Shown piece after piece: positions 1-64,000 of a stretch of 64,000 bases of DNA (positions are counted from its first letter, which is position 1; each line of letters starts with the position of its first letter). The position numbers and the translations under genes were made by a program. The notes under the pieces were generated by a model. It was not told the origin of the DNA and ran no database searches. It worked only from the letters and a program-made list of their open reading frames with translations. The DNA is taken from the NCBI GenBank assembly GCA_021413735.1, contig JAIOPV010000021.1:1-64000 (forward strand). The letters are read 5' to 3'. Source of the stretch: Planctomycetota bacterium (GTDB lineage Bacteria; Planctomycetota; Planctomycetia; Gemmatales; Gemmataceae).

Positions 1-34
1 TGCGGCTTCGCAGGCCGTGGCCTGCGAAGCCGCA
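1..34. repeat. Perfect 16-bp palindrome (REP-like) beside the 3' end of the GldG-like gene
   Basis: Bases 1-16 are the exact reverse complement of bases 19-34, leaving a 2-base centre. The right arm runs on into gccgcaagcggcgaatac, a sequence seen again at 47511-47530 and, in part, at 29871-29885. The element lies just downstream of the stop codon of the minus-strand gene at 64, so it may also act as a transcript end. Its left side is cut by the window edge, so the full element may be longer. Confidence 0.7.
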
Positions 35-63
35 AGCGGCGAATACCAACCAACACTCTGGTT

Positions 64-2250
64 TCAACTGCGGCGGATGATCCACACCCCGCCGCCAAGC
101 CCGATGATCGTCAGAAGTGCGAGCGCGATCGGAAGGTATTCCAACCGGGTCGCGTCCACCGTGCTCGGCTTCGGAAACTGATACTCCGAGTATCTCTTCG
201 CTTCGAGTTCTTTGCCTCCAATCGACGGACGGTTTCGGAGCCAGTCGATCGACACGCCCATCAGCGCGACCGGAACCGCATTTCTTCGCTTCTGCACGGC
301 GCGATCCGAGACGAATTCCCCGCTGCCGTAGACAACGGCGAACGGAGTCGGCTTGTTTGGTGTCGAGGTGTCCGAGACGGCTACCCCCAGTGACCGCACT
401 CCTCGTGTGAGCCGCTTGGCTTCGCGAATTGCGGGATTGCGGTTCAGAGTCACATACGTCTCCCGGAGCATGGCCTCGGGGATGCGATCGTCTTCAATCC
501 ACGTTGCCGTCGTGGAACCGAGCAGCGGAATCGCCTGGAATCCGGGGGCGGTTGTGAGCGGTTCAACTTCTCGGGGCAAATCGAACGTCACGGTCGGCGC
601 GGCCTGGTACATCGTCACCGCGATCTCGTTCCCGCTCTTGACGGCCACATCCGTGAACCCCGCGATGCATTCGAGGAATGTTTCGCCCTCTTCCCGCGGG
701 AAGGTGTAGATGAAGCGATTCCCGAGCCCGACGTTCATCTCCCGCAGCAGGTCTTCCAACCCCGTCTTGGTCACCCCTTGACCGTTCGGTCCGGGAACAA
801 TCCCGGCGAGTACAACAAGCCGACCCTTCTTCCCCGTGTCGAACATGTACTTTTTGAGAGCGGCGGCGGCATCGGGCGAGAACGGCACTCGCGGTTCAGC
901 GACGACCACAATGGCCGCGTCTGCCGGAATCGTCGGATTCTCCAGGGTGAAGTTGAGTGGCCGCACTTCGAGGTAGTTCTTCTCCAGATATTTCGCCAGA
1001 CTGGTGATTTTCCGGTCGTCCGGAACCTGAGCCGCCGGGTCGATGCTCATCTCACCGTTCGACTGCGTGAAGTACACGATCGGTTTTGTCTCGGTGTCCG
1101 AGAGGATCACTAACTCGCGGAACAGGCGAGACTCGCCCTGGAAGGCTGGCTTGTCGCCCTGGGTTGTGCTGAATTCCGTGTCGGGAATCACGGCGTGACG
1201 TTTCCCATCTTCGCCGACGCTCAGAACGATGATGCCAGACACGCCGGGTTGAGCGAGCGCGACCGTGGCCTGCGGGTATTTCGCGATCAACTCGCGAACC
1301 TCGTTTCGATTCGCCATCTCGTCCAGGAACTTCACACGGAATTTCCCGCCCGCAACATCCTGGAATGCCAGGAGAAGTTGACGCATGTCCTCGATGGGCT
1401 GCCGACCGGAATCGCTCGGGATCAGCGCGTAAGCCGTGATCGGTTCCTTCAACTCGCGGAGGAGTTGCTTTGTTCGTTCGGAGATCTCGTAAAACCCGTT
1501 CTCCGTTGTGTCGAGTTTGTTGGGCACCTTCACGGCAATGACGACGTTCACCACGATCAGGGCGACGAGGAGCAGCATGACCGTCAGGCCGAAGTTCGAC
1601 CCGTACACGATTTTGCGAACCGTCGAGTTCGTTCGTTCTTCGCTTCTGGCTGGCTGAATGGCGGCGAAGACCAGGCCGATTCCGAGAACCACCATCATCA
1701 CGGGGCTGAGCACTCGCTGGAGTTCGTGCATCTCCTTGGTGTCGAGCCACTTGGACAGGCTGTCGCTCCAGCGGTAGAAGTAGACCAGCCCGATGAGCAT
1801 CAGGAGGACACCCAGGCACATTCCAACGGAGAGAATCAGGACTCGGGCTTCGGTTCGCTGGCTCGATTCATTCTGAAGTGGAACACGCGCCATCAACCAC
1901 AAGGCTCCGGCGGATGAAATCATGAACGCGAGGAGGCAACCGAACCACCCAATGGTGAAGTCGATCTTCTTGAGGTTCTCGATTTCCTCCGGGGCTTTCG
2001 GCAACTCAAGCTGCTTCCCAAAATCCGCCTTCTCCTTCTCGTTCGTGAGCGGTTTGTCGGCCGGCACGGTGGTAACGCGGAACGCCTTGATCGCAAGGAA
2101 CACCCCAGCAGCGAGGCAGATCACCGCCAGCACGCCAAGCACCGTGGCGGCGGTTGACCGCTGCGTGCGGATGAACTCGACGATCGCCTCTCTCCCCGGC
2201 GACGGGGTTGCGAGAGCGGAAGCGGATGGTGTCGGTTGAGTCGGTTCCAT
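64..2250 (-). CDS. GldG-like ABC transporter auxiliary membrane protein
   Basis: A 728-residue inner-membrane protein of the GldG / ABC-type uncharacterised transport family, in which a substrate-domain-like soluble region is anchored beside an ABC-2 permease. About five hydrophobic segments lie near the N-terminus (roughly residues 35-55, 99-121, 137-158, 183-199 and 220-241). A large periplasmic-type region follows, and a last membrane helix near residues 703-723 ends in two arginines. The chosen start is the ATG at 2250; a GTG at 2268 would add six residues, and neither has a strong ribosome binding site. It is the last gene of a minus-strand set of ATPase, permease and this protein, the gldA-gldF-gldG order. 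The substrate is unknown; in gliding Bacteroidetes GldFG works in motility, but nothing here points to gliding. Confidence 0.85.
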   Translation of the reverse strand: MEPTQPTPSASALATPSPGREAIVEFIRTQRSTAATVLGVLAVICLAAGVFLAIKAFRVTTVPADKPLTNEKEKADFGKQLELPKAPEEIENLKKIDFTIGWFGCLLAFMISSAGALWLMARVPLQNESSQRTEARVLILSVGMCLGVLLMLIGLVYFYRWSDSLSKWLDTKEMHELQRVLSPVMMVVLGIGLVFAAIQPARSEERTNSTVRKIVYGSNFGLTVMLLLVALIVVNVVIAVKVPNKLDTTENGFYEISERTKQLLRELKEPITAYALIPSDSGRQPIEDMRQLLLAFQDVAGGKFRVKFLDEMANRNEVRELIAKYPQATVALAQPGVSGIIVLSVGEDGKRHAVIPDTEFSTTQGDKPAFQGESRLFRELVILSDTETKPIVYFTQSNGEMSIDPAAQVPDDRKITSLAKYLEKNYLEVRPLNFTLENPTIPADAAIVVVAEPRVPFSPDAAAALKKYMFDTGKKGRLVVLAGIVPGPNGQGVTKTGLEDLLREMNVGLGNRFIYTFPREEGETFLECIAGFTDVAVKSGNEIAVTMYQAAPTVTFDLPREVEPLTTAPGFQAIPLLGSTTATWIEDDRIPEAMLRETYVTLNRNPAIREAKRLTRGVRSLGVAVSDTSTPNKPTPFAVVYGSGEFVSDRAVQKRRNAVPVALMGVSIDWLRNRPSIGGKELEAKRYSEYQFPKPSTVDATRLEYLPIALALLTIIGLGGGVWIIRRS

Positions 2251-2366
2251 GTTGCGGCTCGTCTGCACGTATCCGGTGATAGTGTCGTGGTTATGCGTAC
2301 CTGGCCAACCGGGAACGCGACTTGTTCGCGATCCTGGCTCGCCGAAATCTCAAGTCGCTTCTGGCA

Positions 2367-4172
2367 TCAACTCCACTTGCGGATTTCCAGCACCTTCACG
2401 GACAGGAACAGCCAGAACAGCCCCAACGACGCGAAGAGCATCGTGTCCCGCAGCGGAAGCCGCCCAGCGAGCGATTCTTCCCACATATGCAAGAACGAGA
2501 ATCGCCCGATTGCGGAGCGCCAAACCTGGGGCATGCCCAATGTCATCTGGTCCACGCGAATGAGATACGTGAGCAGCAAGAGCATCATCCCCACGGCCGT
2601 CATGACCGCCGCCACGATTTGATTCCTCGTGAGCGTCGAGAAGAACAGCCCCATGCCGATGAACGCAAGCCCCTGCGCCGCAAGGCAAATGTAGAAGCTG
2701 AGCAACGGACGATAATCGAAAGGCACCGGCACTTCGAGCCGTAGAGCCATCAGGTAGAACACCGAAGGCAACCAGCAGACGAGGAAGAAGATCCAGGTCG
2801 CCAGGAACTTGCTGAGGATGATCGGCCATTCGTTCACCGGAGCCGTCAGCAGCAATTCCAGGCTCCCCGTTCGCTTCTCTTCAGACACCAGTCGCATCGT
2901 CAGCGCTGGCACCACCAAGAGCAGAATGATTCCAGGGAGGAGACCAAAGTAGTGCGCGACGATCGGTTCCGGAATCGATATTTCGCGTTGACCGTACCTC
3001 TGAAGAGTTCCGATGAACGATTCGTACACGAGCCATTGAATCGCCGCCATTCCGACGAGGACGAGATACCCAATCGGCGACAGGAAGTACGACGCCAGTT
3101 CCCGGCGCGTCAGCGTCACGAACTGATTATCGGAACACACCCCGAGCGCAACGCAGAGGTACAGCAACCCAATCGCCATGAGGATCAGCCCGTTCGGCAC
3201 CAGGAACGGCCGCGGCGTTGTGAGAACGGGGTTCGCGAACAACGACACCAGCACCACGCCGCCGCCCAGCAACCCGAACGCTCCGGTTGCGATCTTCAGC
3301 CACAGCGGTGATCGGTTCGTGAAGGCCAGGATCGCCGGGAGAGCGAACGCGACACCACCCAGCAACCGGAACAGCACCCTCCAGGTGTCGAGTTCGCCCT
3401 TCGCCGTTCGGAGCATGGTCGGTCCTTCGAACAGCAGCGTCGGGAACGCGGCTCGTGCAATCGCGAACACGATCACACCCGCCCCAAACGCCCCGAGCGA
3501 GAACGCGACGGTGAACCCGACACCATCCGAGACATCGACCTGCCCGAGATACGCACACACGAACGCCAACCCGAGCAGAGCCAGCGTCAGCCCGTGACCC
3601 GTGAGAAAGTCGGGCTTCATAATGCCAGCCGTGACCGCCCCCACCGACAGGATCCCACCCACGGCCAGCAGTAGCGTCAGAGCGGCGTTCCGGTACACGT
3701 CATCCGTTTCATGCAGACAGAACGGGATCGTGAACAGCAACCCCGTCATGCCCGTTGCGAGGCCCCACGGAAGCAGGAAGTAGCCCACGGTTTTGGCTGC
3801 CGCGTCTGTCGGTCCGGGGAGGAACGACACCACGACGCTGAAGAGAATCCAGAAGAGCGCGAACCCGCCGTACATGCGGCGAATTTCCTGCTCGCCGTCG
3901 GTGGTGGCGTGGTACAGCATGAGCGCCAACCCCGCCGCGGCGAACATGAACCCCAGCCCTTCGGAGACCATCCGCGGACCAAGGACACTGGTGGAGATCA
4001 CCGCCGCCGCGCCGAGGACGAACAGCACCAGACCAGCGAACCCAACCATTCGCGCGAATGTCGGGCCTTCAATGACCATCGCCGACGGCGCGGTTTCTGC
4101 CTGCGGCCCAAGCGGAATGGGGGCCAGAACTGGCGAAGCTGGCGGACTCGTCTGTGGAGGCGTTGTGTTCAT
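2367..4172 (-). CDS. ABC-2 type permease, GldF-like, with long membrane N-terminal half
   Basis: A 601-residue polytopic membrane protein. The C-terminal half (from about residue 345) has the ABC-2/GldF layout, including the cytoplasmic loop MRLVSEEKRTGSLELLLTAP seen in GldF and NatB-like permeases. The N-terminal half adds roughly seven further membrane segments not needed for a minimal ABC-2 permease, so this looks like a fusion of a membrane domain to the permease. The start chosen is the ATG at 4172 (MNTTPPQ). An upstream in-frame ATG at 4256 would translate through the palindrome at 4198-4257 and is unlikely. It lies between its ATPase (97 bp upstream) and the GldG-like partner (116 bp downstream) and should form one exporter with them. 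Confidence 0.85.
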   Translation of the reverse strand: MNTTPPQTSPPASPVLAPIPLGPQAETAPSAMVIEGPTFARMVGFAGLVLFVLGAAAVISTSVLGPRMVSEGLGFMFAAAGLALMLYHATTDGEQEIRRMYGGFALFWILFSVVVSFLPGPTDAAAKTVGYFLLPWGLATGMTGLLFTIPFCLHETDDVYRNAALTLLLAVGGILSVGAVTAGIMKPDFLTGHGLTLALLGLAFVCAYLGQVDVSDGVGFTVAFSLGAFGAGVIVFAIARAAFPTLLFEGPTMLRTAKGELDTWRVLFRLLGGVAFALPAILAFTNRSPLWLKIATGAFGLLGGGVVLVSLFANPVLTTPRPFLVPNGLILMAIGLLYLCVALGVCSDNQFVTLTRRELASYFLSPIGYLVLVGMAAIQWLVYESFIGTLQRYGQREISIPEPIVAHYFGLLPGIILLLVVPALTMRLVSEEKRTGSLELLLTAPVNEWPIILSKFLATWIFFLVCWLPSVFYLMALRLEVPVPFDYRPLLSFYICLAAQGLAFIGMGLFFSTLTRNQIVAAVMTAVGMMLLLLTYLIRVDQMTLGMPQVWRSAIGRFSFLHMWEESLAGRLPLRDTMLFASLGLFWLFLSVKVLEIRKWS

Positions 4173-4197
4173 AGGTGCGTGATCCTGAACCGACTTC

Positions 4198-4257
4198 GTT
4201 GAGCCGCGACACGAAGCGAGCGATCCCAGTGCGCTCCGTTTCGTGTCGCGGCTCAAC
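4198..4257. repeat. 18-bp perfect inverted repeat between ATPase and permease genes
   Basis: The arms 4198-4215 and 4240-4257 are exact reverse complements (core gagccgcgacacgaa) with a 24-base centre that can pair further (gcgagcg with cgctccg). The element fills most of the 97-bp gap inside the ABC operon. A hairpin this strong in mRNA could set a processing or attenuation point between ATPase and permease messages. It does not have a following T run, so it is not a classical terminator. Confidence 0.75.
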
Positions 4258-4269
4258 GTTGTATTTTTG

Positions 4270-5271
4270 TTACGCCGCCGGGGTTGGGCTTGGTTCGACA
4301 GGCGGAGGAACCGCCGGAACGGGAACCGAGATATCCGATTGCTTCACGACCGCGTCGAACAGGTCATCGAGGCTCACACGCCGCAAATCGAGCCGACGGA
4401 CGCCCCAACCGTGTGCCAGAACTCGCTTGGCCAGTTCTTCTCGCAGATCCTTGTTCGGGTCCTTCGTCTTGAGTTCAAACGTCGTCAGGTCGCCGTCGGT
4501 GGATTTCGCGACGACTGAGGTCAACTCTTGTTGATCCTGGAGGAACCGGGTCACCGCCGCATTCGGGCCACGGACTTCGATCACATGCGACGGTTCGCGT
4601 GCGGCGATTCCCTTCATCGTCTCGTCGAACTTGATGCGACCCTTGTTGATGATGATGACCCGCTCGCACACCTTTTCGACTTCGCCCAGAATGTGCGTCG
4701 AGAGCAGAACCGTGTGCTGCCCGCCGAGTTCCTTGATGGTGTTCAGCGTCTCGTTGATCTGCACGGGGTCGAGACCGCTCGTCGGTTCATCGAGAATCAA
4801 GATGGGCGGCTTCGCGAGCATGGCGTCGGCCAATCCGACTCGCTGCCGATAGCCCTTCGAGAGCGTGGCGAGCAACCGGTTCTGCACTTCCTTGATGCGA
4901 CATTTTTCAAGGCAATAGTCGATGCGGGCTGTGCGTCCGTGCCGTTCGACGCCCTTGAGTTTGGCGCGATACGTGAGGTATTCGCGGACCCGCATTTCAG
5001 GGTACACCGGAACGTTTTCGGGCAGATACCCGATGCGTTGGCGAACTTCCATCGACTCATACATCACGTCGAACCCGGCGAGGCGAGCGTATCCGCTGCT
5101 GGCCGGTTGCCACGTGGTGAGAATCCGCATGGAAGTGGATTTGCCGGCCCCGTTGGGGCCGAGGAACCCGACGAGTTCGCCGGGTTGAACCTGGAACGAG
5201 ATGTTATCCACGGCAAGCACGGTGCCGTAGCTCTTGGTCAGGTTTTGAACGTCGATCGCGGGCGTCGCCAT
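4270..5271 (-). CDS. ABC transporter ATP-binding protein (GldA/ABC-2 type)
   Basis: A 333-residue cytoplasmic ATPase for the adjacent permease. It has Walker A GPNGAGKST (residues 38-46), signature LSKGYRQRVG (from 137), Walker B ILILDEP (157-163) followed by the D-loop SGLDP, and the H-loop His at 193. After the ATPase core comes a C-terminal domain of about 100 residues typical of ABC-2 exporters, then a Pro-rich tail (PVPAVPPPVEPSPTPAA). The start is the ATG at 5271 (MATPAIDV); longer frames upstream read through non-conserved sequence. First gene of the operon, so its promoter should lie in 5272-5630. Confidence 0.92.
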   Translation of the reverse strand: MATPAIDVQNLTKSYGTVLAVDNISFQVQPGELVGFLGPNGAGKSTSMRILTTWQPASSGYARLAGFDVMYESMEVRQRIGYLPENVPVYPEMRVREYLTYRAKLKGVERHGRTARIDYCLEKCRIKEVQNRLLATLSKGYRQRVGLADAMLAKPPILILDEPTSGLDPVQINETLNTIKELGGQHTVLLSTHILGEVEKVCERVIIINKGRIKFDETMKGIAAREPSHVIEVRGPNAAVTRFLQDQQELTSVVAKSTDGDLTTFELKTKDPNKDLREELAKRVLAHGWGVRRLDLRRVSLDDLFDAVVKQSDISVPVPAVPPPVEPSPTPAA

Positions 5272-5464
5272 AGTTGGAAAACCGGGGGTTGCTCGCTGGC
5301 TGGAACGCCGAGTTGGACGCAGGCAGATGATATGACGCCGGACAGGGGCGACAAGTTGGTACAATCGGGTAACTTGCCTGATTTTTCTGGGAATGACCCT
5401 CGCCCGCGACTCGAAGACTCGTCGCGACCACTTCCCAAAAATCTCGGGCGAGGTGGGGTAATTG

Positions 5465-5558
5465 GTCGGAGCCCGAGCGCCAAGCGAGGTTCAAGCGTGC
5501 CCCTCGCTTGGCGCTCGGGCTCCGACATATTCGCTGCTCGGGCTCCGACATATTCGCT
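5465..5558. repeat. 25-bp perfect palindrome joined to a 23-bp tandem duplication
   Basis: This is the main content of the 358-bp gene-free stretch 5272-5629. The arms 5465-5489 and 5502-5526 are perfect reverse complements (core gagcccgagcgccaagcgag) around a 12-base centre. The right arm overlaps two head-to-tail copies of a 23-base unit (5513-5535 and 5536-5558, gctcgggctccgacatattc plus gct). This implies the palindrome edge was duplicated, for instance by replication slippage. The rest of the gap shows no coding sign. Confidence 0.75.
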
Positions 5559-5629
5559 GCGGTGAGTTGGTGAGAACTGCGATCGCCCAAACTCCCCCTC
5601 ACGCCTTGAGGGGGGAAACACCTGCAAGA

Positions 5630-6823
5630 TCAATGTGATACCTTGTCCGCGGCGGGCAGCACGGCCTGGAAGTCGCGGATGATGCGCTCGATGTACGACG
5701 TCAGGAGTTGTTCCACTCGTTCCGGGGTGTCGGCCACCACGACGAACCCGATGTGGTGCTTCATGTCCAAACGGTAAACGATCTCGGGATCGGTGAAGCA
5801 AGACGTGTCCGGCTTCTCCTGCTTCGCCAACGACGTGACCACCCCACCGAATCGCTGTTTTTGCGCTGGCAGTTTGTAGCTGGTTGTGCCGCGAGCCGCT
5901 TCGAGCGCAGCCCATTCGCCCCACAGATTCACGCCGGTCGCATGTTCGACCATCTCGGCCGTGTTCGCACCGCCAACCCGTGCCGACGTCTCGATAAAGT
6001 AGAACTTGCCGTCAGCGTGCGCTCGCATGAACTCCGTGTGCGACGCTCCCCAACCAAGCCCGAAGCCGGTCAGTACCTTCGCGTTCGCTTCCCGCAACCC
6101 CGCGACTTCGGGCCGATCACGCGGAACTGTGCGAGTCGCATAGACGCCACCACCTTGATACACATCGAGCAGTGGTCGCCAGTATCCGTTCACTTCCGCG
6201 AACACAACCTGACCGTTCGCCGTGAGCGAATCGACATGATACAGATCGCCCGGCACCATCTGCTCGATGAGGTGGAATGAGCGGTCGTCGCCAAGTTCGT
6301 GGACCCGTGCCCAAACCTCGGCGGCCGTGTGAACCTTGCGGATGCCGGCTGCCGACGCTTCACTGCGGGGTTTCACGAGCCATGGTCCGGGTACGCGGTT
6401 CAAGAACGCCGTGATGTCCGCATCGTGGAACAGCGGGCAGAAATCGGGAATGGTGATCCCGAGTTCGCGGGCCTTGGTCCGCATGGCGAGCTTGTCGCGA
6501 AAGAAGCGTGCGGTTGAGTCGCCGGGGCCGGTGTCGGTCATGCGGAAGTGCTCGCGGAGGCACGCTCCGACTTCGACATCGAAATCGTCGAGCGCGACGA
6601 TGCGGTCGAACTTGAGTGATCGCATCAGGAACGCGACGGCATTGAGAAGCGCACGGCGATCGTGGAAGTTATCGACGGCGAACACGTCGGCGCAGGCTTC
6701 GCGTGCCCACGGTTCTTTGAGCGCCGACGTGACGGTCAGCAGGTAGACGGTGTGCCCGTCGGCCTTGCAGCGTTCAAGGAATCGGTTGCCTTTGAAGTAG
6801 CTGGCGACGCAGAGGAAAAGCAT
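5630..6823 (-). CDS. ATP-grasp domain carboxylate-amine ligase-like protein
   Basis: A 397-residue protein of the ATP-grasp superfamily (carbamoyl-phosphate-synthase-L-like fold), which couples ATP hydrolysis to ligation through an acyl-phosphate. The N-terminal Rossmann-like preATP-grasp part begins MLFLCVASYFKGNRF. The ATP-binding part contains GPWLVKPRSEASAAGIRKV (from about residue 145). The metal-binding Glu and Asn lie in FYFIETSARVGGANTAEM (about 270-290). The substrate cannot be told from sequence. It stands alone on the minus strand, with the palindrome-rich gap on its 3' side. Confidence 0.8.
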   Translation of the reverse strand: MLFLCVASYFKGNRFLERCKADGHTVYLLTVTSALKEPWAREACADVFAVDNFHDRRALLNAVAFLMRSLKFDRIVALDDFDVEVGACLREHFRMTDTGPGDSTARFFRDKLAMRTKARELGITIPDFCPLFHDADITAFLNRVPGPWLVKPRSEASAAGIRKVHTAAEVWARVHELGDDRSFHLIEQMVPGDLYHVDSLTANGQVVFAEVNGYWRPLLDVYQGGGVYATRTVPRDRPEVAGLREANAKVLTGFGLGWGASHTEFMRAHADGKFYFIETSARVGGANTAEMVEHATGVNLWGEWAALEAARGTTSYKLPAQKQRFGGVVTSLAKQEKPDTSCFTDPEIVYRLDMKHHIGFVVVADTPERVEQLLTSYIERIIRDFQAVLPAADKVSH

Positions 6824-7100
6824 ATTTCACGTTTCGAGTTGAACGTTTGAAGTCTCGCGGACGCCACGACTCCGTTTTAGGTCACGACGAGCCTTCGAGT
6901 CGCGGGTTCCACCACTTCTTATGCAGTTGGTCGATTCTGTTACTGATCGCAGGTTTATTGGTCTGGGCAGAGTTCCGCGTGACTTCCACAGTGCAACCAA
7001 ACGCACTGCGCCCAGCCCATACTGGACGGAGATGATTCGTGAACTAAACTTGAAGTGTCTCATATCTCGCCCCCATCTCCATTTCTCCATTGGGCCGCAA

Positions 7101-8063
7101 ATGCAGTCTCTCCGTCAGCGAGCGTTCACGCTCATCGAGTTGTTAGTTGTCATCGCCATCATCGCCATCCTGATTGGGTTACTCCTGCCAGCAGTGCAGA
7201 AGGTTCGCGAAGCTGCTGCAAAAACGCAGTGCTCGAACAAGTTGAAGCAAATCGCGCTGGCCATGCACGGGGCCCACGATGTCAAAAACCAGTTCCCCTC
7301 GGGCCAGGAAGTCGTCAAACTCACTGGTTCGTGCCCCGCACAGAGTGATCCGTGGACCGACGCTCGAGCACCCTGGAGCGTCACCATGCTGCCTTACATC
7401 GAACAAGGCAGTTTGTTCTCGCAATTCAATCTCAATGCTTCGTTTGCCACCAACCGCGAACAGGGTAACACCACCGCGAATTACGCGATCCAGTCGAAGC
7501 CGCTCTCACTGTTCCAGTGTCCATCCGATCCGCGAATGCCCGGAACGAACTCGTCCAACTACCTCGCCGTGGCCGGCGGGGGCAGCCCCACCGCGAGCGG
7601 CTGCGCTTCCACCAGCTACGCCGAGTTCATCATTTACACGAACGGCGTGTTTTTCGTGAACTCCAAGACGCGGATCACGGACATCACCGACGGAACAACA
7701 AACACTTACCTGATCGCCGAGAGCAAGTACATGGTGCTCGATACGTGGTCAGGAGGGCAGAACAAACAAGGCTTTTGGTCCGCGGGAGTGTACTTGCGAC
7801 CCGACTGGAGGTATTACTGCAACCTCACTGCTGCCGTCGAGCCGATCAACAAGCCGTGCTGCGGCATCGCGGACTACACTGGCACCACACTGCGTCAGAG
7901 CGAGGCACCGGTCGGCCGCACATTCGGGAGCTTCCACACCGGCGGTTGCAACGCAGCAATGGCTGACGGCAGCGTTCGCTTCCTTCCGAATTCACTCGAT
8001 CTGAACGTTCACCGTCAGCTCGGGGCTGCATCCGACGGCTTGCCAGCCGGAGGTGCTCCGTGA
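7101..8063 (+). CDS. DUF1559 prepilin-like protein
   Basis: A 320-residue member of the planctomycete DUF1559 family. The N-terminus is a type IV prepilin signal ([19 protein letters not shown]), with the conserved Glu of the methylation motif, and the domain follows with [13 protein letters not shown]. The H-X9-DG C-terminal signature is present as FHTGGCNAAMADGSVRFL. These proteins resemble major pseudopilins and are exported or anchored in the inner membrane; their function is unproven. The ATG at 7101 is chosen because it gives the standard short basic leader; upstream in-frame codons back to 6921 add non-conserved sequence. The stop overlaps the start of the following lipoprotein gene. 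Confidence 0.92.
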   Translation: MQSLRQRAFTLIELLVVIAIIAILIGLLLPAVQKVREAAAKTQCSNKLKQIALAMHGAHDVKNQFPSGQEVVKLTGSCPAQSDPWTDARAPWSVTMLPYIEQGSLFSQFNLNASFATNREQGNTTANYAIQSKPLSLFQCPSDPRMPGTNSSNYLAVAGGGSPTASGCASTSYAEFIIYTNGVFFVNSKTRITDITDGTTNTYLIAESKYMVLDTWSGGQNKQGFWSAGVYLRPDWRYYCNLTAAVEPINKPCCGIADYTGTTLRQSEAPVGRTFGSFHTGGCNAAMADGSVRFLPNSLDLNVHRQLGAASDGLPAGGAP

Positions 8064-8458
8064 TCGGATTCCGAAACACGTTCGTTGTTTGCGGTCTCGC
8101 GGCAATGCTGACTGGCTGTGCGTCGAAGCCGATCCCGGTTTCGGGAACCGTCACGCGCGGCGGTCAGCCATTGCCAGCCGGCTACGTGACATTCGAGCCG
8201 GACTCCGCGGCCGGAACCACGGGACCAGGCGCAACAGGAGTAGTCGATGCCGGTGCCTTCGCGTTGCCGCCAGATCACACGCTGACGCCAGGGAAGTATC
8301 TCGTGCGGATCGGGCCGCCGTTGCTCGGTTCCGGAGCAGATAAGAAGTTGGTCGCCACGTCCTTCAAGCCGTGGGAAACGACAGTCGAGATTCCGGCTGG
8401 CGGCGGCGTTCTGACGTTTGACGTCCCCACGACAACAACGCCAGCCCCAACGCCGTGA
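8060..8458 (+). CDS. Small lipoprotein, partner of the DUF1559 protein
   Basis: A 132-residue protein with a lipoprotein signal (hydrophobic stretch ending in LTGCAS, lipid-accepting Cys near residue 20). A short carboxypeptidase-regulatory-like beta domain follows (VSGTVTRGGQPLPAGYVTF) and a Thr/Pro tail. It starts with GTG at 8060, which overlaps the TGA of the DUF1559 gene by four bases, so the two are translationally coupled. The same arrangement recurs at 33115-34526. It is likely anchored in a membrane and facing the periplasm; its role is unknown. Confidence 0.85.
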   Translation: MIGFRNTFVVCGLAAMLTGCASKPIPVSGTVTRGGQPLPAGYVTFEPDSAAGTTGPGATGVVDAGAFALPPDHTLTPGKYLVRIGPPLLGSGADKKLVATSFKPWETTVEIPAGGGVLTFDVPTTTTPAPTP

Positions 8459-8527
8459 TGTCTGAATCGCCGTAACTTGCCTATGGGGAACGTGATGTGT
8501 TCCGGAGTGCGTTGCGGGGAATGTTCT

Positions 8528-8678
8528 GATGGTATTTCTTCCGGACAGGTGACATGGTTCCGGGCTGAAATCATGGTTCCGGGTCTGAAACGATGGTTCC
8601 GGACGTGAATCGTTCGTTTCCGGAGGCGAATGACATGGTTCCGGCTCTGAATCAGATGGTTCCGGGTGTGGGGTGGGG
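8528..8678. repeat. Degenerate 20-21 bp minisatellite with core atggttccgg
   Basis: This lies in the 326-bp gap 8459-8784. Copies of atggttccgg followed by a variable part ending in tgaa begin at 8554, 8573, 8593, 8634 and 8655, with a mutated copy near 8614 and a more diverged one near 8534. The step is 19-21 bases. The units lack fixed repeat/unique spacer structure, so this is not a CRISPR. A minus-strand reading frame across it gives a Pro/Glu/Ser-rich pseudo-repeat with no other coding sign. The remainder of the gap shows nothing else. Confidence 0.75.
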
Positions 8679-8784
8679 AAGTGGTCCGGAACCAATGTGA
8701 GGCCGCACGGGTGTTCGCGTTGGCACACATTCGCATTGCGGGTAGAATTCGTCGGTTGTCCCGCTGTTTCGCGGAGGTCAGCCG

Positions 8785-11043
8785 ATGGTCACCGGTTTGC
8801 TCGTCGCTCTCGCTCTCGGAGCACCGCCGGTTGAGAGTCCAACTCTTCGCACACCAGCACCAACCGAAGCCCACAAAGACGCAGTCACGAAGTTCGGCCT
8901 CGCGGTGTGGAACATCCGTCGCGAACGCCTGCTAACTGCTGTCAAGCAACTCGAAACGGCCGCGCAAGCCGACCCCGATGCCAACGCTCCCCTTCGCGAA
9001 CTGGTCCGCATCTATTCCCAGATCGGCCGCGAACCCGAAGCCATTCGCATCGCGAAACAGATCATCGCTCGCGATCCGCAAGACGTGGACATCGCACACT
9101 CGCTCGCTCGGCTTCTGTTCGATGCAGGCGAAGTGAAGGAAGCGATCGCTGCCGCGAAGCTCGCTGCCGAGGGGCCACTTCCCGCTGGTCGCGCTGATAA
9201 GGCCGTCGCCATTTACCGCGACCTTGCCACGCTCTGCGAAAAGGCGAACGATCCTGCCGCAGCCGAAACGGCCCTTCGCAAAGCGGTCGTGTGGCTCACC
9301 GACAAGCGCAAGGAAGTGATCGCAGCCGGCGCGTTCTCGCCGCGTGAAACCGACACTGCTGCCGCCGAGTGCTACGAACGCCTCGGCAAAGTGCAGACGA
9401 AGCTCCGCAAGTTCGACGACGCGATTGAAGCGTTCAACGCTGCCGCGAAGCTCTACGCCGATCCGCTGCGTGCGAACGATTCCGCCAGTGCCGCGAAACT
9501 CGCCTGGAACCTTTCGGGTGTTCTTCAGGCCAAGGGGAACACCGACGCCGCGATCCGGGAACTGGAACCATTCCTGAAGTTGCGTCCCGTTTCGCCCGAG
9601 CCTTATGCGAGGTTGGCGCAACTGCTCCGCGAGGCCGAGCGAAGCGCGGACGTGATCCCGATCCTGCAACGATCCCACAAGGCCGACCCGAAGAACCTTC
9701 CGCTTCAGGCTGTGCTTGCGGCTGAACTGGAACGCGAAGGTTACACCCGATTCGAGGCCGACGGACACTTCAAATCGCTCATGGCCGCCACGAACGATCC
9801 GAAGGTGATTGAGGTCATCGTGCGGTCGCACATCGAGAACAAGCGGCCCAAGGAAGTGATCGCGGCTCTCGACGAGGCGTTCCTCGTATTGAAGGAAAAA
9901 GAGAAAAGCGACACGCCGGTCGATGCGGTGGAATTGGCCAAGGCACGGGCGTTCGCTTCTCAGAAGGCAACGGTCATCGCATCGATTCTGCGGGATGATC
10001 GCGACGCGGTTGTTGCGATGCTCGGAGCCGCAGCAGCCGATGCGCAAACCGGCACGAAACGGACGCATGGCGTCCACTACTTCCTGGGGCAACTCGCGGC
10101 CCGACACCACGAACTTGGCACCGCCGAAGTCCACTTCCGCAATGCTCTCCGCAATGCGAACCCCATGACAGTCAGCGATGCTTACGGTGCGCTCATCACG
10201 GTGCTGAACACCGCACGCAAGCCGCGAGACGTGGCGACTCTCTGCCAGGACGCACTTCGACGCATCAACGATCCGATGCAGAACCTGCCGCTGGCTGCGC
10301 ATTACTTCAACTATTACCTCTCAGGGGCGCTCGCGGATCTGGGCGACGAGAAGGGAGCGATCGCGGCTGCCGATCTCGCGATTCAGCAAACCGCCGACGG
10401 TGACCGCCTCACGGTGCGACTCCACAAGGTGTACGTGCTGCGTGTTCTCGAAAAGTGGGACGATGCCATCGAGCAGGGGAAGAAGCTGTGCGACGACTTC
10501 CCGACGCGAGCCGATCGCAACAGCATCCGTTATGCGTTAGCGGGTGCGTATTGGGGAGCGAAGAAACTGGCCGAAGCCGAGGTCGAATTGCGGGCCATTC
10601 TCGAAAGCGATCCGGATCACGCTCCCGCTGCGAACGATCTCGGATTCCATCTCGCCGATCAGGGTCGGAGCCTGCCCGAAGCCGAGCAACTTGTTCGCCA
10701 CGCGATCTCGGTGGATAAGCTCGACCGCCGCAAATCAGGCGACGCGGAACCTGAGAACGCCGCGTATCTCGATAGCCTGGGGTGGGTGCTGTTCCGTCGC
10801 GGACAACTCGCCGAGGCACGAACAGAACTGGAACGAGCTGCGGCGTTGCATGTGGGAGCGTCGGACCCTGTGGTGTGGGATCATCTGGGTGATGTGCTGT
10901 TCCGACTGGGCGAGAAGGCAAAGAGCAAAGCGGCCTGGGAGAAGGCCGTGAAGTTGTACGAGGAAGACGGTCGCGTTGGGAGCCGTGGCCGCCGCGACGG
11001 CAGACTCGACGAGGTGAAACGAAAGCTGAAGCGCCTGCAGTAG
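8785..11043 (+). CDS. Tetratricopeptide repeat protein, probably secreted
   Basis: A 752-residue protein made almost entirely of TPR helical hairpins, a protein-protein interaction scaffold. The N-terminus has a short hydrophobic stretch (VTGLLVALALGA) that could be a signal peptide or short anchor. TPR-like units can be followed through the chain, for example PDANAPLRELVRIYSQIG, then ILESDPDHAPAANDLGFHLA, and at the C-terminus LGWVLFRRGQLAEARTELER. The C-terminal part resembles TPR proteins used in secretion or cell-envelope assembly, but no partner is visible. The ATG at 8785 has a good ribosome binding site, ggagg about 8 bases upstream. The substrate or partner is unknown. Confidence 0.85.
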   Translation: MVTGLLVALALGAPPVESPTLRTPAPTEAHKDAVTKFGLAVWNIRRERLLTAVKQLETAAQADPDANAPLRELVRIYSQIGREPEAIRIAKQIIARDPQDVDIAHSLARLLFDAGEVKEAIAAAKLAAEGPLPAGRADKAVAIYRDLATLCEKANDPAAAETALRKAVVWLTDKRKEVIAAGAFSPRETDTAAAECYERLGKVQTKLRKFDDAIEAFNAAAKLYADPLRANDSASAAKLAWNLSGVLQAKGNTDAAIRELEPFLKLRPVSPEPYARLAQLLREAERSADVIPILQRSHKADPKNLPLQAVLAAELEREGYTRFEADGHFKSLMAATNDPKVIEVIVRSHIENKRPKEVIAALDEAFLVLKEKEKSDTPVDAVELAKARAFASQKATVIASILRDDRDAVVAMLGAAAADAQTGTKRTHGVHYFLGQLAARHHELGTAEVHFRNALRNANPMTVSDAYGALITVLNTARKPRDVATLCQDALRRINDPMQNLPLAAHYFNYYLSGALADLGDEKGAIAAADLAIQQTADGDRLTVRLHKVYVLRVLEKWDDAIEQGKKLCDDFPTRADRNSIRYALAGAYWGAKKLAEAEVELRAILESDPDHAPAANDLGFHLADQGRSLPEAEQLVRHAISVDKLDRRKSGDAEPENAAYLDSLGWVLFRRGQLAEARTELERAAALHVGASDPVVWDHLGDVLFRLGEKAKSKAAWEKAVKLYEEDGRVGSRGRRDGRLDEVKRKLKRLQ

Positions 11044-11117
11044 CGTGTCTCCGCTCGCCGCGCCGACCGCAACCATTCGGGTCGCCGAGTTGCTGCCGTG
11101 ACCGCGAGGGCCGAACG

Positions 11118-11789
11118 ATGACAGAGGAAGAATGGCTGGCGTGCGAAGATCCAGAGCGGATGTACTTCTTCGCGACCGAAGAGGCCGAGCAAACGCGCAA
11201 GAGCCGGATGCTCGGGTGTGCCTGTGCGAGGCGCTTGTGGCACCTACTCGACCCACTTTATCAAACAGCGATTGAAGTTGCCGAGAAGTACGAGGACGAC
11301 CGGGCCAGTGCGGACGATTTGGACCGAGTGGTTGAGGCCGTTACGGCTGCGATGTACACGGATTATCGCGGGCAAACGGACATCGAACTCGCTCGGATCG
11401 TCGTTGAGATGGCAACCCACCGGAAGGCCGCCTTTCCTGATCTCGATAAGGCCGCGAGCGCGTTCGCCTGGGACGCGGAGAACGCGGAGAACGATTGGGA
11501 TGATGCACGCGAGCAAGAGGTTGCGGTGCAGGTCACGCTCGTTCACGACATCTTCGGCAATCCGTTCCGCCCGGTCACGTTCTCACAGGAGTGGCGCACG
11601 TTCACGACGGTCGCTATGGCGAAGCAGATGTACGAGTCGCGGGACTTCTCCGCGATGCCGATTCTCGCGGATGCCTTCCAAGACGCCGATTGCGATAGCA
11701 CCGACATCCTCGATCACTGTCGCGGAGTTGGGCTGCACGTTCGCGGGTGCTGGGTTGTCGATATGCTGTTAGAGAAAGAAAACTGTTAG
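11118..11789 (+). CDS. Gemmataceae-type family protein (WL-C-D / HVRGCWVVD), function unknown
   Basis: A 223-residue soluble protein that I recognise as one of a large paralogue family typical of Gemmata-like planctomycetes. It opens MTEEEWLACEDPERM, has a cysteine/arginine-rich helix (MLGCACARRLWHLL), then the block LVHDIFGNPFRPVTF. It closes with the signature SAMPILADAFQDADCDSTDI followed by HCRGVGLHVRGCWVVDMLL. A second member lies at 53938-54687 with the same C-terminal block. No catalytic motif is apparent. A weak gaggg lies a few bases before the ATG at 11118. It is followed 7 bp later by a histidine kinase gene on the same strand. Confidence 0.8.
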   Translation: MTEEEWLACEDPERMYFFATEEAEQTRKSRMLGCACARRLWHLLDPLYQTAIEVAEKYEDDRASADDLDRVVEAVTAAMYTDYRGQTDIELARIVVEMATHRKAAFPDLDKAASAFAWDAENAENDWDDAREQEVAVQVTLVHDIFGNPFRPVTFSQEWRTFTTVAMAKQMYESRDFSAMPILADAFQDADCDSTDILDHCRGVGLHVRGCWVVDMLLEKENC

Positions 11790-11796
11790 GGAAAGC

Positions 11797-12525
11797 GTGA
11801 TCTTCCCCCCTCGTGGTGTTGTTGTGCCCGATGAGTCGCCACCGCCGGAGCCACAGCCCTCGGAACTCGCGGAGGTCGCCAGCGGATTCATTCACGAGAT
11901 CAAGAACCGCGTCAACACGCTGTCGCTGAACCTCCAACTCCTCGCCGAAGACTTCGAGACGCCACAAACACCACGCGAACGCCGTGCCCTCGACCGCGTC
12001 AACCGACTGCATGGCGAATGTCAAAAGCTCGTCGATCTCGCCTCGGATTTCATGCGGTTCGCCCGCGTTCACGACCTCACCACCGAGCCGACGCCACTCG
12101 ATGCCGTCGTCTCGCGAATGGTCGATTTCCTTTCGCCAACCGCACGCCAGCAAAAGGTCGAGATCAACTGGTATCCCGCACCCGATCTGCCAATGGTGAA
12201 CCTCGACCGCGATCTCTTCGAGCTGTGCTTGCTGAACCTGATGCTGAACGCCGAGCAAGCGATGCCCGACGGCGGCACCCTCACGCTAATGGCCAGTCAC
12301 GACGGCAACGACGTTTGTCTCGACGTGATCGACACCGGGCAAGGCATCGCTCCGGAGCAGTTGTCGAAACTGTTTCGTCCGTTCCATACCACAAAAGCAA
12401 ACGGTCACGGACTCGGCCTGGCCACGACGCGGAAAATCGTGCTGGCACATCGCGGCACCATCGGCGTGCAGAGCGAACCCGGCCGCGGCACGAAGTTCAC
12501 GATTCGCTTACCCTGCAACGTTTGA
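11797..12525 (+). CDS. Soluble histidine kinase without sensor domain
   Basis: A 242-residue kinase with only a dimerisation/phosphoacceptor and an ATPase domain. The H-box is ASGFIHEIKNRVNTLSLNLQ with His33. The N-box Asn is near 151, the G1 box is DTGQGIAPEQL (179-189), and the F and G2 boxes follow in FRPFHTTKANGHGLGLATTR. No membrane segment, PAS or HAMP domain is present, so it is cytoplasmic and must take its signal from another protein. It starts with GTG at 11797, only 7 bases after the preceding gene, which suggests co-transcription. No response regulator gene is adjacent, so it is an orphan kinase. Confidence 0.88.
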   Translation: MIFPPRGVVVPDESPPPEPQPSELAEVASGFIHEIKNRVNTLSLNLQLLAEDFETPQTPRERRALDRVNRLHGECQKLVDLASDFMRFARVHDLTTEPTPLDAVVSRMVDFLSPTARQQKVEINWYPAPDLPMVNLDRDLFELCLLNLMLNAEQAMPDGGTLTLMASHDGNDVCLDVIDTGQGIAPEQLSKLFRPFHTTKANGHGLGLATTRKIVLAHRGTIGVQSEPGRGTKFTIRLPCNV

Positions 12526-12542
12526 CGTTTCCTGGAGTTTGC

Positions 12543-13331
12543 ATGTCATCGCGTCCCATTGCTTTGGTCACCGGCGCGAGTGCTGGCATCGGGCGTGAAA
12601 TCGCTCGCATTCTCGCAGTCGATCACGATCTCATCCTGACTGCTCGCCGCGAGTCGGAACTTCGCTTTCTCGCTGCCGAACTCACGTCGGCAACGTGCCA
12701 TGTCTTCCCGGCTGATCTCGCCGATCCAACTGCGCCTCACAAGTTGTTCGAGGCTGTGACCGCTGCGGGTCTGCACATCGACGTGCTGGTGAACAACGCC
12801 GGGTTCGGCGACCTTGGCCCGTTCGCGGAAGCCGACCTCGGGAAGATGTTGCGGATGATTCAGGTGAACGTGATGGCTCTCACGGAGTTGACTGGCTTGT
12901 TCCTGCCTGGTCTGCGGGCCAAGGGACGTGGACGAATCCTGAATGTCGGCTCAGTGGCGGGCTTCCAGCCGGGGCCGTTCATGGCGGTTTACTATGCTAC
13001 GAAAGCGTTCGTGAATTCCTTCTCGGAAGCACTCTCGAATGAACTCGGCGGCAGCGGCGTAACCGTGACGTGTTTGTGCCCCGGACCGACGCTCAGCGAG
13101 TTCGCGACTGTTGCGGGTGTGCAAAATCTGACGCAATTCAAAGCGAGTTCAGCAGCCGAGACACGACCCGTGGCTGAGGCAGGCGTGCGAGCCATGCGAC
13201 GCGGCAAACGCCTCATCATCACGGGCTTCCGCAATAAGTTGATGATCTTCGCAGAGCGATTTGTTCCGCGGGGAATGGTGATCCGTGCGGTGCGGTCGTT
13301 GCAGGACAAGCGACGCGGAGCGAAGGAGTGA
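12543..13331 (+). CDS. Short-chain dehydrogenase/reductase
   Basis: A 262-residue classical SDR with an NAD(P)-binding Rossmann fold. The cofactor motif TGASAGIG is at residues 10-17, NNAG at 84-87, the catalytic Ser at 137 (NVGSVAG), and YxxxK at 150-154 (YYATKAF). The SDR family reduces or oxidises hydroxyl/keto groups; this one resembles the DltE/YqjQ-type general SDRs, and its substrate cannot be assigned. The ATG at 12543 follows a tggagtttgc stretch and gives the standard N-terminus; the frame is open far upstream but that part overlaps the histidine kinase gene and is not coding. Confidence 0.9.
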   Translation: MSSRPIALVTGASAGIGREIARILAVDHDLILTARRESELRFLAAELTSATCHVFPADLADPTAPHKLFEAVTAAGLHIDVLVNNAGFGDLGPFAEADLGKMLRMIQVNVMALTELTGLFLPGLRAKGRGRILNVGSVAGFQPGPFMAVYYATKAFVNSFSEALSNELGGSGVTVTCLCPGPTLSEFATVAGVQNLTQFKASSAAETRPVAEAGVRAMRRGKRLIITGFRNKLMIFAERFVPRGMVIRAVRSLQDKRRGAKE

Positions 13332-13339
13332 GGAGTGTG

Positions 13340-13367
13340 TAGCGGTCGCCCCAGGGGCGACAAGCGA
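13340..13367. repeat. Half copy of the 50-bp two-hairpin REP element
   Basis: The sequence tagcggtcgcccc-aggggcgacaagcga matches one side (outer stem start and first hairpin) of the elements at 37395-37443 and 31240-31289. The second hairpin and closing stem are missing. It lies in the 44-bp gap between two convergent genes. Confidence 0.6.
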
Positions 13368-13375
13368 ATCCGATG

Positions 13376-14059
13376 TCACAACCCGACCATCATCGCCAGG
13401 GGAATCGACATCGCATCGAGCGCTTCCCCTGCACGACGACGAACCTCCGCATCTAAATCGGTCGAAGCAGCTCGCAGAGCCGCAACCACAGCATCATCAT
13501 GCGGAGCGATCTGCGCAATCAATGTCGTGGCGCGAGCCCGCAGTTCCGAATCTGGATGTCGCAGTCCTTCCAGCAAACCCGGAATTGCCAACCCGCCGAT
13601 TCGCTTCAGAGCGGTCGCCACAACAACCCGCGTTCGTGTTTCGGGGTCGCCCAACATCGGCACCAGTCCGTTAGTCGCCGGTGCCGACGACGGACCAAAC
13701 CGACCCAGAGTGCCGGCCGCATCACGACGAACGCTCGCGTCTGGATCGCGAAGCGCAAGCGTCAGCGCCGGGATGGATGGCAAGCCGTAAACGCCGAAGT
13801 CGCCGAGCGCACGAGCCGACCGCCGACGAACTCGCGACGACGGATCACGCAGCGCAGACACCAACCCCGTCACGCGGCGAGCAGGGGCCACCGGCAGTTC
13901 CGCCAGCGCGACAACCGCCAACTCACGCACCTGCGCGTTCGGGTTCGACTGAGCTTCGAGCAAGACATCCAGAGCAAGCCCCGTCTGGGCATCTGGAAGA
14001 CCGTGCACGAGGATCGTGAACACCAGCTTATGCATCACCTGCGGTGATAGCGGTTCCAT
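13376..14059 (-). CDS. HEAT-repeat protein (PBS-lyase-like repeats)
   Basis: A 227-residue all-helical repeat protein. Successive HEAT/PBS-lyase-type units are visible: NPNAQVRELAVVALAEL, then DPSSRVRRRSARALGDFG, DPDASVRRDAAGTLGRFG, DPETRTRVVVATALKRIG, HPDSELRARATTLIAQIA and DLDAEVRRRAGEALDAM. Each has the usual DP...VR..A...LG spacing. Such proteins act as binding scaffolds or as accessory proteins of lyases; no enzymatic domain is attached. The start is taken as the ATG at 14059 (MEPLSPQ). The frame extends 46 codons further upstream without conserved sequence. Confidence 0.8.
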   Translation of the reverse strand: MEPLSPQVMHKLVFTILVHGLPDAQTGLALDVLLEAQSNPNAQVRELAVVALAELPVAPARRVTGLVSALRDPSSRVRRRSARALGDFGVYGLPSIPALTLALRDPDASVRRDAAGTLGRFGPSSAPATNGLVPMLGDPETRTRVVVATALKRIGGLAIPGLLEGLRHPDSELRARATTLIAQIAPHDDAVVAALRAASTDLDAEVRRRAGEALDAMSIPLAMMVGL

Positions 14060-14301
14060 GAGCAACGGCGAGGTTGGGCGGAAGACGGTCACCGGTCCGA
14101 GAATCTGGGCGCGGTGCGGAGTCCGTCGGAATGATGTCACGCTAATGTAGGGTACGTTTTTGGGGTCAACGTGCCTGGTGTCCGATTTCTCAGGCACGAC
14201 CCGCTTTTACGGCCATTTTGGGTCGAAAAATTACCTGGCTGGCTGAATTCATTGCTCAGACCAGAATAATTTCTGTGGTCACACAAGGACTTTGAGACAA
14301 G

Positions 14302-14321
14302 GCGAGAGATTAATCTCTCGC
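14302..14321. repeat. 20-bp perfect palindrome after the DUF3500 gene
   Basis: The sequence gcgagagattaatctctcgc is a perfect palindrome, 22 bases beyond the stop codon of the minus-strand DUF3500 gene. It could form a transcript-end hairpin, but no clear T run follows it on the minus strand. Confidence 0.5.
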
Positions 14322-14343
14322 TCTTGCCCTTGCCGCCTCCGGC

Positions 14344-15381
14344 TCAATCGGTGAGGCCAAAGTCACCCGGAAGCCGTCGCCAGGCGCTGTGAATGTGGTT
14401 CGCTGGGTTCTTCGCTGCGTCGGCCTGGATGTTCAGGAACTCGACCACGAACTCAGGAGCGTAGACGCGATACGTGTACGGCTTGCCGGGCTCAGCGCTG
14501 CCCCAATACGCGAAGTACAGCTTGTCGAGCGGCGTGTCCTTCGCTCGCTTGTTCTCGCTCGCTGCGAGATCGTCGGGCATGCGTTCGGTGTAAGCCATCA
14601 GCAACTTCTCAAGCGTGGCCTTCTGTTCGGCGGTGAGCTTGCTGGCGGGAATGCCAACCGGATCGCCAACGCCAGCCTTCGGGAACCCTTCCTTGATCTC
14701 GGCGAACTCCTTCGGTTGCACTGCGAGCTTCGTCTGTTCTTCGGTCAGCGATTTCATCAGCGCCCGTGCGTGATCTTCAATCGCGGGCAGCGGGCGAAGC
14801 CCCTTCTTGTCGCCGTCTTTCACCACGGCTGGGTTCGACGCGAGAAGCAACGGCGTCGCCGAGATCACTTCGCCCTTGTCGAGCGTGTAGTTCACCGACA
14901 GGTGGTGACCCTCAAATCGCCAGCCCCATTTCCCCGTTGCAGACGGTTCCCCGAAGACGCTCACGAAGTACCAACCCGAGTTGCGGGTCATGGCACCCTT
15001 CGGCCCTTCGAGATCGAACAGCAGTTGTTCGAGACCAATGATCGTGGTCGCGGTTTCATAGCCCTTCGCGGAGAGGCCAGCCTTGAGCAGTTCGAGAGCA
15101 TTCGTCTTCTGCTCGGCGGTCATTTCTTCGAGGCGAGCGCCCTTGCGGGTGAACTTCTTTTCCTTGTCTTGCTGCGGCGTGAAGAACCACTTGAGGCGCT
15201 GCGGATCGTCAAAGCCGTAGGCGGCCTTTGTCTTCAGCTCGGGCGTCAGCGACGCCAGGAACTTCCCGGCGGCGACTTGCATCTTGCCGGCCGAGGTCTT
15301 TGGCTTGTCTTCCCCGACGAGGGCGACGGCCGCGAACACGGCAACCGTGATTGTGAGAGCAGCGAGACGGAAGCGAATCAT
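14344..15381 (-). CDS. DUF3500 domain secreted protein
   Basis: A 345-residue protein of the DUF3500 family, widespread in planctomycetes and some other bacteria. A signal peptide is visible (MIRFRLAALTITVAVFAAV, ending near ALVGEDK). The family C-terminal signature is the His-rich NPANHIHSAWRRLPGDFG. The middle contains SGWYFVSVFGEPSATGKWGW and RFEGHHLSVNYTL, typical of the family. The function is not known; the conserved His and Trp residues suggest a binding or enzymatic role outside the cytoplasm. The start is the ATG at 15381, which places the signal peptide at the N-terminus; the longer frame is not supported. Confidence 0.9.
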   Translation of the reverse strand: MIRFRLAALTITVAVFAAVALVGEDKPKTSAGKMQVAAGKFLASLTPELKTKAAYGFDDPQRLKWFFTPQQDKEKKFTRKGARLEEMTAEQKTNALELLKAGLSAKGYETATTIIGLEQLLFDLEGPKGAMTRNSGWYFVSVFGEPSATGKWGWRFEGHHLSVNYTLDKGEVISATPLLLASNPAVVKDGDKKGLRPLPAIEDHARALMKSLTEEQTKLAVQPKEFAEIKEGFPKAGVGDPVGIPASKLTAEQKATLEKLLMAYTERMPDDLAASENKRAKDTPLDKLYFAYWGSAEPGKPYTYRVYAPEFVVEFLNIQADAAKNPANHIHSAWRRLPGDFGLTD

Positions 15382-15576
15382 GTTGGTGGATCTCCTCGCA
15401 CCGCTTGAAGACCAGTACGAACCGGACACGACGCGGAGCGGACGCAGCAAACGACATCACGAGGATACGCGACCGACGACGAAATGGGAAGCGATTAGAG
15501 TTTGAGTTCCGAATACCACTGCGACAAATTCGGCGTTAAGATGAAGTTCTCTCCGCAACGCCCGAAGGAGTGTCGG

Positions 15577-15834
15577 ATGGTGACGCGGAACCAACACGAT
15601 GGCGCAAATTCAAATGGCTGGTGGGACGACCTGCCACCAACCGTGAAGAAGCGAGTGCAACGCCCGAGTCCCGAGGCGACCGCACCGCAACAGTTGAATG
15701 CTTCCGATGAGCCTACACCGTATCGCCCAAGGGTCGTGTACGATCTCACGCGGCTTGCCATTCTGTTTCTGGCGGTCGCGCTGGCGAATCTGCTGTTCTT
15801 GCTAATCGCTTTGTCGTTTCTCTCCGGGCACTGA
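15577..15834 (+). CDS. Small single-pass membrane protein, unknown function
   Basis: An 85-residue protein with a polar, Trp- and Pro-containing N-terminal part (GWWDDLPPTVKKRVQ) and one C-terminal membrane helix (LAILFLAVALANLLFLLIAL). It would thus be tail-anchored with its N-terminus in the cytoplasm. The ATG at 15577 has aaggag 7 bases upstream, which decides the start over in-frame ATGs at 15541 and earlier. It is 28 bp upstream of a secreted beta-propeller gene on the same strand. I do not recognise the family. Confidence 0.6.
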   Translation: MVTRNQHDGANSNGWWDDLPPTVKKRVQRPSPEATAPQQLNASDEPTPYRPRVVYDLTRLAILFLAVALANLLFLLIALSFLSGH

Positions 15835-15862
15835 CCCGCTCGCCTAAAACTGGGACTCGCTC

Positions 15863-17020
15863 ATGCGAAACCTGTTCCTCGCGGTCTTCGGGGTGCTCTT
15901 CACATCTGCCTCGCTTCTCGCTGCGGAACCGCTCATCGGCTACACCGAATTCCAGACGAACCTCTCCGGCGGTCGGCACGCGAATGTTCGCACGATGCGG
16001 GCGTTCGTGTCGAAGATCGACGGCACCGAACGCCGCGTTATCGCGGAAGAACTCGCCAAGGAGCCGAACTCGTGGACGCAGTTCACGGGTTGGTCGCCAG
16101 ACGGCAAAACTGCCCTCGTGAGTCGCGGCTGGCAAAGCCCCGACAATGCGATGTGGGAAGAAGAGCACAAGCAGTTTCGCTTCACGAAAGAGGGCTGGAG
16201 CCTCGACACGAATCTCGTCGAACTCGCGACCGGCAAGGCCACAAACGTGTCGGCGGTGGAGCGAGTCAGCTTCTACAACGGCGGGCTGTTCTTCTGGCCC
16301 AACGATCCGACGAAGCTCGGCTTCACGGCTCTGATCGACGGCAACTCGCATCCGTTTCGCATGGACCGCGACGGCCGCAACAAGGTCGATCTCACGAAGG
16401 GGTCGAAGGAATTCACCTATGGCTTCAGCACGTCCCGCGACGGCAAACGCATCACTTACCACAAGAACTATCAGGTGTTCGTCGCGGACGCGGACGGCTC
16501 GAACGCCATGCAAATCAAGACGGGCAAGCCGTTCAACTTCGGGCCGACGTGGTCGCCGGACGGTGCGTACGTGCTGTTCCTGAGCGGCGAGCATTACAAT
16601 TGCCATCCGCATATCGTGAAAGCTGACGGCACTGACTTGAAGAAGATCGCCGACCGTGGTGGCTATCGCGGCGTGATCGAGTTCCTCGACGTGCCCGACT
16701 TCCACGGCGGCAGTAGCGATACCCCTGTGTGGTCCGTCGATGGCAAATCGGTGTCCTACACCGCGCAGGTGGGGAAGGCGGTCGAGCTGTTTCAGACGAC
16801 GCTCGACGGCAAGGCGACACAACTCACGAAATCGGCGGAGGGGACGCTGCACTATCACCCGTTGCCATCGCCCGATGGTAAGCTGTTGGCGGTGGGCTCG
16901 AAGCGCGACGGCGTGCGACAGTTGTATGTCATCAGCCTGGCGGACGGCTCCGAGAAGCGGATTACGAATCTGAAAGTGGGTCATGCCGCGATGTGGATGC
17001 ACTGGCAATCACAGGAATAA
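15863..17020 (+). CDS. Secreted TolB/PD40-type beta-propeller protein
   Basis: A 385-residue protein with a signal peptide (MRNLFLAVFGVLFTSASLLA) and repeated PD40/WD40-like blades carrying the motif W/LSPDGK: GWSPDGKTALVSRG, TSRDGKRITYHKNY, TWSPDGAYVLFLSG, VWSVDGKSVSYTAQ and PSPDGKLLAVGSKRDG. The domain order and His-containing C-terminus (KVGHAAMWMHWQ) resemble TolB-like and oligogalacturonate-lyase-like propellers, but the catalytic residues of the lyase are not assured. It probably binds or cleaves an extracellular ligand. It is followed by a repeat-filled gap and then a c-heme protein gene. Confidence 0.8.
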   Translation: MRNLFLAVFGVLFTSASLLAAEPLIGYTEFQTNLSGGRHANVRTMRAFVSKIDGTERRVIAEELAKEPNSWTQFTGWSPDGKTALVSRGWQSPDNAMWEEEHKQFRFTKEGWSLDTNLVELATGKATNVSAVERVSFYNGGLFFWPNDPTKLGFTALIDGNSHPFRMDRDGRNKVDLTKGSKEFTYGFSTSRDGKRITYHKNYQVFVADADGSNAMQIKTGKPFNFGPTWSPDGAYVLFLSGEHYNCHPHIVKADGTDLKKIADRGGYRGVIEFLDVPDFHGGSSDTPVWSVDGKSVSYTAQVGKAVELFQTTLDGKATQLTKSAEGTLHYHPLPSPDGKLLAVGSKRDGVRQLYVISLADGSEKRITNLKVGHAAMWMHWQSQE

Positions 17021-17032
17021 AGAGAAGACATA

Positions 17033-17220
17033 GCCACGGATGAACACAGATGAAACACGGATAAGACAGAAGAGATTGAACCACAAAGGCACCGAGACAC
17101 AGAGAAAACCGAAGCGAGATCATTCTTCAAAGAACTGTCTTCCTCTTGTTTGCTCTGTGCCTCTGTGGTGAGTTCATCTGACTTGGTTTTATCCGTGTTT
17201 CATCTGTGTTCATCCGTGGC
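17033..17220. repeat. Long inverted repeat of two nested repeat families
   Basis: The outer arms 17033-17064 and 17189-17220 are perfect 32-base reverse complements (gccacggatgaacacagatg...). Inside lie shorter imperfect arms of a second type (accacaaaggcaccgag near 17080-17104 against tgctctgtgcctctgtggt at 17151-17169). Both types are, to my knowledge, scattered repeats seen in many unrelated bacterial genomes. The element fills the 239-bp gap between the propeller gene and the DUF1592 gene. Confidence 0.8.
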
Positions 17221-17259
17221 TCTCTTCGGTCTTAAACTCTACCAGCAATAGCAATAGCC

Positions 17260-19788
17260 ATGTTCCGAACCGCACTGTTCGTTCTCCTGATGGTTCCCGT
17301 TGCCGTTCACGCGGACGACACCGCGGGCTACGCGAAGCACGTCGAGCCGTTCTTCAAGGCGTACTGCAACGAATGCCACACCGGGGACAAGCCCAAAGGC
17401 GAGTTCCGCACCGACAGCAAAACGCTGCCGCCAAGCTTCATCGACCCCGCCACGAAAGGGAAATGGCGTGAGGTCGTGAACGTGCTGAATAGCCATGAGA
17501 TGCCACCCAAGAAGGCCAAGCAACCCAAGGCTGCGGAAGTGGCGGCGGTCGTTGATTGGGTCACGGAACAGGCAGTGCGTGCGGAGTTGTCGCAGCGAGG
17601 CAACTCGGTCGTATTCCGTCGACTGAACCGCGACGAATACCGCAACACGATCCGCGACCTCATCGGCATCGACTTCGACGTGAGCGGCTTTCCGCAAGAC
17701 CCCGCTGCCGGTGGCTTCGACAACAACGGTGGTGCGTTGAGCATGTCGCCGTTGCACCTCGAAACATACATGAACGCCGCTCGGCAGATCATCGATCGGA
17801 CCATCGTGGAAGGCGAGCGTCCGAAGGCGATCAAGTGGCGGTTCGAGCCGAAGGTTGGCCCCGCGGACCGCACCCGGCTTCGCCTCGATGAACGCAACAA
17901 CCCGCTCGTCAACGGCGGCAACAACAAGCAAGACGGCGAGTGGGTCGTGATTCACCATGACTCCTGGGACAAGCACGTCGGTGCTCGTGATTTCCGGGTG
18001 CCGGTCGCGGGGAACTACGCCATTCGCGTGAAGGCTGCCGGCACCGTGCCGGGTCGCGCTGATGTCGTGAAATCGGCCGACAAGATTCTGCTGGCACGCC
18101 GCGAGGAGCAGGACAAGAAGAACCCCAAGGGTGCGCAGTACACGAAGGCCCAGCATGAACGCGACCTCGAACACTTCCGCACGGATCGCATGTACGACTA
18201 CGGTTCGCCGCGTGTGAAGCTGACGCTGCAACTCGGGCCGCAACCGCGCACGCTCGCTGAGTTCGACGCCCCGGGCACCAAGGACAAACCGCAAGTTCAC
18301 GAATTCATCACACGGTTCACGACCGAATCGGCCGGCATCGGTTTCGAGTATGCGTACAGCATTCCGCGAGTGCTGGAAAACTTCTGGTTCCAGGGTCGCG
18401 ATGAGTTCGTGCGGCCCGAGTTGCTGATTAGCTGGTTCGAGGTCGAGGGGCCGTTGTTCGACGCATGGCCGCCGAGTTCGCACACCGCCATCCTGTTCGA
18501 TTCGCCGACACGCACCAAGGACGAACGCGCTTACGCTGCGGAAGTGCTGTCGCGGTTCATGCGGAAGGCGTATCGCCGTCCGGTGACGGAAAGCGAAGTT
18601 GCCGTGAAGTTGAAGCACTTCGACGCGGCAAGGAGCGACGGAGCCAGCTTTGTTGAGGCGATGAAGCGACCGCTGACGGCGGTGTTGGCGTCGCCGCACT
18701 TCTTGTTTCTGGTCGAACCGGTTGGCAGCGTCGGCACCAAACCGCGACCGCTGAACGATCACGAACTCGCCACACGGCTGTCGTACTTCTTGTGGTCGAG
18801 CGTACCCGACGCGGAACTGATTCGGCTCGCGGATGCCGGCAAACTGACGGACCGCACGGAACGCCTCAAGCAGCTCGACCGCATGTTGAAGGACGCGAAG
18901 AACGACGCTTTCGTGCGAAACTTCGCGGGGCAGTGGTTGAACCTTCGCGATGTCGGATCGAACCCGCCCGCCCCGGACCTGTACCCGCAATACGACCGGC
19001 ATCTCGAAGTGTCGATTGTGAAGGAGAGCGAGGCGTTCTTCCGCACGATTCTGGCCGAGGATCTCGACTCGCGAAACTTCATCAAGTCGGACTTCGTGAC
19101 GATCAATGAACGCCTCGCCCGCGCTTACGGCATCGACGGCGTGAAGGGCGACGAGTTCCGCAAGGTGCCGGTGCTGAAGGGCGTGCATCGCGGAGGCATT
19201 CCGACGCAGGCATCCGTGCTAACGATCACGTCGAACGGCACACGCACGTCGCCAGTGAAGCGAGGCACCTGGATTCTGAAGACGCTCATGGGTATTGATC
19301 CCGGGCTGCCGTTGGCGAACGCGGGCGAGATTGCTCCGAAAGTGCCCGGCATCGACAAGGCGACCGTGCGGAAGCGACTGGAGATTCACCGCACACTCGA
19401 TCAGTGCGCCAGGTGCCACAGCAAGATCGATCCACTGGGGTTCGCGTTGGAGAACTTCAACGCGGCGGGCGAGTGGCGCGAACAGGAGGGGTTCGGTTAC
19501 AAGGGTCGCATTCAGCCGAACGATCCGAAGATCGACACGAGTTCCGAGATGATCGACGGCACGAAGATCGTTGGCGTCGAGGGCTTGCAGGAGGCGATGT
19601 TGAAGCAGGAAGACTTGTTCTTGAGCTGCCTCGCGACCAAGGTACTGACGTTCGCATTGGGTCGCGAGTTGGGGTTGGCGGATCAATCAACCGTGAAGGC
19701 CGCCGTGACGCACATGAAGGCGAACGGCCGCACGCTGAAGTCGCTGCTGCGATTCGTAGCAACCAGCGAACCGTTCGAGACTAAGTAA
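17260..19788 (+). CDS. PSCyt1-type c-heme protein with DUF1587/1592/1588/1585 domains
   Basis: An 842-residue exported protein of the planctomycete cytomic DUF1592 group. A signal peptide (MFRTALFVLLMVPVAVHA) is followed by a c-type heme site CNECH (near residue 36). The DUF1587 part has RRLNRDEYRNTIRDLIG, followed by a carbohydrate-binding-like middle part. The DUF1595/1592/1588 part has HELATRLSYFLWSSVPD, and the DUF1585 C-terminus is present. A second CxxCH is seen in CARCHSKIDPLGFALENF. Such proteins are normally encoded next to a DUF1552 protein, which here lies at 20875-22212, with three small genes in between. The role is unknown; redox or extracellular polymer degradation has been suggested for the group. 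Confidence 0.92.
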   Translation: MFRTALFVLLMVPVAVHADDTAGYAKHVEPFFKAYCNECHTGDKPKGEFRTDSKTLPPSFIDPATKGKWREVVNVLNSHEMPPKKAKQPKAAEVAAVVDWVTEQAVRAELSQRGNSVVFRRLNRDEYRNTIRDLIGIDFDVSGFPQDPAAGGFDNNGGALSMSPLHLETYMNAARQIIDRTIVEGERPKAIKWRFEPKVGPADRTRLRLDERNNPLVNGGNNKQDGEWVVIHHDSWDKHVGARDFRVPVAGNYAIRVKAAGTVPGRADVVKSADKILLARREEQDKKNPKGAQYTKAQHERDLEHFRTDRMYDYGSPRVKLTLQLGPQPRTLAEFDAPGTKDKPQVHEFITRFTTESAGIGFEYAYSIPRVLENFWFQGRDEFVRPELLISWFEVEGPLFDAWPPSSHTAILFDSPTRTKDERAYAAEVLSRFMRKAYRRPVTESEVAVKLKHFDAARSDGASFVEAMKRPLTAVLASPHFLFLVEPVGSVGTKPRPLNDHELATRLSYFLWSSVPDAELIRLADAGKLTDRTERLKQLDRMLKDAKNDAFVRNFAGQWLNLRDVGSNPPAPDLYPQYDRHLEVSIVKESEAFFRTILAEDLDSRNFIKSDFVTINERLARAYGIDGVKGDEFRKVPVLKGVHRGGIPTQASVLTITSNGTRTSPVKRGTWILKTLMGIDPGLPLANAGEIAPKVPGIDKATVRKRLEIHRTLDQCARCHSKIDPLGFALENFNAAGEWREQEGFGYKGRIQPNDPKIDTSSEMIDGTKIVGVEGLQEAMLKQEDLFLSCLATKVLTFALGRELGLADQSTVKAAVTHMKANGRTLKSLLRFVATSEPFETK

Positions 19789-19847
19789 CCTTTTGGCGAG
19801 ATGCGTTGGTGCCAGCGTGCGAGATACCGAAACCGGAGGGCATTGGG

Positions 19848-20189
19848 GTGAAGATTGGGTGCCATTGCGGTGAAGTCATCGTCGACCAGACCGACAACCT
19901 GCCGTTCAAGGGGCACTTGATCCCGGACCAGGAGTGGTTCACCAACTACGACAGCATTGACGACGAGGTAATCGATCCCCTCGTCGAAGGGCGGTTAGAT
20001 AAGAAGGCCGCTTACCGCTTGTCGCGGTTGATCATCAGTCGCTTATCCCGGCTTGTGTGGCAGTGCCCAGCATGCGGTCGTTTGTACGTTGAGGGTCTCG
20101 ATAACCAACTCCGATGCTTCCTGCCCGAAGGAGAGCCTTTCGATCGCGAAGTTCTCCGTAGTAGACAAAACCAGATAGCTCATGATTGA
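19848..20189 (+). CDS. Small zinc-ribbon-like protein, unknown function
   Basis: A 113-residue protein with two cysteine pairs: CHC near the N-terminus (VKIGCHCGEVIVDQTDNLPF) and CPACG in the second half (VWQCPACGRLYVEG). These fit a four-Cys zinc site. The start chosen is the GTG at 19848, with ggaggg about 8 bases upstream; a TTG at 19806 would add 14 residues. I do not recognise a named family. It is the first of three small genes wedged between the DUF1592 and DUF1552 genes, on the same strand. Confidence 0.65.
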   Translation: MKIGCHCGEVIVDQTDNLPFKGHLIPDQEWFTNYDSIDDEVIDPLVEGRLDKKAAYRLSRLIISRLSRLVWQCPACGRLYVEGLDNQLRCFLPEGEPFDREVLRSRQNQIAHD

Positions 20190-20213
20190 CCAGCTTGAAT
20201 CACAGAGCCGTCG

Positions 20214-20480
20214 ATGGCTGCCACCGAACAATCTGAGAAGCTCGCGGAAGAAGCACGCCGCGGTCAAGAAGCCTTCGACCGACACGTTCGCCACAAGCTG
20301 CGTCCCGAAGACGACGGCAAGTATGTTGCCGTTGAGATCCACTCCGGCGACTACGAGCTTGATGCCGACGACTACCAAGCCATCGAACGTCTCTTGGCAC
20401 GGCTTCCGGAAGCAAGAATCTTCTTGCTTCGCGTTGGCTACCCGACGACTTACCGACTTGGTTTCGGCGGTGGGGCATGA
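20214..20480 (+). CDS. Small acidic protein coupled to an aspartic protease gene
   Basis: An 88-residue protein, charged and probably cytoplasmic, with the block DDGKYVAVEIHSGDYELDAD followed by a helix and ARIFLLRVGYPTTYRLGFGG. It resembles the small proteins commonly encoded directly upstream of clan AA retropepsin-like proteases. The TGA stop is embedded in the ATGATG start of the protease gene (4-base overlap), so the two are translationally coupled and likely work together. An antitoxin-like or substrate role is possible but not shown. Confidence 0.7.
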   Translation: MAATEQSEKLAEEARRGQEAFDRHVRHKLRPEDDGKYVAVEIHSGDYELDADDYQAIERLLARLPEARIFLLRVGYPTTYRLGFGGGA

Positions 20481-20845
20481 TGCTGGGCTGCGTCAACGCT
20501 CGTCTCGAAGCAAAACTTCGGCTGACGATCATCGGTCCCACGGGAATAACGCTTGTTGTCGATGCGATCATCGACACCGGGTTCAGCGGTGCCCTGATTC
20601 TTCCGAGCGCAACGGTGGCAGCGCTTGGGCTTGTCAGACGGTTTATCGGCACCGCCATGTTGGGCGATGGCACCACTCGCACCTTCGACACATTCGGTGC
20701 GGAAGTTGTCTGGAACGGAGCGGCTCGCGGAATCGTTGTGTCAGCCCTCGGGAACGAAGCGCTGGTCGGCACAGGCTTGTTGTCCGGCCACAAACTGACG
20801 ATTGTCCTTGAAGACGGCGGCGCGGTCGAAGTGGAACCGCTGTGA
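20477..20845 (+). CDS. Clan AA (retropepsin-like) aspartic protease
   Basis: A 122-residue single-domain protein with the active-site motif DTGFSG (VVDAIIDTGFSGALILPS), followed by the conserved hydrophobic-hydrophobic-Gly pattern (ALVGTGLLSGHKLTIVLEDG). Bacterial clan AA proteases of this size act as homodimers, each chain giving one catalytic Asp. No signal peptide is seen, so it is cytoplasmic. It overlaps its small upstream partner by four bases and ends just before the DUF1552 gene. The substrate is unknown. Confidence 0.82.
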   Translation: MMLGCVNARLEAKLRLTIIGPTGITLVVDAIIDTGFSGALILPSATVAALGLVRRFIGTAMLGDGTTRTFDTFGAEVVWNGAARGIVVSALGNEALVGTGLLSGHKLTIVLEDGGAVEVEPL

Positions 20846-20874
20846 ACATGAACCGAACTCGGTGGAGTTTCCCC

Positions 20875-22212
20875 ATGATCCCTCGTCAGCTTTCGCGCAG
20901 GCACGTGCTTCGCGCCACCGGGGCGGCCGTCGCGTTGCCGTTCCTCGAAGCGATGCTGCCACGGCTGCAGTCGGCACCGTCCACGTTCAAGCCGTGGGAG
21001 AAGTCGTCGCTCGCGGCCACGCCGCGAGTCATCACCTGCTATGTTCCCAACGGCGTCAACATCCTCGAATGGGTGCCGAAGGACTCCGGCGAGAAATACA
21101 CCTTATCGCCGACGCTCACGGCGTTGAAGGACTACCGCAACGACTTCACCGTGATTACCGGGCTGGGGCATCCGGCGTCGCAGGGCGGGCACAGCGGTGC
21201 CGACACTTGGCTCACGGCCGCAAATCTGAAGGCGAAGCCCGGCGCCGACTACACCAACACCGTTTCAGCCGACCAGATCGCGGCACAACTCCACGGCAAG
21301 AAGACACGGTTTCCGTCGATCCAGCTTGGGGATATGTCAGGCACCGGCGGCGCTGGCCACAGTCACACACTGTCCTTCGACATCAACGGCACGCCGCTTC
21401 CGTCCGAGAACTCGCCGCGTCGGCTGTTCGAGCGACTGTTCGTGCCGGATTCCGCGGGCGATCGTGCTGCCACCCTGAAACGCTACGCCGAACGGCGTTC
21501 CATTCTCGATGATCTCGCAGGGGAAACGGCTCAACTCAACGGCAAGCTCGGCACCACCGACCGCAAGAAGCTCGACGAATACCTCAGCAGCGTTCGCGAA
21601 ACCGAGAAGCAGGTCGAGCGGATGCAGGGGTGGGTTGATGTGCCGAAGCCGAAGGTCGCGGACACGGGCCTGCAACTCGGCAGTCAGCCCATGAATGGAC
21701 ACGACCGCCCGATGTGGCTCGATGTCATGCTGGAACTGTCGTACCTCGCGTTCATCACCGACCTGACGCGGGTCATCACGTTCGAGTGGAGTCGCGAGGC
21801 GGGCGGTTACGGTGGTGGCGGCGAGAACCACCACGAGCTTTCGCACCACGGCGGCGACAAGGGAATGCTCGACAAACTCGCCGTGATCGACCAGTTCCAC
21901 CTGTCGCGACTGGGTCGCTTCATGGGGATGCTGAAGTCCACGAGCGAGGCCGATGGCAACATGCTCGACCGCACGATGATCGTGTTCGGGTCCGGGATGA
22001 ACAGCGGGGCGGGGGGTGAGCATTCGCCGCGGAACTTGCCGCTGGTGGTCGCGGGTGGACACAAGCTGGGCTTAAAGCTGGGTCGGCATTTATCGCACAA
22101 TCCGGAGAAACACCCGCCGATGTCGAATGTGTTGCTGACGCTGATTCAGAAAATGGGTGTCGAAACCCCTCGATTCGCCGACAGCACCGGCACCCTCACG
22201 GGTCTGGTTTGA
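20875..22212 (+). CDS. DUF1552 secreted protein, partner of the DUF1592 protein
   Basis: A 445-residue protein of the DUF1552 family. The N-terminus has a twin-arginine-like signal (LSRRHVLRATGAAVALPFLE), suggesting Tat export. The family blocks ITCYVPNGVNILEWVPK, TGLGHPASQGGHSGADTWL and FGSGMNSGAGGEHSPRNLPL are clear; the last resembles the alkaline-phosphatase-superfamily core shared with DUF1501. The ATG at 20875 is preferred because ggtggag precedes it; a GTG at 20842, overlapping the protease stop, and an ATG at 20848 are alternatives. It is the expected partner of the gene at 17260-19788. Confidence 0.9.
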   Translation: MIPRQLSRRHVLRATGAAVALPFLEAMLPRLQSAPSTFKPWEKSSLAATPRVITCYVPNGVNILEWVPKDSGEKYTLSPTLTALKDYRNDFTVITGLGHPASQGGHSGADTWLTAANLKAKPGADYTNTVSADQIAAQLHGKKTRFPSIQLGDMSGTGGAGHSHTLSFDINGTPLPSENSPRRLFERLFVPDSAGDRAATLKRYAERRSILDDLAGETAQLNGKLGTTDRKKLDEYLSSVRETEKQVERMQGWVDVPKPKVADTGLQLGSQPMNGHDRPMWLDVMLELSYLAFITDLTRVITFEWSREAGGYGGGGENHHELSHHGGDKGMLDKLAVIDQFHLSRLGRFMGMLKSTSEADGNMLDRTMIVFGSGMNSGAGGEHSPRNLPLVVAGGHKLGLKLGRHLSHNPEKHPPMSNVLLTLIQKMGVETPRFADSTGTLTGLV

Positions 22213-22235
22213 GCAGGCCAATCATGCAAGAACTA

Positions 22236-22304
22236 CGAGCCACGGGGTTATCCCCGTGGTCTTTTCTTCTCGCAACACGCACGGGAATAACCCCCCACGG
22301 CTCG
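22236..22304. repeat. Palindromic element, gagccacggggt type
   Basis: The left arm 22236-22258 (cgagccacggggttatcccc...) and right arm 22278-22304 pair imperfectly. The left arm itself holds the hairpin ccacgggg-ttat-ccccgtgg. It is of the same type as the perfect element at 46028-46096. It lies just after the DUF1552 gene and may end its transcript. Confidence 0.7.
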
Positions 22305-22443
22305 CTCTCCAAAAACTTTGGACCGGCCAGTTGGTTGAAGCCGTGCTGGGGTCCGAGTACAATCAGCCAGTCGGGAACGCCCAACCGACCCGACCCCACG
22401 GCGACCTCTCCCCGGCCGCCAAGAATGGAATGCGAGGTTCACG

Positions 22444-22776
22444 GTGCTGGTGACAGTCTCCGCCCGGCACGGGCACTTGAATGATGACGTGCAAAAACAA
22501 CTGCACGAAAAGGCCGAGAAGCTCCTTCACTTCTTCGACCGACTCACCTCAATCGTCGTCACGGTGGACTTGCACCGCGACCGCGATAACAAACTCGGCG
22601 TCGAAATTATCGCGCACGCCGAGCATAAACACGAGTTCGTGGCCACCGACCGAGATGTCGAAATCGAACCGGCATTCCAGTTGGCCAGCGCTCATATGAA
22701 GCAGCAACTCAAGAGCTACAAAGAAAAGCTGCAAGATCACCGACGCGATCCATCGCCCAAAGATGGTTCCTCGTGA
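22444..22776 (+). CDS. hpf: Ribosome hibernation promoting factor, short form (HPF/RaiA family)
   Basis: A 110-residue protein of the HPF/YfiA family, which binds the 30S decoding region and inactivates ribosomes in stationary phase. The family pattern is clear: VTVSARHGHLNDDVQ at the start, a helix with KAEKLLHFFDRLTSI, the central strand VVTVDLHRDRDNKLGVEII and ATDRDVEIEPAFQLA. It lacks the C-terminal dimerisation domain of long HPF. It starts with GTG at 22444. It heads a row of hpf, ptsN, ptsH and ptsI, which parallels the hpf-ptsN-npr order of the proteobacterial rpoN operon. Confidence 0.88.
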   Translation: MLVTVSARHGHLNDDVQKQLHEKAEKLLHFFDRLTSIVVTVDLHRDRDNKLGVEIIAHAEHKHEFVATDRDVEIEPAFQLASAHMKQQLKSYKEKLQDHRRDPSPKDGSS

Positions 22777-22843
22777 GCGGGAGGAAGTCGTGGATTCATG
22801 TGCCGTCAGCTCGCCGGGAACGCCGCGCCGAGGAGACTCCGGA

Positions 22844-23353
22844 ATGAGATTGACTAACTTCCTCGTCCGCGACGCGATCATCCCGCGCCTGTCTGTCTCG
22901 GCCGCCGGGGTCAACCCAGACGACGCCGAAGCGGTTGCTCGTGTCAAAGAACAAGTCGTCGCCGAGATGGCGGGTTCGCTTCGCGCGGCGGGTTGCTTCC
23001 GCGACGGAGATCTGCCCGATATCGTGAAGGCGGTGATGAATCGCGAACGGATCGGCACAACCGGCATCGGCCAGGGGATTGCCATCCCCCACACCCGACA
23101 TGCCGCCATCGACCGCCTGATTGGTACACTCGCCCTCGCGGGTAACGGCCTGCCGTTCAAGAGCCTTGATTCCGAGCCTGCGTTCGTGTTCGTGCTGTTG
23201 CTGTCGCCACACGATCAACCCGGAGTTCACCTCCGCGCTCTCGAAGCGGTCGTGCGGACGATGCGAGACGAAGAGTTCGTGAAAAAGCTGCGAGCCTGCA
23301 CAACGCAGGACGAAATCTGGAACCTGTTGGAGACGGCTGCCCCCGGTTGGTGA
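22844..23353 (+). CDS. ptsN: PTS EIIA-type regulatory protein (PtsN-like)
   Basis: A 169-residue EIIA-Ntr/fructose-type domain that accepts a phosphate from HPr. The phosphorylatable His is His83 in GIAIPHTRH, followed by the family blocks FVFVLLLSPHDQPGVHLRAL and MRDEEFVKKLRACT. No EIIB or EIIC transporter is encoded nearby, so a regulatory role is likely. The start is the ATG at 22844 (MRLTNFL), with aggag 9 bases upstream; upstream in-frame codons overlap the end of hpf. Part of the hpf-ptsN-ptsH-ptsI run. Confidence 0.88.
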   Translation: MRLTNFLVRDAIIPRLSVSAAGVNPDDAEAVARVKEQVVAEMAGSLRAAGCFRDGDLPDIVKAVMNRERIGTTGIGQGIAIPHTRHAAIDRLIGTLALAGNGLPFKSLDSEPAFVFVLLLSPHDQPGVHLRALEAVVRTMRDEEFVKKLRACTTQDEIWNLLETAAPGW

Positions 23354-23394
23354 GATGAGTCTCGACGAGAACGAGCGACGGGAAGGGCGGACCC

Positions 23395-23772
23395 ATGACA
23401 CTCAAAATACCGAGGAACGAGACCGGGCCAACGGACCGCACCCCGGCATCGAGCGCGGTCGCGACTCCACCAGGCGGGGTTCCAGCGGTGAATGGTCCAT
23501 TGCGTCGAACTGTCCGAGTCGTGAATCCGCTTGGCTTGCACATGCGGGCAGCGGATCGGTTCTCGCGAGCCGCCAGGCTTCACGCCTGCGAAGTCTGGGT
23601 CTGGCACGGAGATGTTCGAGCCGACGGTAAGGATCTTTGGGCCTTGATCGGGCTTGTTGTGATGCCCGATTCGGAAGTGATTCTGGAAGTGGATGGCCCC
23701 GACGCGGCAGCCACAATCGAGCCATTGTGCGAAATCCTCGCCGCTCCCGGTGGGGAAGATTACACCAACTGA
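23395..23772 (+). CDS. ptsH: HPr-like phosphocarrier with Asp at the Ser46 position
   Basis: A 125-residue protein whose residues 37-120 form an HPr domain. The catalytic His is His49 in NPLGLHMRAADR, with the conserved Arg two residues later; the usual Pro after that Arg is Ala. At the position of regulatory Ser46 (normally KS in KSIMG or KSLFK) the sequence is DGKDLWALIGL, that is Asp80. In Bacillus HPr a Ser46Asp change mimics the seryl-phosphorylated form, so this carrier would be locked in that state and needs no HPr kinase; none is seen here. A Pro/Thr-rich N-terminal extension of about 36 residues precedes the domain. A GTG at 23488 would remove most of it. Confidence 0.85.
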   Translation: MTLKIPRNETGPTDRTPASSAVATPPGGVPAVNGPLRRTVRVVNPLGLHMRAADRFSRAARLHACEVWVWHGDVRADGKDLWALIGLVVMPDSEVILEVDGPDAAATIEPLCEILAAPGGEDYTN

Positions 23773-23837
23773 CCCGCCCCGGCACGCCCGAGCCGACTGC
23801 GGAGACCTCAAAAAACCTAGGGCCCGGACCCCGGCGA

Positions 23838-25613
23838 ATGGAAATCCGGCACCACGGAATCGCAGTCTCCCCCGGTGTGGCCATCGGGCCGGCTTTCGTT
23901 ATCCACACCGAGGGTGTCCGGATCACGCATCAGACGGTTTCCCCCGAACATATCCCATGTGAAATTAATCGGCTCCACAAGGCGCTTGAAGAAGCTGCAA
24001 CCGAGGCTCGCGAGAATCGGCTGCGAATCACGGCACTCCACGGTGCCGCCATCGGCAACATCTTCGCCGCGCAGGGGTCGATCTTCGAGGATCCCGGCTT
24101 CCGCAATCAGACCGAAACGCTCATCCGAACGCAGTGTTTCTCCGCCGAATACGCCGTTAGCCGCGTCATGCGTGAATTCGTGCGGCGACTGGAAGAGTCC
24201 GCCCTCAAGAGCGTCGCGGAACAGCACAAGGCCGAAGTTCGCCGCCGGGCCAAGGACTTTATCGACATCGAGCGACAGATTCTCCTCCTCTTGCAAGGTG
24301 AAAACTCGGAGCCGCTTGGAGAACTGACCGAACCGGTCATCATCTTGGCGGCCGATCTGATGCCTTCCGAAACCGCCGACTTCTCCCCTCGGACGGTTCA
24401 TGCTTTCGCCACCGAAAGTGGCGGCGGCACGAGCCACACCGCGATTCTCGCGGGTGCGCTCGAAATTCCCGCAGTCGTTGGACTGGGTCGATTCCTGTCC
24501 GACGTCTCAGGCGGCGATACCGTCATCGTGGACGGCGAGGAGGGGATACTCATTATCGACCCGGACGAAGCCACGATCGCCCGGTACGAGGAGAAGCGTG
24601 CCGCCGAGCGATCGCGAGCCGACCGATACGACTCACTTCGCGATAAGACTTCCACCACGAGCGACGGCACACCCATTCGCTTGCTCGGCAACATCGAACT
24701 GGCGCAAGAAGCCTCGCATTGCCTCGAACGCGGTGCCGAGGGCGTCGGGCTGTATCGCACCGAATTCCTGTACCTGAACAAGACTTCCGACCCAACCGAG
24801 GAAGAACACTTCGACGCATACCGCTCCGTGGTGCAAACCCTCGGCCCAACGCGGCCGGTTGTGATTCGTACCCTCGACCTCGGAGCCGACAAGTTTTCCA
24901 GCATGTCGGATGTTGTCGGCGTCGAGAAGAACCCGTTCCTGGGTCTGCGAAGCGTTCGCTTGTGTTTGCGAAAACTCGACTTGTTCAAGACGCAACTTCG
25001 GGCGATTCTGCGGGTCGCGGTACTCGGGAACGTGAAGGTCATGTTCCCGATGATTAGCACGGTCGATGAACTTCGCCAGTGCAAGGCGCTGCTGAACGAA
25101 GTGAAGGAAGACCTGGAGGATGCGGGAATCCCCTTCAAACGCGACCTGTCAGTCGGTACAATGATCGAAGTTCCGTCTGCCGCGCTCGTCGCCGACATCC
25201 TCGCCCGAGAAGTCGATTTCTTCTCGATCGGCACGAACGACTTGATTCAGTACACGCTGGCAGCGGACCGGAACAACGAAAACGTTGCGCATTTGTACAA
25301 CCCGACCGACCCAGCCGTCCTCCGATTAATCAAGAGGGTGGTCGAGGCAGCGGACAAGGAACAGATCGAAGTGAACGTTTGCGGAGAGATGAGCGGGGAA
25401 CCGCTCTACGCTCCGCTTCTGGTGGGCTTGGGACTTCGCCAATTGAGCGTCACCCCTCGGAAGGTGCCGGAGATCAAGAGGGTCATCCGGCAGTTGCGAG
25501 TGGACGAAGCCAAACGGCTCGCCGAGTACGCCCTGAACATGGACACCGCCCGCCACGTGGGCAGTTATTTACGAGACCAATTACGCCGTATCCTCCCCGA
25601 AGTGGCCGACTGA
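23838..25613 (+). CDS. ptsI: PTS enzyme I (phosphoenolpyruvate-protein phosphotransferase)
   Basis: A 591-residue enzyme I of normal length, which transfers phosphate from PEP to HPr. The phosphohistidine is His200 in GGGTSHTAILAGALEIPAV. The PEP-binding barrel is shown by GAEGVGLYRTEFLYL, by FSIGTNDLIQYTLAADRNNE and by the active-site Cys region VNVCGEMSGEP. The start is the ATG at 23838 (MEIRHHG); 67 upstream in-frame codons overlap ptsH and are not coding. There is no GAF domain, so it is the sugar-type rather than EI-Ntr form. The terminator-like hairpin at 25718-25759 fits the operon end. Confidence 0.93.
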   Translation: MEIRHHGIAVSPGVAIGPAFVIHTEGVRITHQTVSPEHIPCEINRLHKALEEAATEARENRLRITALHGAAIGNIFAAQGSIFEDPGFRNQTETLIRTQCFSAEYAVSRVMREFVRRLEESALKSVAEQHKAEVRRRAKDFIDIERQILLLLQGENSEPLGELTEPVIILAADLMPSETADFSPRTVHAFATESGGGTSHTAILAGALEIPAVVGLGRFLSDVSGGDTVIVDGEEGILIIDPDEATIARYEEKRAAERSRADRYDSLRDKTSTTSDGTPIRLLGNIELAQEASHCLERGAEGVGLYRTEFLYLNKTSDPTEEEHFDAYRSVVQTLGPTRPVVIRTLDLGADKFSSMSDVVGVEKNPFLGLRSVRLCLRKLDLFKTQLRAILRVAVLGNVKVMFPMISTVDELRQCKALLNEVKEDLEDAGIPFKRDLSVGTMIEVPSAALVADILAREVDFFSIGTNDLIQYTLAADRNNENVAHLYNPTDPAVLRLIKRVVEAADKEQIEVNVCGEMSGEPLYAPLLVGLGLRQLSVTPRKVPEIKRVIRQLRVDEAKRLAEYALNMDTARHVGSYLRDQLRRILPEVAD

Positions 25614-25717
25614 CCCGGAACCAATTCTCGACCAGGGGGCACCAAACCCTGGCAGGACGACCGGCGACACGGCACACGAACGGGTTGAGACAACGGGAGA
25701 GCGAAGTCATGCGAAGG

Positions 25718-25759
25718 AAAACGTAAAAGCTGATCGGGGACGATCCGTTTTTGCGTTTT
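25718..25759 (+). terminator. Terminator-like hairpin after ptsI
   Basis: An A-rich left arm (aaaacgtaaaa, 25718-25728) can pair with a T-rich right arm (tttttgcgtttt, 25748-25759). The inner stem gatcg-ggga-cgatc closes the loop. The pairing has mismatches. It fits the end of the hpf-ptsI transcript and argues that the next gene starts after it. Confidence 0.55.
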
Positions 25760-25768
25760 GCTTTGTGC

Positions 25769-26614
25769 ATGAAGCGCGCTCCTGGGAAACCGGGACCGAT
25801 GTTCGGTGACAAGCTCCGTTTCCGCTTCTCAAAAACCGGCACGCTCCGGTTGCTCTCCCACCATGATCTCATGCGCTGCCTGGAGCGAATGCTTCGCCGC
25901 GCCGCGTTGCCGTTCAAGTCTACTGCTGGTTTCCACCCTGGCCCGCGAGTCGTGTTCGCGCTCTCTCTCCCCCTTGGCGTCGCTGGGCTTGATGAAGTCG
26001 TCGAGATCGAGTTCCTGAAGGAACTCGATGCGGACGAAACGCTTGCCCAACTGCGTTCGCAGGCACCCGATGGGTTGGCTTTCAATCGCGTCTCCATTCT
26101 CCCCATGAAGATCACCGGCGTGCCGCGTCGGATCGTGTATCGTCTCGCGATCCCCGAGGAGCGAGTCGAGACCGTGACGCTGCGCTGTGCCGAACTGCTC
26201 GCACAGGAGAAGGTGTGGGTGGAGCGACTGAAGCCGAACCCAAAGCGACTGAACATCCGCCCGTACTTGCGAAATCTTAGTGTGGTCCGCTCGCTCCGCG
26301 AGCGGGAAGCCGAACCGCTCGCGGAGCGAGCGGACCACATTCTCGCACTCGATCTCTGGGTGACCGGCACGGGAACGGCGCGTGCCGACGAACTGATGAA
26401 ACTGCTGAACGTTACGGACCTGATCGACGCGGGAAGTGTGGTCGAGCGTTCCACGGTGGAACTGCGAGATGAGTTTGTCGGCACCGATCCGGCGGATATT
26501 CCACCAGACGGACAGGCCGACACATTGCCACTCGACGCGGCAGCCATCGCCAACTTGATCCAGCAGAAGGAAGAAGACCAACTCGTATCGGCCTTGGGGC
26601 CGGTCGTGGAATGA
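25769..26614 (+). CDS. DUF2344 / TIGR03936 protein with an in-frame palindromic insert
   Basis: A 281-residue protein of the radical-SAM-linked DUF2344 family, usually encoded beside or fused to a TIGR03960 radical SAM protein and next to RNase E/G. The family blocks are KLRFRFSKTGTLRLLSHHDL, then AALPFKSTAGFHPGPRVVFA and VEIEFLKELDADETLAQL. The family is thought to act in tRNA or translation-linked modification, but its reaction is unknown. Residues about 171-190 (VVRSLREREAEPLAERADH) are encoded entirely by the perfect palindrome 26281-26339, between NIRPYLRNLS and ILALDLWVTGTGTAR. The start is set at ATG 25769, with ATG 25799 also possible. RNase E/G follows at once; no radical SAM gene is adjacent. 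Confidence 0.85.
   Translation: MKRAPGKPGPMFGDKLRFRFSKTGTLRLLSHHDLMRCLERMLRRAALPFKSTAGFHPGPRVVFALSLPLGVAGLDEVVEIEFLKELDADETLAQLRSQAPDGLAFNRVSILPMKITGVPRRIVYRLAIPEERVETVTLRCAELLAQEKVWVERLKPNPKRLNIRPYLRNLSVVRSLREREAEPLAERADHILALDLWVTGTGTARADELMKLLNVTDLIDAGSVVERSTVELRDEFVGTDPADIPPDGQADTLPLDAAAIANLIQQKEEDQLVSALGPVVE
26281..26339. repeat. 25-bp perfect palindrome inside the DUF2344 coding region
   Basis: The arms 26281-26305 and 26315-26339 are perfect reverse complements (tgtggtccgctcgctccgcg plus agcgg) around gaagccgaa. The reading frame passes straight through with no stop. The encoded peptide is a charged Arg/Glu-rich loop. The element has the same build as the intergenic palindromes in this window. 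Confidence 0.85.
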
Positions 26615-26625
26615 CAATGTTAATT

Positions 26626-26704
26626 CGTGTTGAGTGTTTGGTGTTTCGTGTTTGGGATTGAGCGATTCGCTCCCTCAGCGGCCAAACACAAAACACTCAA
26701 CACG
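26626..26704. repeat. AT-richer inverted repeat, gtgtttggtgtttcg type
   Basis: The arms 26626-26639 (cgtgttgagtgttt) and 26691-26704 are perfect reverse complements; an inner pair gtgtttgg / ccaaacac is at 26648-26655 and 26682-26689. The flanks repeat variants of aacacaaaacac. It fills the 112-bp gap before the RNase E/G gene. The same repeat type is found at 32190-32299. Confidence 0.7.
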
Positions 26705-26726
26705 AAACACAAAACACGAGACACAA

Positions 26727-29700
26727 ATGAAAAAAGAAATGCTCATCAACGTCCTCCAACCGGAGGAGTGCCGAATCGCAATCGTCGAAGACGGCGTACT
26801 CGAAGAACTCTACGTCGAGCGTTCCAGTCAGGAAAGCTACGTCGGGAACATCTACAAGGGCCGCATCGTCAACATCGAAGGCAGCATCCAGGCTGCGTTC
26901 GTCGATTTCGGCATCGGTCGCAACGGCTTCCTCCACGTCTCGGACGTGGACCCCGCTTACTACAAGCATCTGTTGTCGAAGGATGACCTCGCCGAGTACG
27001 AGGCCGAACTCGATCGCGAATACGGCGCTCGTCCGGCGGCTCCTCAACGCGGCAACGATCGCAACGACCGCGGCGGTCGGGGTCGAGAACGTGGCCCGCG
27101 TCAGCCACAACCCCAACCGATGACGTCGTGGCTCGAAGAACAACCGCAGGCTCCCGCGGAACCAACTCCAGCCCCCGCTCCGGTTCAGCCACAACCACGT
27201 CTGGCAGCCGTCACGCGAACGCCAGCCCCAGCCGACGCCGATTACGAAGACGACTTCGCCGCGGGACTCGACGAAGACGCCGAATTGCCGATGGCCGAAG
27301 AAGTGACCGACGCCGAGATCGTCGATGAAGCGGTCGCGGCCGAAACCGTTCCCGCAACGCCCCCTGCTCCTGTTCACCACGTTCCTGTTCACGCCGCGAA
27401 GCCGGTCGCACTTGCCACGGAAGAAGAAGACGACTTCGCTGCCGGTATTGATGACGTCGCGCCGCCGGCACCGAAGGTCGAAACTCCGAAGCCCCCGGCA
27501 GCGCAACCCGCGCCAGCACCCAAGCCCGCTCCGGTCGCACCCCCAGAAGAAGACGAATTCGGTGCCGGCATCGTCGATGCTGTTGCTCTGAACCCGGCCG
27601 CTCAGATCGTGGTTCCACAAGCCGCAATCGTGAAAGCTGCCCCCGCTGCGCCGGTCGAACTCGAACCAATCGAACCCGAACCACCCGTCGAAGCGGAAGC
27701 CATCGAAACGGTGACCACGCTCTCGCCTGCCGAGAGTCAGGCGGTGCCATTGGCCGAGGTCGCGGAATCCGACTCCGAGGCAGAGCCGAAGAAAAAACCG
27801 CGTGCCCGCAAGACGAAGCCCAAGGCCGAGGAAGCCGAGGCAGCGGTAGAAACGCCCGAAACGCCCGCCGAAGGAAAGCCGAAGCCCAAGCCGCGTCGCG
27901 GCAAGAAGAAGGCCGACGGCGAAACCGACTCCGACGACGCATCAGACGACAAGCCAAAGTTCATGGGCGGAGCCGAGCGACGCACGACCGGCGACGACGA
28001 ACCGGAAATTCGACCGTTCTTCGACGACGGCGACTTCGACCCGGATGCGCCAAATGATCGCTTCGCCGGGAAACAGGCTCCGGAAGAAGACGAAGCAGAA
28101 GAACGATTCGTGGGCGACCCAGAGACAGCCGAGGCCGCCGAGGAAGAGGCACGCGACGTTGCCCGAGAGGAAGAGTTAGACGGGGGTGGCGAGGCTGAAG
28201 GCGAAGCCGAAAGCCCCGGCGTCGGTCGCGGTTTCAACGACGACTTCGAGGATCGCAAGCGAGATCGCGGTGATCGTGGCAGCGACCGTGGCCCACCTCG
28301 TGGTGGACGTGATCGTGACCGCGACCGTGGTCGAGGCAGTCGTGATCGTGGTCCTGGTCCGGGGGGGCCGCGTGGCGATCGTGACCGTGATCGTGGGCCG
28401 GGTGGCTTCAAGAGCGGTCCGGGTGGCTTCAAGGGTGGACCCAAGGGCGGCCGTGATCGCGGGATGCCGAAGCCTCCGATCGAGCAGATTTTCAAGCGTG
28501 GCCAGGAAGTGCTCGTTCAGGTCATCAAGGAAGCGGTCGGCACCAAAGGACCGACGCTCAGCACATACATCAGCATCGCGGGCCGCTATCTCGTGCTGAT
28601 GCCGAGCTTGAACCGCGTCGGCGTCTCGCGAAAGATCGAGGACCACGAAGCACGCCGTCGGCTCCGCGAAATCCTCACGACACTGTCGCCACCCAAGGGC
28701 GTCGGGTTCATCGTTCGCACCGCGGCGGTCGATCGTGATGCCCGCGAACTGCGGAACGATCTCGCGTATCTGCTGCGGCTCTGGCAGGTCGTCGTGAAGC
28801 GAATTCGACGTGTCTCCGGACCGGTCGAAATCTATCGCGAATCGGACATGATTACGCGAACGATCCGCGACATCTTCACGAACGACATCGACACCATCTG
28901 GGTGGACGAGCCGACTGCGTTCGCGCATGCCAGCGAGTTCTTGCAGATCGTGATGCCGAAGTTCGCGAGCCGCATTCGCCACTTCGAGACCACGGAGCCG
29001 CTGTTCCACAAGTATGGCATCGAGGACGAGATCGCGAAGATTCACCAGAAGCGGATCGAGATGCCGCTGGGTGGTTCGCTGGTGATCGAGCAGACGGAAG
29101 CGCTCGTGGCCATCGACGTGAACAGCGGTAGTTTCCGGGCGGAGAACGCCGAGGAAACCATGTTCCAGATGAACATGCACGCGGCGAAGGAAATCGCCCG
29201 ACAGTTGCGATTGCGTGACCTCGGCGGCGTGATCGTCAACGACTTCATCGACATGCGAAGCGAGACACATCGACGGAGGGTGGAGGATGCGTTCCGGGAC
29301 GCCTTGCAGCGAGACCGGGCCCGCACGAAGATTCTGCGAATCTCGCAGTTCGGCCTGATCGAGATGACCAGGCAACGGATTCGGCCGAGCCTGAAGCGAA
29401 GTTTGTTCTCGGATTGCCCGCACTGTCGCGGCAGCGGTTTCGTGAAGACGAGCGAGAGCCTGAGCATCGAGGTGATGCGACTGGTGCAACTCGCGGCTCA
29501 CCGTGCTCCTGCGATTGCGAGCATTCAGGTTGCCGTTCACATGGACGTCGCCCATTACCTGCTGAACAAACGACGCAAGGAAATCGCGGGGCTTGAGGAT
29601 CGCGGCAAACTGGAGATTCAGGTTACGGGCCAGCTTGGGGTGTCGCCGGACATGCTGAGCATTCGCTGCTTCGACCACAACGGAAACGAAGTGCGATTGC

Positions 29701-29813
29701 TGCCTCCGGCACCGTTGCCTCGGCTCGCGGGTGGGAAGTTCCCGGTGGCGGGTCGCAATGATCGCGACCGCGACCATAATCAAGGCCGACGCTTCCCGCA
29801 ACCGCTGGATTGA
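26727..29813 (+). CDS. RNase E/G family ribonuclease with a giant disordered insert in the S1 domain
   Basis: A 1028-residue endoribonuclease of the RNase E/G family, which cuts single-stranded RNA in mRNA decay and rRNA/tRNA maturation. The N-terminal half of the S1 domain is at about 36-77 (SYVGNIYKGRIVNIEGSIQA). It is interrupted by roughly 480 residues rich in Asp/Glu/Pro/Ala and then Arg/Gly/Asp repeats (DRGSDRGPPRGGRDRDRDRG). The S1 part resumes near 584 (PPIEQIFKRGQEVLVQVIKE). The catalytic Mg-binding Asp residues are Asp797 (AIDVNSGSF) and Asp839 (VIVNDFIDM). The Zn-link is Cys897/Cys900 (CPHCRGSG). The start is the ATG at 26727 (MKKEMLINVL); longer frames run through the repeat. The insert is likely an RNA- or partner-binding scaffold placed internally rather than at the C-terminus. 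Confidence 0.92.
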   Translation: MKKEMLINVLQPEECRIAIVEDGVLEELYVERSSQESYVGNIYKGRIVNIEGSIQAAFVDFGIGRNGFLHVSDVDPAYYKHLLSKDDLAEYEAELDREYGARPAAPQRGNDRNDRGGRGRERGPRQPQPQPMTSWLEEQPQAPAEPTPAPAPVQPQPRLAAVTRTPAPADADYEDDFAAGLDEDAELPMAEEVTDAEIVDEAVAAETVPATPPAPVHHVPVHAAKPVALATEEEDDFAAGIDDVAPPAPKVETPKPPAAQPAPAPKPAPVAPPEEDEFGAGIVDAVALNPAAQIVVPQAAIVKAAPAAPVELEPIEPEPPVEAEAIETVTTLSPAESQAVPLAEVAESDSEAEPKKKPRARKTKPKAEEAEAAVETPETPAEGKPKPKPRRGKKKADGETDSDDASDDKPKFMGGAERRTTGDDEPEIRPFFDDGDFDPDAPNDRFAGKQAPEEDEAEERFVGDPETAEAAEEEARDVAREEELDGGGEAEGEAESPGVGRGFNDDFEDRKRDRGDRGSDRGPPRGGRDRDRDRGRGSRDRGPGPGGPRGDRDRDRGPGGFKSGPGGFKGGPKGGRDRGMPKPPIEQIFKRGQEVLVQVIKEAVGTKGPTLSTYISIAGRYLVLMPSLNRVGVSRKIEDHEARRRLREILTTLSPPKGVGFIVRTAAVDRDARELRNDLAYLLRLWQVVVKRIRRVSGPVEIYRESDMITRTIRDIFTNDIDTIWVDEPTAFAHASEFLQIVMPKFASRIRHFETTEPLFHKYGIEDEIAKIHQKRIEMPLGGSLVIEQTEALVAIDVNSGSFRAENAEETMFQMNMHAAKEIARQLRLRDLGGVIVNDFIDMRSETHRRRVEDAFRDALQRDRARTKILRISQFGLIEMTRQRIRPSLKRSLFSDCPHCRGSGFVKTSESLSIEVMRLVQLAAHRAPAIASIQVAVHMDVAHYLLNKRRKEIAGLEDRGKLEIQVTGQLGVSPDMLSIRCFDHNGNEVRLLPPAPLPRLAGGKFPVAGRNDRDRDHNQGRRFPQPLD

Positions 29814-29831
29814 CGTGGCTATCGCTGGGGT

Positions 29832-29885
29832 TTCGCCGCTTGCGGCGTAGCGCTTTCTCGTGAGCGCTACGCCGCAAGCGGCGAA
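29832..29885. repeat. 23-bp perfect palindrome, gccgcaagcggcgaa type
   Basis: The arms 29832-29854 (ttcgccgcttgcggcgtagc plus gct) and 29863-29885 are perfect reverse complements around ttctcgtg. It lies between the RNase gene and a convergent small gene and could end both transcripts. Related units are at 53892-53932, 47511-47530 and in the right arm at 29-47. Confidence 0.8.
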
Positions 29886-29917
29886 TGCAATTCTCGCTGA
29901 CTCCCGTTGTGAGACGC

Positions 29918-30262
29918 TTACTCGATTTCGGCGATCGGTTCCTCGCCGGTCGGCTTCGCGAGCGCAGGGCGAAGCAAGAACGGGCCGGTGTCTACCTTCC
30001 CGATGCTCCAATTCCCCTGAATGCTCCCTTCGCCGTCCGGCTGCCCGACATCCAGCACCTCATGCTTGCCGATGTACTGCTTCACCATGCGGACCTGCCC
30101 GGTCGCTTCGTCGTAGGCACCTGCGAAGGTGAAACGCCCAACCATGTCCTTGCCTTCGCCTGTCACCGTGCCGTTCGCGAAGTGCAAATAGAACGGCGTC
30201 ATCGGCCGCCGACCCCACATTTCCTGCACCCAAAAGCCATCCCAACGACCCGACGGATACAT
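29918..30262 (-). CDS. Small conserved-looking protein, function unknown
   Basis: A 114-residue soluble protein. The sequence is rich in beta-strand patterns, such as MTPFYLHFANGTVTGEGKD, FTFAGAYDEATGQVRMVKQY and GEGSIQGNWSIGKVDTGPF. These recall small lipocalin-like or F-box-protein-31-like beta domains that bind a ligand. No signal peptide or cysteine is present. It starts at an ATG at 30262, divergent from the EamA transporter gene 57 bp away. The functional guess is weak. Confidence 0.6.
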   Translation of the reverse strand: MYPSGRWDGFWVQEMWGRRPMTPFYLHFANGTVTGEGKDMVGRFTFAGAYDEATGQVRMVKQYIGKHEVLDVGQPDGEGSIQGNWSIGKVDTGPFLLRPALAKPTGEEPIAEIE

Positions 30263-30318
30263 GCTGAATCTCCTCGCGTGAGGCTCACAGTTCGTCGAAC
30301 TTCAATATCGTTCCCTAC

Positions 30319-31230
30319 ATGGTCCACACCGATGCGCGAGCTTACATCTGGATGCTGTGCGGCAGCTTCTCGTTCACCCTCATGGGCGTCCTCGCACACG
30401 TTCTCCTTCAAAGCAACAGGACGTGCGACTGGCAAACTGTCGCCGTGTTCCGTGCTGGCATCGTCGCGGTTCTCGCCGTGATGATCGCCCTTGGAACTGG
30501 GGTGAAACTCGTCTTCTGGCCCTGGCGGTTGTGGCTCCGCAGCATCTCTGGCAGTTGTTCCATGCTCTGCACGTTTTATGCGTTCGACAAGCTACCGGTC
30601 GCGGACGTGTTCACGCTCACGAACACGTTTCCGATCTGGGTCGCGTTGCTGTCGTGGCCGCTGTATGGACACTCGCCCGGCTTGAAGGTTCTCGTCGCCG
30701 TGCTGATCGGCGTCGTTGGCGTGGCACTTGTGGAACAGCCGCACTTCGCGAGCGGAAACTTCGGCGTCGCCTCGGCGCTGGCGGCGGCGGGTTTCACGGC
30801 TGTCGCCATGCTCGGTCTGCACTCGCTGAGCAACCTCGAACCGCTGGCGATCGTCGCACACTTCTCGACAGTCGCGACGGGCTTTTGTCTCACGGCCCTG
30901 AGTATGCCGTATTTTTTCCCAGAATGGGCCGGGCCACTCGGTCACGATCCGGCTGCGGTGCTGGAACCGCGCGTGATGCTTGAACTTGTCGGCATGGGTG
31001 TCGCGGCGCTCGTGGGGCAGTTGTTCCTGACGCTGGCGTTCTCGCACGGTGCGCCCGCGAAGGTTTCCGTCGTGGGGCTGACGCAGATCGTGTTCGGGCT
31101 TGCGTTCGGCGTCGCATTGTTCAAGCATGAAGTGAACCGGCTAACGCTGGTCGGCACCGTTTTGGTGATCGCGCCAACCGCGTGGCTGCTGACGCGAGAA
31201 CGCCAGGTTCAGGATAAATCGGATCAGTAG
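30319..31230 (+). CDS. EamA/DMT family membrane transporter
   Basis: A 303-residue polytopic inner-membrane protein with about ten hydrophobic helices arranged as two EamA repeats, the drug/metabolite transporter (RhaT/YdcZ-like) layout. Typical blocks are GSFSFTLMGVLAHVLLQS in helix 1, LTNTFPIWVALLSWPLYG at the end of the first repeat, and VGLTQIVFGLAFGVALFKHE near the C-terminus. Such carriers usually export metabolites or amino acids; the substrate cannot be assigned. It starts at ATG 30319, divergent from the small gene at 29918-30262. Confidence 0.88.
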   Translation: MVHTDARAYIWMLCGSFSFTLMGVLAHVLLQSNRTCDWQTVAVFRAGIVAVLAVMIALGTGVKLVFWPWRLWLRSISGSCSMLCTFYAFDKLPVADVFTLTNTFPIWVALLSWPLYGHSPGLKVLVAVLIGVVGVALVEQPHFASGNFGVASALAAAGFTAVAMLGLHSLSNLEPLAIVAHFSTVATGFCLTALSMPYFFPEWAGPLGHDPAAVLEPRVMLELVGMGVAALVGQLFLTLAFSHGAPAKVSVVGLTQIVFGLAFGVALFKHEVNRLTLVGTVLVIAPTAWLLTRERQVQDKSDQ

Positions 31231-31239
31231 TTCACAGTT

Positions 31240-31289
31240 TAGCGACGGACCCAACGGGTCTGCTTGTCGCCCCGTTGGGGCGACCGCTA
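31240..31289. repeat. 50-bp two-hairpin REP element, copy A
   Basis: The outer stem tagcg / cgcta encloses two hairpins, gacccaacgggtc and tcgccccgttggggcga. It could fold as a small three-way junction. It is nearly identical, in reverse orientation, to 37395-37443. It lies between the EamA and DUF58 genes. Confidence 0.75.
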
Positions 31290-31324
31290 CACCATTACTC
31301 GCGGTCCGATTTCAAGAGTCCGCC

Positions 31325-32191
31325 ATGCCCGAACCGCTGCTCACGCCTGATGTGCTCCGCAAACTGGAGACGCTCGAACTCGTGTCCCGCAAGGCACGAG
31401 CAGGGCGGACTCGTGGCGATCGTCTCTCCAAACGCAAAGGACGCGGAGCGGAGTTCGCGGACTTTCGGCCCTACACCAGCGGCGACGACCTGCGTTTCCT
31501 CGATTGGGGTCTCTTCGCACGCTTCGAGCGGCTGTTCCTCCGGCTGTTCCTCGAAGACGAAGATTTGCACGTCCATTTGCTGCTCGATGTCAGTCGGTCG
31601 ATGGCGTTCGGCGACCCGCAGAAGTTGCTGTTCGCCAAACGTGTTGCTGCTGCGATTGGGTTCGTCGGGCTCGTGAACCTCGATCGCGTGACGGTCACGG
31701 CGTTCGCGGAGAAGTCGTTCGGGAAGAGTCCGGGGTTTCGGGGGCGACCGTCGCTGGCGCGGCTCATGGCGGCGCTCGAAGCACTCGAACCGGCGGCTGC
31801 CGGCGACTTCAACCGGTCGATGCGAATGATCGCGCCGACGCTCACCGGTCGCGGGGTTGTCGTGGTGTTGAGTGACTTTCTCGACAAGGCTGGCGTTGCG
31901 GATGGATTGCGTTTTCTGGCGTCTCGCGGAATGGACACGACAGCCGTGCAAGTGCTGGCACCCGAAGAAGTGGAACCAACCGTGGCTGGCGACTTGCGAC
32001 TAACAGACTCGGAAGATGGAGCCGGGGCTGAGGTGACGGTCACGGCTGATTTGCTGAATCGCTATCGGCGAGCCGTGGCGGCGTTCCGGGCACGGCTCGC
32101 TTCTGATTGCGGACGACTTGGCATCTCGCTGTTGCAGACGACGAGCGATCTTCCCTTCGATCGCGTGGCGTTGCGGATGCTTCGAACTTAG
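31325..32191 (+). CDS. DUF58 domain protein
   Basis: A 288-residue protein of the DUF58 family, a vWA-like domain often encoded with MoxR AAA ATPases and membrane vWA proteins. The signature RGAEFADFRPYTSGDDLRFL is followed by DW. The metal-site-like motif is DVSRSMAFG, with a later VVVLSDFLDKAG. There is no membrane segment. No MoxR ATPase gene is adjacent, so its usual partner must be elsewhere. The start is the ATG at 31325, 35 bp after the REP element. Confidence 0.88.
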   Translation: MPEPLLTPDVLRKLETLELVSRKARAGRTRGDRLSKRKGRGAEFADFRPYTSGDDLRFLDWGLFARFERLFLRLFLEDEDLHVHLLLDVSRSMAFGDPQKLLFAKRVAAAIGFVGLVNLDRVTVTAFAEKSFGKSPGFRGRPSLARLMAALEALEPAAAGDFNRSMRMIAPTLTGRGVVVVLSDFLDKAGVADGLRFLASRGMDTTAVQVLAPEEVEPTVAGDLRLTDSEDGAGAEVTVTADLLNRYRRAVAAFRARLASDCGRLGISLLQTTSDLPFDRVALRMLRT

Positions 32192-32299
32192 TGTTTGGTG
32201 TTTCGTATTTTGTGTTTAGTGTTGGTTTTCCGCTCGTGCCACCGATGCCGCTTTGTTACTCACAGGAAAGCCCAAACTAAACACGAAACACCAAACACT
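32190..32299. repeat. Inverted repeat between convergent genes, gtgtttggtgtttcg type
   Basis: The arms 32190-32205 (agtgtttggtgtttcg) and 32284-32299 are perfect 16-base reverse complements; further near-repeats gtgtttagtg and aaactaaacac lie inside. It fills the gap between the convergent DUF58 and membrane-protein genes, where a hairpin could end both transcripts. Confidence 0.7.
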
Positions 32300-32308
32300 C
32301 AACACCAA

Positions 32309-32920
32309 TCACGCCCGGCTCCCGAAGTACGCGGCAACAGCTGCGATCAAGATGCCTTCCCAAATCTGCATCGCGTGGACGCCCGGTTTGTCGGATAACC
32401 CCGGCAACACCGCGAACTGAAAGATCGTCTCTGCGAACAGCAGGAAGAACGCCACGACCCCAATCCAGGCCCGAACACTGTAGAAGAACGGATTGGTTCG
32501 ACCGAGGATCGAACGCAGTACCAACGACGTTCCGAACCCACCCGCGAGGCAACCGAGCAAGACCGGCCACTCGAAAAGTTCCGCCGCATTTGGCGTCAGT
32601 TGGTGGCCGAGGCGAGCGGGATTCTTGAACCCAACATACGCCACAACCGCCACGCTTCCGCCCACGAAGAGAATTCGCATCACCCACGGAAAGAGGGCCG
32701 ATTCGCGAATCTCCTGAACCGGATGCGAGGCGAAGGACAAGAACACCAGCGTCAGGAGGAAGAAGTGGGCCAGCGGTGCCGTAGGTTGCTCGTGCGGCCA
32801 CGGGTAGAGCAGCAAGATCCAGAAGAACGAGCAGATCATCAGCGACAGTATCCCGCGAACGCTCCCAACGGGGAGGCCGAAGGGCTGAAACTCTTCCGGG
32901 CGTGGTTGGCCGGTGGACAT
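32309..32920 (-). CDS. Multi-pass membrane protein, unknown function
   Basis: A 203-residue inner-membrane protein with about six hydrophobic segments, for example VRGILSLMICSFFWILLLY, FFLLTLVFLSFA, VMRILFVGGSVAVVAYVG, LLGCLAGGFGTSLVL, WIGVVAFFLLFAETIFQF and ILIAAVAAYFG. The start is the ATG at 32920 (MSTGQPRP), preceded by a ggagcaacc stretch on the minus strand; an in-frame ATG at 32974 is less likely. The family is not recognised. Confidence 0.75.
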   Translation of the reverse strand: MSTGQPRPEEFQPFGLPVGSVRGILSLMICSFFWILLLYPWPHEQPTAPLAHFFLLTLVFLSFASHPVQEIRESALFPWVMRILFVGGSVAVVAYVGFKNPARLGHQLTPNAAELFEWPVLLGCLAGGFGTSLVLRSILGRTNPFFYSVRAWIGVVAFFLLFAETIFQFAVLPGLSDKPGVHAMQIWEGILIAAVAAYFGSRA

Positions 32921-33114
32921 TGGTTGCTCCCTGGGGTGAACTGTTTCTATAAGCGAGTTCGGTCTGTGGGGCAAAACCTTTCCACAACGGGAACTTCCGA
33001 CACCGAATCACACGCATGAAGAGTTGCGATCTGCTTCATCTGATTCTAATATCTCCTTGGCGGGTCTCACGATACCGTCAATTCATACCTTTCCCTTCGG
33101 CGGTTGGAGTTCCC

Positions 33115-34056
33115 ATGTCTTTGCCGCTTGCACGCTCAAGGCGTGCTTTTACGCTCATCGAATTGTTGGTCGTCATCGCGATTATCGCAATTCTCATCGG
33201 GCTGTTGTTGCCGGCTGTGCAGAAGGTTCGCGAAGCCGCCGCCCGCATGACAAGCAGCAACAACCTCAAGCAACTCTCGCTCGCGACCCACAGTGCCCAG
33301 GATGTTCGCGGCATGTTGCCGTGTGCCTGGAACGCCTGGTGGATGCACCTTGGCGACCCGAACGGCAACCCGGCTGGCTACATCACCGGCACCTACAAAG
33401 GCCCGTGGAAGTCTTACACCGGCGACGTGACACTGTTCTACCACCTGCTGCCATACATCGAACAAGAAGCGATGTATTCGCCGGGGAAAGGGCTGCAACT
33501 CTTCACCTCGGCCGGCGGTCAATCCATCTGGACGATCAAACTCAAGACCTTCAAGGCACCGCACGACCCAAGCCCGAAGGACAATCAGGATCTCGCCTAC
33601 AGTTGGCTTCTTAGCAACGCGACGACGCAGTGGGCCGGCAGCAGTTACGCCTGGAATTTCCAGGTATTCGGCAAACGCGGCGGTGATCCCTACGATCGAG
33701 ATGCCTGGGGCACCACACTCACGCTGCAAACCATTCAAGACGGCACTTCGCAGACCATGTTCTACGCCGAGAAATTGATGGTCTGCGGCACCTACGGCAA
33801 CCTCGCGATGCACGGCGGTTGGAACCTCGACTATTGCCCGGCGTTCGCTGCAAAGGGCGGCCCATCCGCCAAATTCCAGGTGCAGCCGACGCAGACCAAT
33901 TGCGATCGCTTCCTGGCCAGTGCCTTCACGGCGGGCGGCATTCAGGTCGCAATGGCTGACGGCTCGGCGCGATCGGTGAGTTCATCGGTTTCAGTCGCGA
34001 CATGGGGACACGCTGCCGACCCATCCGATGGCCTTGTCCTCGGGAGCGACTGGTGA
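33115..34056 (+). CDS. DUF1559 prepilin-like protein
   Basis: A 313-residue second DUF1559 protein. The prepilin signal is [19 protein letters not shown], followed by [20 protein letters not shown], nearly identical in this part to the protein at 7101-8063. The middle differs. The C-terminal block is [20 protein letters not shown]. The ATG at 33115 has ggttggag upstream and gives the normal leader. The last base of its TGA is shared with the ATG of the next gene. Confidence 0.92.
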
Positions 34057-34526
34057 TGACGCATAAGTTCAATGTCGGGTTGATGTCGGCTGTCGTTCTG
34101 CTTTGTGGTTGCAGCAGTGGGAACTACAACGACGGCCTGAACATGGGCGGCACGCTATCGGGAACGGTTACTCTCGATGGCACGCCGTTGCGTGGCGGGC
34201 GTGTGGAATGCTACGCCGACAACGGCAAGTATTCCGTGATGGCCGATCTCGACAAGGCTGGAAAGTTCACGCTGAAGGAACCACCGCTTGGCGCGTGCAA
34301 GCTCGTGGTGAAGACTTCACACTTGAAGAATCACCCCGCGGCGATGTCGCCGAACACGAAGGACAGCAAAGGTAACCCTGGCGGCTCCGCGGGAATGGTG
34401 ATTCCAACTGATATCGGCTTCGGATACACGCAAATCCCTGAGAAGTACGAGAACCTCGCGACCACGGACCAAACCGTGACGGTGGAACGCGGCGACACAA
34501 CGCACGACATCAAGTTGACGAAGTGA
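34056..34526 (+). CDS. Small lipoprotein, partner of the second DUF1559 protein
   Basis: A 156-residue protein with a lipoprotein signal ending LLCGCSSG. A short Ig/carboxypeptidase-regulatory-like beta domain follows (LSGTVTLDGTPLRGGRVECY), with a C-terminal charged end. It starts at ATG 34056, which shares one base with the DUF1559 stop; a GTG at 34053 is possible. Its stop is adjacent to the 3' end of the convergent kinase gene, with no space for a terminator between them. Confidence 0.85.
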   Translation: MTHKFNVGLMSAVVLLCGCSSGNYNDGLNMGGTLSGTVTLDGTPLRGGRVECYADNGKYSVMADLDKAGKFTLKEPPLGACKLVVKTSHLKNHPAAMSPNTKDSKGNPGGSAGMVIPTDIGFGYTQIPEKYENLATTDQTVTVERGDTTHDIKLTK

Positions 34527-36488
34527 CTACCCAATCCCGGTGATGTTCGCCAGGACGACTCGCCGGTCGAACGATGCAGCGGCCAACCAACCGCCATCGT
34601 TCGACGCGGCAAGGCTCGGCACCGGCGACGTTCCCACATCAATCGACGGTAGCGGCGCGAACGTGTCGGCGTTCCAGAGTCGCACACGCCCATCGTGACA
34701 GCCCGCTGCCAGCATCCGCCCTGCTGCTGCAAACGTCACCGACCAGACTTCGCTGCCCGTGGGAAGTTCGGTGACCGCTTTCCCTGCCGCACTCCACACC
34801 TTGACGCTGCCATCGTGGCTACCGGTTGCGAGCCTGCCGTCTGGAGCGAACGCGATCGACCATACCCGCTTCGCATGCCCGACATCTCCTCGCTTCGTCG
34901 GGTCGTTGGTGTTCCACACGAAGACTTTTCCGTTCATGACGCTTGCTGCGACTCGCTGCCCATCAGCCGAGAACGCAACGGACAACACCAGATCAGCCGG
35001 TCCCGGAAGCGGCCCGATCAGTTTGCCGGTCCGCGTGTCCCAAAGACGCACGATGTGATCGACACCCCCCGTGACGATGATGGGATCGGTTGGCGAGAAC
35101 GCAACCGAATAGACCTCCCGACCATGACCGCGAAGGACGTGCTTTTCTTGTCTGGTCTCGCGATCCCAGATGCGAACGAGGTTATCACCGCCAGCCGTGG
35201 CGAGGGTCTGCCCGTCTGGGGAGAATCGCACGGTGAGGTAGCCGAGTTCGCCACGCGGGAATGCTTCAAACGCCGCAGTCTGCTCGCCGCTTGTGATGTT
35301 CCAGAAACGAACGAGCTTGTCTTCGGATGCTGTGGCTAGCGTGTTGTCCGGAGCGAACGCGACGCTCCACACTTTCGCCGGGTGAACGAGCGAACGCGGA
35401 CCGGTGGGCGTGGGTTGCGGTTCCGGTTCCGGTTGTGGTTGCGGCGAAGATGAGAGCTTGCCGATGGCCCAGGCTCCGCCCGCGAATGCTGCCGCGCCTA
35501 CCGAGAGACTGACGAGTCTTCGACGTGTGAGCAGTTGACGTACTCGCGGCTCCGGTTCCAGCAGCGCGAGCGACGCGATGCGGAATTCGGCAGCAGTTTG
35601 GTATCGCCGCTTCGGGTCTTTCTCCAGCGCTCGCATCACGACGCCGTCGGCTCGCTGATCGACCCCGCTTTGCTGGCTGGGAGCTGCGAACACGCCGAGC
35701 GGTAAGCCGCCCGTGAGGAGTTCATAGAAGACCGCGCCGAGCGAATAGAGGTCGGCACGGTGATCGACTTCCTTGCCGCGTTCGAGCTGTTCCGGAGCCA
35801 TGTACGCCCGCGTTCCGATGAGGGCGTTCGTTTCCGTGAGTTGTGTCACAGGCTTGCCGTCGGACGCGAGCTTCGCGATTCCGAAATCGGCGAGTTTCAC
35901 CGCTCCGTCGGGGCCGACCAGCACATTCTCGGGCTTGATGTCGCGATGAACGAGTCCATTGGCGTGGGCGTATTCGAGCGCTTCACACACCTGAACCACG
36001 ATCCGCACCGCATCGGGGAGCGGCATCGGTGCCGAACCCATGATCTCACGGAGCGAACTCCCAGGAACGTACTCTGTGGCAAGGAAATAGACGCCCGCCT
36101 CGCAGCCCGTGTCAAACACCAGCGGGATTCGTGGATGAGACAAGCCCGCGAGAACTCGCCCCTCGCGTCGGAAGCGATCCGCGAATTCCGCTTGTGAGGC
36201 ACGGCCAGGGTGCAGAATCTTCAGCGCGACTTCACGGCCAAGCGACTCGTGCTGCGCGCGGAACACGATTCCCATTCCACCAGCGCCGAGCTTTTCGCAC
36301 AGTAAATATGGTCCGACTCGTTCGCCCGATGCGAGACCATCTGAGGAGAGAGAATCTTCGGTGGTGTCGGCGGCGTGGTCCGTCAGCAGATCACGAAGCA
36401 AGCAGAAGGGACAGCCCGACCCGAGGCTCCCGGTACTGGTCGCAGGTCGTGCGCGGCCGCACGTTTGGCAAGTGATCGCGTCTGGCAC
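34527..36488 (-). CDS. Ser/Thr protein kinase with N-terminal zinc ribbon and C-terminal WD40 propeller
   Basis: A 653-residue membrane-linked Hanks-type kinase. A zinc-ribbon-like start has Cys7, Cys10, Cys26 and Cys29. The kinase domain (about 60-310) has LGAGGMGIVFRA, the VALKIL lysine, HRDIKPENVLVG, DFGIAKL and MAPEQLERG. A hydrophobic segment follows (LVSLSVGAAAFAGGAWAIG, near 330) and a Pro/Gln linker. About seven WD40 repeats then make a propeller, each with a VWSVAFAPD-like core, presumably outside the membrane as a sensor. It starts with GTG at 36488. It lies 92 bp downstream of an ECF sigma gene on the same strand; such sigma-kinase pairs are common in planctomycetes and suggest kinase control of the sigma factor. 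Confidence 0.92.
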   Translation of the reverse strand: MPDAITCQTCGRARPATSTGSLGSGCPFCLLRDLLTDHAADTTEDSLSSDGLASGERVGPYLLCEKLGAGGMGIVFRAQHESLGREVALKILHPGRASQAEFADRFRREGRVLAGLSHPRIPLVFDTGCEAGVYFLATEYVPGSSLREIMGSAPMPLPDAVRIVVQVCEALEYAHANGLVHRDIKPENVLVGPDGAVKLADFGIAKLASDGKPVTQLTETNALIGTRAYMAPEQLERGKEVDHRADLYSLGAVFYELLTGGLPLGVFAAPSQQSGVDQRADGVVMRALEKDPKRRYQTAAEFRIASLALLEPEPRVRQLLTRRRLVSLSVGAAAFAGGAWAIGKLSSSPQPQPEPEPQPTPTGPRSLVHPAKVWSVAFAPDNTLATASEDKLVRFWNITSGEQTAAFEAFPRGELGYLTVRFSPDGQTLATAGGDNLVRIWDRETRQEKHVLRGHGREVYSVAFSPTDPIIVTGGVDHIVRLWDTRTGKLIGPLPGPADLVLSVAFSADGQRVAASVMNGKVFVWNTNDPTKRGDVGHAKRVWSIAFAPDGRLATGSHDGSVKVWSAAGKAVTELPTGSEVWSVTFAAAGRMLAAGCHDGRVRLWNADTFAPLPSIDVGTSPVPSLAASNDGGWLAAASFDRRVVLANITGIG

Positions 36489-36510
36489 TAGTCACCGAAG
36501 CCGGGTTTTT

Positions 36511-36548
36511 GGTTTTCGCCCTCTCCCCTTGCGGGAGAGGGCAAAACC
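36511..36548. repeat. Hairpin between ECF sigma and kinase genes
   Basis: The left arm ggttttcgccctctccc (36511-36527) pairs with gggagagggcaaaacc (36533-36548) with one bulged base. The flanking A/T-rich bases extend the pairing. It fills the gap inside the ECF-kinase operon. Confidence 0.65.
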
Positions 36549-36580
36549 AAAAGCAAAAACCATGGCTGCGTCTCACGTGT

Positions 36581-37312
36581 TTAACTCAGATCGGCACGCA
36601 CAGACTGCCCGAGCATTGCGGTCAACTCGGCCATCGCTTCTTCACGCGAACCAACCGCTTCCGTCACGACCGCGAGCAGCAACTCCCGCAATCGCTTCCT
36701 CGCACGGTGAAGCGCAACCGACATTACGTTCTCGGTGACACCGTGCTTTTTCGCAAGATCGCCAACCGAAACCGCGTCGTCGGCTGATCGTGCGAGCAGC
36801 GCATCCGCGACCCATTCACGGCCAGACTGCCGCAACTCCTGCCGCAATCGCCCGAGCGCGACATCGAGCCGTTCGACTGCCCACACGCCATCGAATGCCT
36901 GATCCGGCGACTCCGCTACGTTCGCCTCCAGCCACTGCTCAGGACCGGCGATGTCGAACGTGAACCCGCGACCGCGTTTGGCAGCACGAGCAATGCGGGC
37001 CTCGTTCGCGAGGTAGTGTTCGAGGAGTCCGCGAAGGTACGCACGGAACCGCACTTCTCGCGGCCGCACTCGTTCGAGGAGTTGCTTCTCGATCACGTGA
37101 ACGAAGAACCCTTGCGTGAGGTCTTCGGCTTCGGGAATGTGGCGGTTGGTTCTTCGGAGGTAGACGTAGATCGGTCGCCAGTATCGGCCCACGAGATCGT
37201 TCAGCGCGGCATCTTGTGGGTCGGCGATGGCACGTTCGACCAGCGACCACGCGGTAACCGGAAACTCCTCCTGACCGGGCGACTGATCGGGGGTCGACTC
37301 GGCCGGTGGCAT
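36581..37312 (-). CDS. ECF-type RNA polymerase sigma factor
   Basis: A 243-residue sigma-70 family protein. The region 2-like part contains RRTNRHIPEAEDLTQGFFVH, where the EAEDLTQ stretch corresponds to the core-binding helix. The region 4-like helix-turn-helix is SVGDLAKKHGVTENVMSVAL followed by HRARKRLREL. The layout (long linker, HPEAEDLTQ-type core) resembles the planctomycete ECF groups encoded beside Hanks-type kinases. No anti-sigma factor is visible; the downstream kinase gene at 34527-36488 is the probable regulator. Confidence 0.88.
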   Translation of the reverse strand: MPPAESTPDQSPGQEEFPVTAWSLVERAIADPQDAALNDLVGRYWRPIYVYLRRTNRHIPEAEDLTQGFFVHVIEKQLLERVRPREVRFRAYLRGLLEHYLANEARIARAAKRGRGFTFDIAGPEQWLEANVAESPDQAFDGVWAVERLDVALGRLRQELRQSGREWVADALLARSADDAVSVGDLAKKHGVTENVMSVALHRARKRLRELLLAVVTEAVGSREEAMAELTAMLGQSVRADLS

Positions 37313-37394
37313 CTGGCGTACTCGGAGGAGAAAGGGCAGGGGTCATTGTTCCGGCGTATGCCGCTTGCTGTCAAGGGATCAGGCACAATTGGTG

Positions 37395-37443
37395 TAGCGG
37401 TCGCCCAGCGGGGCGACATGCGGACCCGTTGGGTCCGCCGCTA
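37395..37443. repeat. 49-bp two-hairpin REP element, copy B
   Basis: The outer stem tagcgg / ccgcta encloses two hairpins, gtcgccc-agc-ggggcgac and cggaccc-gtt-gggtccg. The reverse complement matches 31240-31289 at nearly every base. It lies in the 244-bp gap upstream of the relic at 37557. Confidence 0.75.
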
Positions 37444-37556
37444 ACCATTTGCCTTTGTCTTCTCCGTCCAGAATTTTGCGAATTCCGGTAAGATCACGCC
37501 GCGAACTTACCTTAATGTAGTATTCCCGCCCCCTGACCCGACTCGGGAGCCACCCG

Positions 37557-38042
37557 ATGCGGACCTTCTCCGCCATCCTGTTCCTGAGCCTCACCCCCGC
37601 GGCTGCGTTTGCGGCGGACCCCGGACCTGAGTCGCCGGTCAGCTTCCGCAATCAGCTCATGCCAATGTTCACCCGATTGGGGTGCAATGCGGGCGGCTGT
37701 CACGGGAAGTCGTCCGGCCAGAACGGCTTTCGCTTGTCGCGGCTCGGCTACGATCCGGTCGCCGACCACGCCGCCATCGTGAAGGAAGCACGCGGACGTC
37801 GCATTTTCCCGGCCGCACCCGAACAAAGTCAGTTCCTCACGAAAGCCCTCGGCAGCGTTCCGCATGGTGGCGGCCGTAAGCTGATCCTCGGCTCGCGTGA
37901 GCACAAACTTCTGCTGCGATGGCTGAGCGAAGGCACGCCGTTCGGGCCAGCCGACGAACCGACCGTCACAAAGATCACCGTGACGCCGAATGCCGCGACC
38001 CTCACCCGCAGCTCACGGAGTTCGGCCGGTCGTGGTTCGTGA
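37557..38042 (+). pseudogene. 5' remnant of a PSCyt1/DUF1549-type c-heme protein gene
   Basis: This encodes the first part of a PSCyt1 protein of the type followed by Ig-like and DUF1549/DUF1553 domains. It has a signal peptide (MRTFSAILFLSLTPAAAFA), the c-heme site CNAGGCHG region (LGCNAGGCHGKSSGQNGFRL), the block RIFPAAPEQSQFLTKALGSV, and the start of an Ig-like region (ITVTPNAATLT). Homology stops at about base 38008. The remaining frame to the TGA at 38042 is out-of-frame sequence of the next fragment. About 150 of an expected 700 or more residues are left, so this is a deletion relic. It may still be expressed as a short secreted heme-binding protein. Confidence 0.8.
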
Positions 38043-38302
38043 GCAAGCCGATATCCGGTCGCGAACACTGGCCGCAGTGCAACTCGATCCTGTTCACCGG
38101 CGGCGGTTTGAAGATCGGGCAAGTGATTGGGGCATCCGATGCGAAGGCAGCCTTCCCGAAGGAACGGCCGATCACGCCGGAAGATGTGATCTCGACGGTT
38201 TATCATGTGCTGGGTGTGGATCAGAACATCGAGTACATGAACGATGCGAAGCGTCCCGTGAAGATTCTGAACAACGGCACCCCAATCCGCGAACTCCTGT
38301 GA
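38009..38302 (+). pseudogene. 3' remnant of a DUF1501 gene fused to the PSCyt1 remnant
   Basis: In a different frame from the fragment before it, this encodes the last ~97 residues of a DUF1501 protein. The residues run from QLTEFGRSWFVSKPISGREH through SILFTGGGLKIGQVIGASDA to PEDVISTVYHVLGVDQNIEY and a normal C-terminus (NNGTPIRELL). DUF1501 genes usually sit right after PSCyt1/DUF1549 genes. A single deletion from within the first gene to near the end of the second explains the fusion. There is no start codon or ribosome binding site of its own in a plausible place. Confidence 0.8.
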
Positions 38303-38340
38303 GCGTCGCGGCGGGACGCCCCCCGGGGCAACGGTTTACC

Positions 38341-40848
38341 ATGCTTTCGATTCGCACAATCTGGGTGGTGCTGCTTGCCGCAGTCGCGTCGCCGGTCTCG
38401 GCTGCGCCTGATTTCGACCGCGACGTGAAGCCACTCCTCGAAAAGCACTGCATCGCGTGCCACGGGGCCGGCAAGCCGAAGGGCGGTCTCGATCTTCGCA
38501 CGCCAGCCGCACTGCTCCACGATGGACTCACCGAACGTCTCACCGATGGCACGATGCCGCCCGAGAATAAGCCGCGACCCACCGCCGACGAACTGAAGTT
38601 GCTCCGTGCGTCGATCACCGCTGAACTCGCCAAGCACAAGGAAACGCGGCCCAAAACCGATCACTGGGCGTTCCGCAAACTCGTCTCGCCAGCCGTTCCC
38701 ACGGTGAAAGCGAAAGAGCGTGTTCGCACGCCGGTGGATACCTTCCTGCTGGCGAAGCTCGAAGCGAAGGGACTCACGTTCGCGTCCGATGCGGAGAAAG
38801 CCGCTCTCATTCGCAGGCTCACGTTCGACCTGCACGGCTTGCCTCCCACGCCCGAGGAGGTGGCCAACTTTCTCGCTGATACCAGCGCGAGCGCCTACGA
38901 AACGCTGGTGAATCGCCTGCTCGCCTCACCGCACTATGGCGAGCGGTGGGGTCGGCACTGGCTCGACGCCGCGGGCTACGCCGACACCATCGGCACCGAC
39001 AACGACGTGCAGGGGGGCAAGACCCGCGAAGGCATGTGGCGCTATCGCGATTACGTCGTGCGGTCGCTGAACGCCGACAAGCCGTTCGATCGCTTCCTCA
39101 CGGAACAACTCGCGGGCGACCAACTGTTCACATGGGATTCGTCGAAGTGGGGTCGCAACACCGACCGCGAGAAGGGTCCGGACCCGGAAGCGAGCTTCAC
39201 CGCCGAGCAGAAAGAGCTGCTCATCGCGACCGGCTTCCTTCGCACAGCCGTCGACGGCACCAACAACTACGAACGCGACCGGCCGCTCGAACGGTTCCAG
39301 GTGCTGCACGACACCGTCGAAATCGTCACCAGCAATATCTACGGCCTGACCGTCGGCTGTGCCCGCTGCCACGATCACAAGTACGATCCCGTTTCGCAAC
39401 GCGACTACTACAAGTTCATGGCGTTCCTCACGCCCGCGTACAACCCGGCGAAGTGGATCCAGCCACAGTTCCGGCACGTTGTCGCTTCCACGAAAGCCGA
39501 AGCGGACGCGGTCAAGGCGTTCAACACGGACCTCGACAAGAAGGCGGGCGAACTCGGCGGCAAGCAAGCGACCATTCGCCGACCACACGAGAACCGCATT
39601 TACGAGGCACGGTTCGCGGCGTTGCCCGAGTTGCTTCGCACCGATCTGAAGACGGCCCAATCGACGCCCGGCGAGAAGCGTACCGAGGTGCAGAAGTATC
39701 TCGCCGACAAGGTCGCTCCGGCCCTGCGACCGACGCACGAGGAAGTCACTGCGGCGCTGACGCCGGAGGAGCGCGAGCAGGACGCGAACCTCGAAGTACA
39801 GAAGACCGCGTTGCGTGCCCGCCATCGCGATGTCGAGAAGTTGCAGACGATGTGGGATGTCGGCCCTGCACCAGTGACCGCTCTGCTTCGCCAGGGAAGT
39901 CACGAGACGCCGGGGCGCGAGGTCGAACCCGGACTTCCCGCTGTGCTCGCGGGTTCGCCGCTGGCTGATGGTCCGCGTCGGCTCGCTCTTGCGAAGGGGC
40001 TCACTGAGGCGAACAGCTACTCGGCAGCGCTCATCGCACGGGCCCAGATGAATCGCCTGTGGCACCATCACTTTGGCCGGGGGATCGTTTCGACCCCTGG
40101 TAATCTCGGGAAGTCCGGTGCGTCGCCCACGCACCCTGAACTTCTCGATTACTTGGCCAGTGAGTTCATCAAGGGTGGCTGGAAGCTGAAGGCGATGCAC
40201 AGGCTCATCGTCACTTCGACCGCCTATCGCCAGACGGCACGACCCGCGGCCACAACGCCCGAGACCGTTGACCCCGAGAACCTGTTGCTGTGGAAGACTC
40301 GCCTGCGTCGCCTCGAATCGGAAGCGGTTCGCGATGCGATTCTCACGGCGTCGGGGCAACTCGACCGCACCATCGGCGGCGCGTTCATTCCGCTCGAAGG
40401 TAAGCCGGATGGCACTGTTGCCATCGCGAAGCACGCCGACGCGAATCGCCGCAGCCTGTATCTGTACGCTCGGCGCAACTTCAACTTGTCCCTGTTGGCA
40501 GTGTTCGATCAACCGCTCGTCGCGACGAACTGCACGGCTCGCAAGTCGTCGGCGGTGGTGCCGCAAGCCCTGACACTGCTCAACGACCCCACGGTGATCG
40601 CGGTCGCGGAGCAGTTCGCTCGCAAGGTCGCGAAGGATGCGGCAACGCCGGAAGCACGAATCGAATTGGCGTTCCGTCGTGCGTTGTCGCGGGCGCCGAC
40701 CAGCGAGGAAGCCAGCGGCGCCGCGAAGTTGCTGGCTCACCATGCGACGCGCTACGCGGAGTTGTCCGCGGGCGAAGCGGAGGTGCGGGCGTTGTCGCAC
40801 TTGTGCCAGGTGTTGTTCTGCACGAACGAATTCCTTTACGTCGAGTGA
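38341..40848 (+). CDS. PSCyt1 + DUF1549 + DUF1553 c-heme protein
   Basis: An 835-residue exported protein. A signal peptide (IRTIWVVLLAAVASPVSA) is followed by a PSCyt1 c-heme domain with CIACHG (LEKHCIACHGAGKPKGGLDL). DUF1549 has RRLTFDLHGLPPTPEEV and HYGERWGRHWLDAAGYADT. A long middle part carries a second CxxCH (CARCHDHKYDPVS). DUF1553 is near the C-terminus (NRLWHHHFGRGIVSTPGNLG and the FDQP block, AVFDQPLVATNCTARKSSAV). The start is the ATG at 38341. The partner DUF1501 gene follows after a palindromic gap. The frame is open upstream into the relic, which is not coding in that frame. Confidence 0.92.
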   Translation: MLSIRTIWVVLLAAVASPVSAAPDFDRDVKPLLEKHCIACHGAGKPKGGLDLRTPAALLHDGLTERLTDGTMPPENKPRPTADELKLLRASITAELAKHKETRPKTDHWAFRKLVSPAVPTVKAKERVRTPVDTFLLAKLEAKGLTFASDAEKAALIRRLTFDLHGLPPTPEEVANFLADTSASAYETLVNRLLASPHYGERWGRHWLDAAGYADTIGTDNDVQGGKTREGMWRYRDYVVRSLNADKPFDRFLTEQLAGDQLFTWDSSKWGRNTDREKGPDPEASFTAEQKELLIATGFLRTAVDGTNNYERDRPLERFQVLHDTVEIVTSNIYGLTVGCARCHDHKYDPVSQRDYYKFMAFLTPAYNPAKWIQPQFRHVVASTKAEADAVKAFNTDLDKKAGELGGKQATIRRPHENRIYEARFAALPELLRTDLKTAQSTPGEKRTEVQKYLADKVAPALRPTHEEVTAALTPEEREQDANLEVQKTALRARHRDVEKLQTMWDVGPAPVTALLRQGSHETPGREVEPGLPAVLAGSPLADGPRRLALAKGLTEANSYSAALIARAQMNRLWHHHFGRGIVSTPGNLGKSGASPTHPELLDYLASEFIKGGWKLKAMHRLIVTSTAYRQTARPAATTPETVDPENLLLWKTRLRRLESEAVRDAILTASGQLDRTIGGAFIPLEGKPDGTVAIAKHADANRRSLYLYARRNFNLSLLAVFDQPLVATNCTARKSSAVVPQALTLLNDPTVIAVAEQFARKVAKDAATPEARIELAFRRALSRAPTSEEASGAAKLLAHHATRYAELSAGEAEVRALSHLCQVLFCTNEFLYVE

Positions 40849-40851
40849 TGA

Positions 40852-40995
40852 GGGTTTGACCTCCCCCCTTGTGGGGGAGGTCGCCACGAGTCTTCGAGTG
40901 GCGGGTGGGGGGTAAGCAGTGGGAATGTTATCGGAGACCCCCCACCCGGCTCGCAAAGCCTCGCCACCCTCCCCCACAAGGGGGGAGGGCAAACC
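40852..40995. repeat. Long imperfect inverted repeat, gggggaggtcgccacgag type
   Basis: The left arm from 40852 (gggtttgacctcccccctt...) to about 40912 pairs with 40937-40995, which reads back as the same sequence with changes. Each arm also contains its own hairpin (cctccccc-ttgt-gggggagg). It fills the 183-bp gap between the DUF1549/1553 and DUF1501 genes. Confidence 0.75.
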
Positions 40996-41031
40996 CGAAG
41001 CCGAAGTATCCGACAAACTACGGGCCACCCC

Positions 41032-42426
41032 ATGAACTTCTCTCGCCGCGAAATGCTCTGCCGCACCGGGCTTGGTCTCGGTGGTCTCGCGCTGTCGTCG
41101 CTGCTGCAGGCCGAGGAGAAGGGCAGCGGCGCGGCACATTTCCCTGCGAAAGCGAAGTCGGTGATCCTGCTGTTCCAGAGCGGCGGGCCAAGCCAGATGG
41201 ACCTGTTCGACCCCAAGCCCGAACTCCAGAAACGCGGCGGCGAGAAGATCCCACTCGCCATCGACAAGTTCCTGCCGGGCAACTCCGACACGCTCCTCGC
41301 AAGCCCGTTCAAGTTCCACAAACGCGGCAAGTCGGGCACCGAGATGTCGGAACTGTTGCCGCACCTCGGCAACATCGCGGACGACCTTTGCGTGGTGCGG
41401 TCGATGCACACGGGGCACGACAACCACACCGAAGGCACGATCATGCTGAACACCGGCAAGTTCACGATCGGTCGGCCGTCGCTCGGGTCGTGGGTTGGCT
41501 ACGGGCTCGGTTCCGCCAACAAGAATCTGCCGGGCTATGTCGTGCTGCGTGACCCGGCGGCCTACGACTCCGCAGGCTCGCTGGCGTGGTCGCCGGGTTG
41601 GCTCTCGGCAATGCACGGCGGCACTGAGTTCAACTCGAAGGGCATCCCCGTGCCGAACCTTCGCACGCCTGGGAACGTGACCGCCGACGCCCGCCGCGAA
41701 GACCTCGACCTGCTCGCCGCGTTGAACGACAAGCACAAGCAACAGTTCCCGAAGGAAGCGGAGCTTGAGGCACGGATTCGCAACTACGAACTCGCAGCCC
41801 GGATGCAAACCGCCGCCACCGAAGCGCTCGACCTTGCGAAAGAAACCGCCGAGACACGCAAGCAGTACGGCCTCGATGATCCCGCGTCGGCTGGCTACGG
41901 CACTCGCTGCTTGCTCGCACGGCGACTCGTCGAATCAGGCGTGCGCTTTATTCACGTTTACTCGGACCAGACCGGCCAAGGTTGGGACTCGCACAGCAAG
42001 CTCAAGCCTGACCTCGAAAAGATGTGCAAGCAGACGGATCAATCCTCGGCAGCGCTGATCCGCGATCTCAAGGCACGCGGGCTGCTCGACTCAACAATCG
42101 TGATTTGGGCAGGCGAGTTTGGGCGGTTGCCGGTGTCGCAGAACGCCGACGGTCGCGACCACAACCGGCACGCTTTCAGCCTGTTCCTGGCGGGCGGCGG
42201 CTTCAAGGGAGGCATCGCGCACGGCAAGACAGATGAATTCGGGTATAAGTCGATAGAGAACCGCGTCAGTGTCGCCGATCTGCACGCGACAATCTTGCAT
42301 CAGATGGGGTTGGATCACACCAAGTTGACGGTCAATCATCACGGTCGCGATGAGTCGTTGACCGACTCGACGGCTTCCGGCGCGAAGGTCGTCACCGAGT
42401 TGCTGATGACTTCGGTAAAGAAATGA
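41032..42426 (+). CDS. DUF1501 secreted protein
   Basis: A 464-residue protein of the DUF1501 family (alkaline-phosphatase-like superfamily fold). The Tat-like signal is SRREMLCRTGLGLGGLALSS. Family blocks are VILLFQSGGPSQMDLFDPKP, VRSMHTGHDNHTEGTIMLNT, ARRLVESGVRFIHVYSDQTG, WAGEFGRLPVSQNADGRDHN and DLHATILHQMGLDH. It is the normal partner of the PSCyt1/DUF1549/DUF1553 protein just upstream. The start is the ATG at 41032. The role is unknown. Confidence 0.92.
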   Translation: MNFSRREMLCRTGLGLGGLALSSLLQAEEKGSGAAHFPAKAKSVILLFQSGGPSQMDLFDPKPELQKRGGEKIPLAIDKFLPGNSDTLLASPFKFHKRGKSGTEMSELLPHLGNIADDLCVVRSMHTGHDNHTEGTIMLNTGKFTIGRPSLGSWVGYGLGSANKNLPGYVVLRDPAAYDSAGSLAWSPGWLSAMHGGTEFNSKGIPVPNLRTPGNVTADARREDLDLLAALNDKHKQQFPKEAELEARIRNYELAARMQTAATEALDLAKETAETRKQYGLDDPASAGYGTRCLLARRLVESGVRFIHVYSDQTGQGWDSHSKLKPDLEKMCKQTDQSSAALIRDLKARGLLDSTIVIWAGEFGRLPVSQNADGRDHNRHAFSLFLAGGGFKGGIAHGKTDEFGYKSIENRVSVADLHATILHQMGLDHTKLTVNHHGRDESLTDSTASGAKVVTELLMTSVKK

Positions 42427-42480
42427 TGTTAGAGTTTGGCTTGGGTCCAGCAATTCCGCGCAGTGACCCGGAGCCCTCGC

Positions 42481-43374
42481 ATGTCCTCCCTTCCTCATCG
42501 GGCCGGTTGGATTCTTGTTGCTTGCACCACACTCGCCACGTGGTCTCTGCACATGCGTCCCACACTCGCGGACGAAAAAGCGAAGCCACTGCCAGGCGTT
42601 CGGTTCCCATTCGGTGAAGATGAAGCCAAGAAGTTTCAGGACGACTTCGCACAGGCAGCCAAACTGCCGAAAGAAATCTCCACCGGGGCCGGCATGAAAA
42701 TGGCTCTCATCCCCACCGGCACATTCGAGATGGGGGCGAACGGCAGCAAATACCGCGTCACGCTTGCCAGACCCTTCTACATCGGCATCACGGAAGTCAC
42801 TCTCGGGCAGTACCGTCAGTTCAAGCCGGGTCACCGGGTCGAAGGAGCAGACGCTGAGTTCAACGAGGACGATCGGCCCGCGGCGGCGGTCAGTTGGGAT
42901 GATGCCCGAGCTTTCTGCGAATGGCTCTCCAATCAGGAAGACGAGAAGAAGGCAGGTCGGGTTTACGCTCTGCCAACCGAGGCTCAATGGGAGTGGGCCA
43001 CGCGAGCGGGCACGGCCACTGCCCGGTACTTCGGCGAGACGGATAAAGAGCAGGCCAAATACTCGTGGTTCAACGTCACGTATACGCCGAACCCGAAAAC
43101 CGAGACGAAGACACGCGGGCGACAACCCGTGAGGAAGTTACTCCCGAATGCGTGGGGACTGCACGATACGCTTGGCAACGTCTGGGAGTGGTGCGCCGAC
43201 CGTCGCAGCGACTCGGCAACAGGAGAGACGCGCGACCCCGTGATGCGTGGCGGGTCGTGGCGGTCCGGAGCGTTCCACTGCACGGCTTCCGCCCACGACC
43301 CGGGTTCGCCGGCAATGAAAGGCGACAACATCGGCTTTCGCGTCGTTTCCACGATCTCAAAGGTACAGAACTAA
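42481..43374 (+). CDS. SUMF1/FGE-like (formylglycine-generating-enzyme fold) secreted protein
   Basis: A 297-residue protein with a signal sequence (AGWILVACTTLATWSLHM) and a C-type-lectin/FGE-sulfatase domain: MALIPTGTFEMGANG, then FYIGITEVTLGQYRQFKPG, AAAVSWDDARAFCEWLS, YALPTEAQWEWATRAGT and GNVWEWCADR. The end is MRGGSWRSGAFHCTASAHDP. True FGE has two active-site cysteines in that last block; only one is seen here, so formylglycine formation is unlikely and a binding or other role is expected. The start is the ATG at 42481 with ggag upstream; a TTG at 42436 is less likely. Confidence 0.85.
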   Translation: MSSLPHRAGWILVACTTLATWSLHMRPTLADEKAKPLPGVRFPFGEDEAKKFQDDFAQAAKLPKEISTGAGMKMALIPTGTFEMGANGSKYRVTLARPFYIGITEVTLGQYRQFKPGHRVEGADAEFNEDDRPAAAVSWDDARAFCEWLSNQEDEKKAGRVYALPTEAQWEWATRAGTATARYFGETDKEQAKYSWFNVTYTPNPKTETKTRGRQPVRKLLPNAWGLHDTLGNVWEWCADRRSDSATGETRDPVMRGGSWRSGAFHCTASAHDPGSPAMKGDNIGFRVVSTISKVQN

Positions 43375-43565
43375 CATTATCTGAAATGTGTGCTGGTATT
43401 CGTTCACAGTTTCTGGCTACACCATTCGTGAATCGCGATAAATTTGAAGAAGCCATCGCGAGCACAGCAAATTTTGTCTCGCTCCGGGACCACACTCCGC
43501 GAAGTGTCAATTCGGGTGTTCCTGGCTCTTGCTGAATCAACGCCCAACTGCAGGAGATTGACTCC

Positions 43566-46019
43566 GTGCCCATGTTGCCTCTGCGGGTTCTCATTATCGA
43601 AGATAACCCATCCGATGCCGAGTTGATCCTTCACTCACTCCAACAAGCGGGGTTCGAGCCGAAAGTCATCCGAGCCGAAACCGAAGTGGAATATCTCACT
43701 CAGTTGGAATCCGCTCCTGACGTTATTCTGTGCGACTACAACCTGCCCCAGTTAAGTGCCATGCGGGCGTTGGATCTGCTCCAGGAACGCCGCCTGGAGA
43801 TCCCGTTTCTGATCGTGTCGGGTTCGATCGGAGAAGAAACCGCAGTCGAGTCGATCAAGCGTGGAGCAACCGACTACATCCTCAAGGATCGGCTCGGGCG
43901 GCTCGGTTCCGCAGTGACACGCGCCCTCGAACAACGAAAACTCCGGGATGCCGAACGCAGCAGTCAGGCTCAGCTTCGGTTCCAGAATGCGCTGCTCGAA
44001 TGCCAGACCGAGGCGTCGCCGGATGGCATCCTCGTGGTCGGGCCGGATAATCAGATCCTGTCATACAACCGCCGATTCCTCGAATTGTGGGACATTCCTC
44101 CTGAACTCGCCAAAGCTGGAGACGACACACCAGTCCTGGCACTGGCCCGAAGTCGGACGGCCGACCCAGACGCTTTCGTCGCGCGTGTCGAGGCCATCTA
44201 CGCCGACCCAGACACCCAGACAAACGAAGAAGTGGCCTTGGCCGATGGACGGACACTCGATCGGTACAGCGCCCCAATCCGGGGAACCTCTGGAGAGTTG
44301 CTCGGCCGTGTCTGGTTCTTCCGCGATATCACAAATCGAAAGCGAGCCGAGAGCGAAGTTCAACGACAGCAAAAGGAATTGCAACTTATCTTCGACATGG
44401 TGCCGGCGGTGATTTTCTTCAAGGATCGCGATCACCGATTGGTACGTGTGAACGACGAACTCGTTCGATTGGTAGGGTTGCCGAGAGAACGGCTCGAAGG
44501 GCGGACAGATGTGGAACTTGGTTCGCCACAGGCCGCCCAGTATTACCGTGATGAAAACGAAGTCATGACCACGGGTCGCCCGAAGCGTGGGATCATCGAA
44601 CCGATTGAAACCGCGACTGGTACTCGCTGGCTCCAGACCGATAAGCTCCCTCACCGCGATGCAACCGGGCAAATCATCGGCGTGATCGGATTCGCGATCG
44701 ACATCACAAATCGAAAGCAGGCCGAGGAGTTGTTCCGTCAGGCTCAGGAACGGCTTCAGCACGTCATCGCTTCGAGTCCGGCGATTCTCTTCTCGCTTGT
44801 CATCGAGGCAGATCACATCCGTGGAATTGCCTGGATGAGTGAGAACGTGCGAGACGTGTTGGGGTACTCCCCAGCGGAAACGTGTGGCACGTCGTGGTGG
44901 ATGGCAAACATGCATCCGGAAGATCGCGATCGGGTGATGTCTTCCACGGACCAAGGATTGATCGCGAAGGGGCGAGTAACGCACGAATACCGCTTCAAGC
45001 ACCGGAACGGTCAGTACCGTTGGCTCCGCAGCGAGATTCGATTGGTTCTGGATGCCACGGGGGAATCCGTGGAGGCCATTGGTTCGTGGTCCGACATCAC
45101 CGAACGCCAACTCCTGGAAGAACAGTATCGGCAGGCGCAGAAGATGGAGGCATTCGGGCAGTTGTCTGCCGGCATCGCTCACGACTTCAACAACCTGCTG
45201 ACAGTCATCAACGGCTACAGCGACCTCCTCATCGACGAATTCTCGCCAACCGACCCGCAACGGATCTCGGCAATCGAGATTCGCGAAGCGGGTGGTCGTG
45301 CCGCTGCGCTGACCGCTCAACTTCTGGCTTTCAGTCGGAGAACGATCGTCGAGCCCAAGATTTTCGATCTGAATGAATTGGTCGATCGAGTTGTGAAGAT
45401 GCTCCGTCGGCTGATCGGGGAAGACATCATCCTCGTCACCGAGTTGTCTCCCACATTGAGCCGGGTGAAGGCAGACCAGAGTCAGATGGAGCAACTCATC
45501 ATGAATCTGGCCGTGAATGCCAGGGATGCGATGCCCAAAGGCGGCCGGCTGACCATTGGAACGCAGAACACGGAGGCATTGAGCTTAGCCACACTCGCAA
45601 CTCCGAACCAGATCCCGAGCCGTCATGTGCGAATCACGGTATCTGATACGGGAACCGGAATGACGGATGAAGTGAAGGCCAAGCTGTTTGAACCGTTCTT
45701 CACCACGAAGGGGGTTGGAAAAGGAACCGGGCTTGGGCTGGCGACGGTGTTCGGAATCGTGAAGCAAGCCGGGGGCCAGATCGACGTCACGAGCGAAGTT
45801 GGGGTTGGAACCATATTTACGGTACTGCTGCCCGCTGCATCAGACACGACAATCAAGCCCCCCAGCGGCAAGCTCGGAATTCCCAAACTCGGAAGCGAGA
45901 CGGATGACGCGATCGTGCGGCACGGGGTCGTTGAGGAAACCGACGCTTTCCTTCAGAAGCCGTTCACTCCGCTGGCGCTCGCTCGAAAAGTGCGGGGTGT
46001 TCTGGATGGAAGCGAGTGA
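43566..46019 (+). CDS. Hybrid histidine kinase: REC, three PAS domains, HisKA, HATPase, truncated C-terminal REC
   Basis: An 817-residue cytoplasmic kinase. The N-terminal receiver has the acidic pair Glu12/Asp13 and phosphoacceptor Asp57 (VILCDYNLP). Three PAS regions follow (about 140-255, 265-385 and 395-515), each ending in a DIT-type motif (RDITNRKRAE, AIDITNRKQAE, SDITERQLLE). HisKA has His539 (AGIAHDFNNLLTVINGYSDL). The ATPase has MNLAVNARDAMPKGG and GKGTGLGLATVFGIVKQAGG. The final ~45 residues (TDDAIVRHGVVEETDAFLQK plus PFTPLALARKVRGVL) are the end of a second receiver whose first two thirds, including its Asp, are missing. It starts with GTG 43566 (aggag upstream) or ATG 43572. Confidence 0.92.
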   Translation: MPMLPLRVLIIEDNPSDAELILHSLQQAGFEPKVIRAETEVEYLTQLESAPDVILCDYNLPQLSAMRALDLLQERRLEIPFLIVSGSIGEETAVESIKRGATDYILKDRLGRLGSAVTRALEQRKLRDAERSSQAQLRFQNALLECQTEASPDGILVVGPDNQILSYNRRFLELWDIPPELAKAGDDTPVLALARSRTADPDAFVARVEAIYADPDTQTNEEVALADGRTLDRYSAPIRGTSGELLGRVWFFRDITNRKRAESEVQRQQKELQLIFDMVPAVIFFKDRDHRLVRVNDELVRLVGLPRERLEGRTDVELGSPQAAQYYRDENEVMTTGRPKRGIIEPIETATGTRWLQTDKLPHRDATGQIIGVIGFAIDITNRKQAEELFRQAQERLQHVIASSPAILFSLVIEADHIRGIAWMSENVRDVLGYSPAETCGTSWWMANMHPEDRDRVMSSTDQGLIAKGRVTHEYRFKHRNGQYRWLRSEIRLVLDATGESVEAIGSWSDITERQLLEEQYRQAQKMEAFGQLSAGIAHDFNNLLTVINGYSDLLIDEFSPTDPQRISAIEIREAGGRAAALTAQLLAFSRRTIVEPKIFDLNELVDRVVKMLRRLIGEDIILVTELSPTLSRVKADQSQMEQLIMNLAVNARDAMPKGGRLTIGTQNTEALSLATLATPNQIPSRHVRITVSDTGTGMTDEVKAKLFEPFFTTKGVGKGTGLGLATVFGIVKQAGGQIDVTSEVGVGTIFTVLLPAASDTTIKPPSGKLGIPKLGSETDDAIVRHGVVEETDAFLQKPFTPLALARKVRGVLDGSE

Positions 46020-46027
46020 GGGGTTTG

Positions 46028-46096
46028 CGAGCCACGGGGTTTATCCCCGTGGTTGTTGGGGAAAGCAAAGACCACGGGGATAAACCCCGTGGCTCG
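46028..46096. repeat. 26-bp perfect palindrome, gagccacggggt type
   Basis: The arms 46028-46053 (cgagccacggggtttatccc plus cgtggt) and 46071-46096 are perfect reverse complements. Each arm also has an inner hairpin, ccacgggg / ccccgtgg. It lies between the hybrid kinase gene and the convergent DUF1501 gene. It is related to 22236-22304. Confidence 0.8.
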
Positions 46097-46110
46097 TCAA
46101 ATTCTGCGGA

Positions 46111-47493
46111 TCACTTCAGGATGCCCGATATCACTTGCCCCTCGCAGAGCGTGAGGGGGCGATTCAGTCGATCACGCAGTTCCGTTCGCGGATCGACGCC
46201 CAGCAAGTGATAGATCGTCGCCGCGAGGTCAGATGGAGTTGTGGGATTCGCCGTCGGTTCCGCTGCGAAGCGGTCACTCGCTCCGTAGACCGCTCCACCT
46301 GCAACGCCGCCACCAGCCAGTACCGTGGTGAACACCTTACCCCAGTGGTCGCGGCCGTCTTTGCCAGCCCCCGCGCCGCCTTCCACCGCTTGACCCACCT
46401 TCGGCGTTCGACCCATTTCCCCGGTCCAGACGACGAGCGTTTCGTCCAGCATGTCGCGGCTTTTCAGGTCGTCGAGAAGCGCCGACGTTGCTTGATCGGT
46501 GACGGGGCACAGGCGAGTCTTCAGATCGACGAAGTTCCGGTTGTGCGTGTCCCAGTAGACGCTGACGTTCGTGATGCCGTCGTTCGGCCAGAAGACCGTG
46601 ACGAGCGGCACGCCAGCTTCGACCAACCGACGAGCCTGAAGCACAGACTGCCCGTGGCGATTCATGCCGTAGCGTTCGCGTGTCTTCTGCGATTCGCGCG
46701 ACAGGTCGAACGCCTTCGTGACCTGCGGCGCGGACAGCAGCGAGAACGCTCGGCGGTAGTGCGCTCCCATCGCTTCGAGTTCAGGCTGGTATTTGGTCAT
46801 CGGTCCGGGTCGGTCGAACGCCTGCAACAGACGCTCGCGACCGAGAACGCGGTCGGCTGGGGTATCTTCGCTCAGAGCAAACTCGCCGACGCGATAATCC
46901 GGCGACGAGGCATCGGTGTCGATTCGCATGGGGTTGTAGACGGGGCCGAGCCAGCCCGCTCCCTGGCCATGGCTCTGTTCCACGAATCGCGGCGCCCCGT
47001 TGGGCACGACCGGCATCATCGAGACATAAGGCGGCAGTTGTCCGCGACCGTGGCCGAGTTTCGCGAGAACGGAACCGTAGTTGGGCCAGTCGTCGGCGAT
47101 GGGGCCGGCTGGTGCGGGCTTGCCCGTGAGGAGATGGTGGGTCGCGGTAAGGTGGTTGACGTCCGTGTGGGTCATCGAGCGGATCAGGCAAAGGTCATGG
47201 GCACGCTTCGCCAACTGGGGCAGGTGCTCGCAAATCTGCAAGCCGGGAACGGTCGTCTGGATGGGCTTGAACTCGCCGCGATAAACGTCTGCGGCGTCGG
47301 GCTTCATGTCCCAGGTGTCTTGCTGAGCGGGTCCGCCCCACATGAACAGCAGGATGCACGCCTTCGCTCGTTTTTTCGGTGGGGTTGCGGTCGGTTCGGC
47401 GGCTTTCAGCAGAGTCGGCAATCCAAGCCCGAACAGACTGAGCGAACCGGCTCGCAGGAAGTCTCGCCGCGTATCGGGAGGGAGTCGGTCCAT
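46111..47493 (-). CDS. DUF1501 secreted protein without a DUF1549 partner
   Basis: A 460-residue DUF1501 protein. The Tat-like signal has DTRRDFLRAGSLSLFGLGLP. Family blocks are ACILLFMWGGPAQQDTWDMK, LIRSMTHTDVNHLTATHHLL, ARRLVEAGVPLVTVFWPND, WTGEMGRTPKVGQAVEGG and DLAATIYHLLGVDPRTELRD. The final part is complete (LNRPLTLCEGQVISGILK). Unlike the copy at 41032, no PSCyt1/DUF1549 gene is next to it. It lies downstream of hslU, separated by 48 bp that hold a short gccgcaagcggcgaatac unit. Confidence 0.9.
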   Translation of the reverse strand: MDRLPPDTRRDFLRAGSLSLFGLGLPTLLKAAEPTATPPKKRAKACILLFMWGGPAQQDTWDMKPDAADVYRGEFKPIQTTVPGLQICEHLPQLAKRAHDLCLIRSMTHTDVNHLTATHHLLTGKPAPAGPIADDWPNYGSVLAKLGHGRGQLPPYVSMMPVVPNGAPRFVEQSHGQGAGWLGPVYNPMRIDTDASSPDYRVGEFALSEDTPADRVLGRERLLQAFDRPGPMTKYQPELEAMGAHYRRAFSLLSAPQVTKAFDLSRESQKTRERYGMNRHGQSVLQARRLVEAGVPLVTVFWPNDGITNVSVYWDTHNRNFVDLKTRLCPVTDQATSALLDDLKSRDMLDETLVVWTGEMGRTPKVGQAVEGGAGAGKDGRDHWGKVFTTVLAGGGVAGGAVYGASDRFAAEPTANPTTPSDLAATIYHLLGVDPRTELRDRLNRPLTLCEGQVISGILK

Positions 47494-47510
47494 GGGAACC
47501 TTTCGTGCGA

Positions 47511-47530
47511 TTGCCGCAAGCGGCGAATAC
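47511..47530. repeat. Solo gccgcaagcggcgaatac unit
   Basis: A single unit of the palindrome type at 29832-29885 and at the window start (right arm and tail, 29-47), with the self-pairing core gccgc-aa-gcggc. It lies between the hslU end and the DUF1501 start. Confidence 0.55.
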
Positions 47531-47541
47531 AGGATTCTCCC

Positions 47542-48888
47542 CTACAGGATGAACTTGCTCAAGTCTTCGCGTTGAATAATCGCCCCGAGCCGATCACGGA
47601 CGAACTTGGCGTCGATCACCACTCGCTTCTCGGTGAGGTCTGGGCCTTCAAAGCTCACTTCCTCCACGACTTTTTCGAGAATCGTGTGCAGCCGTCGGGC
47701 ACCGATGTTCTGGTGCGTGCGGTTCACGTCGAAGGCGATATCCGCGATGGCCTCGATGCCATCTTTCGTGAATTCCAGATCAACGCCTTCGGTCTTCAGC
47801 AACTCCGAGTATTGCTTCGTGAGGGCGTGTTTTGGTTCCGTGAGGATTCGCAGGAAATCGGGCTTCGTCAGGTCGGTGAGTTCGACGCGGATCGGGAAGC
47901 GGCCCTGCAACTCCGGCATGAGGTCGGCAGGCTTCGACGTGTGAAACGCTCCTGCCGCGATGAACAGAATGTGATCCGTTTTCACGGGGCCGTGCTTGGT
48001 GTTGACGGTCGTGCCTTCGACCACTGGCAGCAAGTCTCGCTGCACGCCTTGTCGGGAAACGTCCGGCCCGTGCCCCGACGACGGCCCGCACACCTTGTCG
48101 ATCTCATCGAGGAACACGATGCCTTGATTCTCGACCCGTTCGACGGTCTGTTCGGCGACCGCGGCCCGATCGATGAGCGCTTCCGTTTCCTGTTCGAGCA
48201 GCAGCTTGCGGGCGTCCTTGATGGCGAGTTGGCGAGGTTGCCCGCCCTTCGGCATGATCTTGTCGAACATGTTCTGCAAGTCGACGTCCATGTTCTCCAT
48301 GCCCATGCTGGAGAAGATTTGCACCGGCACGGCCTTCTGCTCGACGGTCAGTTCCACGACGCGATCTTCGAGTTCGCCGGCTTCGAGTTTGGCCTTCATC
48401 TTGTCGCGGGTGCGCTGACGGCGTTCCTGTTCTTCCTTCTCCTGTTCAGGCTCCCACGGCGTGTTCTTCGGCGTCGGCACGAGCATATCGAGCAGCCGTT
48501 CCGTGACGCGATCCTTGGCCTTGTTCTGCACCTGAACTCGCATCTCGGCTTTGACCAACCCGATGCCCGCTTCCGTGAGATCGCGGATGATGCTTTCGAC
48601 ATCGCGGCCAACGTAACCGACTTCGGTGAACTTCGTGGCTTCGACCTTGATGAACGGCGCTCCGACCAACTGTGCGAGTCGACGAGCGATCTCCGTTTTG
48701 CCGACGCCGGTTGGTCCGATGAGGATGATGTTTTTCGGCGTGATGTCGGTGCGAAGTTCGGGCGAGAGTTGCTGACGTCGCCAGCGATTGCGGATCGCGA
48801 CCGCGACGGCTTTCTTGGCCGCGTTCTGCCCGACGATGTATTTGTCGAGTTCGGCAACGACCTGTCGCGGGGTCATGGATTCGGCCAC
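47542..48888 (-). CDS. hslU: HslU ATPase subunit of the HslVU protease
   Basis: A 448-residue AAA+ unfoldase that feeds proteins to HslV. Key parts are the N-terminal MTPRQVVAELDKYIVGQNAA, Walker A GPTGVGKTEIARRLA, the pore GYVGRDVES motif, and Walker B GIVFLDEIDKV. An I-domain lies between them, and sensor/AAA parts run to the C-terminus EDLSKFIL, which docks on HslV. The length is normal. It lies downstream of hslV with a 25-bp palindrome in the gap. Confidence 0.95.
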   Translation of the reverse strand: MAESMTPRQVVAELDKYIVGQNAAKKAVAVAIRNRWRRQQLSPELRTDITPKNIILIGPTGVGKTEIARRLAQLVGAPFIKVEATKFTEVGYVGRDVESIIRDLTEAGIGLVKAEMRVQVQNKAKDRVTERLLDMLVPTPKNTPWEPEQEKEEQERRQRTRDKMKAKLEAGELEDRVVELTVEQKAVPVQIFSSMGMENMDVDLQNMFDKIMPKGGQPRQLAIKDARKLLLEQETEALIDRAAVAEQTVERVENQGIVFLDEIDKVCGPSSGHGPDVSRQGVQRDLLPVVEGTTVNTKHGPVKTDHILFIAAGAFHTSKPADLMPELQGRFPIRVELTDLTKPDFLRILTEPKHALTKQYSELLKTEGVDLEFTKDGIEAIADIAFDVNRTHQNIGARRLHTILEKVVEEVSFEGPDLTEKRVVIDAKFVRDRLGAIIQREDLSKFIL

Positions 48889-48906
48889 GGGGAAACCTCG
48901 GAAATG

Positions 48907-48987
48907 ATCTCACGCAAAGCCGCGAAGCCACAAAGATATTCAGCTTTGTCTTGGTCTTCTTCGTGGCTTCGCGGCTTTGCGTGAGAT
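48907..48987. repeat. 25-bp perfect inverted repeat between hslV and hslU
   Basis: The arms 48907-48931 (atctcacgcaaagccgcgaa plus gccac) and 48963-48987 are perfect reverse complements with a 31-base centre. It occupies most of the 106-bp hslV-hslU gap. This sequence type is, to my knowledge, a dispersed repeat in many bacteria. Confidence 0.8.
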
Positions 48988-48994
48988 TCTTGAT

Positions 48995-49531
48995 TCACGT
49001 CAATTCAAGTACTTCAATGCTGCGGTTGGTGTAAATGCAGAGGTCGCCGGCGATCTCCAGGCCAGCTTTGGCGATCTCGGCGGGCTTCAGTGTCGTGTGT
49101 GCCATGAGCGCCCGGGCGGCGGCCAACGCATACGGGCCGCCCGAGCCAATCGCCAGCACGTTATCGGTGGGGGCGATCACGTCGCCGGTGCCGCTGAGAA
49201 GCAGCAAATGATCGCGGTCAGCGACGATGAGCATGGCTTCGAGGCGACGCAAAATGCGGTCGGTTCGCCATTCTTTCGCGAGTTCGGTCGCGGCTTTCGG
49301 CACGGAACCCTGATGGTCGCGGAGCTTAGTCTCGAAGCGTTCGAGGAGCGAGAACGCGTCGGCGGCGGCGCCCGCGAATCCGGCCAGAACCTTGCCGTCG
49401 TACAACTTGCGAACCTTTCTCGCGTCGTTCTTCATCACAATGTTACCGAGCGTAACCTGCCCGTCGCCGCCAATGGCGACGCCAGCGGAAGTTCGCACGG
49501 CCAGAATAGTTGTGGCACGAATTCGAGGCAC
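48995..49531 (-). CDS. hslV: HslV peptidase subunit of the HslVU protease
   Basis: A 178-residue proteasome-beta-like threonine peptidase. A short leader VPRIRA precedes the catalytic Thr in [20 protein letters not shown]. Other blocks are the [20 protein letters not shown] region and [17 protein letters not shown]. The leader is probably removed so that Thr becomes the N-terminus. The start is GTG at 49531, with a ggag 6 bases upstream at the edge of the 49542-49625 repeat; an in-frame ATG at 49582 lies inside that repeat and is rejected. First gene of the hslVU operon. Confidence 0.93.
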
Positions 49532-49541
49532 GGATTTCTCC

Positions 49542-49625
49542 AAGGCGGAAGGCAGAGGGCGGAATGTGGAATGCGGAATCACTCTTCGCTTTCCATTCCG
49601 CCCTCCGCCTTCTGCCTTCCGCCTT
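49542..49625. repeat. Inverted repeat upstream of hslV, aaggcggaaggcag type
   Basis: The left arm 49542-49566 (aaggcggaaggcagagggcg plus gaatg) pairs with 49594-49625, which has one extra internal repeat unit. It is of the same type as the element at 53127-53216 inside a coding gene. The sequence from here to 49881, about 255 bases, shows no gene; it probably carries the promoters of hslV and of the TPM gene, but no clear -35/-10 pair was found. Confidence 0.7.
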
Positions 49626-49881
49626 GTCGGTTTAAGATCGCTCCAGGGCCGACGAATACAGTTCTGATGCTGCTAACCGGACGCGAATGGGGTGTTTGCT
49701 CGCATTCGCTCTGAAGGACATGATACCCAGCCGGTGCAACCGGAACAGGGAAGCCAAACCCAAGCCCGGAACCAATTTGGTTCAGCAAGCAGGGTGGGTC
49801 TGGGATAGAATGAGCAACGGAACGACTTGTGGGCGGTGCGCGTTGCCATGCGCCCACCCCCGTAACCACAAGGAGAAACAC

Positions 49882-50985
49882 ATGACCAAACTGATGACGA
49901 CGGGGGCGATGATCGCAGCCCTCTTGACCGGTGGCCTCCTTGCGACGCCTGTTTTGGCCTCGAAGGCTGCCGCCGAATTGCCTGGGGCAATGCAGGTTAC
50001 CGATGATGCGAAGCTCTTCTCCGACGATGCCGTGAAGCAAGCCGAAAAGAAGATGTCGGACGCCAAGTTCGACCGCGGCCTCCACTTCACCGTGGATACA
50101 TACAAGGAAATTCCGGCCGACCGAAAGAGCAAGTACAGCCCAGACCGGGAACAGGAGTTCTTCCGCGAGTGGGCGAAGGCGGTCGCCACAGGCGACAAGG
50201 CTCGGGGCCCATATGTGTTGATCTGCCTCAAACCGGCCTACACCGAAGTTGTTGTTGATGAGGAGAGCCTCAATCGTGGATTCACCACGAGCAATGCAGC
50301 CACCCTGAGCAAAATCTTCGATACCGGTCTGCGGGAATCTGGGAAACTCCAGGGCGCTGAACGGGCCGCTCGCCGAGATAAGGCGCTTCTCGACGCGACC
50401 GATTACGTTATCAAGGATCTGAGCGGCGCCAAAGTTGTCGATGTAAACGGCAACGTGGTCAGCAGCACGACTGGCAAAACCGCACAGCACAACGAGCACA
50501 AGCAAGGAATGAGCGTCGGCGGGTGGGTTTGCCTGGGTCTGTGTGTTCTGCTCGGCGTGTGGCTCATGATCGGTTTGATCCGCGCGCTGACGGGTGGCGG
50601 CGGTGGAGGTGGCGGCGGTTATGGTGGCGGTGGTGGTGGCGGGGGTGGTTTCGGGTCGTCCTTGCTCGGCGGCCTCTTCGGCGCGATGGCCGGCATGTAC
50701 ATCTACAATAGCATGTTCGGACACGGTGGCATGTTCGGCGGCAGCTCCGACGCGTATGCAGGAAGCAGCGACGGGATGGGTGGAAGTCCTGACACTGGTG
50801 CTGGTGATTACGGTGATGGCACCTCTGCGGGGAGTGGGGGTGGCGATTACGGCGGTGGCGACTCGGGCGGAGGTGGTGATTACGGCGGTGGTGGTGGTGA
50901 CTACGGCGGCGGAGGCGGTGATTACGGTGGTGGCGGCGACTTCGGTGGCGGTGGTGGTGACTTTGGCGGCGGTGGCGACTTCTAA
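49882..50985 (+). CDS. TPM-domain (YgcG-like) membrane protein with Gly/Asp/Tyr repeat tail
   Basis: A 367-residue protein. A signal peptide (MTTGAMIAALLTGGLLATPV) leads into a TPM domain (about 35-175; blocks LFSDDAVKQAEKKMSDAKF and GPYVLICLKPAYTEVVVD). A membrane helix follows (GWVCLGLCVLLGVWLMIGLI, near 215-237). A C-terminal glycine-rich region ends in about seven copies of GGGGDY or GGGGDF. TPM proteins act in envelope processes and photosystem repair in other groups; here the role is unknown. The ATG at 49882 has aaggaga upstream. A strong terminator follows at 51004-51040. Confidence 0.88.
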   Translation: MTKLMTTGAMIAALLTGGLLATPVLASKAAAELPGAMQVTDDAKLFSDDAVKQAEKKMSDAKFDRGLHFTVDTYKEIPADRKSKYSPDREQEFFREWAKAVATGDKARGPYVLICLKPAYTEVVVDEESLNRGFTTSNAATLSKIFDTGLRESGKLQGAERAARRDKALLDATDYVIKDLSGAKVVDVNGNVVSSTTGKTAQHNEHKQGMSVGGWVCLGLCVLLGVWLMIGLIRALTGGGGGGGGGYGGGGGGGGGFGSSLLGGLFGAMAGMYIYNSMFGHGGMFGGSSDAYAGSSDGMGGSPDTGAGDYGDGTSAGSGGGDYGGGDSGGGGDYGGGGGDYGGGGGDYGGGGDFGGGGGDFGGGGDF

Positions 50986-51003
50986 GCCGCAAGACACAAC
51001 AAC

Positions 51004-51040
51004 CAAAAGCCCACCCGTTCGCGGGTGGGCTTTTCGCTTT
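51004..51040 (+). terminator. Rho-independent terminator after the TPM gene
   Basis: A perfect stem agcccacccg (51007-51016) / cgggtgggct (51021-51030) with loop ttcg is followed by tttcgctttt and preceded by aaa. It lies 22 bases after the TPM stop codon. Confidence 0.9.
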
Positions 51041-51060
51041 TACTCCCTTACCATGACCAC

Positions 51061-51543
51061 ATGCCACACGATCCGAATTGTCCGATGTGCAAGACCGTCG
51101 CCGACCTCACTGCGGTCGGCGGGCCGGGGTTGGTCTGGCACTTCCCGCATTCCGTTGCGTTCCTCGGTCCCTGGCAGTTCTACACGGGTTATTGCCTGAT
51201 CGTATCACGCGAACCTGCTTCTGAACTGAGTCAACTCGGACCGAATCGAGCCGCGTTCCTTGAAGAAATGGCCACGCTCGCGGAGGCAATCGAAGCCTGC
51301 TTCACCCCGCACAAACTGAACTACGAACTCCTCGGGAACGTTGTGCCGCACCTACACTGGCACATCTTCCCACGCTCGGCCAACGACCCTGAGAAACTGC
51401 GGCCCATCTGGTTCGGCACCGACAAAGCCGAGAACGATCCCGCCGAGAAGGCACGATTGCAGACGGGTAGCATCCCGCCGGCGGAATGCGTTGCGAAGTT
51501 GCGAGCGTGGCTGACCGCAAACGGGGCACCAACCGCATCATGA
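51061..51543 (+). CDS. HIT family protein (nucleotide hydrolase/transferase)
   Basis: A 160-residue protein of the histidine-triad family, which hydrolyses or transfers nucleoside phosphoramidates or dinucleotides. The triad is HLHWHIF (VVPHLHWHIFPR), and the N-terminal CPMC is a likely metal site. The length and the block YTGYCLIVSREPASELSQL fit the AP4A-hydrolase-like HIT group. The ATG at 51061 starts shortly after the terminator. Its TGA overlaps the hemC ATG by three bases, so the two genes are coupled. Confidence 0.88.
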   Translation: MPHDPNCPMCKTVADLTAVGGPGLVWHFPHSVAFLGPWQFYTGYCLIVSREPASELSQLGPNRAAFLEEMATLAEAIEACFTPHKLNYELLGNVVPHLHWHIFPRSANDPEKLRPIWFGTDKAENDPAEKARLQTGSIPPAECVAKLRAWLTANGAPTAS

Positions 51544-52466
51544 CAACCTCTCTCCGAATCGGAACACGCGGAAGCCCACTGGCGCTGTGGCAAGCGAACT
51601 ACATCGCGGATCGGCTGCGGGCTGTCGTATCGCCACGACGGGTCGAACTCGTGCTGATCGAGACGCACGGCGACCGCGATCAAGCGTCGGCACTGTCCGC
51701 GATGGGCGGCTTCGGCGTCTTCACGAAGGCGATTCAGAACGCACTGCTCGACGGGCGGGCTGACGTCGCGGTTCACAGCCTGAAGGATCTGCCGACGATC
51801 CCGGAAACGCAGTTGGAACTCGTGGCGGTGCCAGCACGCGGACCAACCGGCGATGCGTTCGTTTCGACCAGACACCACACATTCGCGGAACTTCCCAAGG
51901 GTGCGGTTGTCGGCACGAGTAGTCTTCGCCGACGGGCACAGGTCGCGAACCGGCGCCCCGATCTGAAGTTGCTCGACCTTCGCGGCAACGTCGATACCCG
52001 ACTACGCAAGCTCGACGAACAAAACCTCGACGCGATCATTCTCGCGGAGGCCGGGCTCGTGCGGCTCGGGTTAGCGGATCGCATCACGGAGATTCTGGAT
52101 TCGTCGTGGATGTTGCCGGCCGTGGGTCAGGGTGCGATCGGTCTCGAATGCCGGGCGGTTGACGACGAGACGAAACACATTGTCGAAGCCCTGCGAGACA
52201 CCGATACATTTGCTCGCGTGACGGCCGAACGTGCGATGCTATACGCTCTTGGTGGAGGCTGCCTTGTGCCGATCGGGACTACGTCGAATGTGCAAGACGG
52301 CATCCTCACGGTTCGCGGGGCGGTGCTGTCGCCAGACGGCCGACGGCGTGTGGTTGCGACGCATACCGGACCAGTTCAGACGCCGCTGGCTGTGGGTCAG
52401 GAACTCGCCGGGATGTTGCTCGCTGAAGGTGCCGCGGAGTTGCTCAAGTCGGAACCCCAATCGTGA
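51540..52466 (+). CDS. hemC: Hydroxymethylbilane synthase (porphobilinogen deaminase)
   Basis: A 308-residue enzyme of heme biosynthesis that joins four porphobilinogens into hydroxymethylbilane. The N-terminus is IGTRGSPLALWQANYIADRL, the active-site Asp region ADVAVHSLKDLPT, the substrate-binding Arg region GTSSLRRRAQVANRRPDLK, and the dipyrromethane-cofactor Cys is in ALGGGCLVPIGTTS. The length is normal. Start and stop overlap the neighbouring genes (HIT upstream, ABC ATPase downstream, GTGA). Confidence 0.95.
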   Translation: MTTSLRIGTRGSPLALWQANYIADRLRAVVSPRRVELVLIETHGDRDQASALSAMGGFGVFTKAIQNALLDGRADVAVHSLKDLPTIPETQLELVAVPARGPTGDAFVSTRHHTFAELPKGAVVGTSSLRRRAQVANRRPDLKLLDLRGNVDTRLRKLDEQNLDAIILAEAGLVRLGLADRITEILDSSWMLPAVGQGAIGLECRAVDDETKHIVEALRDTDTFARVTAERAMLYALGGGCLVPIGTTSNVQDGILTVRGAVLSPDGRRRVVATHTGPVQTPLAVGQELAGMLLAEGAAELLKSEPQS

Positions 52467-53884
52467 CTGAATCCGTCGTCGAACTCGAAAACGTGACCGT
52501 CGTGCGGGGCGGTCACACGATTCTTTCCGGTCTGAACTGGACCATTCGCGAAGGCGAAACCTGGGCGGTCGTCGGCGCGACTGGCTCTGGGAAAACCACA
52601 CTTGCCGAAGTGATTCGCGGCAAGCAACTCATCACGGGCGAAGTCCGCTGGCCGCTCATCGACCGCTTGCGGGCGAGTGGTCGGCGTGTGAATTATCCGT
52701 CGCAGGTCATCGCGCACGTCTCGTTCAAGGAAGAATCGCGTCTGTTCTCGTATGCCGGTCATTACTATCAGCAGCGGTTCGAGTTCGCGGACAGTGACGA
52801 GCCGTTGTCACTCGTGCAGTTCCTTCGACACGGCACGAACGCCACCGACGCGGAAATTCACGCCATCACGGATCGACTCGGTGTTCGCGAACAACTGACG
52901 CAGCCGTTCATGACGCTGTCGAATGGTCAGACACGCCGTTCGCGATTGGCTCGGGCACTTCTCGCGAAACCGGAACTGCTCATCCTCGACGATCCGTTCA
53001 TCGGTCTCGACACCGCTGGCCGTGCGGACCTGACGGCGTTGCTGGACGAACTGCGACGCGAGGGTAAGCGGCTTGTACTGAATTGTCGCGCGGACATGGT
53101 TCCACCGTGGGTAACTCACGTTTGGGAAGGCGGAGGGCAGAAGGCGGAAGGGGGAATGGAACAGTCGAAACCAAGCCCCTCTTCCTTTCCGCCTTCCGCC
53201 TTCTGCCCTCCGCCTTCTGCGGAGGTCATCGACCTCCGGAATGTCACCGTTGCGTATGGCGAGAAACGCATCCTCGACAACGTGACGTGGACCGTGCGGG
53301 CAGGCGAACGCTGGGCGGTCGTGGGTCCAAACGGCTCCGGTAAGACGACGCTGCTGTCACTGCTGTGCGGCGACCATCCGCAGGCTTACGCGAACGACAT
53401 CAGCCTGTTCGGACGCCGTCGCGGCACGGGCGAAACGATCTGGGATGTGAAGCGAAACGTCGGCCTCGTGTCGCCGGAGTTTCACTTGTACTTCACGGAA
53501 CCGCTGACGGCAGATCGCACTGCCGCGACAGGCTTCCACGATGCGCTCGCGGATCGCCCAACGACGCCGGAACAAGATGCCCGTGTGCGGGAACTGTTCG
53601 CGGCGTTCGGAATTGCGAACCTTCACGGCCGGCTGTTCCGCTGTCTGTCGGTGGGCGAACAACGGCTCGTGTTGCTGGCTCGGGCGTTGGTGAAGCGTCC
53701 GCCGTTAGTGATTCTCGATGAGCCGTTCCAGGGACTTGACGCGGCTCGTGTGGAAACGTGTCGGGCTTGGCTCGACCGCGAACTCGGCGACGACCAGACA
53801 TTGTTATTCGTGACGCACGAACTCGCCGAGTTGCCGCGAACCGTGACGCAAACGTTGCGGCTCGACCGGGGACGTGTGGGGTGA
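52463..53884 (+). CDS. Tandem ABC ATPase (ModF/PhrA-like) with in-frame repeat in the linker
   Basis: A 473-residue soluble protein with two ABC domains and no permease gene nearby. Domain 1 has Walker A GATGSGKTTL, signature LSNGQTRRSRLARALL and Walker B LLILDDPFIGLD. Domain 2 has GPNGSGKTTLLSLL, LSVGEQRLVLLARAL and LVILDEPFQGLD. This is the layout of ModF, a duplicated ATPase linked to molybdate transport and photorepair. The linker (about residues 222-252) is encoded by the inverted repeat 53127-53216, giving [20 protein letters not shown] and a Pro-rich stretch. It starts with GTG at 52463 overlapping the hemC stop. Confidence 0.88.
   Translation: MTESVVELENVTVVRGGHTILSGLNWTIREGETWAVVGATGSGKTTLAEVIRGKQLITGEVRWPLIDRLRASGRRVNYPSQVIAHVSFKEESRLFSYAGHYYQQRFEFADSDEPLSLVQFLRHGTNATDAEIHAITDRLGVREQLTQPFMTLSNGQTRRSRLARALLAKPELLILDDPFIGLDTAGRADLTALLDELRREGKRLVLNCRADMVPPWVTHVWEGGGQKAEGGMEQSKPSPSSFPPSAFCPPPSAEVIDLRNVTVAYGEKRILDNVTWTVRAGERWAVVGPNGSGKTTLLSLLCGDHPQAYANDISLFGRRRGTGETIWDVKRNVGLVSPEFHLYFTEPLTADRTAATGFHDALADRPTTPEQDARVRELFAAFGIANLHGRLFRCLSVGEQRLVLLARALVKRPPLVILDEPFQGLDAARVETCRAWLDRELGDDQTLLFVTHELAELPRTVTQTLRLDRGRVG
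53127..53216. repeat. 25-bp inverted repeat inside the tandem ABC ATPase gene
   Basis: The arms 53127-53151 (aaggcggagggcagaaggcg plus gaagg) and 53192-53216 are perfect reverse complements with a 40-base centre. The frame stays open. It is of the same type as the intergenic element upstream of hslV (49542-49625). Confidence 0.85.
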
Positions 53885-53891
53885 TGGGTTT

Positions 53892-53932
53892 GCCGCTTGC
53901 GGCGTAGCAAAAATTGCAACGCCGCAAGTGGC
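53892..53932. repeat. Palindrome, gccgcttgcggcgt type
   Basis: The arms 53892-53905 and 53919-53932 are reverse complements except for one base. Inner bases gcaa / ttgc extend the stem. It lies between convergent genes and probably ends both transcripts. The core matches 29832-29885. Confidence 0.7.
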
Positions 53933-53937
53933 GAAGA

Positions 53938-54687
53938 TCAGGAAACGCCCATCGCGAGATCGACGACCCAACAGCCGCGAACGTGTCCTCCGGGTCGGCG
54001 ACAGTGCCAGAGTATGTCCTCATCCTCGCAGCCAGCTTCTTGGAGCGCATCAGCGAGAATTGGCAGTTGGTCGAACGTGCGATCGCGATAAATGCCGCGA
54101 GCGATGAGCCGAACTGTTTCAGTTCGCCACGACGCCTGAAACGATTCGCCCGCGTTGCCTTCCCCAAGGATTTCGCGGATCGCAGCGAACTGGCTCTTCA
54201 CCTCCCAAATTGCGGCCATGCTTTCCGGGTGTCGCGCGATGTGTGGGTGTTCCAATTCCAGAGCGTGCCACGCAGCCTGTGCCGCTATGCAAGCAGGCTC
54301 TTCAACCCCGTTGCGAACCCCATCCATGATCCCACCTTGCTTCGCGACTCGGCATTCATAACGAAACCTTGACCCATCGCAGCACGGGCAGCAATCGAAG
54401 TCGTAGAGTAGGTCGTACTCGTCGAACGAGGGTCGTGATAACCACACCGTTTCGCCGGATTCGCGAGTGGCGAGCGAGCGAATCCACCCCACTTCGTCCG
54501 CTGTGATTTTGCCGTCCGCGAACTCCTCCGTTGCTTCGACAGCAGCCTGATCGTGGAATGGCAGAACTTCCCAGACACGCCGCAGGAAGGCTGCTGTCAG
54601 CCGGTGTAGTTTGCGATCGGAGTAGAGGGAGAATTCGAGAGTTCGCGAGTCGAGATCGGTGCAATCGAGCCAGTCTTCGAGCGTCAT
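53938..54687 (-). CDS. Gemmataceae-type family protein (WL-C-D / HVRGCWVVD), second copy
   Basis: A 249-residue soluble protein of the same family as 11118-11789. It opens MTLEDWLDCTDLDSRTLEF and ends with RTFDQLPILADALQEAGCED followed by LWHCRRPGGHVRGCWVVDLA, matching the other member in the C-terminal 50 residues. The middle differs and carries a cysteine-rich part (CCPCCDGSRFRYECR) that may bind zinc. The ATG at 54687 is taken; an ATG at 54702 would add five residues. The function is unknown. Confidence 0.8.
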   Translation of the reverse strand: MTLEDWLDCTDLDSRTLEFSLYSDRKLHRLTAAFLRRVWEVLPFHDQAAVEATEEFADGKITADEVGWIRSLATRESGETVWLSRPSFDEYDLLYDFDCCPCCDGSRFRYECRVAKQGGIMDGVRNGVEEPACIAAQAAWHALELEHPHIARHPESMAAIWEVKSQFAAIREILGEGNAGESFQASWRTETVRLIARGIYRDRTFDQLPILADALQEAGCEDEDILWHCRRPGGHVRGCWVVDLAMGVS

Positions 54688-54765
54688 CGAGAGCCGCATC
54701 AACGGATGCGGCGGGGGTTGGAATGCAAGATACCCGCAACCAGATTACCACACACGGGCGACGGA

Positions 54766-55134
54766 TCAATGCCCTTGTTCGTTTCGGCGAACGCGGCTCG
54801 CGAAACGGTTGCCGATCCACATGAGGCCCCACGCAAGCCCGATGCCCGCAAAGCCGGTTCCGATGCCGCTACCACACGAACGAAACGGGCCGGTGCGGCG
54901 TGGCGGTTCCGGTGGAGGCGTTTTCTCTCGCTCCAATTGCCTCGCCGCGTCTGCTTCGGCCTGGGCTTTCTGAAACGCCCCCCATCCCTCTGGCGGAGCC
55001 CCAGATCCCCACGGCCGCTGCTGCCTTTTGCTCCACGGCCACGGTCCAGCGAGATCGGCCCTCGCTGCTGACGTGAACACGCCGACGAACAGGCACGCGG
55101 CCAATCCCAGACATGCGATTCGAATGTTCGTCAT
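54766..55134 (-). CDS. Small secreted or membrane-anchored protein, unknown function
   Basis: A 122-residue protein. A signal peptide (ACLGLAACLFVGVFTSAARA) is followed by a Trp/Gln-rich segment, a short charged coiled-coil-like part (KAQAEADAARQLEREKTPPP) and a C-terminal hydrophobic stretch (GIGTGFAGIGLAWGLMWIG). The start is the ATG at 55134, with ggagggg about 5 bases upstream on the minus strand. It lies 46 bp downstream of glgA on the same strand. The family is not recognised. Confidence 0.65.
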   Translation of the reverse strand: MTNIRIACLGLAACLFVGVFTSAARADLAGPWPWSKRQQRPWGSGAPPEGWGAFQKAQAEADAARQLEREKTPPPEPPRRTGPFRSCGSGIGTGFAGIGLAWGLMWIGNRFASRVRRNEQGH

Positions 55135-55180
55135 GCTACCCCTCCGTGGGGAGCCACATACACTCCTCACCGGGTCGTGG

Positions 55181-56692
55181 CTACACGAGATTGCACACCT
55201 TGCGGTACAGCGCCTCGTACATCACGGCGCTGCGGTCCCAACTCCAGTCCTGCGCCATCGCCGTCAGCATCACCTGCTGGAAATCCTTCGGGCGGTCACG
55301 CTGCAATGTCAGCGCCCACTTCACCGTTTCGTACAGCGCACTCGGCGTGTAGTCCCCGAAACTGAAACCCGTCGCACGACCGTCGGCGAGATTCTCTTCG
55401 GTCGCATTTACGACAGTATCCGCGAGGCCACCGGTCGTGCGAACCACCGGCGGCGTGCCATACCGCAGGCTGTACATCTGATTCAGACCGCACGGCTCGT
55501 AACGACTCGGCATCAGGAACAGATCGGAACCCGCCTCAATGGTGTGTGCCAGACCCTCGTTGAAGCCGAGATAGATGCCGACGCGATCAGGGTGCTTGTC
55601 GCGGAACGATTGCAGTTCGTCGTGGTATTCGCGGTCACCGTCGCCAAGCACGACGATCTGACAGCCCATATCGAGGAAGCCCGGAGCCGCACTCATCACA
55701 AGGTCGATACCCTTTTGGCTCACGAGCCTCGCGATCATGCCGAGTACGGGAGCCTTCGGGTCTTCGGGTAGGTGGAAGCGGCGTTGCAGTTCCGCCTTGC
55801 ATAACGGCTTCTTCGCGAACACCGTTGCGGCTGTGTATGGAGCGACGATGTGACGATCGGCGGTTGGGTCCCAGTGCTCGTAGTCGCAACCGTTCACGAT
55901 GCCGCTCAACTTCGCGTGAACGCCCGCCAGCAACCCCTCCAGCCCGCAGCCGAACTCACCCGTCTGCACTTCGCGAGCGTACGTCGGGCTCACGGTGCTT
56001 ACCGCGTCCGCGAACACGACGCCCGACTTCAAGAAGTTCAGATACCCGTGGAATTCGAGCTGATTCAGGTTGAACAGCCACTCGGGTAGACCAGTCATGC
56101 CCATCACATCGCGGCCGAACATGCCCTGATACGCGATGTTGTGAATCGTGAACACAGAGCGGGTTCGCTGATACCCGCTCTGCCCTCGATACGCTTCCGA
56201 CAGAAACACCGGCACGAGGCCTGTCTGCCAGTCGTTCGCGTGAATGACGTCCGGCATGAAGCCGAGGTGCGGCACCATTTCCATCACGGATCGCGAGAAG
56301 AACACGAACCGTTCGGCGTTGTCGGGGTAGTCGGCTTTGTAGCCGCCCCACATGGATTGCTGATACAAACTGCGGCCTTGCGTCGGGTCGTCGCGCTCGA
56401 AGTACGGCTGATGCTCGATCAGATAAACCGGCACGTCGGAATTCGGCAGCCGTGAACGGAACACGCGGCACGCGAGAATGCGACCGCCCATCGGCACGGG
56501 CAGCACAATTCCCGTGTTTTCGATAGGCATTCCGCTGCGGCGCACGGCGTTGTAATACGGCATCACGACCGCGACCTGGTTGCCGAGTTTCGCCAGCGCA
56601 CGCGGCAACGCGGCAGCTACGTCCGCCAGCCCACCCGTCTTGGCGAACCCCGCCACTTCGCTCGACGCGACCAAAACCCGCAACCCAGCCAC
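55181..56692 (-). CDS. glgA: Glycogen synthase (ADP-glucose type)
   Basis: A 503-residue GT5 glycosyltransferase that elongates alpha-1,4-glucan from ADP-glucose. The KTGG motif that binds ADP is KTGGLADV at about residue 18. Further blocks are DVIHANDWQTGLVPVFL, TIHNIAYQGMF and the C-terminal GFNEGLAHTIEAGSDLFLMP followed by SRYEPCGLNQMYSLRYGTPP. The start is the GTG at 56692, with gggag about 8 bases upstream; an ATG at 56734 is in frame but weaker. No other glg gene is nearby. Confidence 0.93.
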   Translation of the reverse strand: MAGLRVLVASSEVAGFAKTGGLADVAAALPRALAKLGNQVAVVMPYYNAVRRSGMPIENTGIVLPVPMGGRILACRVFRSRLPNSDVPVYLIEHQPYFERDDPTQGRSLYQQSMWGGYKADYPDNAERFVFFSRSVMEMVPHLGFMPDVIHANDWQTGLVPVFLSEAYRGQSGYQRTRSVFTIHNIAYQGMFGRDVMGMTGLPEWLFNLNQLEFHGYLNFLKSGVVFADAVSTVSPTYAREVQTGEFGCGLEGLLAGVHAKLSGIVNGCDYEHWDPTADRHIVAPYTAATVFAKKPLCKAELQRRFHLPEDPKAPVLGMIARLVSQKGIDLVMSAAPGFLDMGCQIVVLGDGDREYHDELQSFRDKHPDRVGIYLGFNEGLAHTIEAGSDLFLMPSRYEPCGLNQMYSLRYGTPPVVRTTGGLADTVVNATEENLADGRATGFSFGDYTPSALYETVKWALTLQRDRPKDFQQVMLTAMAQDWSWDRSAVMYEALYRKVCNLV

Positions 56693-57193
56693 GGCACATC
56701 TCCCACACGGCTTCGCCGTAAATCCGAAACACACAAGACGAAAACGCAGTTCGCGAGCTCACAAGCACGGGAACTATAGGGTTGGGTGCTTGCGAATGAC
56801 AGGCCAACCACACGATTAGGCCACCGCATGAACCGAATGCCTTCACATTTGTCACCCTGAAAAAATGTGAACTACGGCGCTTGCGGTCGGCGTTTCGGCA
56901 GATTACAACACTCAAACTTTCAGTGATCGAGGGGGCGTTTAGCTCGTCGCTCTGCGACAGGACGATGTTGCGTCGTCCGAGCAAATGGTCAGGTCTGCGT
57001 CCCGAGGAAGGCTGTTCCAGCACCGCTATCACCGGATGCATGGCCACCATGCTCGCGGTCTGGAACAACCCCACCAATCGTGGTTCCGCGAGCATGGTGG
57101 CCATGCATCCGGTGGCGGTGCCGTGAGCCTTCCGCGTGCCAGGTTCAGAAGTAAACGCCTCCTCGATTCGCTGATTGTTTTCAGGGGTGAAAC
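56693..57193. other. 501-bp gene-free stretch between divergent glgA and the BRCT/HEAT gene
   Basis: This should hold the promoters of both divergent genes. It contains a small hairpin (ttcacattt 56842-56850 with aaatgtgaa 56863-56871) and the strong palindrome at 57030-57114. No small reading frame with coding features was seen, and no convincing -35/-10 pair was found. Confidence 0.5.
57030..57114. repeat. 29-bp perfect palindrome upstream of the BRCT/HEAT gene
   Basis: The arms 57030-57058 (caccggatgcatggccacca plus tgctcgcgg) and 57086-57114 are perfect reverse complements around 27 bases. It lies 80 bp before the start of the downstream gene. It is the longest single perfect arm after the 17033-17220 element. 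Confidence 0.8.
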
Positions 57194-60100
57194 ATGGCGG
57201 CAACGTTAACACTCGACGACATCCGCAAAGCGTGGGATGCCCGCGATCCCCAACTCATCAAGCTCATCGAGCAACTGGTTCAGCAGGCCGTGCCGCGGCC
57301 CACGACGCCGATTCGCAAAGAAGCCCTCACATTCGACAAGTTCCTGCTCCAGTTAAAGGACTGGAAGTATCGCCACAAGACGCGCGAGGAGCAGACCCAC
57401 TACCGCATCGAGACGTTGAAGGCTCTTGAGTCGCCGGACGCCGAGGTTCCGCTCGCCGACAAACTGAAAGTCCACGAGGTCATTTACGCGCTGTGGCTCT
57501 CCGACGATCCACTCGCCCGTGACTACTTACTGCGCATCATTGCCACGGTTCCGGTCGTTTACGGTCCGTGGAAAGCGTTGAAGAAGATCTTCAAGGAAAG
57601 CGAAGCGAAGCACGACACCGAGGTCTACGGCGCGATCTCCGCTCGCATCGACGCGGCGAGTGCGGCTGGCGGTTATGGGAAGGTCAGCGGTGCGACGCTG
57701 GCGTATTGTGCCCGTCGAGCGTGGCGGTATCTGCGGCGGATCGCGGTGCAACTGCCCGCCACCTACCCAGACGCCGCGTGCGATTACCTCATCAACTACA
57801 CAGACAACACGCAATGGCGGGGCACTTGGGTCTACAACCACATCCTGTTCCACGACACGAAGAAGTACGGCCGCAATCGCTTCCGCTTCGGATATCGCGA
57901 CCAACCTGATCCCACGAGCCTGAAGCATCGCGCATACGGCGACCTATGGAAGCGAAGTCACCGACCGCTGTTCACGCTGCTCGACCGGGCGAAATCCGAT
58001 CCCGTACGTTCGTTCGCGATCTCGGCACTGAAGACCGACTTCCGCGAGAAACTGCGTGAGACCGAACCGAGCTGGGTGATTCGCCTCGTGGGTGTGCCGA
58101 GCGCTGCGATTCACGACTTCGTTGTGTGGATTTTGGAGAACGTGCCGAAGTTCGAGCAGAGCGCATTCCGCACGCTCGGGTTGCACGAATACGTGCTGAA
58201 GCTGTTCGATTCACCGTCGCAAGCAGCACGCGAATACGCAGCGAAGTACGCCCGCACTCACGCCCGCGATCTGTCGGTCGATGATCTGATTCGCCTCGCG
58301 AACAACGACAACGACAAGGTTCGCAAGCTCGCGTTCGACCTGCTCGGCGAACTCGACCCACGCAAGGGCGTTGGTCTCGACGCCTGGGGTCGATTGCTCG
58401 AAACCAACTACGGCAACAAGTTCGCCGGCGAAGCGATCACGAAGCACTTCGGCATCAAGGAACTCACGCCGGAATGGTTCGCGGGGCGTCTGCTTTCATC
58501 GAGCAGCATGGCGTTCGACTTCGCCTCGAAGTTGCTGCCGAAGACCCACATGCTCAAAGACCTCGGGCCGGCGTTCTTCATCGGGCTATTGCGAAAGTAT
58601 CGTGCCGGCGACTCGAACCGCGAAGTGGCCAACTACGCGACAAAGGAACTCGCCAAGTTCAGTCTCGACAGCATCGACGCGGAACAACTTCGCTGGCTCG
58701 CATTGTTCCCGGCGAGCACCAACGACGTGTTCAGTTGGGTGCAGCAGAACAAGCTGAAGCCGCAAACGCTCGGCATGGACTTCTGGAAGATGATGGCGTT
58801 CCAGCCCGATTGGGACGCGAGCACCTGGCTCCCCACCTTCAAGGCGGCAAACGGTGCGTGGGCGAAGGAACTCAGCTTCGACGAAGGCAAGGCGGGGCAG
58901 ATCCTCAACTGGTTCCGCGACGTGCGAAAGTTCACGCCGCCGGAACTCGGGTTCGACTGGCTCATGCGGCTCGTTGCACGCTCGGAGCCGATGTATCACG
59001 ACTTCGCGAGCGACCGCCTCATCAAGACGTTCGTGCCCGCGGACTTCGCCCCGAAGACCGCAGCAACCACGGGAACGCCTGCACCAGCCACAGCAAAGTT
59101 CGACCTCGCAGGAGCAACGGTTTCGTTCACGGGCAAGCTCGCGACGATGACCAACTCCGAAGGCGAAGCGATGGTGAAGGCAGCGGGCGGGAAGTCTGCC
59201 GCGAACGTGTCGCCGAAGTTGCACTACCTCGTCGTAGGTGATTCGGGCTCACCCTTCTTGGGGCAGGGCGAGAAGGGCGCGAAGCACGTCAAGGCCGAGG
59301 AGTTGAACGCTGCGGGTGCGAACATCCGCATCATTTCGGAGTCGATGTTCCTTCGCCTGTTGTCGGGTGAGTCCATCGGTGCGGCTCCTGCCGATGCAAC
59401 CACGGCGGGCTGCGAACGGCTCTGGCAACTCGTGATTGCACCCGGACCAGCGGATGCCCCCGTCGGGAAGTTTGCTCGCGAGTACATGCGGGCGCACCAC
59501 ACCGAGATCGCGACAAAGCTCGCGGGCAAAGCGCCCGATCCGGGTGCCGAGATTCCTGCGTCGTTCCTCACGCTGGAGCGAGTGTTCCCGCTGTTCAGCG
59601 AGACCCGCAAGCCGCTCCGCGACTTCGCCCTCGAACTCGCGAGCTACGAGTTCGCACGCTGGAACCCAGACGTCGATCACCTCGTGGCGATGTCGGACAT
59701 CCCGTTCATGGATGTGCGGCGTTTCGTCGCGAAGGCCCTGCTCGCGGAAGACACGCCGCCGAACCGTCCGTTCCGCCTCGATCCGACGAAGTTGGAAGCG
59801 AGTGCCGTGTATCGGTTCTGCGAGTCGAACGACGAGGAAACACGCGCCCTCGGAATGGAACTCATCAAACGGCAACCACGGCTCCGCGTGCCCGAAGAAC
59901 TGTTCCGCCTGTCGGAAAGCCCGGACCGCAAGGTGCGTGCGTTCGTCATTCACGCGCTGTGGTCGGTCTACCGTGATCGCGGCGTGACGGCTGACTGGAA
60001 GCCGCCGCCCCCACCGAAACCGACCGTCGGCGCGAAGGCCAAGAAGGACGCGGAGAAAGCGGCCGTGGCTCGCGGCGATGGCGTTCCGCACAAGCCCGAA

Positions 60101-60460
60101 CAGTGGCCGGCCGCGAAGCCGACGCTCGGCGAATTCCTGCGTCGGATTCTCTTTGAGATTCCGCCGGGTCGTCCTGAGAAGTCTCGGGATGCTGTGGACG
60201 ACGGCACAGAGCCGGGGGGCGATCCGAACGCAGCGAAGCCCGAGAAGGTCGTGAGCGTGAAGCCGTTGCCAGCACGCCGGGCGAAGCTCGATCTCGTGGA
60301 AGTAATGCGCGATCTGGCGTTGGAGCAGAAGGATTTCGGCGGTGGAATTCTGCCGCTGCTCGACGAGTTCATGACGTCACGCGGACCGAGCGAACGCGCT
60401 GCGTGTCTGGTTGCCGTCACGCGAATCAGGCACAAGTACCCCGAGTTCAAGAAGGCGTAA
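57194..60460 (+). CDS. Large HEAT-like repeat protein with an internal BRCT domain
   Basis: A 1088-residue soluble protein. Most of it is helical HEAT-like repeat (for example LANNDNDKVRKLAFDLLGEL and SPDRKVRAFVIHALWSVYRD). A BRCT domain lies at about 634-722, of the NAD-ligase type: LAGATVSFTGKLATMTNSEG, then a gap, then LHYLVVGDS and IRIISESMFLRLL. BRCT domains bind DNA ends, phosphopeptides or ADP-ribose. A Pro/Lys-rich linker lies near 935-1010. No enzyme domain is seen. It starts at ATG 57194. The next gene, 205 bp on, encodes a WD40/HEAT protein, so the two probably form one complex. Similar repeat-rich proteins occur in the MoxR-vWA-propeller type conflict and regulatory loci, which cannot be tested inside the window. 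Confidence 0.8.
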   Translation: MAATLTLDDIRKAWDARDPQLIKLIEQLVQQAVPRPTTPIRKEALTFDKFLLQLKDWKYRHKTREEQTHYRIETLKALESPDAEVPLADKLKVHEVIYALWLSDDPLARDYLLRIIATVPVVYGPWKALKKIFKESEAKHDTEVYGAISARIDAASAAGGYGKVSGATLAYCARRAWRYLRRIAVQLPATYPDAACDYLINYTDNTQWRGTWVYNHILFHDTKKYGRNRFRFGYRDQPDPTSLKHRAYGDLWKRSHRPLFTLLDRAKSDPVRSFAISALKTDFREKLRETEPSWVIRLVGVPSAAIHDFVVWILENVPKFEQSAFRTLGLHEYVLKLFDSPSQAAREYAAKYARTHARDLSVDDLIRLANNDNDKVRKLAFDLLGELDPRKGVGLDAWGRLLETNYGNKFAGEAITKHFGIKELTPEWFAGRLLSSSSMAFDFASKLLPKTHMLKDLGPAFFIGLLRKYRAGDSNREVANYATKELAKFSLDSIDAEQLRWLALFPASTNDVFSWVQQNKLKPQTLGMDFWKMMAFQPDWDASTWLPTFKAANGAWAKELSFDEGKAGQILNWFRDVRKFTPPELGFDWLMRLVARSEPMYHDFASDRLIKTFVPADFAPKTAATTGTPAPATAKFDLAGATVSFTGKLATMTNSEGEAMVKAAGGKSAANVSPKLHYLVVGDSGSPFLGQGEKGAKHVKAEELNAAGANIRIISESMFLRLLSGESIGAAPADATTAGCERLWQLVIAPGPADAPVGKFAREYMRAHHTEIATKLAGKAPDPGAEIPASFLTLERVFPLFSETRKPLRDFALELASYEFARWNPDVDHLVAMSDIPFMDVRRFVAKALLAEDTPPNRPFRLDPTKLEASAVYRFCESNDEETRALGMELIKRQPRLRVPEELFRLSESPDRKVRAFVIHALWSVYRDRGVTADWKPPPPPKPTVGAKAKKDAEKAAVARGDGVPHKPEQWPAAKPTLGEFLRRILFEIPPGRPEKSRDAVDDGTEPGGDPNAAKPEKVVSVKPLPARRAKLDLVEVMRDLALEQKDFGGGILPLLDEFMTSRGPSERAACLVAVTRIRHKYPEFKKA

Positions 60461-60471
60461 CGCGTTTCGGT

Positions 60472-60644
60472 TTTTACCCCGAAGGGGTTGCATCCCAAAG
60501 CCCAGGGTCGCGCTTCGCGCACCCTGGGTAACCTTGCGAGGTAACCGGATTCCATTGCCTTCCCAGGGTGCATCCATCAGCTTCCCAGGGTGCGCCCAAA
60601 GCGGCGACCCTGGGCTTTGGGATACAACCCTTTCAGGGTAAAGA
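60472..60644. repeat. Inverted repeat of cccagggtcgc / gcgaccctggg type
   Basis: The core arms 60493-60511 (tcccaaagcccagggtcgc) and 60604-60622 are perfect 19-base reverse complements, with outer parts (taccccgaaggggttgcat against gatacaaccctttcagggta) also pairing. Two extra cttcccagggtgc units lie between. A similar sequence type recurs in many planctomycete genomes in my recollection. It fills the gap between the BRCT/HEAT and WD40/HEAT genes. Confidence 0.75.
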
Positions 60645-60665
60645 CATCAAGCGGCGGAGCAGACC

Positions 60666-63600
60666 ATGCCTACCGAAAAGTTCCTGACATACCGGGGCGA
60701 CATCAAAGCAGCCGTCGGGGTTGGCGGAAGCCTCGCATTCGTCACCGTTCACCCTGAAGGTGCGGCGACCGCCCTCTATTGGCTCGACTCCGACAAGCTC
60801 ACGCTGCAACAGGACGACCTGAAAGTCTGCGGCGGGGTTGCGCTCGCAGCCGACGGCAACACTGTCTACGTTGCGGGCACGGACCGGCAAATCTACGAGT
60901 GCAAGAAGGGCGTCAAGCCTGTCGGCAAGCCGTTCGGCGCAAACATCGTTGCCATCGTGCCGATCGCCAAGAAGCGCCTCGCCGTTCTCAACGGTAAGCA
61001 AATCGACGTCGTTTCGGATGCCGACGGTTCCATCCTTCAAACGCTCGAACTGCCCGAAGACGGAACGTGCCTCGCCACGGACAAAACGCAGTCGTGGCTC
61101 GCGGCCGGCACCAACAAGGGCACCGTCGTCGCCTTCGACGGGCAGGACAAGGACGAGTTCGAAGCCGGCGAGCCCGGCAAGCTCCACGAAGGAGCGGTTA
61201 CCGCGATCATGTTCGAGCCAGAGGAACTGCGGTTCTTCTCGGCTGGTGCCGACAACAAGCTGTTCACGACGTTCGCCCGTGGCAACCTTGAGCCCGAAGA
61301 CAAGGGCCGCGCGAACATGCACGAAGATGTGCTGACCGCGATGGTCATGGTTCCCGGTGATCGCTTCGTGAGCGGGAGCCGCGATGCGACCCTGAAGAAC
61401 TGGCCACGCGGCGGCGCGATCAAGCCGAGTACGCTGAAAGACGAATGTGGCAAGGTCGTCGCGCTGGCGGTGGTCACGGTTTACAATCAGCCACACCTCG
61501 CTGCGTGCTGCGAAGACAACACGATTCGCCTCTTCAAGTTGGATGCTGAAGGCAAGTTCCCCGAGAACCCCAGTTACGCGAAGATTCACGGTGCGGCTGC
61601 GTGGGTGAAGAACGAACTCGCCCAACAATACGACGCCAAGCGCCGAGAGAAGGCGCTGAAAACGCTCTCGGAGTGGAAAGACTCCGCAAGCATCGACATC
61701 ATCGGCGAACAGATCACCAAAGACCAGGATCCGACGCTGCGCCTCGCGGCCACGAAGCTGCTCACCGAGAGCGACAATCCGCGTGTCGTGAAGATTCTCG
61801 AACGCTCCATCGGGCACGGCGACAGCAAGGTTCGCGTGATGGCGTTCAACGGTCTGTTCAAGCCGTTGAAGCCCGACCTCGGGCCGATCGACCTCGCGCT
61901 CAAGAACGGTCAGGCCGATGTTGGCATTCTCGCGGTGAAGGCACTCGAACCGCTCGCAAAGACGGACGATCAGGCTCTCACGCGGCTCACGGATGCGTTG
62001 AACGCTCCGACGTGGGACGTGCGGAAGGCGGCTCTCGCGTCGCTCGAAACGGTTTACGCTGCGAAGAGCCCGACCGCAAGCCTCACGGCACTGAACTCCA
62101 AGCATGGCGACATTCGCGCACTCGCTCTGACCCGCACGATGGAACGCGGACTGCTCGAAGACCCCGCGGTTCAGTCCGCGATTCGTCGTCGGCTTGAAGA
62201 CGAAGACACGGGCGTTCGCAAGGTCGCGTTCCTCCTGTCGGTCACCTCGAAGCCGCTGCTCGCGAAGGTGCTGCGGGCGGGCGATCAGGAATTGAACCGC
62301 CAGATCAACGAGTTGGAGAGGGTCGAGAAGCCGGACAAAGCCGCGCCTCCGGTGGCGGCGTATGAGAAGGGCGAACTCACCCCCGCGGATTACGACACCC
62401 TGCTGCAAGCCACTGCGTCTCGGGCACTCGATACGTGCTTGCGGGGTGCTCGCGGGCTGGCGGTGCTCGGAGATCCGCGAGCGTTCGGGTTGCTGTTGCA
62501 ACTGAGCCGTGAGGAGGACGTGAACGCTCGCGTCGAAGTCTGTCGAGCGATCGCGGCACTCAACGATGAGCGCGCTGTGAACCGGATGCGGTCGATGTTG
62601 TTCGACAAGGAAGCGAGCGTTCGCGACGCCGCGTACACCGCGCTTCTCAAGATCTTCCCCGATTCGTTCTTGGGCGTCGCCGAGGCAGGATTAACGGCTG
62701 CGGAAGAAGATATTCGTCGTCGGGGCCTCTCCACGCTGCTTGAGGTGATTAAGCGGAAGAAACCGTCGGCTGCCGGCGATCCTGGTTGGGATCTGTTGGT
62801 GCGAGCGCTGAACGATAGCGCCCCCGGCGTGCGATCTGAAGCGTTCAAGTCGTCGCTCAACCTGAAGATCGCTGGCGGTGGTGCCGACACATTGCGGTTC
62901 GCGTTGCAGTCCATTCACCCGGACGTACGCCGAGAAGCCCTCACCGAAGTGATGGCACAGGAGAAAGAGGAGTGGGCCGCGCCGCTGCTGTATGAGTTCT
63001 TCAACGACGCTGACTCGGGGCTTCGCAAGGAAGCGTTCGAGTACGCGACCAAGAAGAACAAGGAAATCCCGGTTCTGGAAGTGGCTCTCACGTCGCGGTA
63101 TCCGGATGCCCGCAAACTGGCTGTCGAGGCGCTCATCAAAAAGCACTCGAAGGCTGCACAGCAAGTGCTGCTGAAGGCGCTCGCCGACGCCGACCGCGAA
63201 GTGCGGTTGCTCGCCGTGAATGCGCTGGTCGATGACGACGCGAAGGGACCGCTCAAGGAAGCGATGAAGTTGGATCGCTCCGACATTCGCGTTCGTGCGG
63301 CGTCGGCGTTGGCTCGCCACGGTGACCCAAGCAGTTACGAGACGCTGAAAGAACTCGCGACCGCACCCGAACCACAACTGAAAGAGTACGTCTCGGATTG
63401 GCGGGACGCTGCCGAGCGTGCCCTGTATGGCCTTGGCGAACTCGGCGACACGCAGGCGTTGCCGCACGTCCTGCCACTGATCGACAGCTCGCATTCCGGT
63501 ATTCGCAAAGCGGCGGCGATGGCGCTCCTGTGGATCGCACGCAACGAAACGACGGCGGCACTTCGCACGGCGATGCAGCACACCGACCCCGAAGTGAAGT

Positions 63601-64000
63601 TCCGTGGGGCGCTCGGGCTGGCGTATCTTGGCGACGCCACCGTTGCGCCGCTCATCCGTTCGGAAGCGGGCAGCAAGGTGCTAACGCCTGCCGAGCAGTT
63701 CACGGCGATGATCGCGCTGGGTGCGGCAGCGGGTGTAGCCGCGACGGTGTACCTCGACAGTGCCGACGAGAAACTGCGTGATCGGGCGTTGCTGGCGACG
63801 CTGCTCCTCGAACTGAAGGACACCGACGGGCAACCCGAGAAGTGCATCGAGTGCGTGTCGGCGAAGGGGCCACGGTTCCGCCTCACCGGAGCGCAGGCAC
63901 TCGAATCATTCGCCGATCCGATCGCGTTCCGGGAGTTCGTCATCAAGGAAGTGAACGACCGCGGCGACGACACGCCGTGGAAGGTTGCTCCGGAAGTGGT
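60666..64000 (+). CDS. WD40 propeller plus HEAT-repeat giant protein, 3' end outside the window
   Basis: An open frame from the ATG at 60666 (MPTEKFLTYRGDIKAA) to the window end, 1111 residues so far with no stop. The first ~300 residues form a WD40-like propeller: LHEGAVTAIMFEPEELRFFS, then AGADNKLFTTFARG, VPGDRFVSGSRDATLKNW and AACCEDNTIRLFKLD. From about 320 on it is continuous HEAT repeat (for example DPTLRLAATKLLTESDNPRV, GHGDSKVRVMAFNGLFKPL and DADREVRLLAVNALVDDD). There is no membrane segment or signal peptide, so it is cytoplasmic. It shares its helical-repeat build with the BRCT protein upstream and probably works with it as a scaffold. Further partners should lie to the right. Confidence 0.85.
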   Translation, partial: MPTEKFLTYRGDIKAAVGVGGSLAFVTVHPEGAATALYWLDSDKLTLQQDDLKVCGGVALAADGNTVYVAGTDRQIYECKKGVKPVGKPFGANIVAIVPIAKKRLAVLNGKQIDVVSDADGSILQTLELPEDGTCLATDKTQSWLAAGTNKGTVVAFDGQDKDEFEAGEPGKLHEGAVTAIMFEPEELRFFSAGADNKLFTTFARGNLEPEDKGRANMHEDVLTAMVMVPGDRFVSGSRDATLKNWPRGGAIKPSTLKDECGKVVALAVVTVYNQPHLAACCEDNTIRLFKLDAEGKFPENPSYAKIHGAAAWVKNELAQQYDAKRREKALKTLSEWKDSASIDIIGEQITKDQDPTLRLAATKLLTESDNPRVVKILERSIGHGDSKVRVMAFNGLFKPLKPDLGPIDLALKNGQADVGILAVKALEPLAKTDDQALTRLTDALNAPTWDVRKAALASLETVYAAKSPTASLTALNSKHGDIRALALTRTMERGLLEDPAVQSAIRRRLEDEDTGVRKVAFLLSVTSKPLLAKVLRAGDQELNRQINELERVEKPDKAAPPVAAYEKGELTPADYDTLLQATASRALDTCLRGARGLAVLGDPRAFGLLLQLSREEDVNARVEVCRAIAALNDERAVNRMRSMLFDKEASVRDAAYTALLKIFPDSFLGVAEAGLTAAEEDIRRRGLSTLLEVIKRKKPSAAGDPGWDLLVRALNDSAPGVRSEAFKSSLNLKIAGGGADTLRFALQSIHPDVRREALTEVMAQEKEEWAAPLLYEFFNDADSGLRKEAFEYATKKNKEIPVLEVALTSRYPDARKLAVEALIKKHSKAAQQVLLKALADADREVRLLAVNALVDDDAKGPLKEAMKLDRSDIRVRAASALARHGDPSSYETLKELATAPEPQLKEYVSDWRDAAERALYGLGELGDTQALPHVLPLIDSSHSGIRKAAAMALLWIARNETTAALRTAMQHTDPEVKFRGALGLAYLGDATVAPLIRSEAGSKVLTPAEQFTAMIALGAAAGVAATVYLDSADEKLRDRALLATLLLELKDTDGQPEKCIECVSAKGPRFRLTGAQALESFADPIAFREFVIKEVNDRGDDTPWKVAPEV

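Follow-up and report, generated by a model that had tools for sequence, protein, structure and literature searches.

A probable REPIN-like element in frame within a planctomycete DUF2344 gene, and the apparent reuse of the same protein loops by unrelated palindrome families

Palindromic repeats located inside genes have so far been recorded mostly case by case. The closest described systems are the GTAG-type REPs and REPINs with RAYT transposases (excerpts of PMC3733652 and PMC3116915), the Rickettsia palindromic elements or RPEs (excerpts of PMC2229807), and the coding palindromes of Nematomorpha mitochondria (excerpts of PMC6649704). According to the excerpts of PMC3733652, REPs lie inside ORFs in several bacteria. 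Opitutus terrae has the largest number of intragenic GTAG repeats, and most of its GTAG-20 elements read GTGG. The excerpts mention pseudouridine synthase genes among those with intragenic REPs. REP families are also reported in Planctomycetes; the word Gemmata is absent from the main text of that paper. The same excerpts describe one case of a shared site: in recB of X. campestris and X. oryzae, different REPs occupy nearly the same site, and other genes of the recB functional group carry REPs at different sites. The RPEs are 105–146 bp long (PMC2229807, excerpts), and those of R. conorii end in CGTC (PMC3733652, excerpts).

The window analyzed here is the whole 64-kb stretch of planctomycete DNA, and it belongs to a genome assembled in 293 contigs (G000). 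The ORF at 25751–26614 of the window encloses a palindrome entirely, and its likely start is the ATG at 25799. The product of this ORF matches the Pfam profile DUF2344 (E 1.3e-36) and TIGR03936 (E 6.9e-42). A sequence-only reading of this DNA had claimed a 25-bp perfect inverted repeat with a 9-base loop lying wholly within a coding region, and this is confirmed. The features of the locus are as follows.

25799–26614, forward strand: DUF2344/TIGR03936 (radical SAM-associated) gene with the insert; ORF, profiles, and orthologue starts matching the ATG at 25799.
26267–26290, forward strand: codons of the predicted beta strand 157–164, preceding the inserted loop; AlphaFold2 model.
26281–26339, forward strand: whole palindromic element, a probable inverted REP pair (REPIN-like); repeat analysis, half-sites in the genome and tag counts.
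26281–26305, forward strand: left arm; inverted-repeat detection.
26282–26285, forward strand: left REP tag GTGG; of 31 half-sites in the G000 loci read, 27 have GTGG or GTAG.
26287–26305, forward strand: left REP hairpin with an 8-bp stem, CCGCTCGC/GCGAGCGG, and a 3-nt loop; sequence and inner 8-bp repeat.
26306–26314, no strand: 9-nt loop separating both REPs; inverted-repeat detection.
26315–26339, reverse strand: right arm, which is the left REP inverted, with the hairpin at 26315–26333 and the tag at 26335–26338; inverted repeat and half-sites.
26336–26365, forward strand: codons of the predicted beta strand 180–189, following the inserted loop; AlphaFold2 model.

The 25-nt arms of the repeat are 100% complementary and are separated by 9 nt. 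Each arm consists of GTGG, a T, and the 19-nt hairpin with its 8-bp stem. The inverted repeat is far beyond chance: the 21-nt core of the arm has two matches in the window, which are the two arms themselves (shuffle mean 0.02), and the RNA fold of 26275–26345 reaches −61.4 kcal/mol, whereas shuffled versions average −26.5 (z −11; none of 200 shuffles folds as well). Read directly, this copy contains no stop in any frame on either strand.

Counted from the ATG at 25799, the palindrome covers residues 161–181 of the protein. The sequence-only reading had put the addition at about 19 residues, which holds for the span of the palindrome (about 20 codons) but overstates the net gain: compared with the empty orthologues of two relatives (G008 and G013), the insert adds 45 bases, or 15 residues. 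In the AlphaFold2 model, a prediction built on 28 sequences, the mean pLDDT is 90.2 and falls to 64–76 at residues 161–180. The insert is predicted to form the loop 165–179, which is the turn of a beta-hairpin between the strands 157–164 and 180–189. The earlier suggestion that the frame survived because the insertion fell into a surface loop is supported by this predicted position. The model as a whole (25799–26611) resembles pseudouridine synthases of the TruA/Pus1 type (best E 1.8e-8, TM-score 0.50, 11% identity).

The REP family of this palindrome, referred to as family A, is dispersed in its own genome. The search for further copies that had been proposed with the original observation yielded 34 half-sites of the arm core in G000 at up to 3 mismatches, and the reversed pattern yielded 1. 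At up to 1 mismatch, the arm is found in 16 of 59 genomes, namely 15 of the 19 within the genus and 1 of the 40 outside it, the latter having a single match. These counts bear on the idea that the palindrome is of local origin, through template switching, or is an assembly artefact. In favour of it are the perfect arms and the fact that draft assemblies, such as this one in 293 contigs, can be upset by long palindromes. Against it, 32 other half-sites exist in the genome, copies occur in the genus, and the reading frame is open and coding to the left and right of the palindrome, as judged by flank codon statistics. As the arm belongs to a dispersed family, a local origin by template switching is rejected, and this explanation as a whole is regarded as highly improbable.

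The half-sites of family A mostly carry a GTRG tag. The fetched loci of G000 have GTGG or GTAG at 27 half-sites out of 31, those of G012 at 69 of 74 and those of G009 at 12 of 16; those of G002 have GTGG at 30 of 36. At 11 places in G000, exact plus- and minus-strand half-sites are paired 30–74 bases from start to start. The loops of these paired copies vary in length and sequence. Since the copies often form inverted pairs with differing loops, the family A pair is interpreted as a REPIN-like unit. One copy in G000 (locus L012, position 1501, contig C147) is a single palindrome without a spacer and with the tag at both ends.

The genome with the most family A half-sites is G006 (118). At one of its loci (L294), family A REP copies immediately precede a transposase gene and recur at its 3′ end, the final copy overlapping the ORF. 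The best NCBIfam match of this transposase is the REP-associated tyrosine transposase NF047646 (E 1.3e-16), with 60.8 of 80 bits and hence below the cut-off. Among the 80 Y1_Tnp matches in the 19 genomes of the genus, 39 loci were scanned and one had a family A REP beside it; at the 11 Y1_Tnp loci of G000, read up to 1.5 kb on each side, family A REPs are absent. Neither a target-site duplication nor an exact junction was established. The GTRG tag and the transposase neighbour in a congener point to the REP/REPIN type and not to the RPEs. The likeness to the Rickettsia elements drawn by the sequence-only reading thus stands for a palindrome in frame inside a gene, but not for the type of element.

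Other palindromes were observed near transposase genes. A Y1/IS200-like transposase gene of G000 (L040, contig C76) is flanked on both sides by TCCGAGCCCGAGCGCCAGCGAGG palindromes, at 1276–1333 and 1943–1994. The palindrome at 5460–5531 of the window looks like the TCCGAGCCCGAGCGCCAGCGAGG type with one extra base, the pattern itself being unmatched in the window. The window also contains two palindromes of one type, CGCCGCTTGCGGCGTAGC, at 29832–29885 and 53889–53935, which do not lie in one coding frame according to the flank test; a CGCCGCTTGCGGCGTAGC-like palindrome adjoins a Y1_Tnp match in G004 (L293). In G003, a palindrome of the B type described below lies upstream of a Y1_Tnp gene, on one side only (L270, 1191–1248).

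The DUF2344 gene was found in 17 of the 19 genomes of the genus, 16 of them readable at the insert site. The site is empty in G008, G013, G011 and G017, and G008 has the nearest orthologue (84% identical). The inserted residues are hence absent from the closest relatives, in line with the check proposed for the original observation. At this position, at least 5 extra residues are present in 12 of the 16 orthologues, and 8 of these 12 inserts proved palindromic in a shuffle test; those of G002, G007, G009 and G012 failed it. The insert of G000 belongs to family A, and that of G014 is a 29-bp perfect palindrome of another family, B, which is itself dispersed (346 half-sites in G014). G001, G003, G004, G005, G010 and G016 carry G- and C-rich palindromes, and the inserts of G001, G003, G004 and G010 share arm words and are C-like. 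Family C occurs in 13 of the 19 genomes of the genus and in none of 22 others, and it is absent from G000 and G014. In an unrooted four-gene tree of 18 genomes, built without G006 and G025 because of gaps, G000 and G008 are sisters, joined next by G013 and then by G014, with supports of at least 0.999. As G008 and G013 are empty, families A and B would most simply have entered DUF2344 independently.

Thirteen DUF2344 orthologues from other genera were also aligned. At the site, nine are exactly as long as the empty sequences and two are longer by 2 and 4 residues, while L064 and L052 (G025) have 7 and 23 extra residues. The named records L103 and L113 contain DUF2344 inserts of 24 and 32 residues; the latter (JALHQU010000268.1, a Fimbriiglobus MAG) has its insert at the DUF2344 turn and of the type PPLQSGEGE..PPPLRVGEG. 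The two match segments of the G009 orthologue (L056) start 659 bases apart, which is not a multiple of three, so this copy is either frame-broken or affected by a sequencing error. Both this gene and RarA of G009 (L346/L355) appear frame-shifted at the insert, which may reflect a genuine frame break or sequencing errors in C-runs. The DUF2344 protein also varies in length near the C-terminus (11 of 16 genomes, 7–10 residues), outside the interior region counted below.

Three further proteins with an intragenic element in one species were selected: a RarA-like protein (family B in G014), ThiL (family C in G007) and a ThrC-like protein (family B in G014). They were searched in all 19 genomes of the genus, and 16, 18 and 16 loci, respectively, were aligned. 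Inserts of at least 8 residues were counted as interior, leaving aside roughly 12 core columns at each end, and inserts were taken to share a site when they lay in the same loop, a few residues apart at most. The genus counts omit L052 (G025, another genus, with its own insert) and L060 (G015, which ends short of the site). Five rows (DUF2344 of G009; RarA of G009, G018 and G005; ThrC of G004) were omitted when insert sequences were read between anchors, and they are included in the length and palindrome counts as far as their frames run.

RarA has 10 interior inserts in one loop, where they fall at two alignment places separated by five core columns; 7 of them are palindromic. When RarA of G014 is aligned to the RarA chain of 3pvs, gaps lie over the insert. 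All 5 interior inserts of ThiL are palindromic. In ThrC, 5 interior inserts at one place are all palindromic and have five unrelated arms; 3 further inserts lie elsewhere, 1 of them weakly palindromic. DUF2344 has 12 interior inserts at one place, 8 of which are palindromic, and 1 elsewhere that is not. Across the four proteins, 25 of the 26 palindromic interior inserts are located at one loop per protein, or 21 of 22 without the four inserts from which the search started. In addition, QueG, which was found unsought in the scan of G013 and the census of G014, has unrelated palindromes at the same place of the protein (L439, 17092–17179, and L318). In 400 kb of the respective genome, the arm at the ThrC site of G013 is matched 11 times and the low-complexity arm at the ThrC site of G000 10 times. 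The arm at the RarA site of G000 has none in 400 kb of its genome and none in the window, which argues against a mobile origin of every insert at these sites. Several C-like inserts, above all those of ThiL, may go back to one ancestral event; four of the five ThiL inserts share arm words, so ThiL perhaps contains one old inherited insertion. Taken as a whole, unrelated palindrome families seem to colonize the same tolerant loops recurrently in related species.

Such a concentration could also be produced if the elements or their transposases chose their sites, attracted by a short word such as GTGG or by an existing palindrome, with tolerance playing a secondary role. The 25 of 26 inserts at one loop per protein would agree with this, and in G008 and G013, whose sites are empty, GTGG stands at the position of the insert tag. 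According to the excerpts of PMC8266576, tetranucleotides beside the hairpins of IS200/IS605 guide the choice of the cleavage site, and changing them retargets IS608. Some loops also look like stacked C-like pieces (the G012 inserts, of which that in RarA fails the palindrome test). However, the ends of the families that meet at the same loops differ (GTGG for A, GGCGAACC for B and ACCTACCC for C), so no single target word serves them all. GTG is moreover a common valine codon, the GTGG match is based on two sequences, and most of the classified A, B and C copies lie outside coding frames. Target preference is therefore considered unlikely as the main cause, and tolerance plus selection is the likeliest cause of the recurrence.

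The position of the copies relative to coding frames was classified by the codon statistics of both flanks, a procedure that recognizes 338 of 420 positions located in long ORFs. In the fetched loci of four genomes, 2 of 85 classified family A elements lie in an open coding frame, compared with 257 of 500 random positions; one further element was too near a contig end to classify. The two copies in frame are the one in the DUF2344 gene and one between HpcH aldolase and 2-hydroxyacid dehydrogenase domains within a single ORF (L021), which may be a gene junction. Family C in G007 gave 3 of 21 in frame, and a B variant in G002 gave 0 of 8. De novo palindrome scans placed 0 of 31 in frame in 400 kb of G000 (random positions 109 of 300), 4 of 47 in 400 kb of G013 (158 of 300) and 1 of 8 in the window, the last being the palindrome at 26281–26339. 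Because the in-frame fractions are low in both the family census and the de novo scans, an intragenic palindrome appears to be a rare survivor here. The sequence-only reading had also considered an element whose composition keeps it open in any frame. This is true of the DUF2344 copy, yet it explains little, since family A is nearly absent from coding frames, and the stop-free nature of the element was discarded as an explanation.

For family B in G014, 44 elements were classified, taken from 78 full palindromes, and 14 of them were called in an open coding frame, compared with 136 of 242 random positions. A fixed amino-acid model was used for this census, as a codon model derived from the longest ORFs picked antisense frames in these loci (73.6% GC). 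One of the 14 calls is doubtful (L310, an ORF of 30 residues). Pfam domains were found in 6 of the 8 scanned ORFs with an in-frame B copy; L302 and L306 gave no match. Twelve of the 14 copies end in HPLPDGRGS, though another frame is also open, and most C-like inserts start with peptides of the PTP type, for example PTPPSPLPEGKGE. Both peptides fit selection for polar, loop-like sequences.

It could be supposed from this that the added peptides are useful as adaptive loop extensions or linkers, and that the palindromes were kept for changing the protein. Several conserved proteins carry inserts and, as described, one frame dominates in G014. Against this, sister species without any insert keep the gene, the sequence and length of the inserts are unrelated between species, and mere tolerance would likewise lead to hydrophobic peptides being avoided. 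We regard usefulness of the peptides as quite improbable.

The reading we prefer, with a probability of roughly 0.85, is that the palindrome at 26281–26339 is a REPIN-like mobile element composed of family A REPs of this planctomycete genus, that it was inserted in frame and tolerated at a loop, and that the same loops are reused by unrelated families. A REP-associated tyrosine transposase probably moved the element, which would have entered the turn of the DUF2344 beta-hairpin once the lineage had separated from its sister. Insertions into genes would mostly break them and be lost. This one kept the frame and would have lengthened only a surface loop, and so it could be tolerated. The same filter, acting on unrelated families, would lead to a few tolerant loops being colonized again and again. 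We infer that a transposase made the move, that the protein is still functional, and that tolerance, not target choice, picks the site.

The unrelated palindrome families can be viewed as repeated natural insertion experiments, which mark loops accepting some 10 to 90 extra residues. The comparison of congeners makes the alternatives of random survivors and directed insertion testable. A bolder and rather doubtful proposal is that the small set of loops serves as standing docking sites, where unrelated families insert preferentially, replace one another and drive the turnover of loops in housekeeping proteins. If true, proteins would here evolve along a directed and recurrent route instead of by random insertion with survivors. 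For gene annotators and protein modellers, the loops are a warning that such regions can be former mobile DNA.

Among the literature matches listed for palindromes in Gemmata or planctomycetes, there is no report of this system. Intragenic REPs and one same-site case are already known; the reuse of the same loops by several families over several proteins is not described among the literature matches listed and is new in this sense. With the GTAG-type REPs and REPINs (PMC3733652 and PMC3116915, excerpts), the element shares the GTRG tag, the short perfect hairpin and the inverted dimers. Like them, family A is dispersed and lies mostly outside genes; at one locus of a congener it adjoins a REP-transposase-like gene. 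The Rickettsia elements, as described in the excerpts of PMC2229807, are similar in being palindromic repeats found in frame within conserved proteins and also outside genes. The DUF2344 copy resembles them in its open frame within a conserved gene, and close relatives lack it. It differs in being 59 bp long and tagged with GTGG, not 105–146 bp long and tagged with CGTC. Functional genes of Nematomorpha mitochondria (PMC6649704, excerpts) likewise contain long perfect inverted repeats, but both arms of these repeats code for conserved residues, whereas the arms in DUF2344 form an insert that close relatives lack. In comparison with the single-gene case of recB (PMC3733652, excerpts), four or five proteins are involved here, and up to five unrelated palindromes occupy one loop, as in ThrC.
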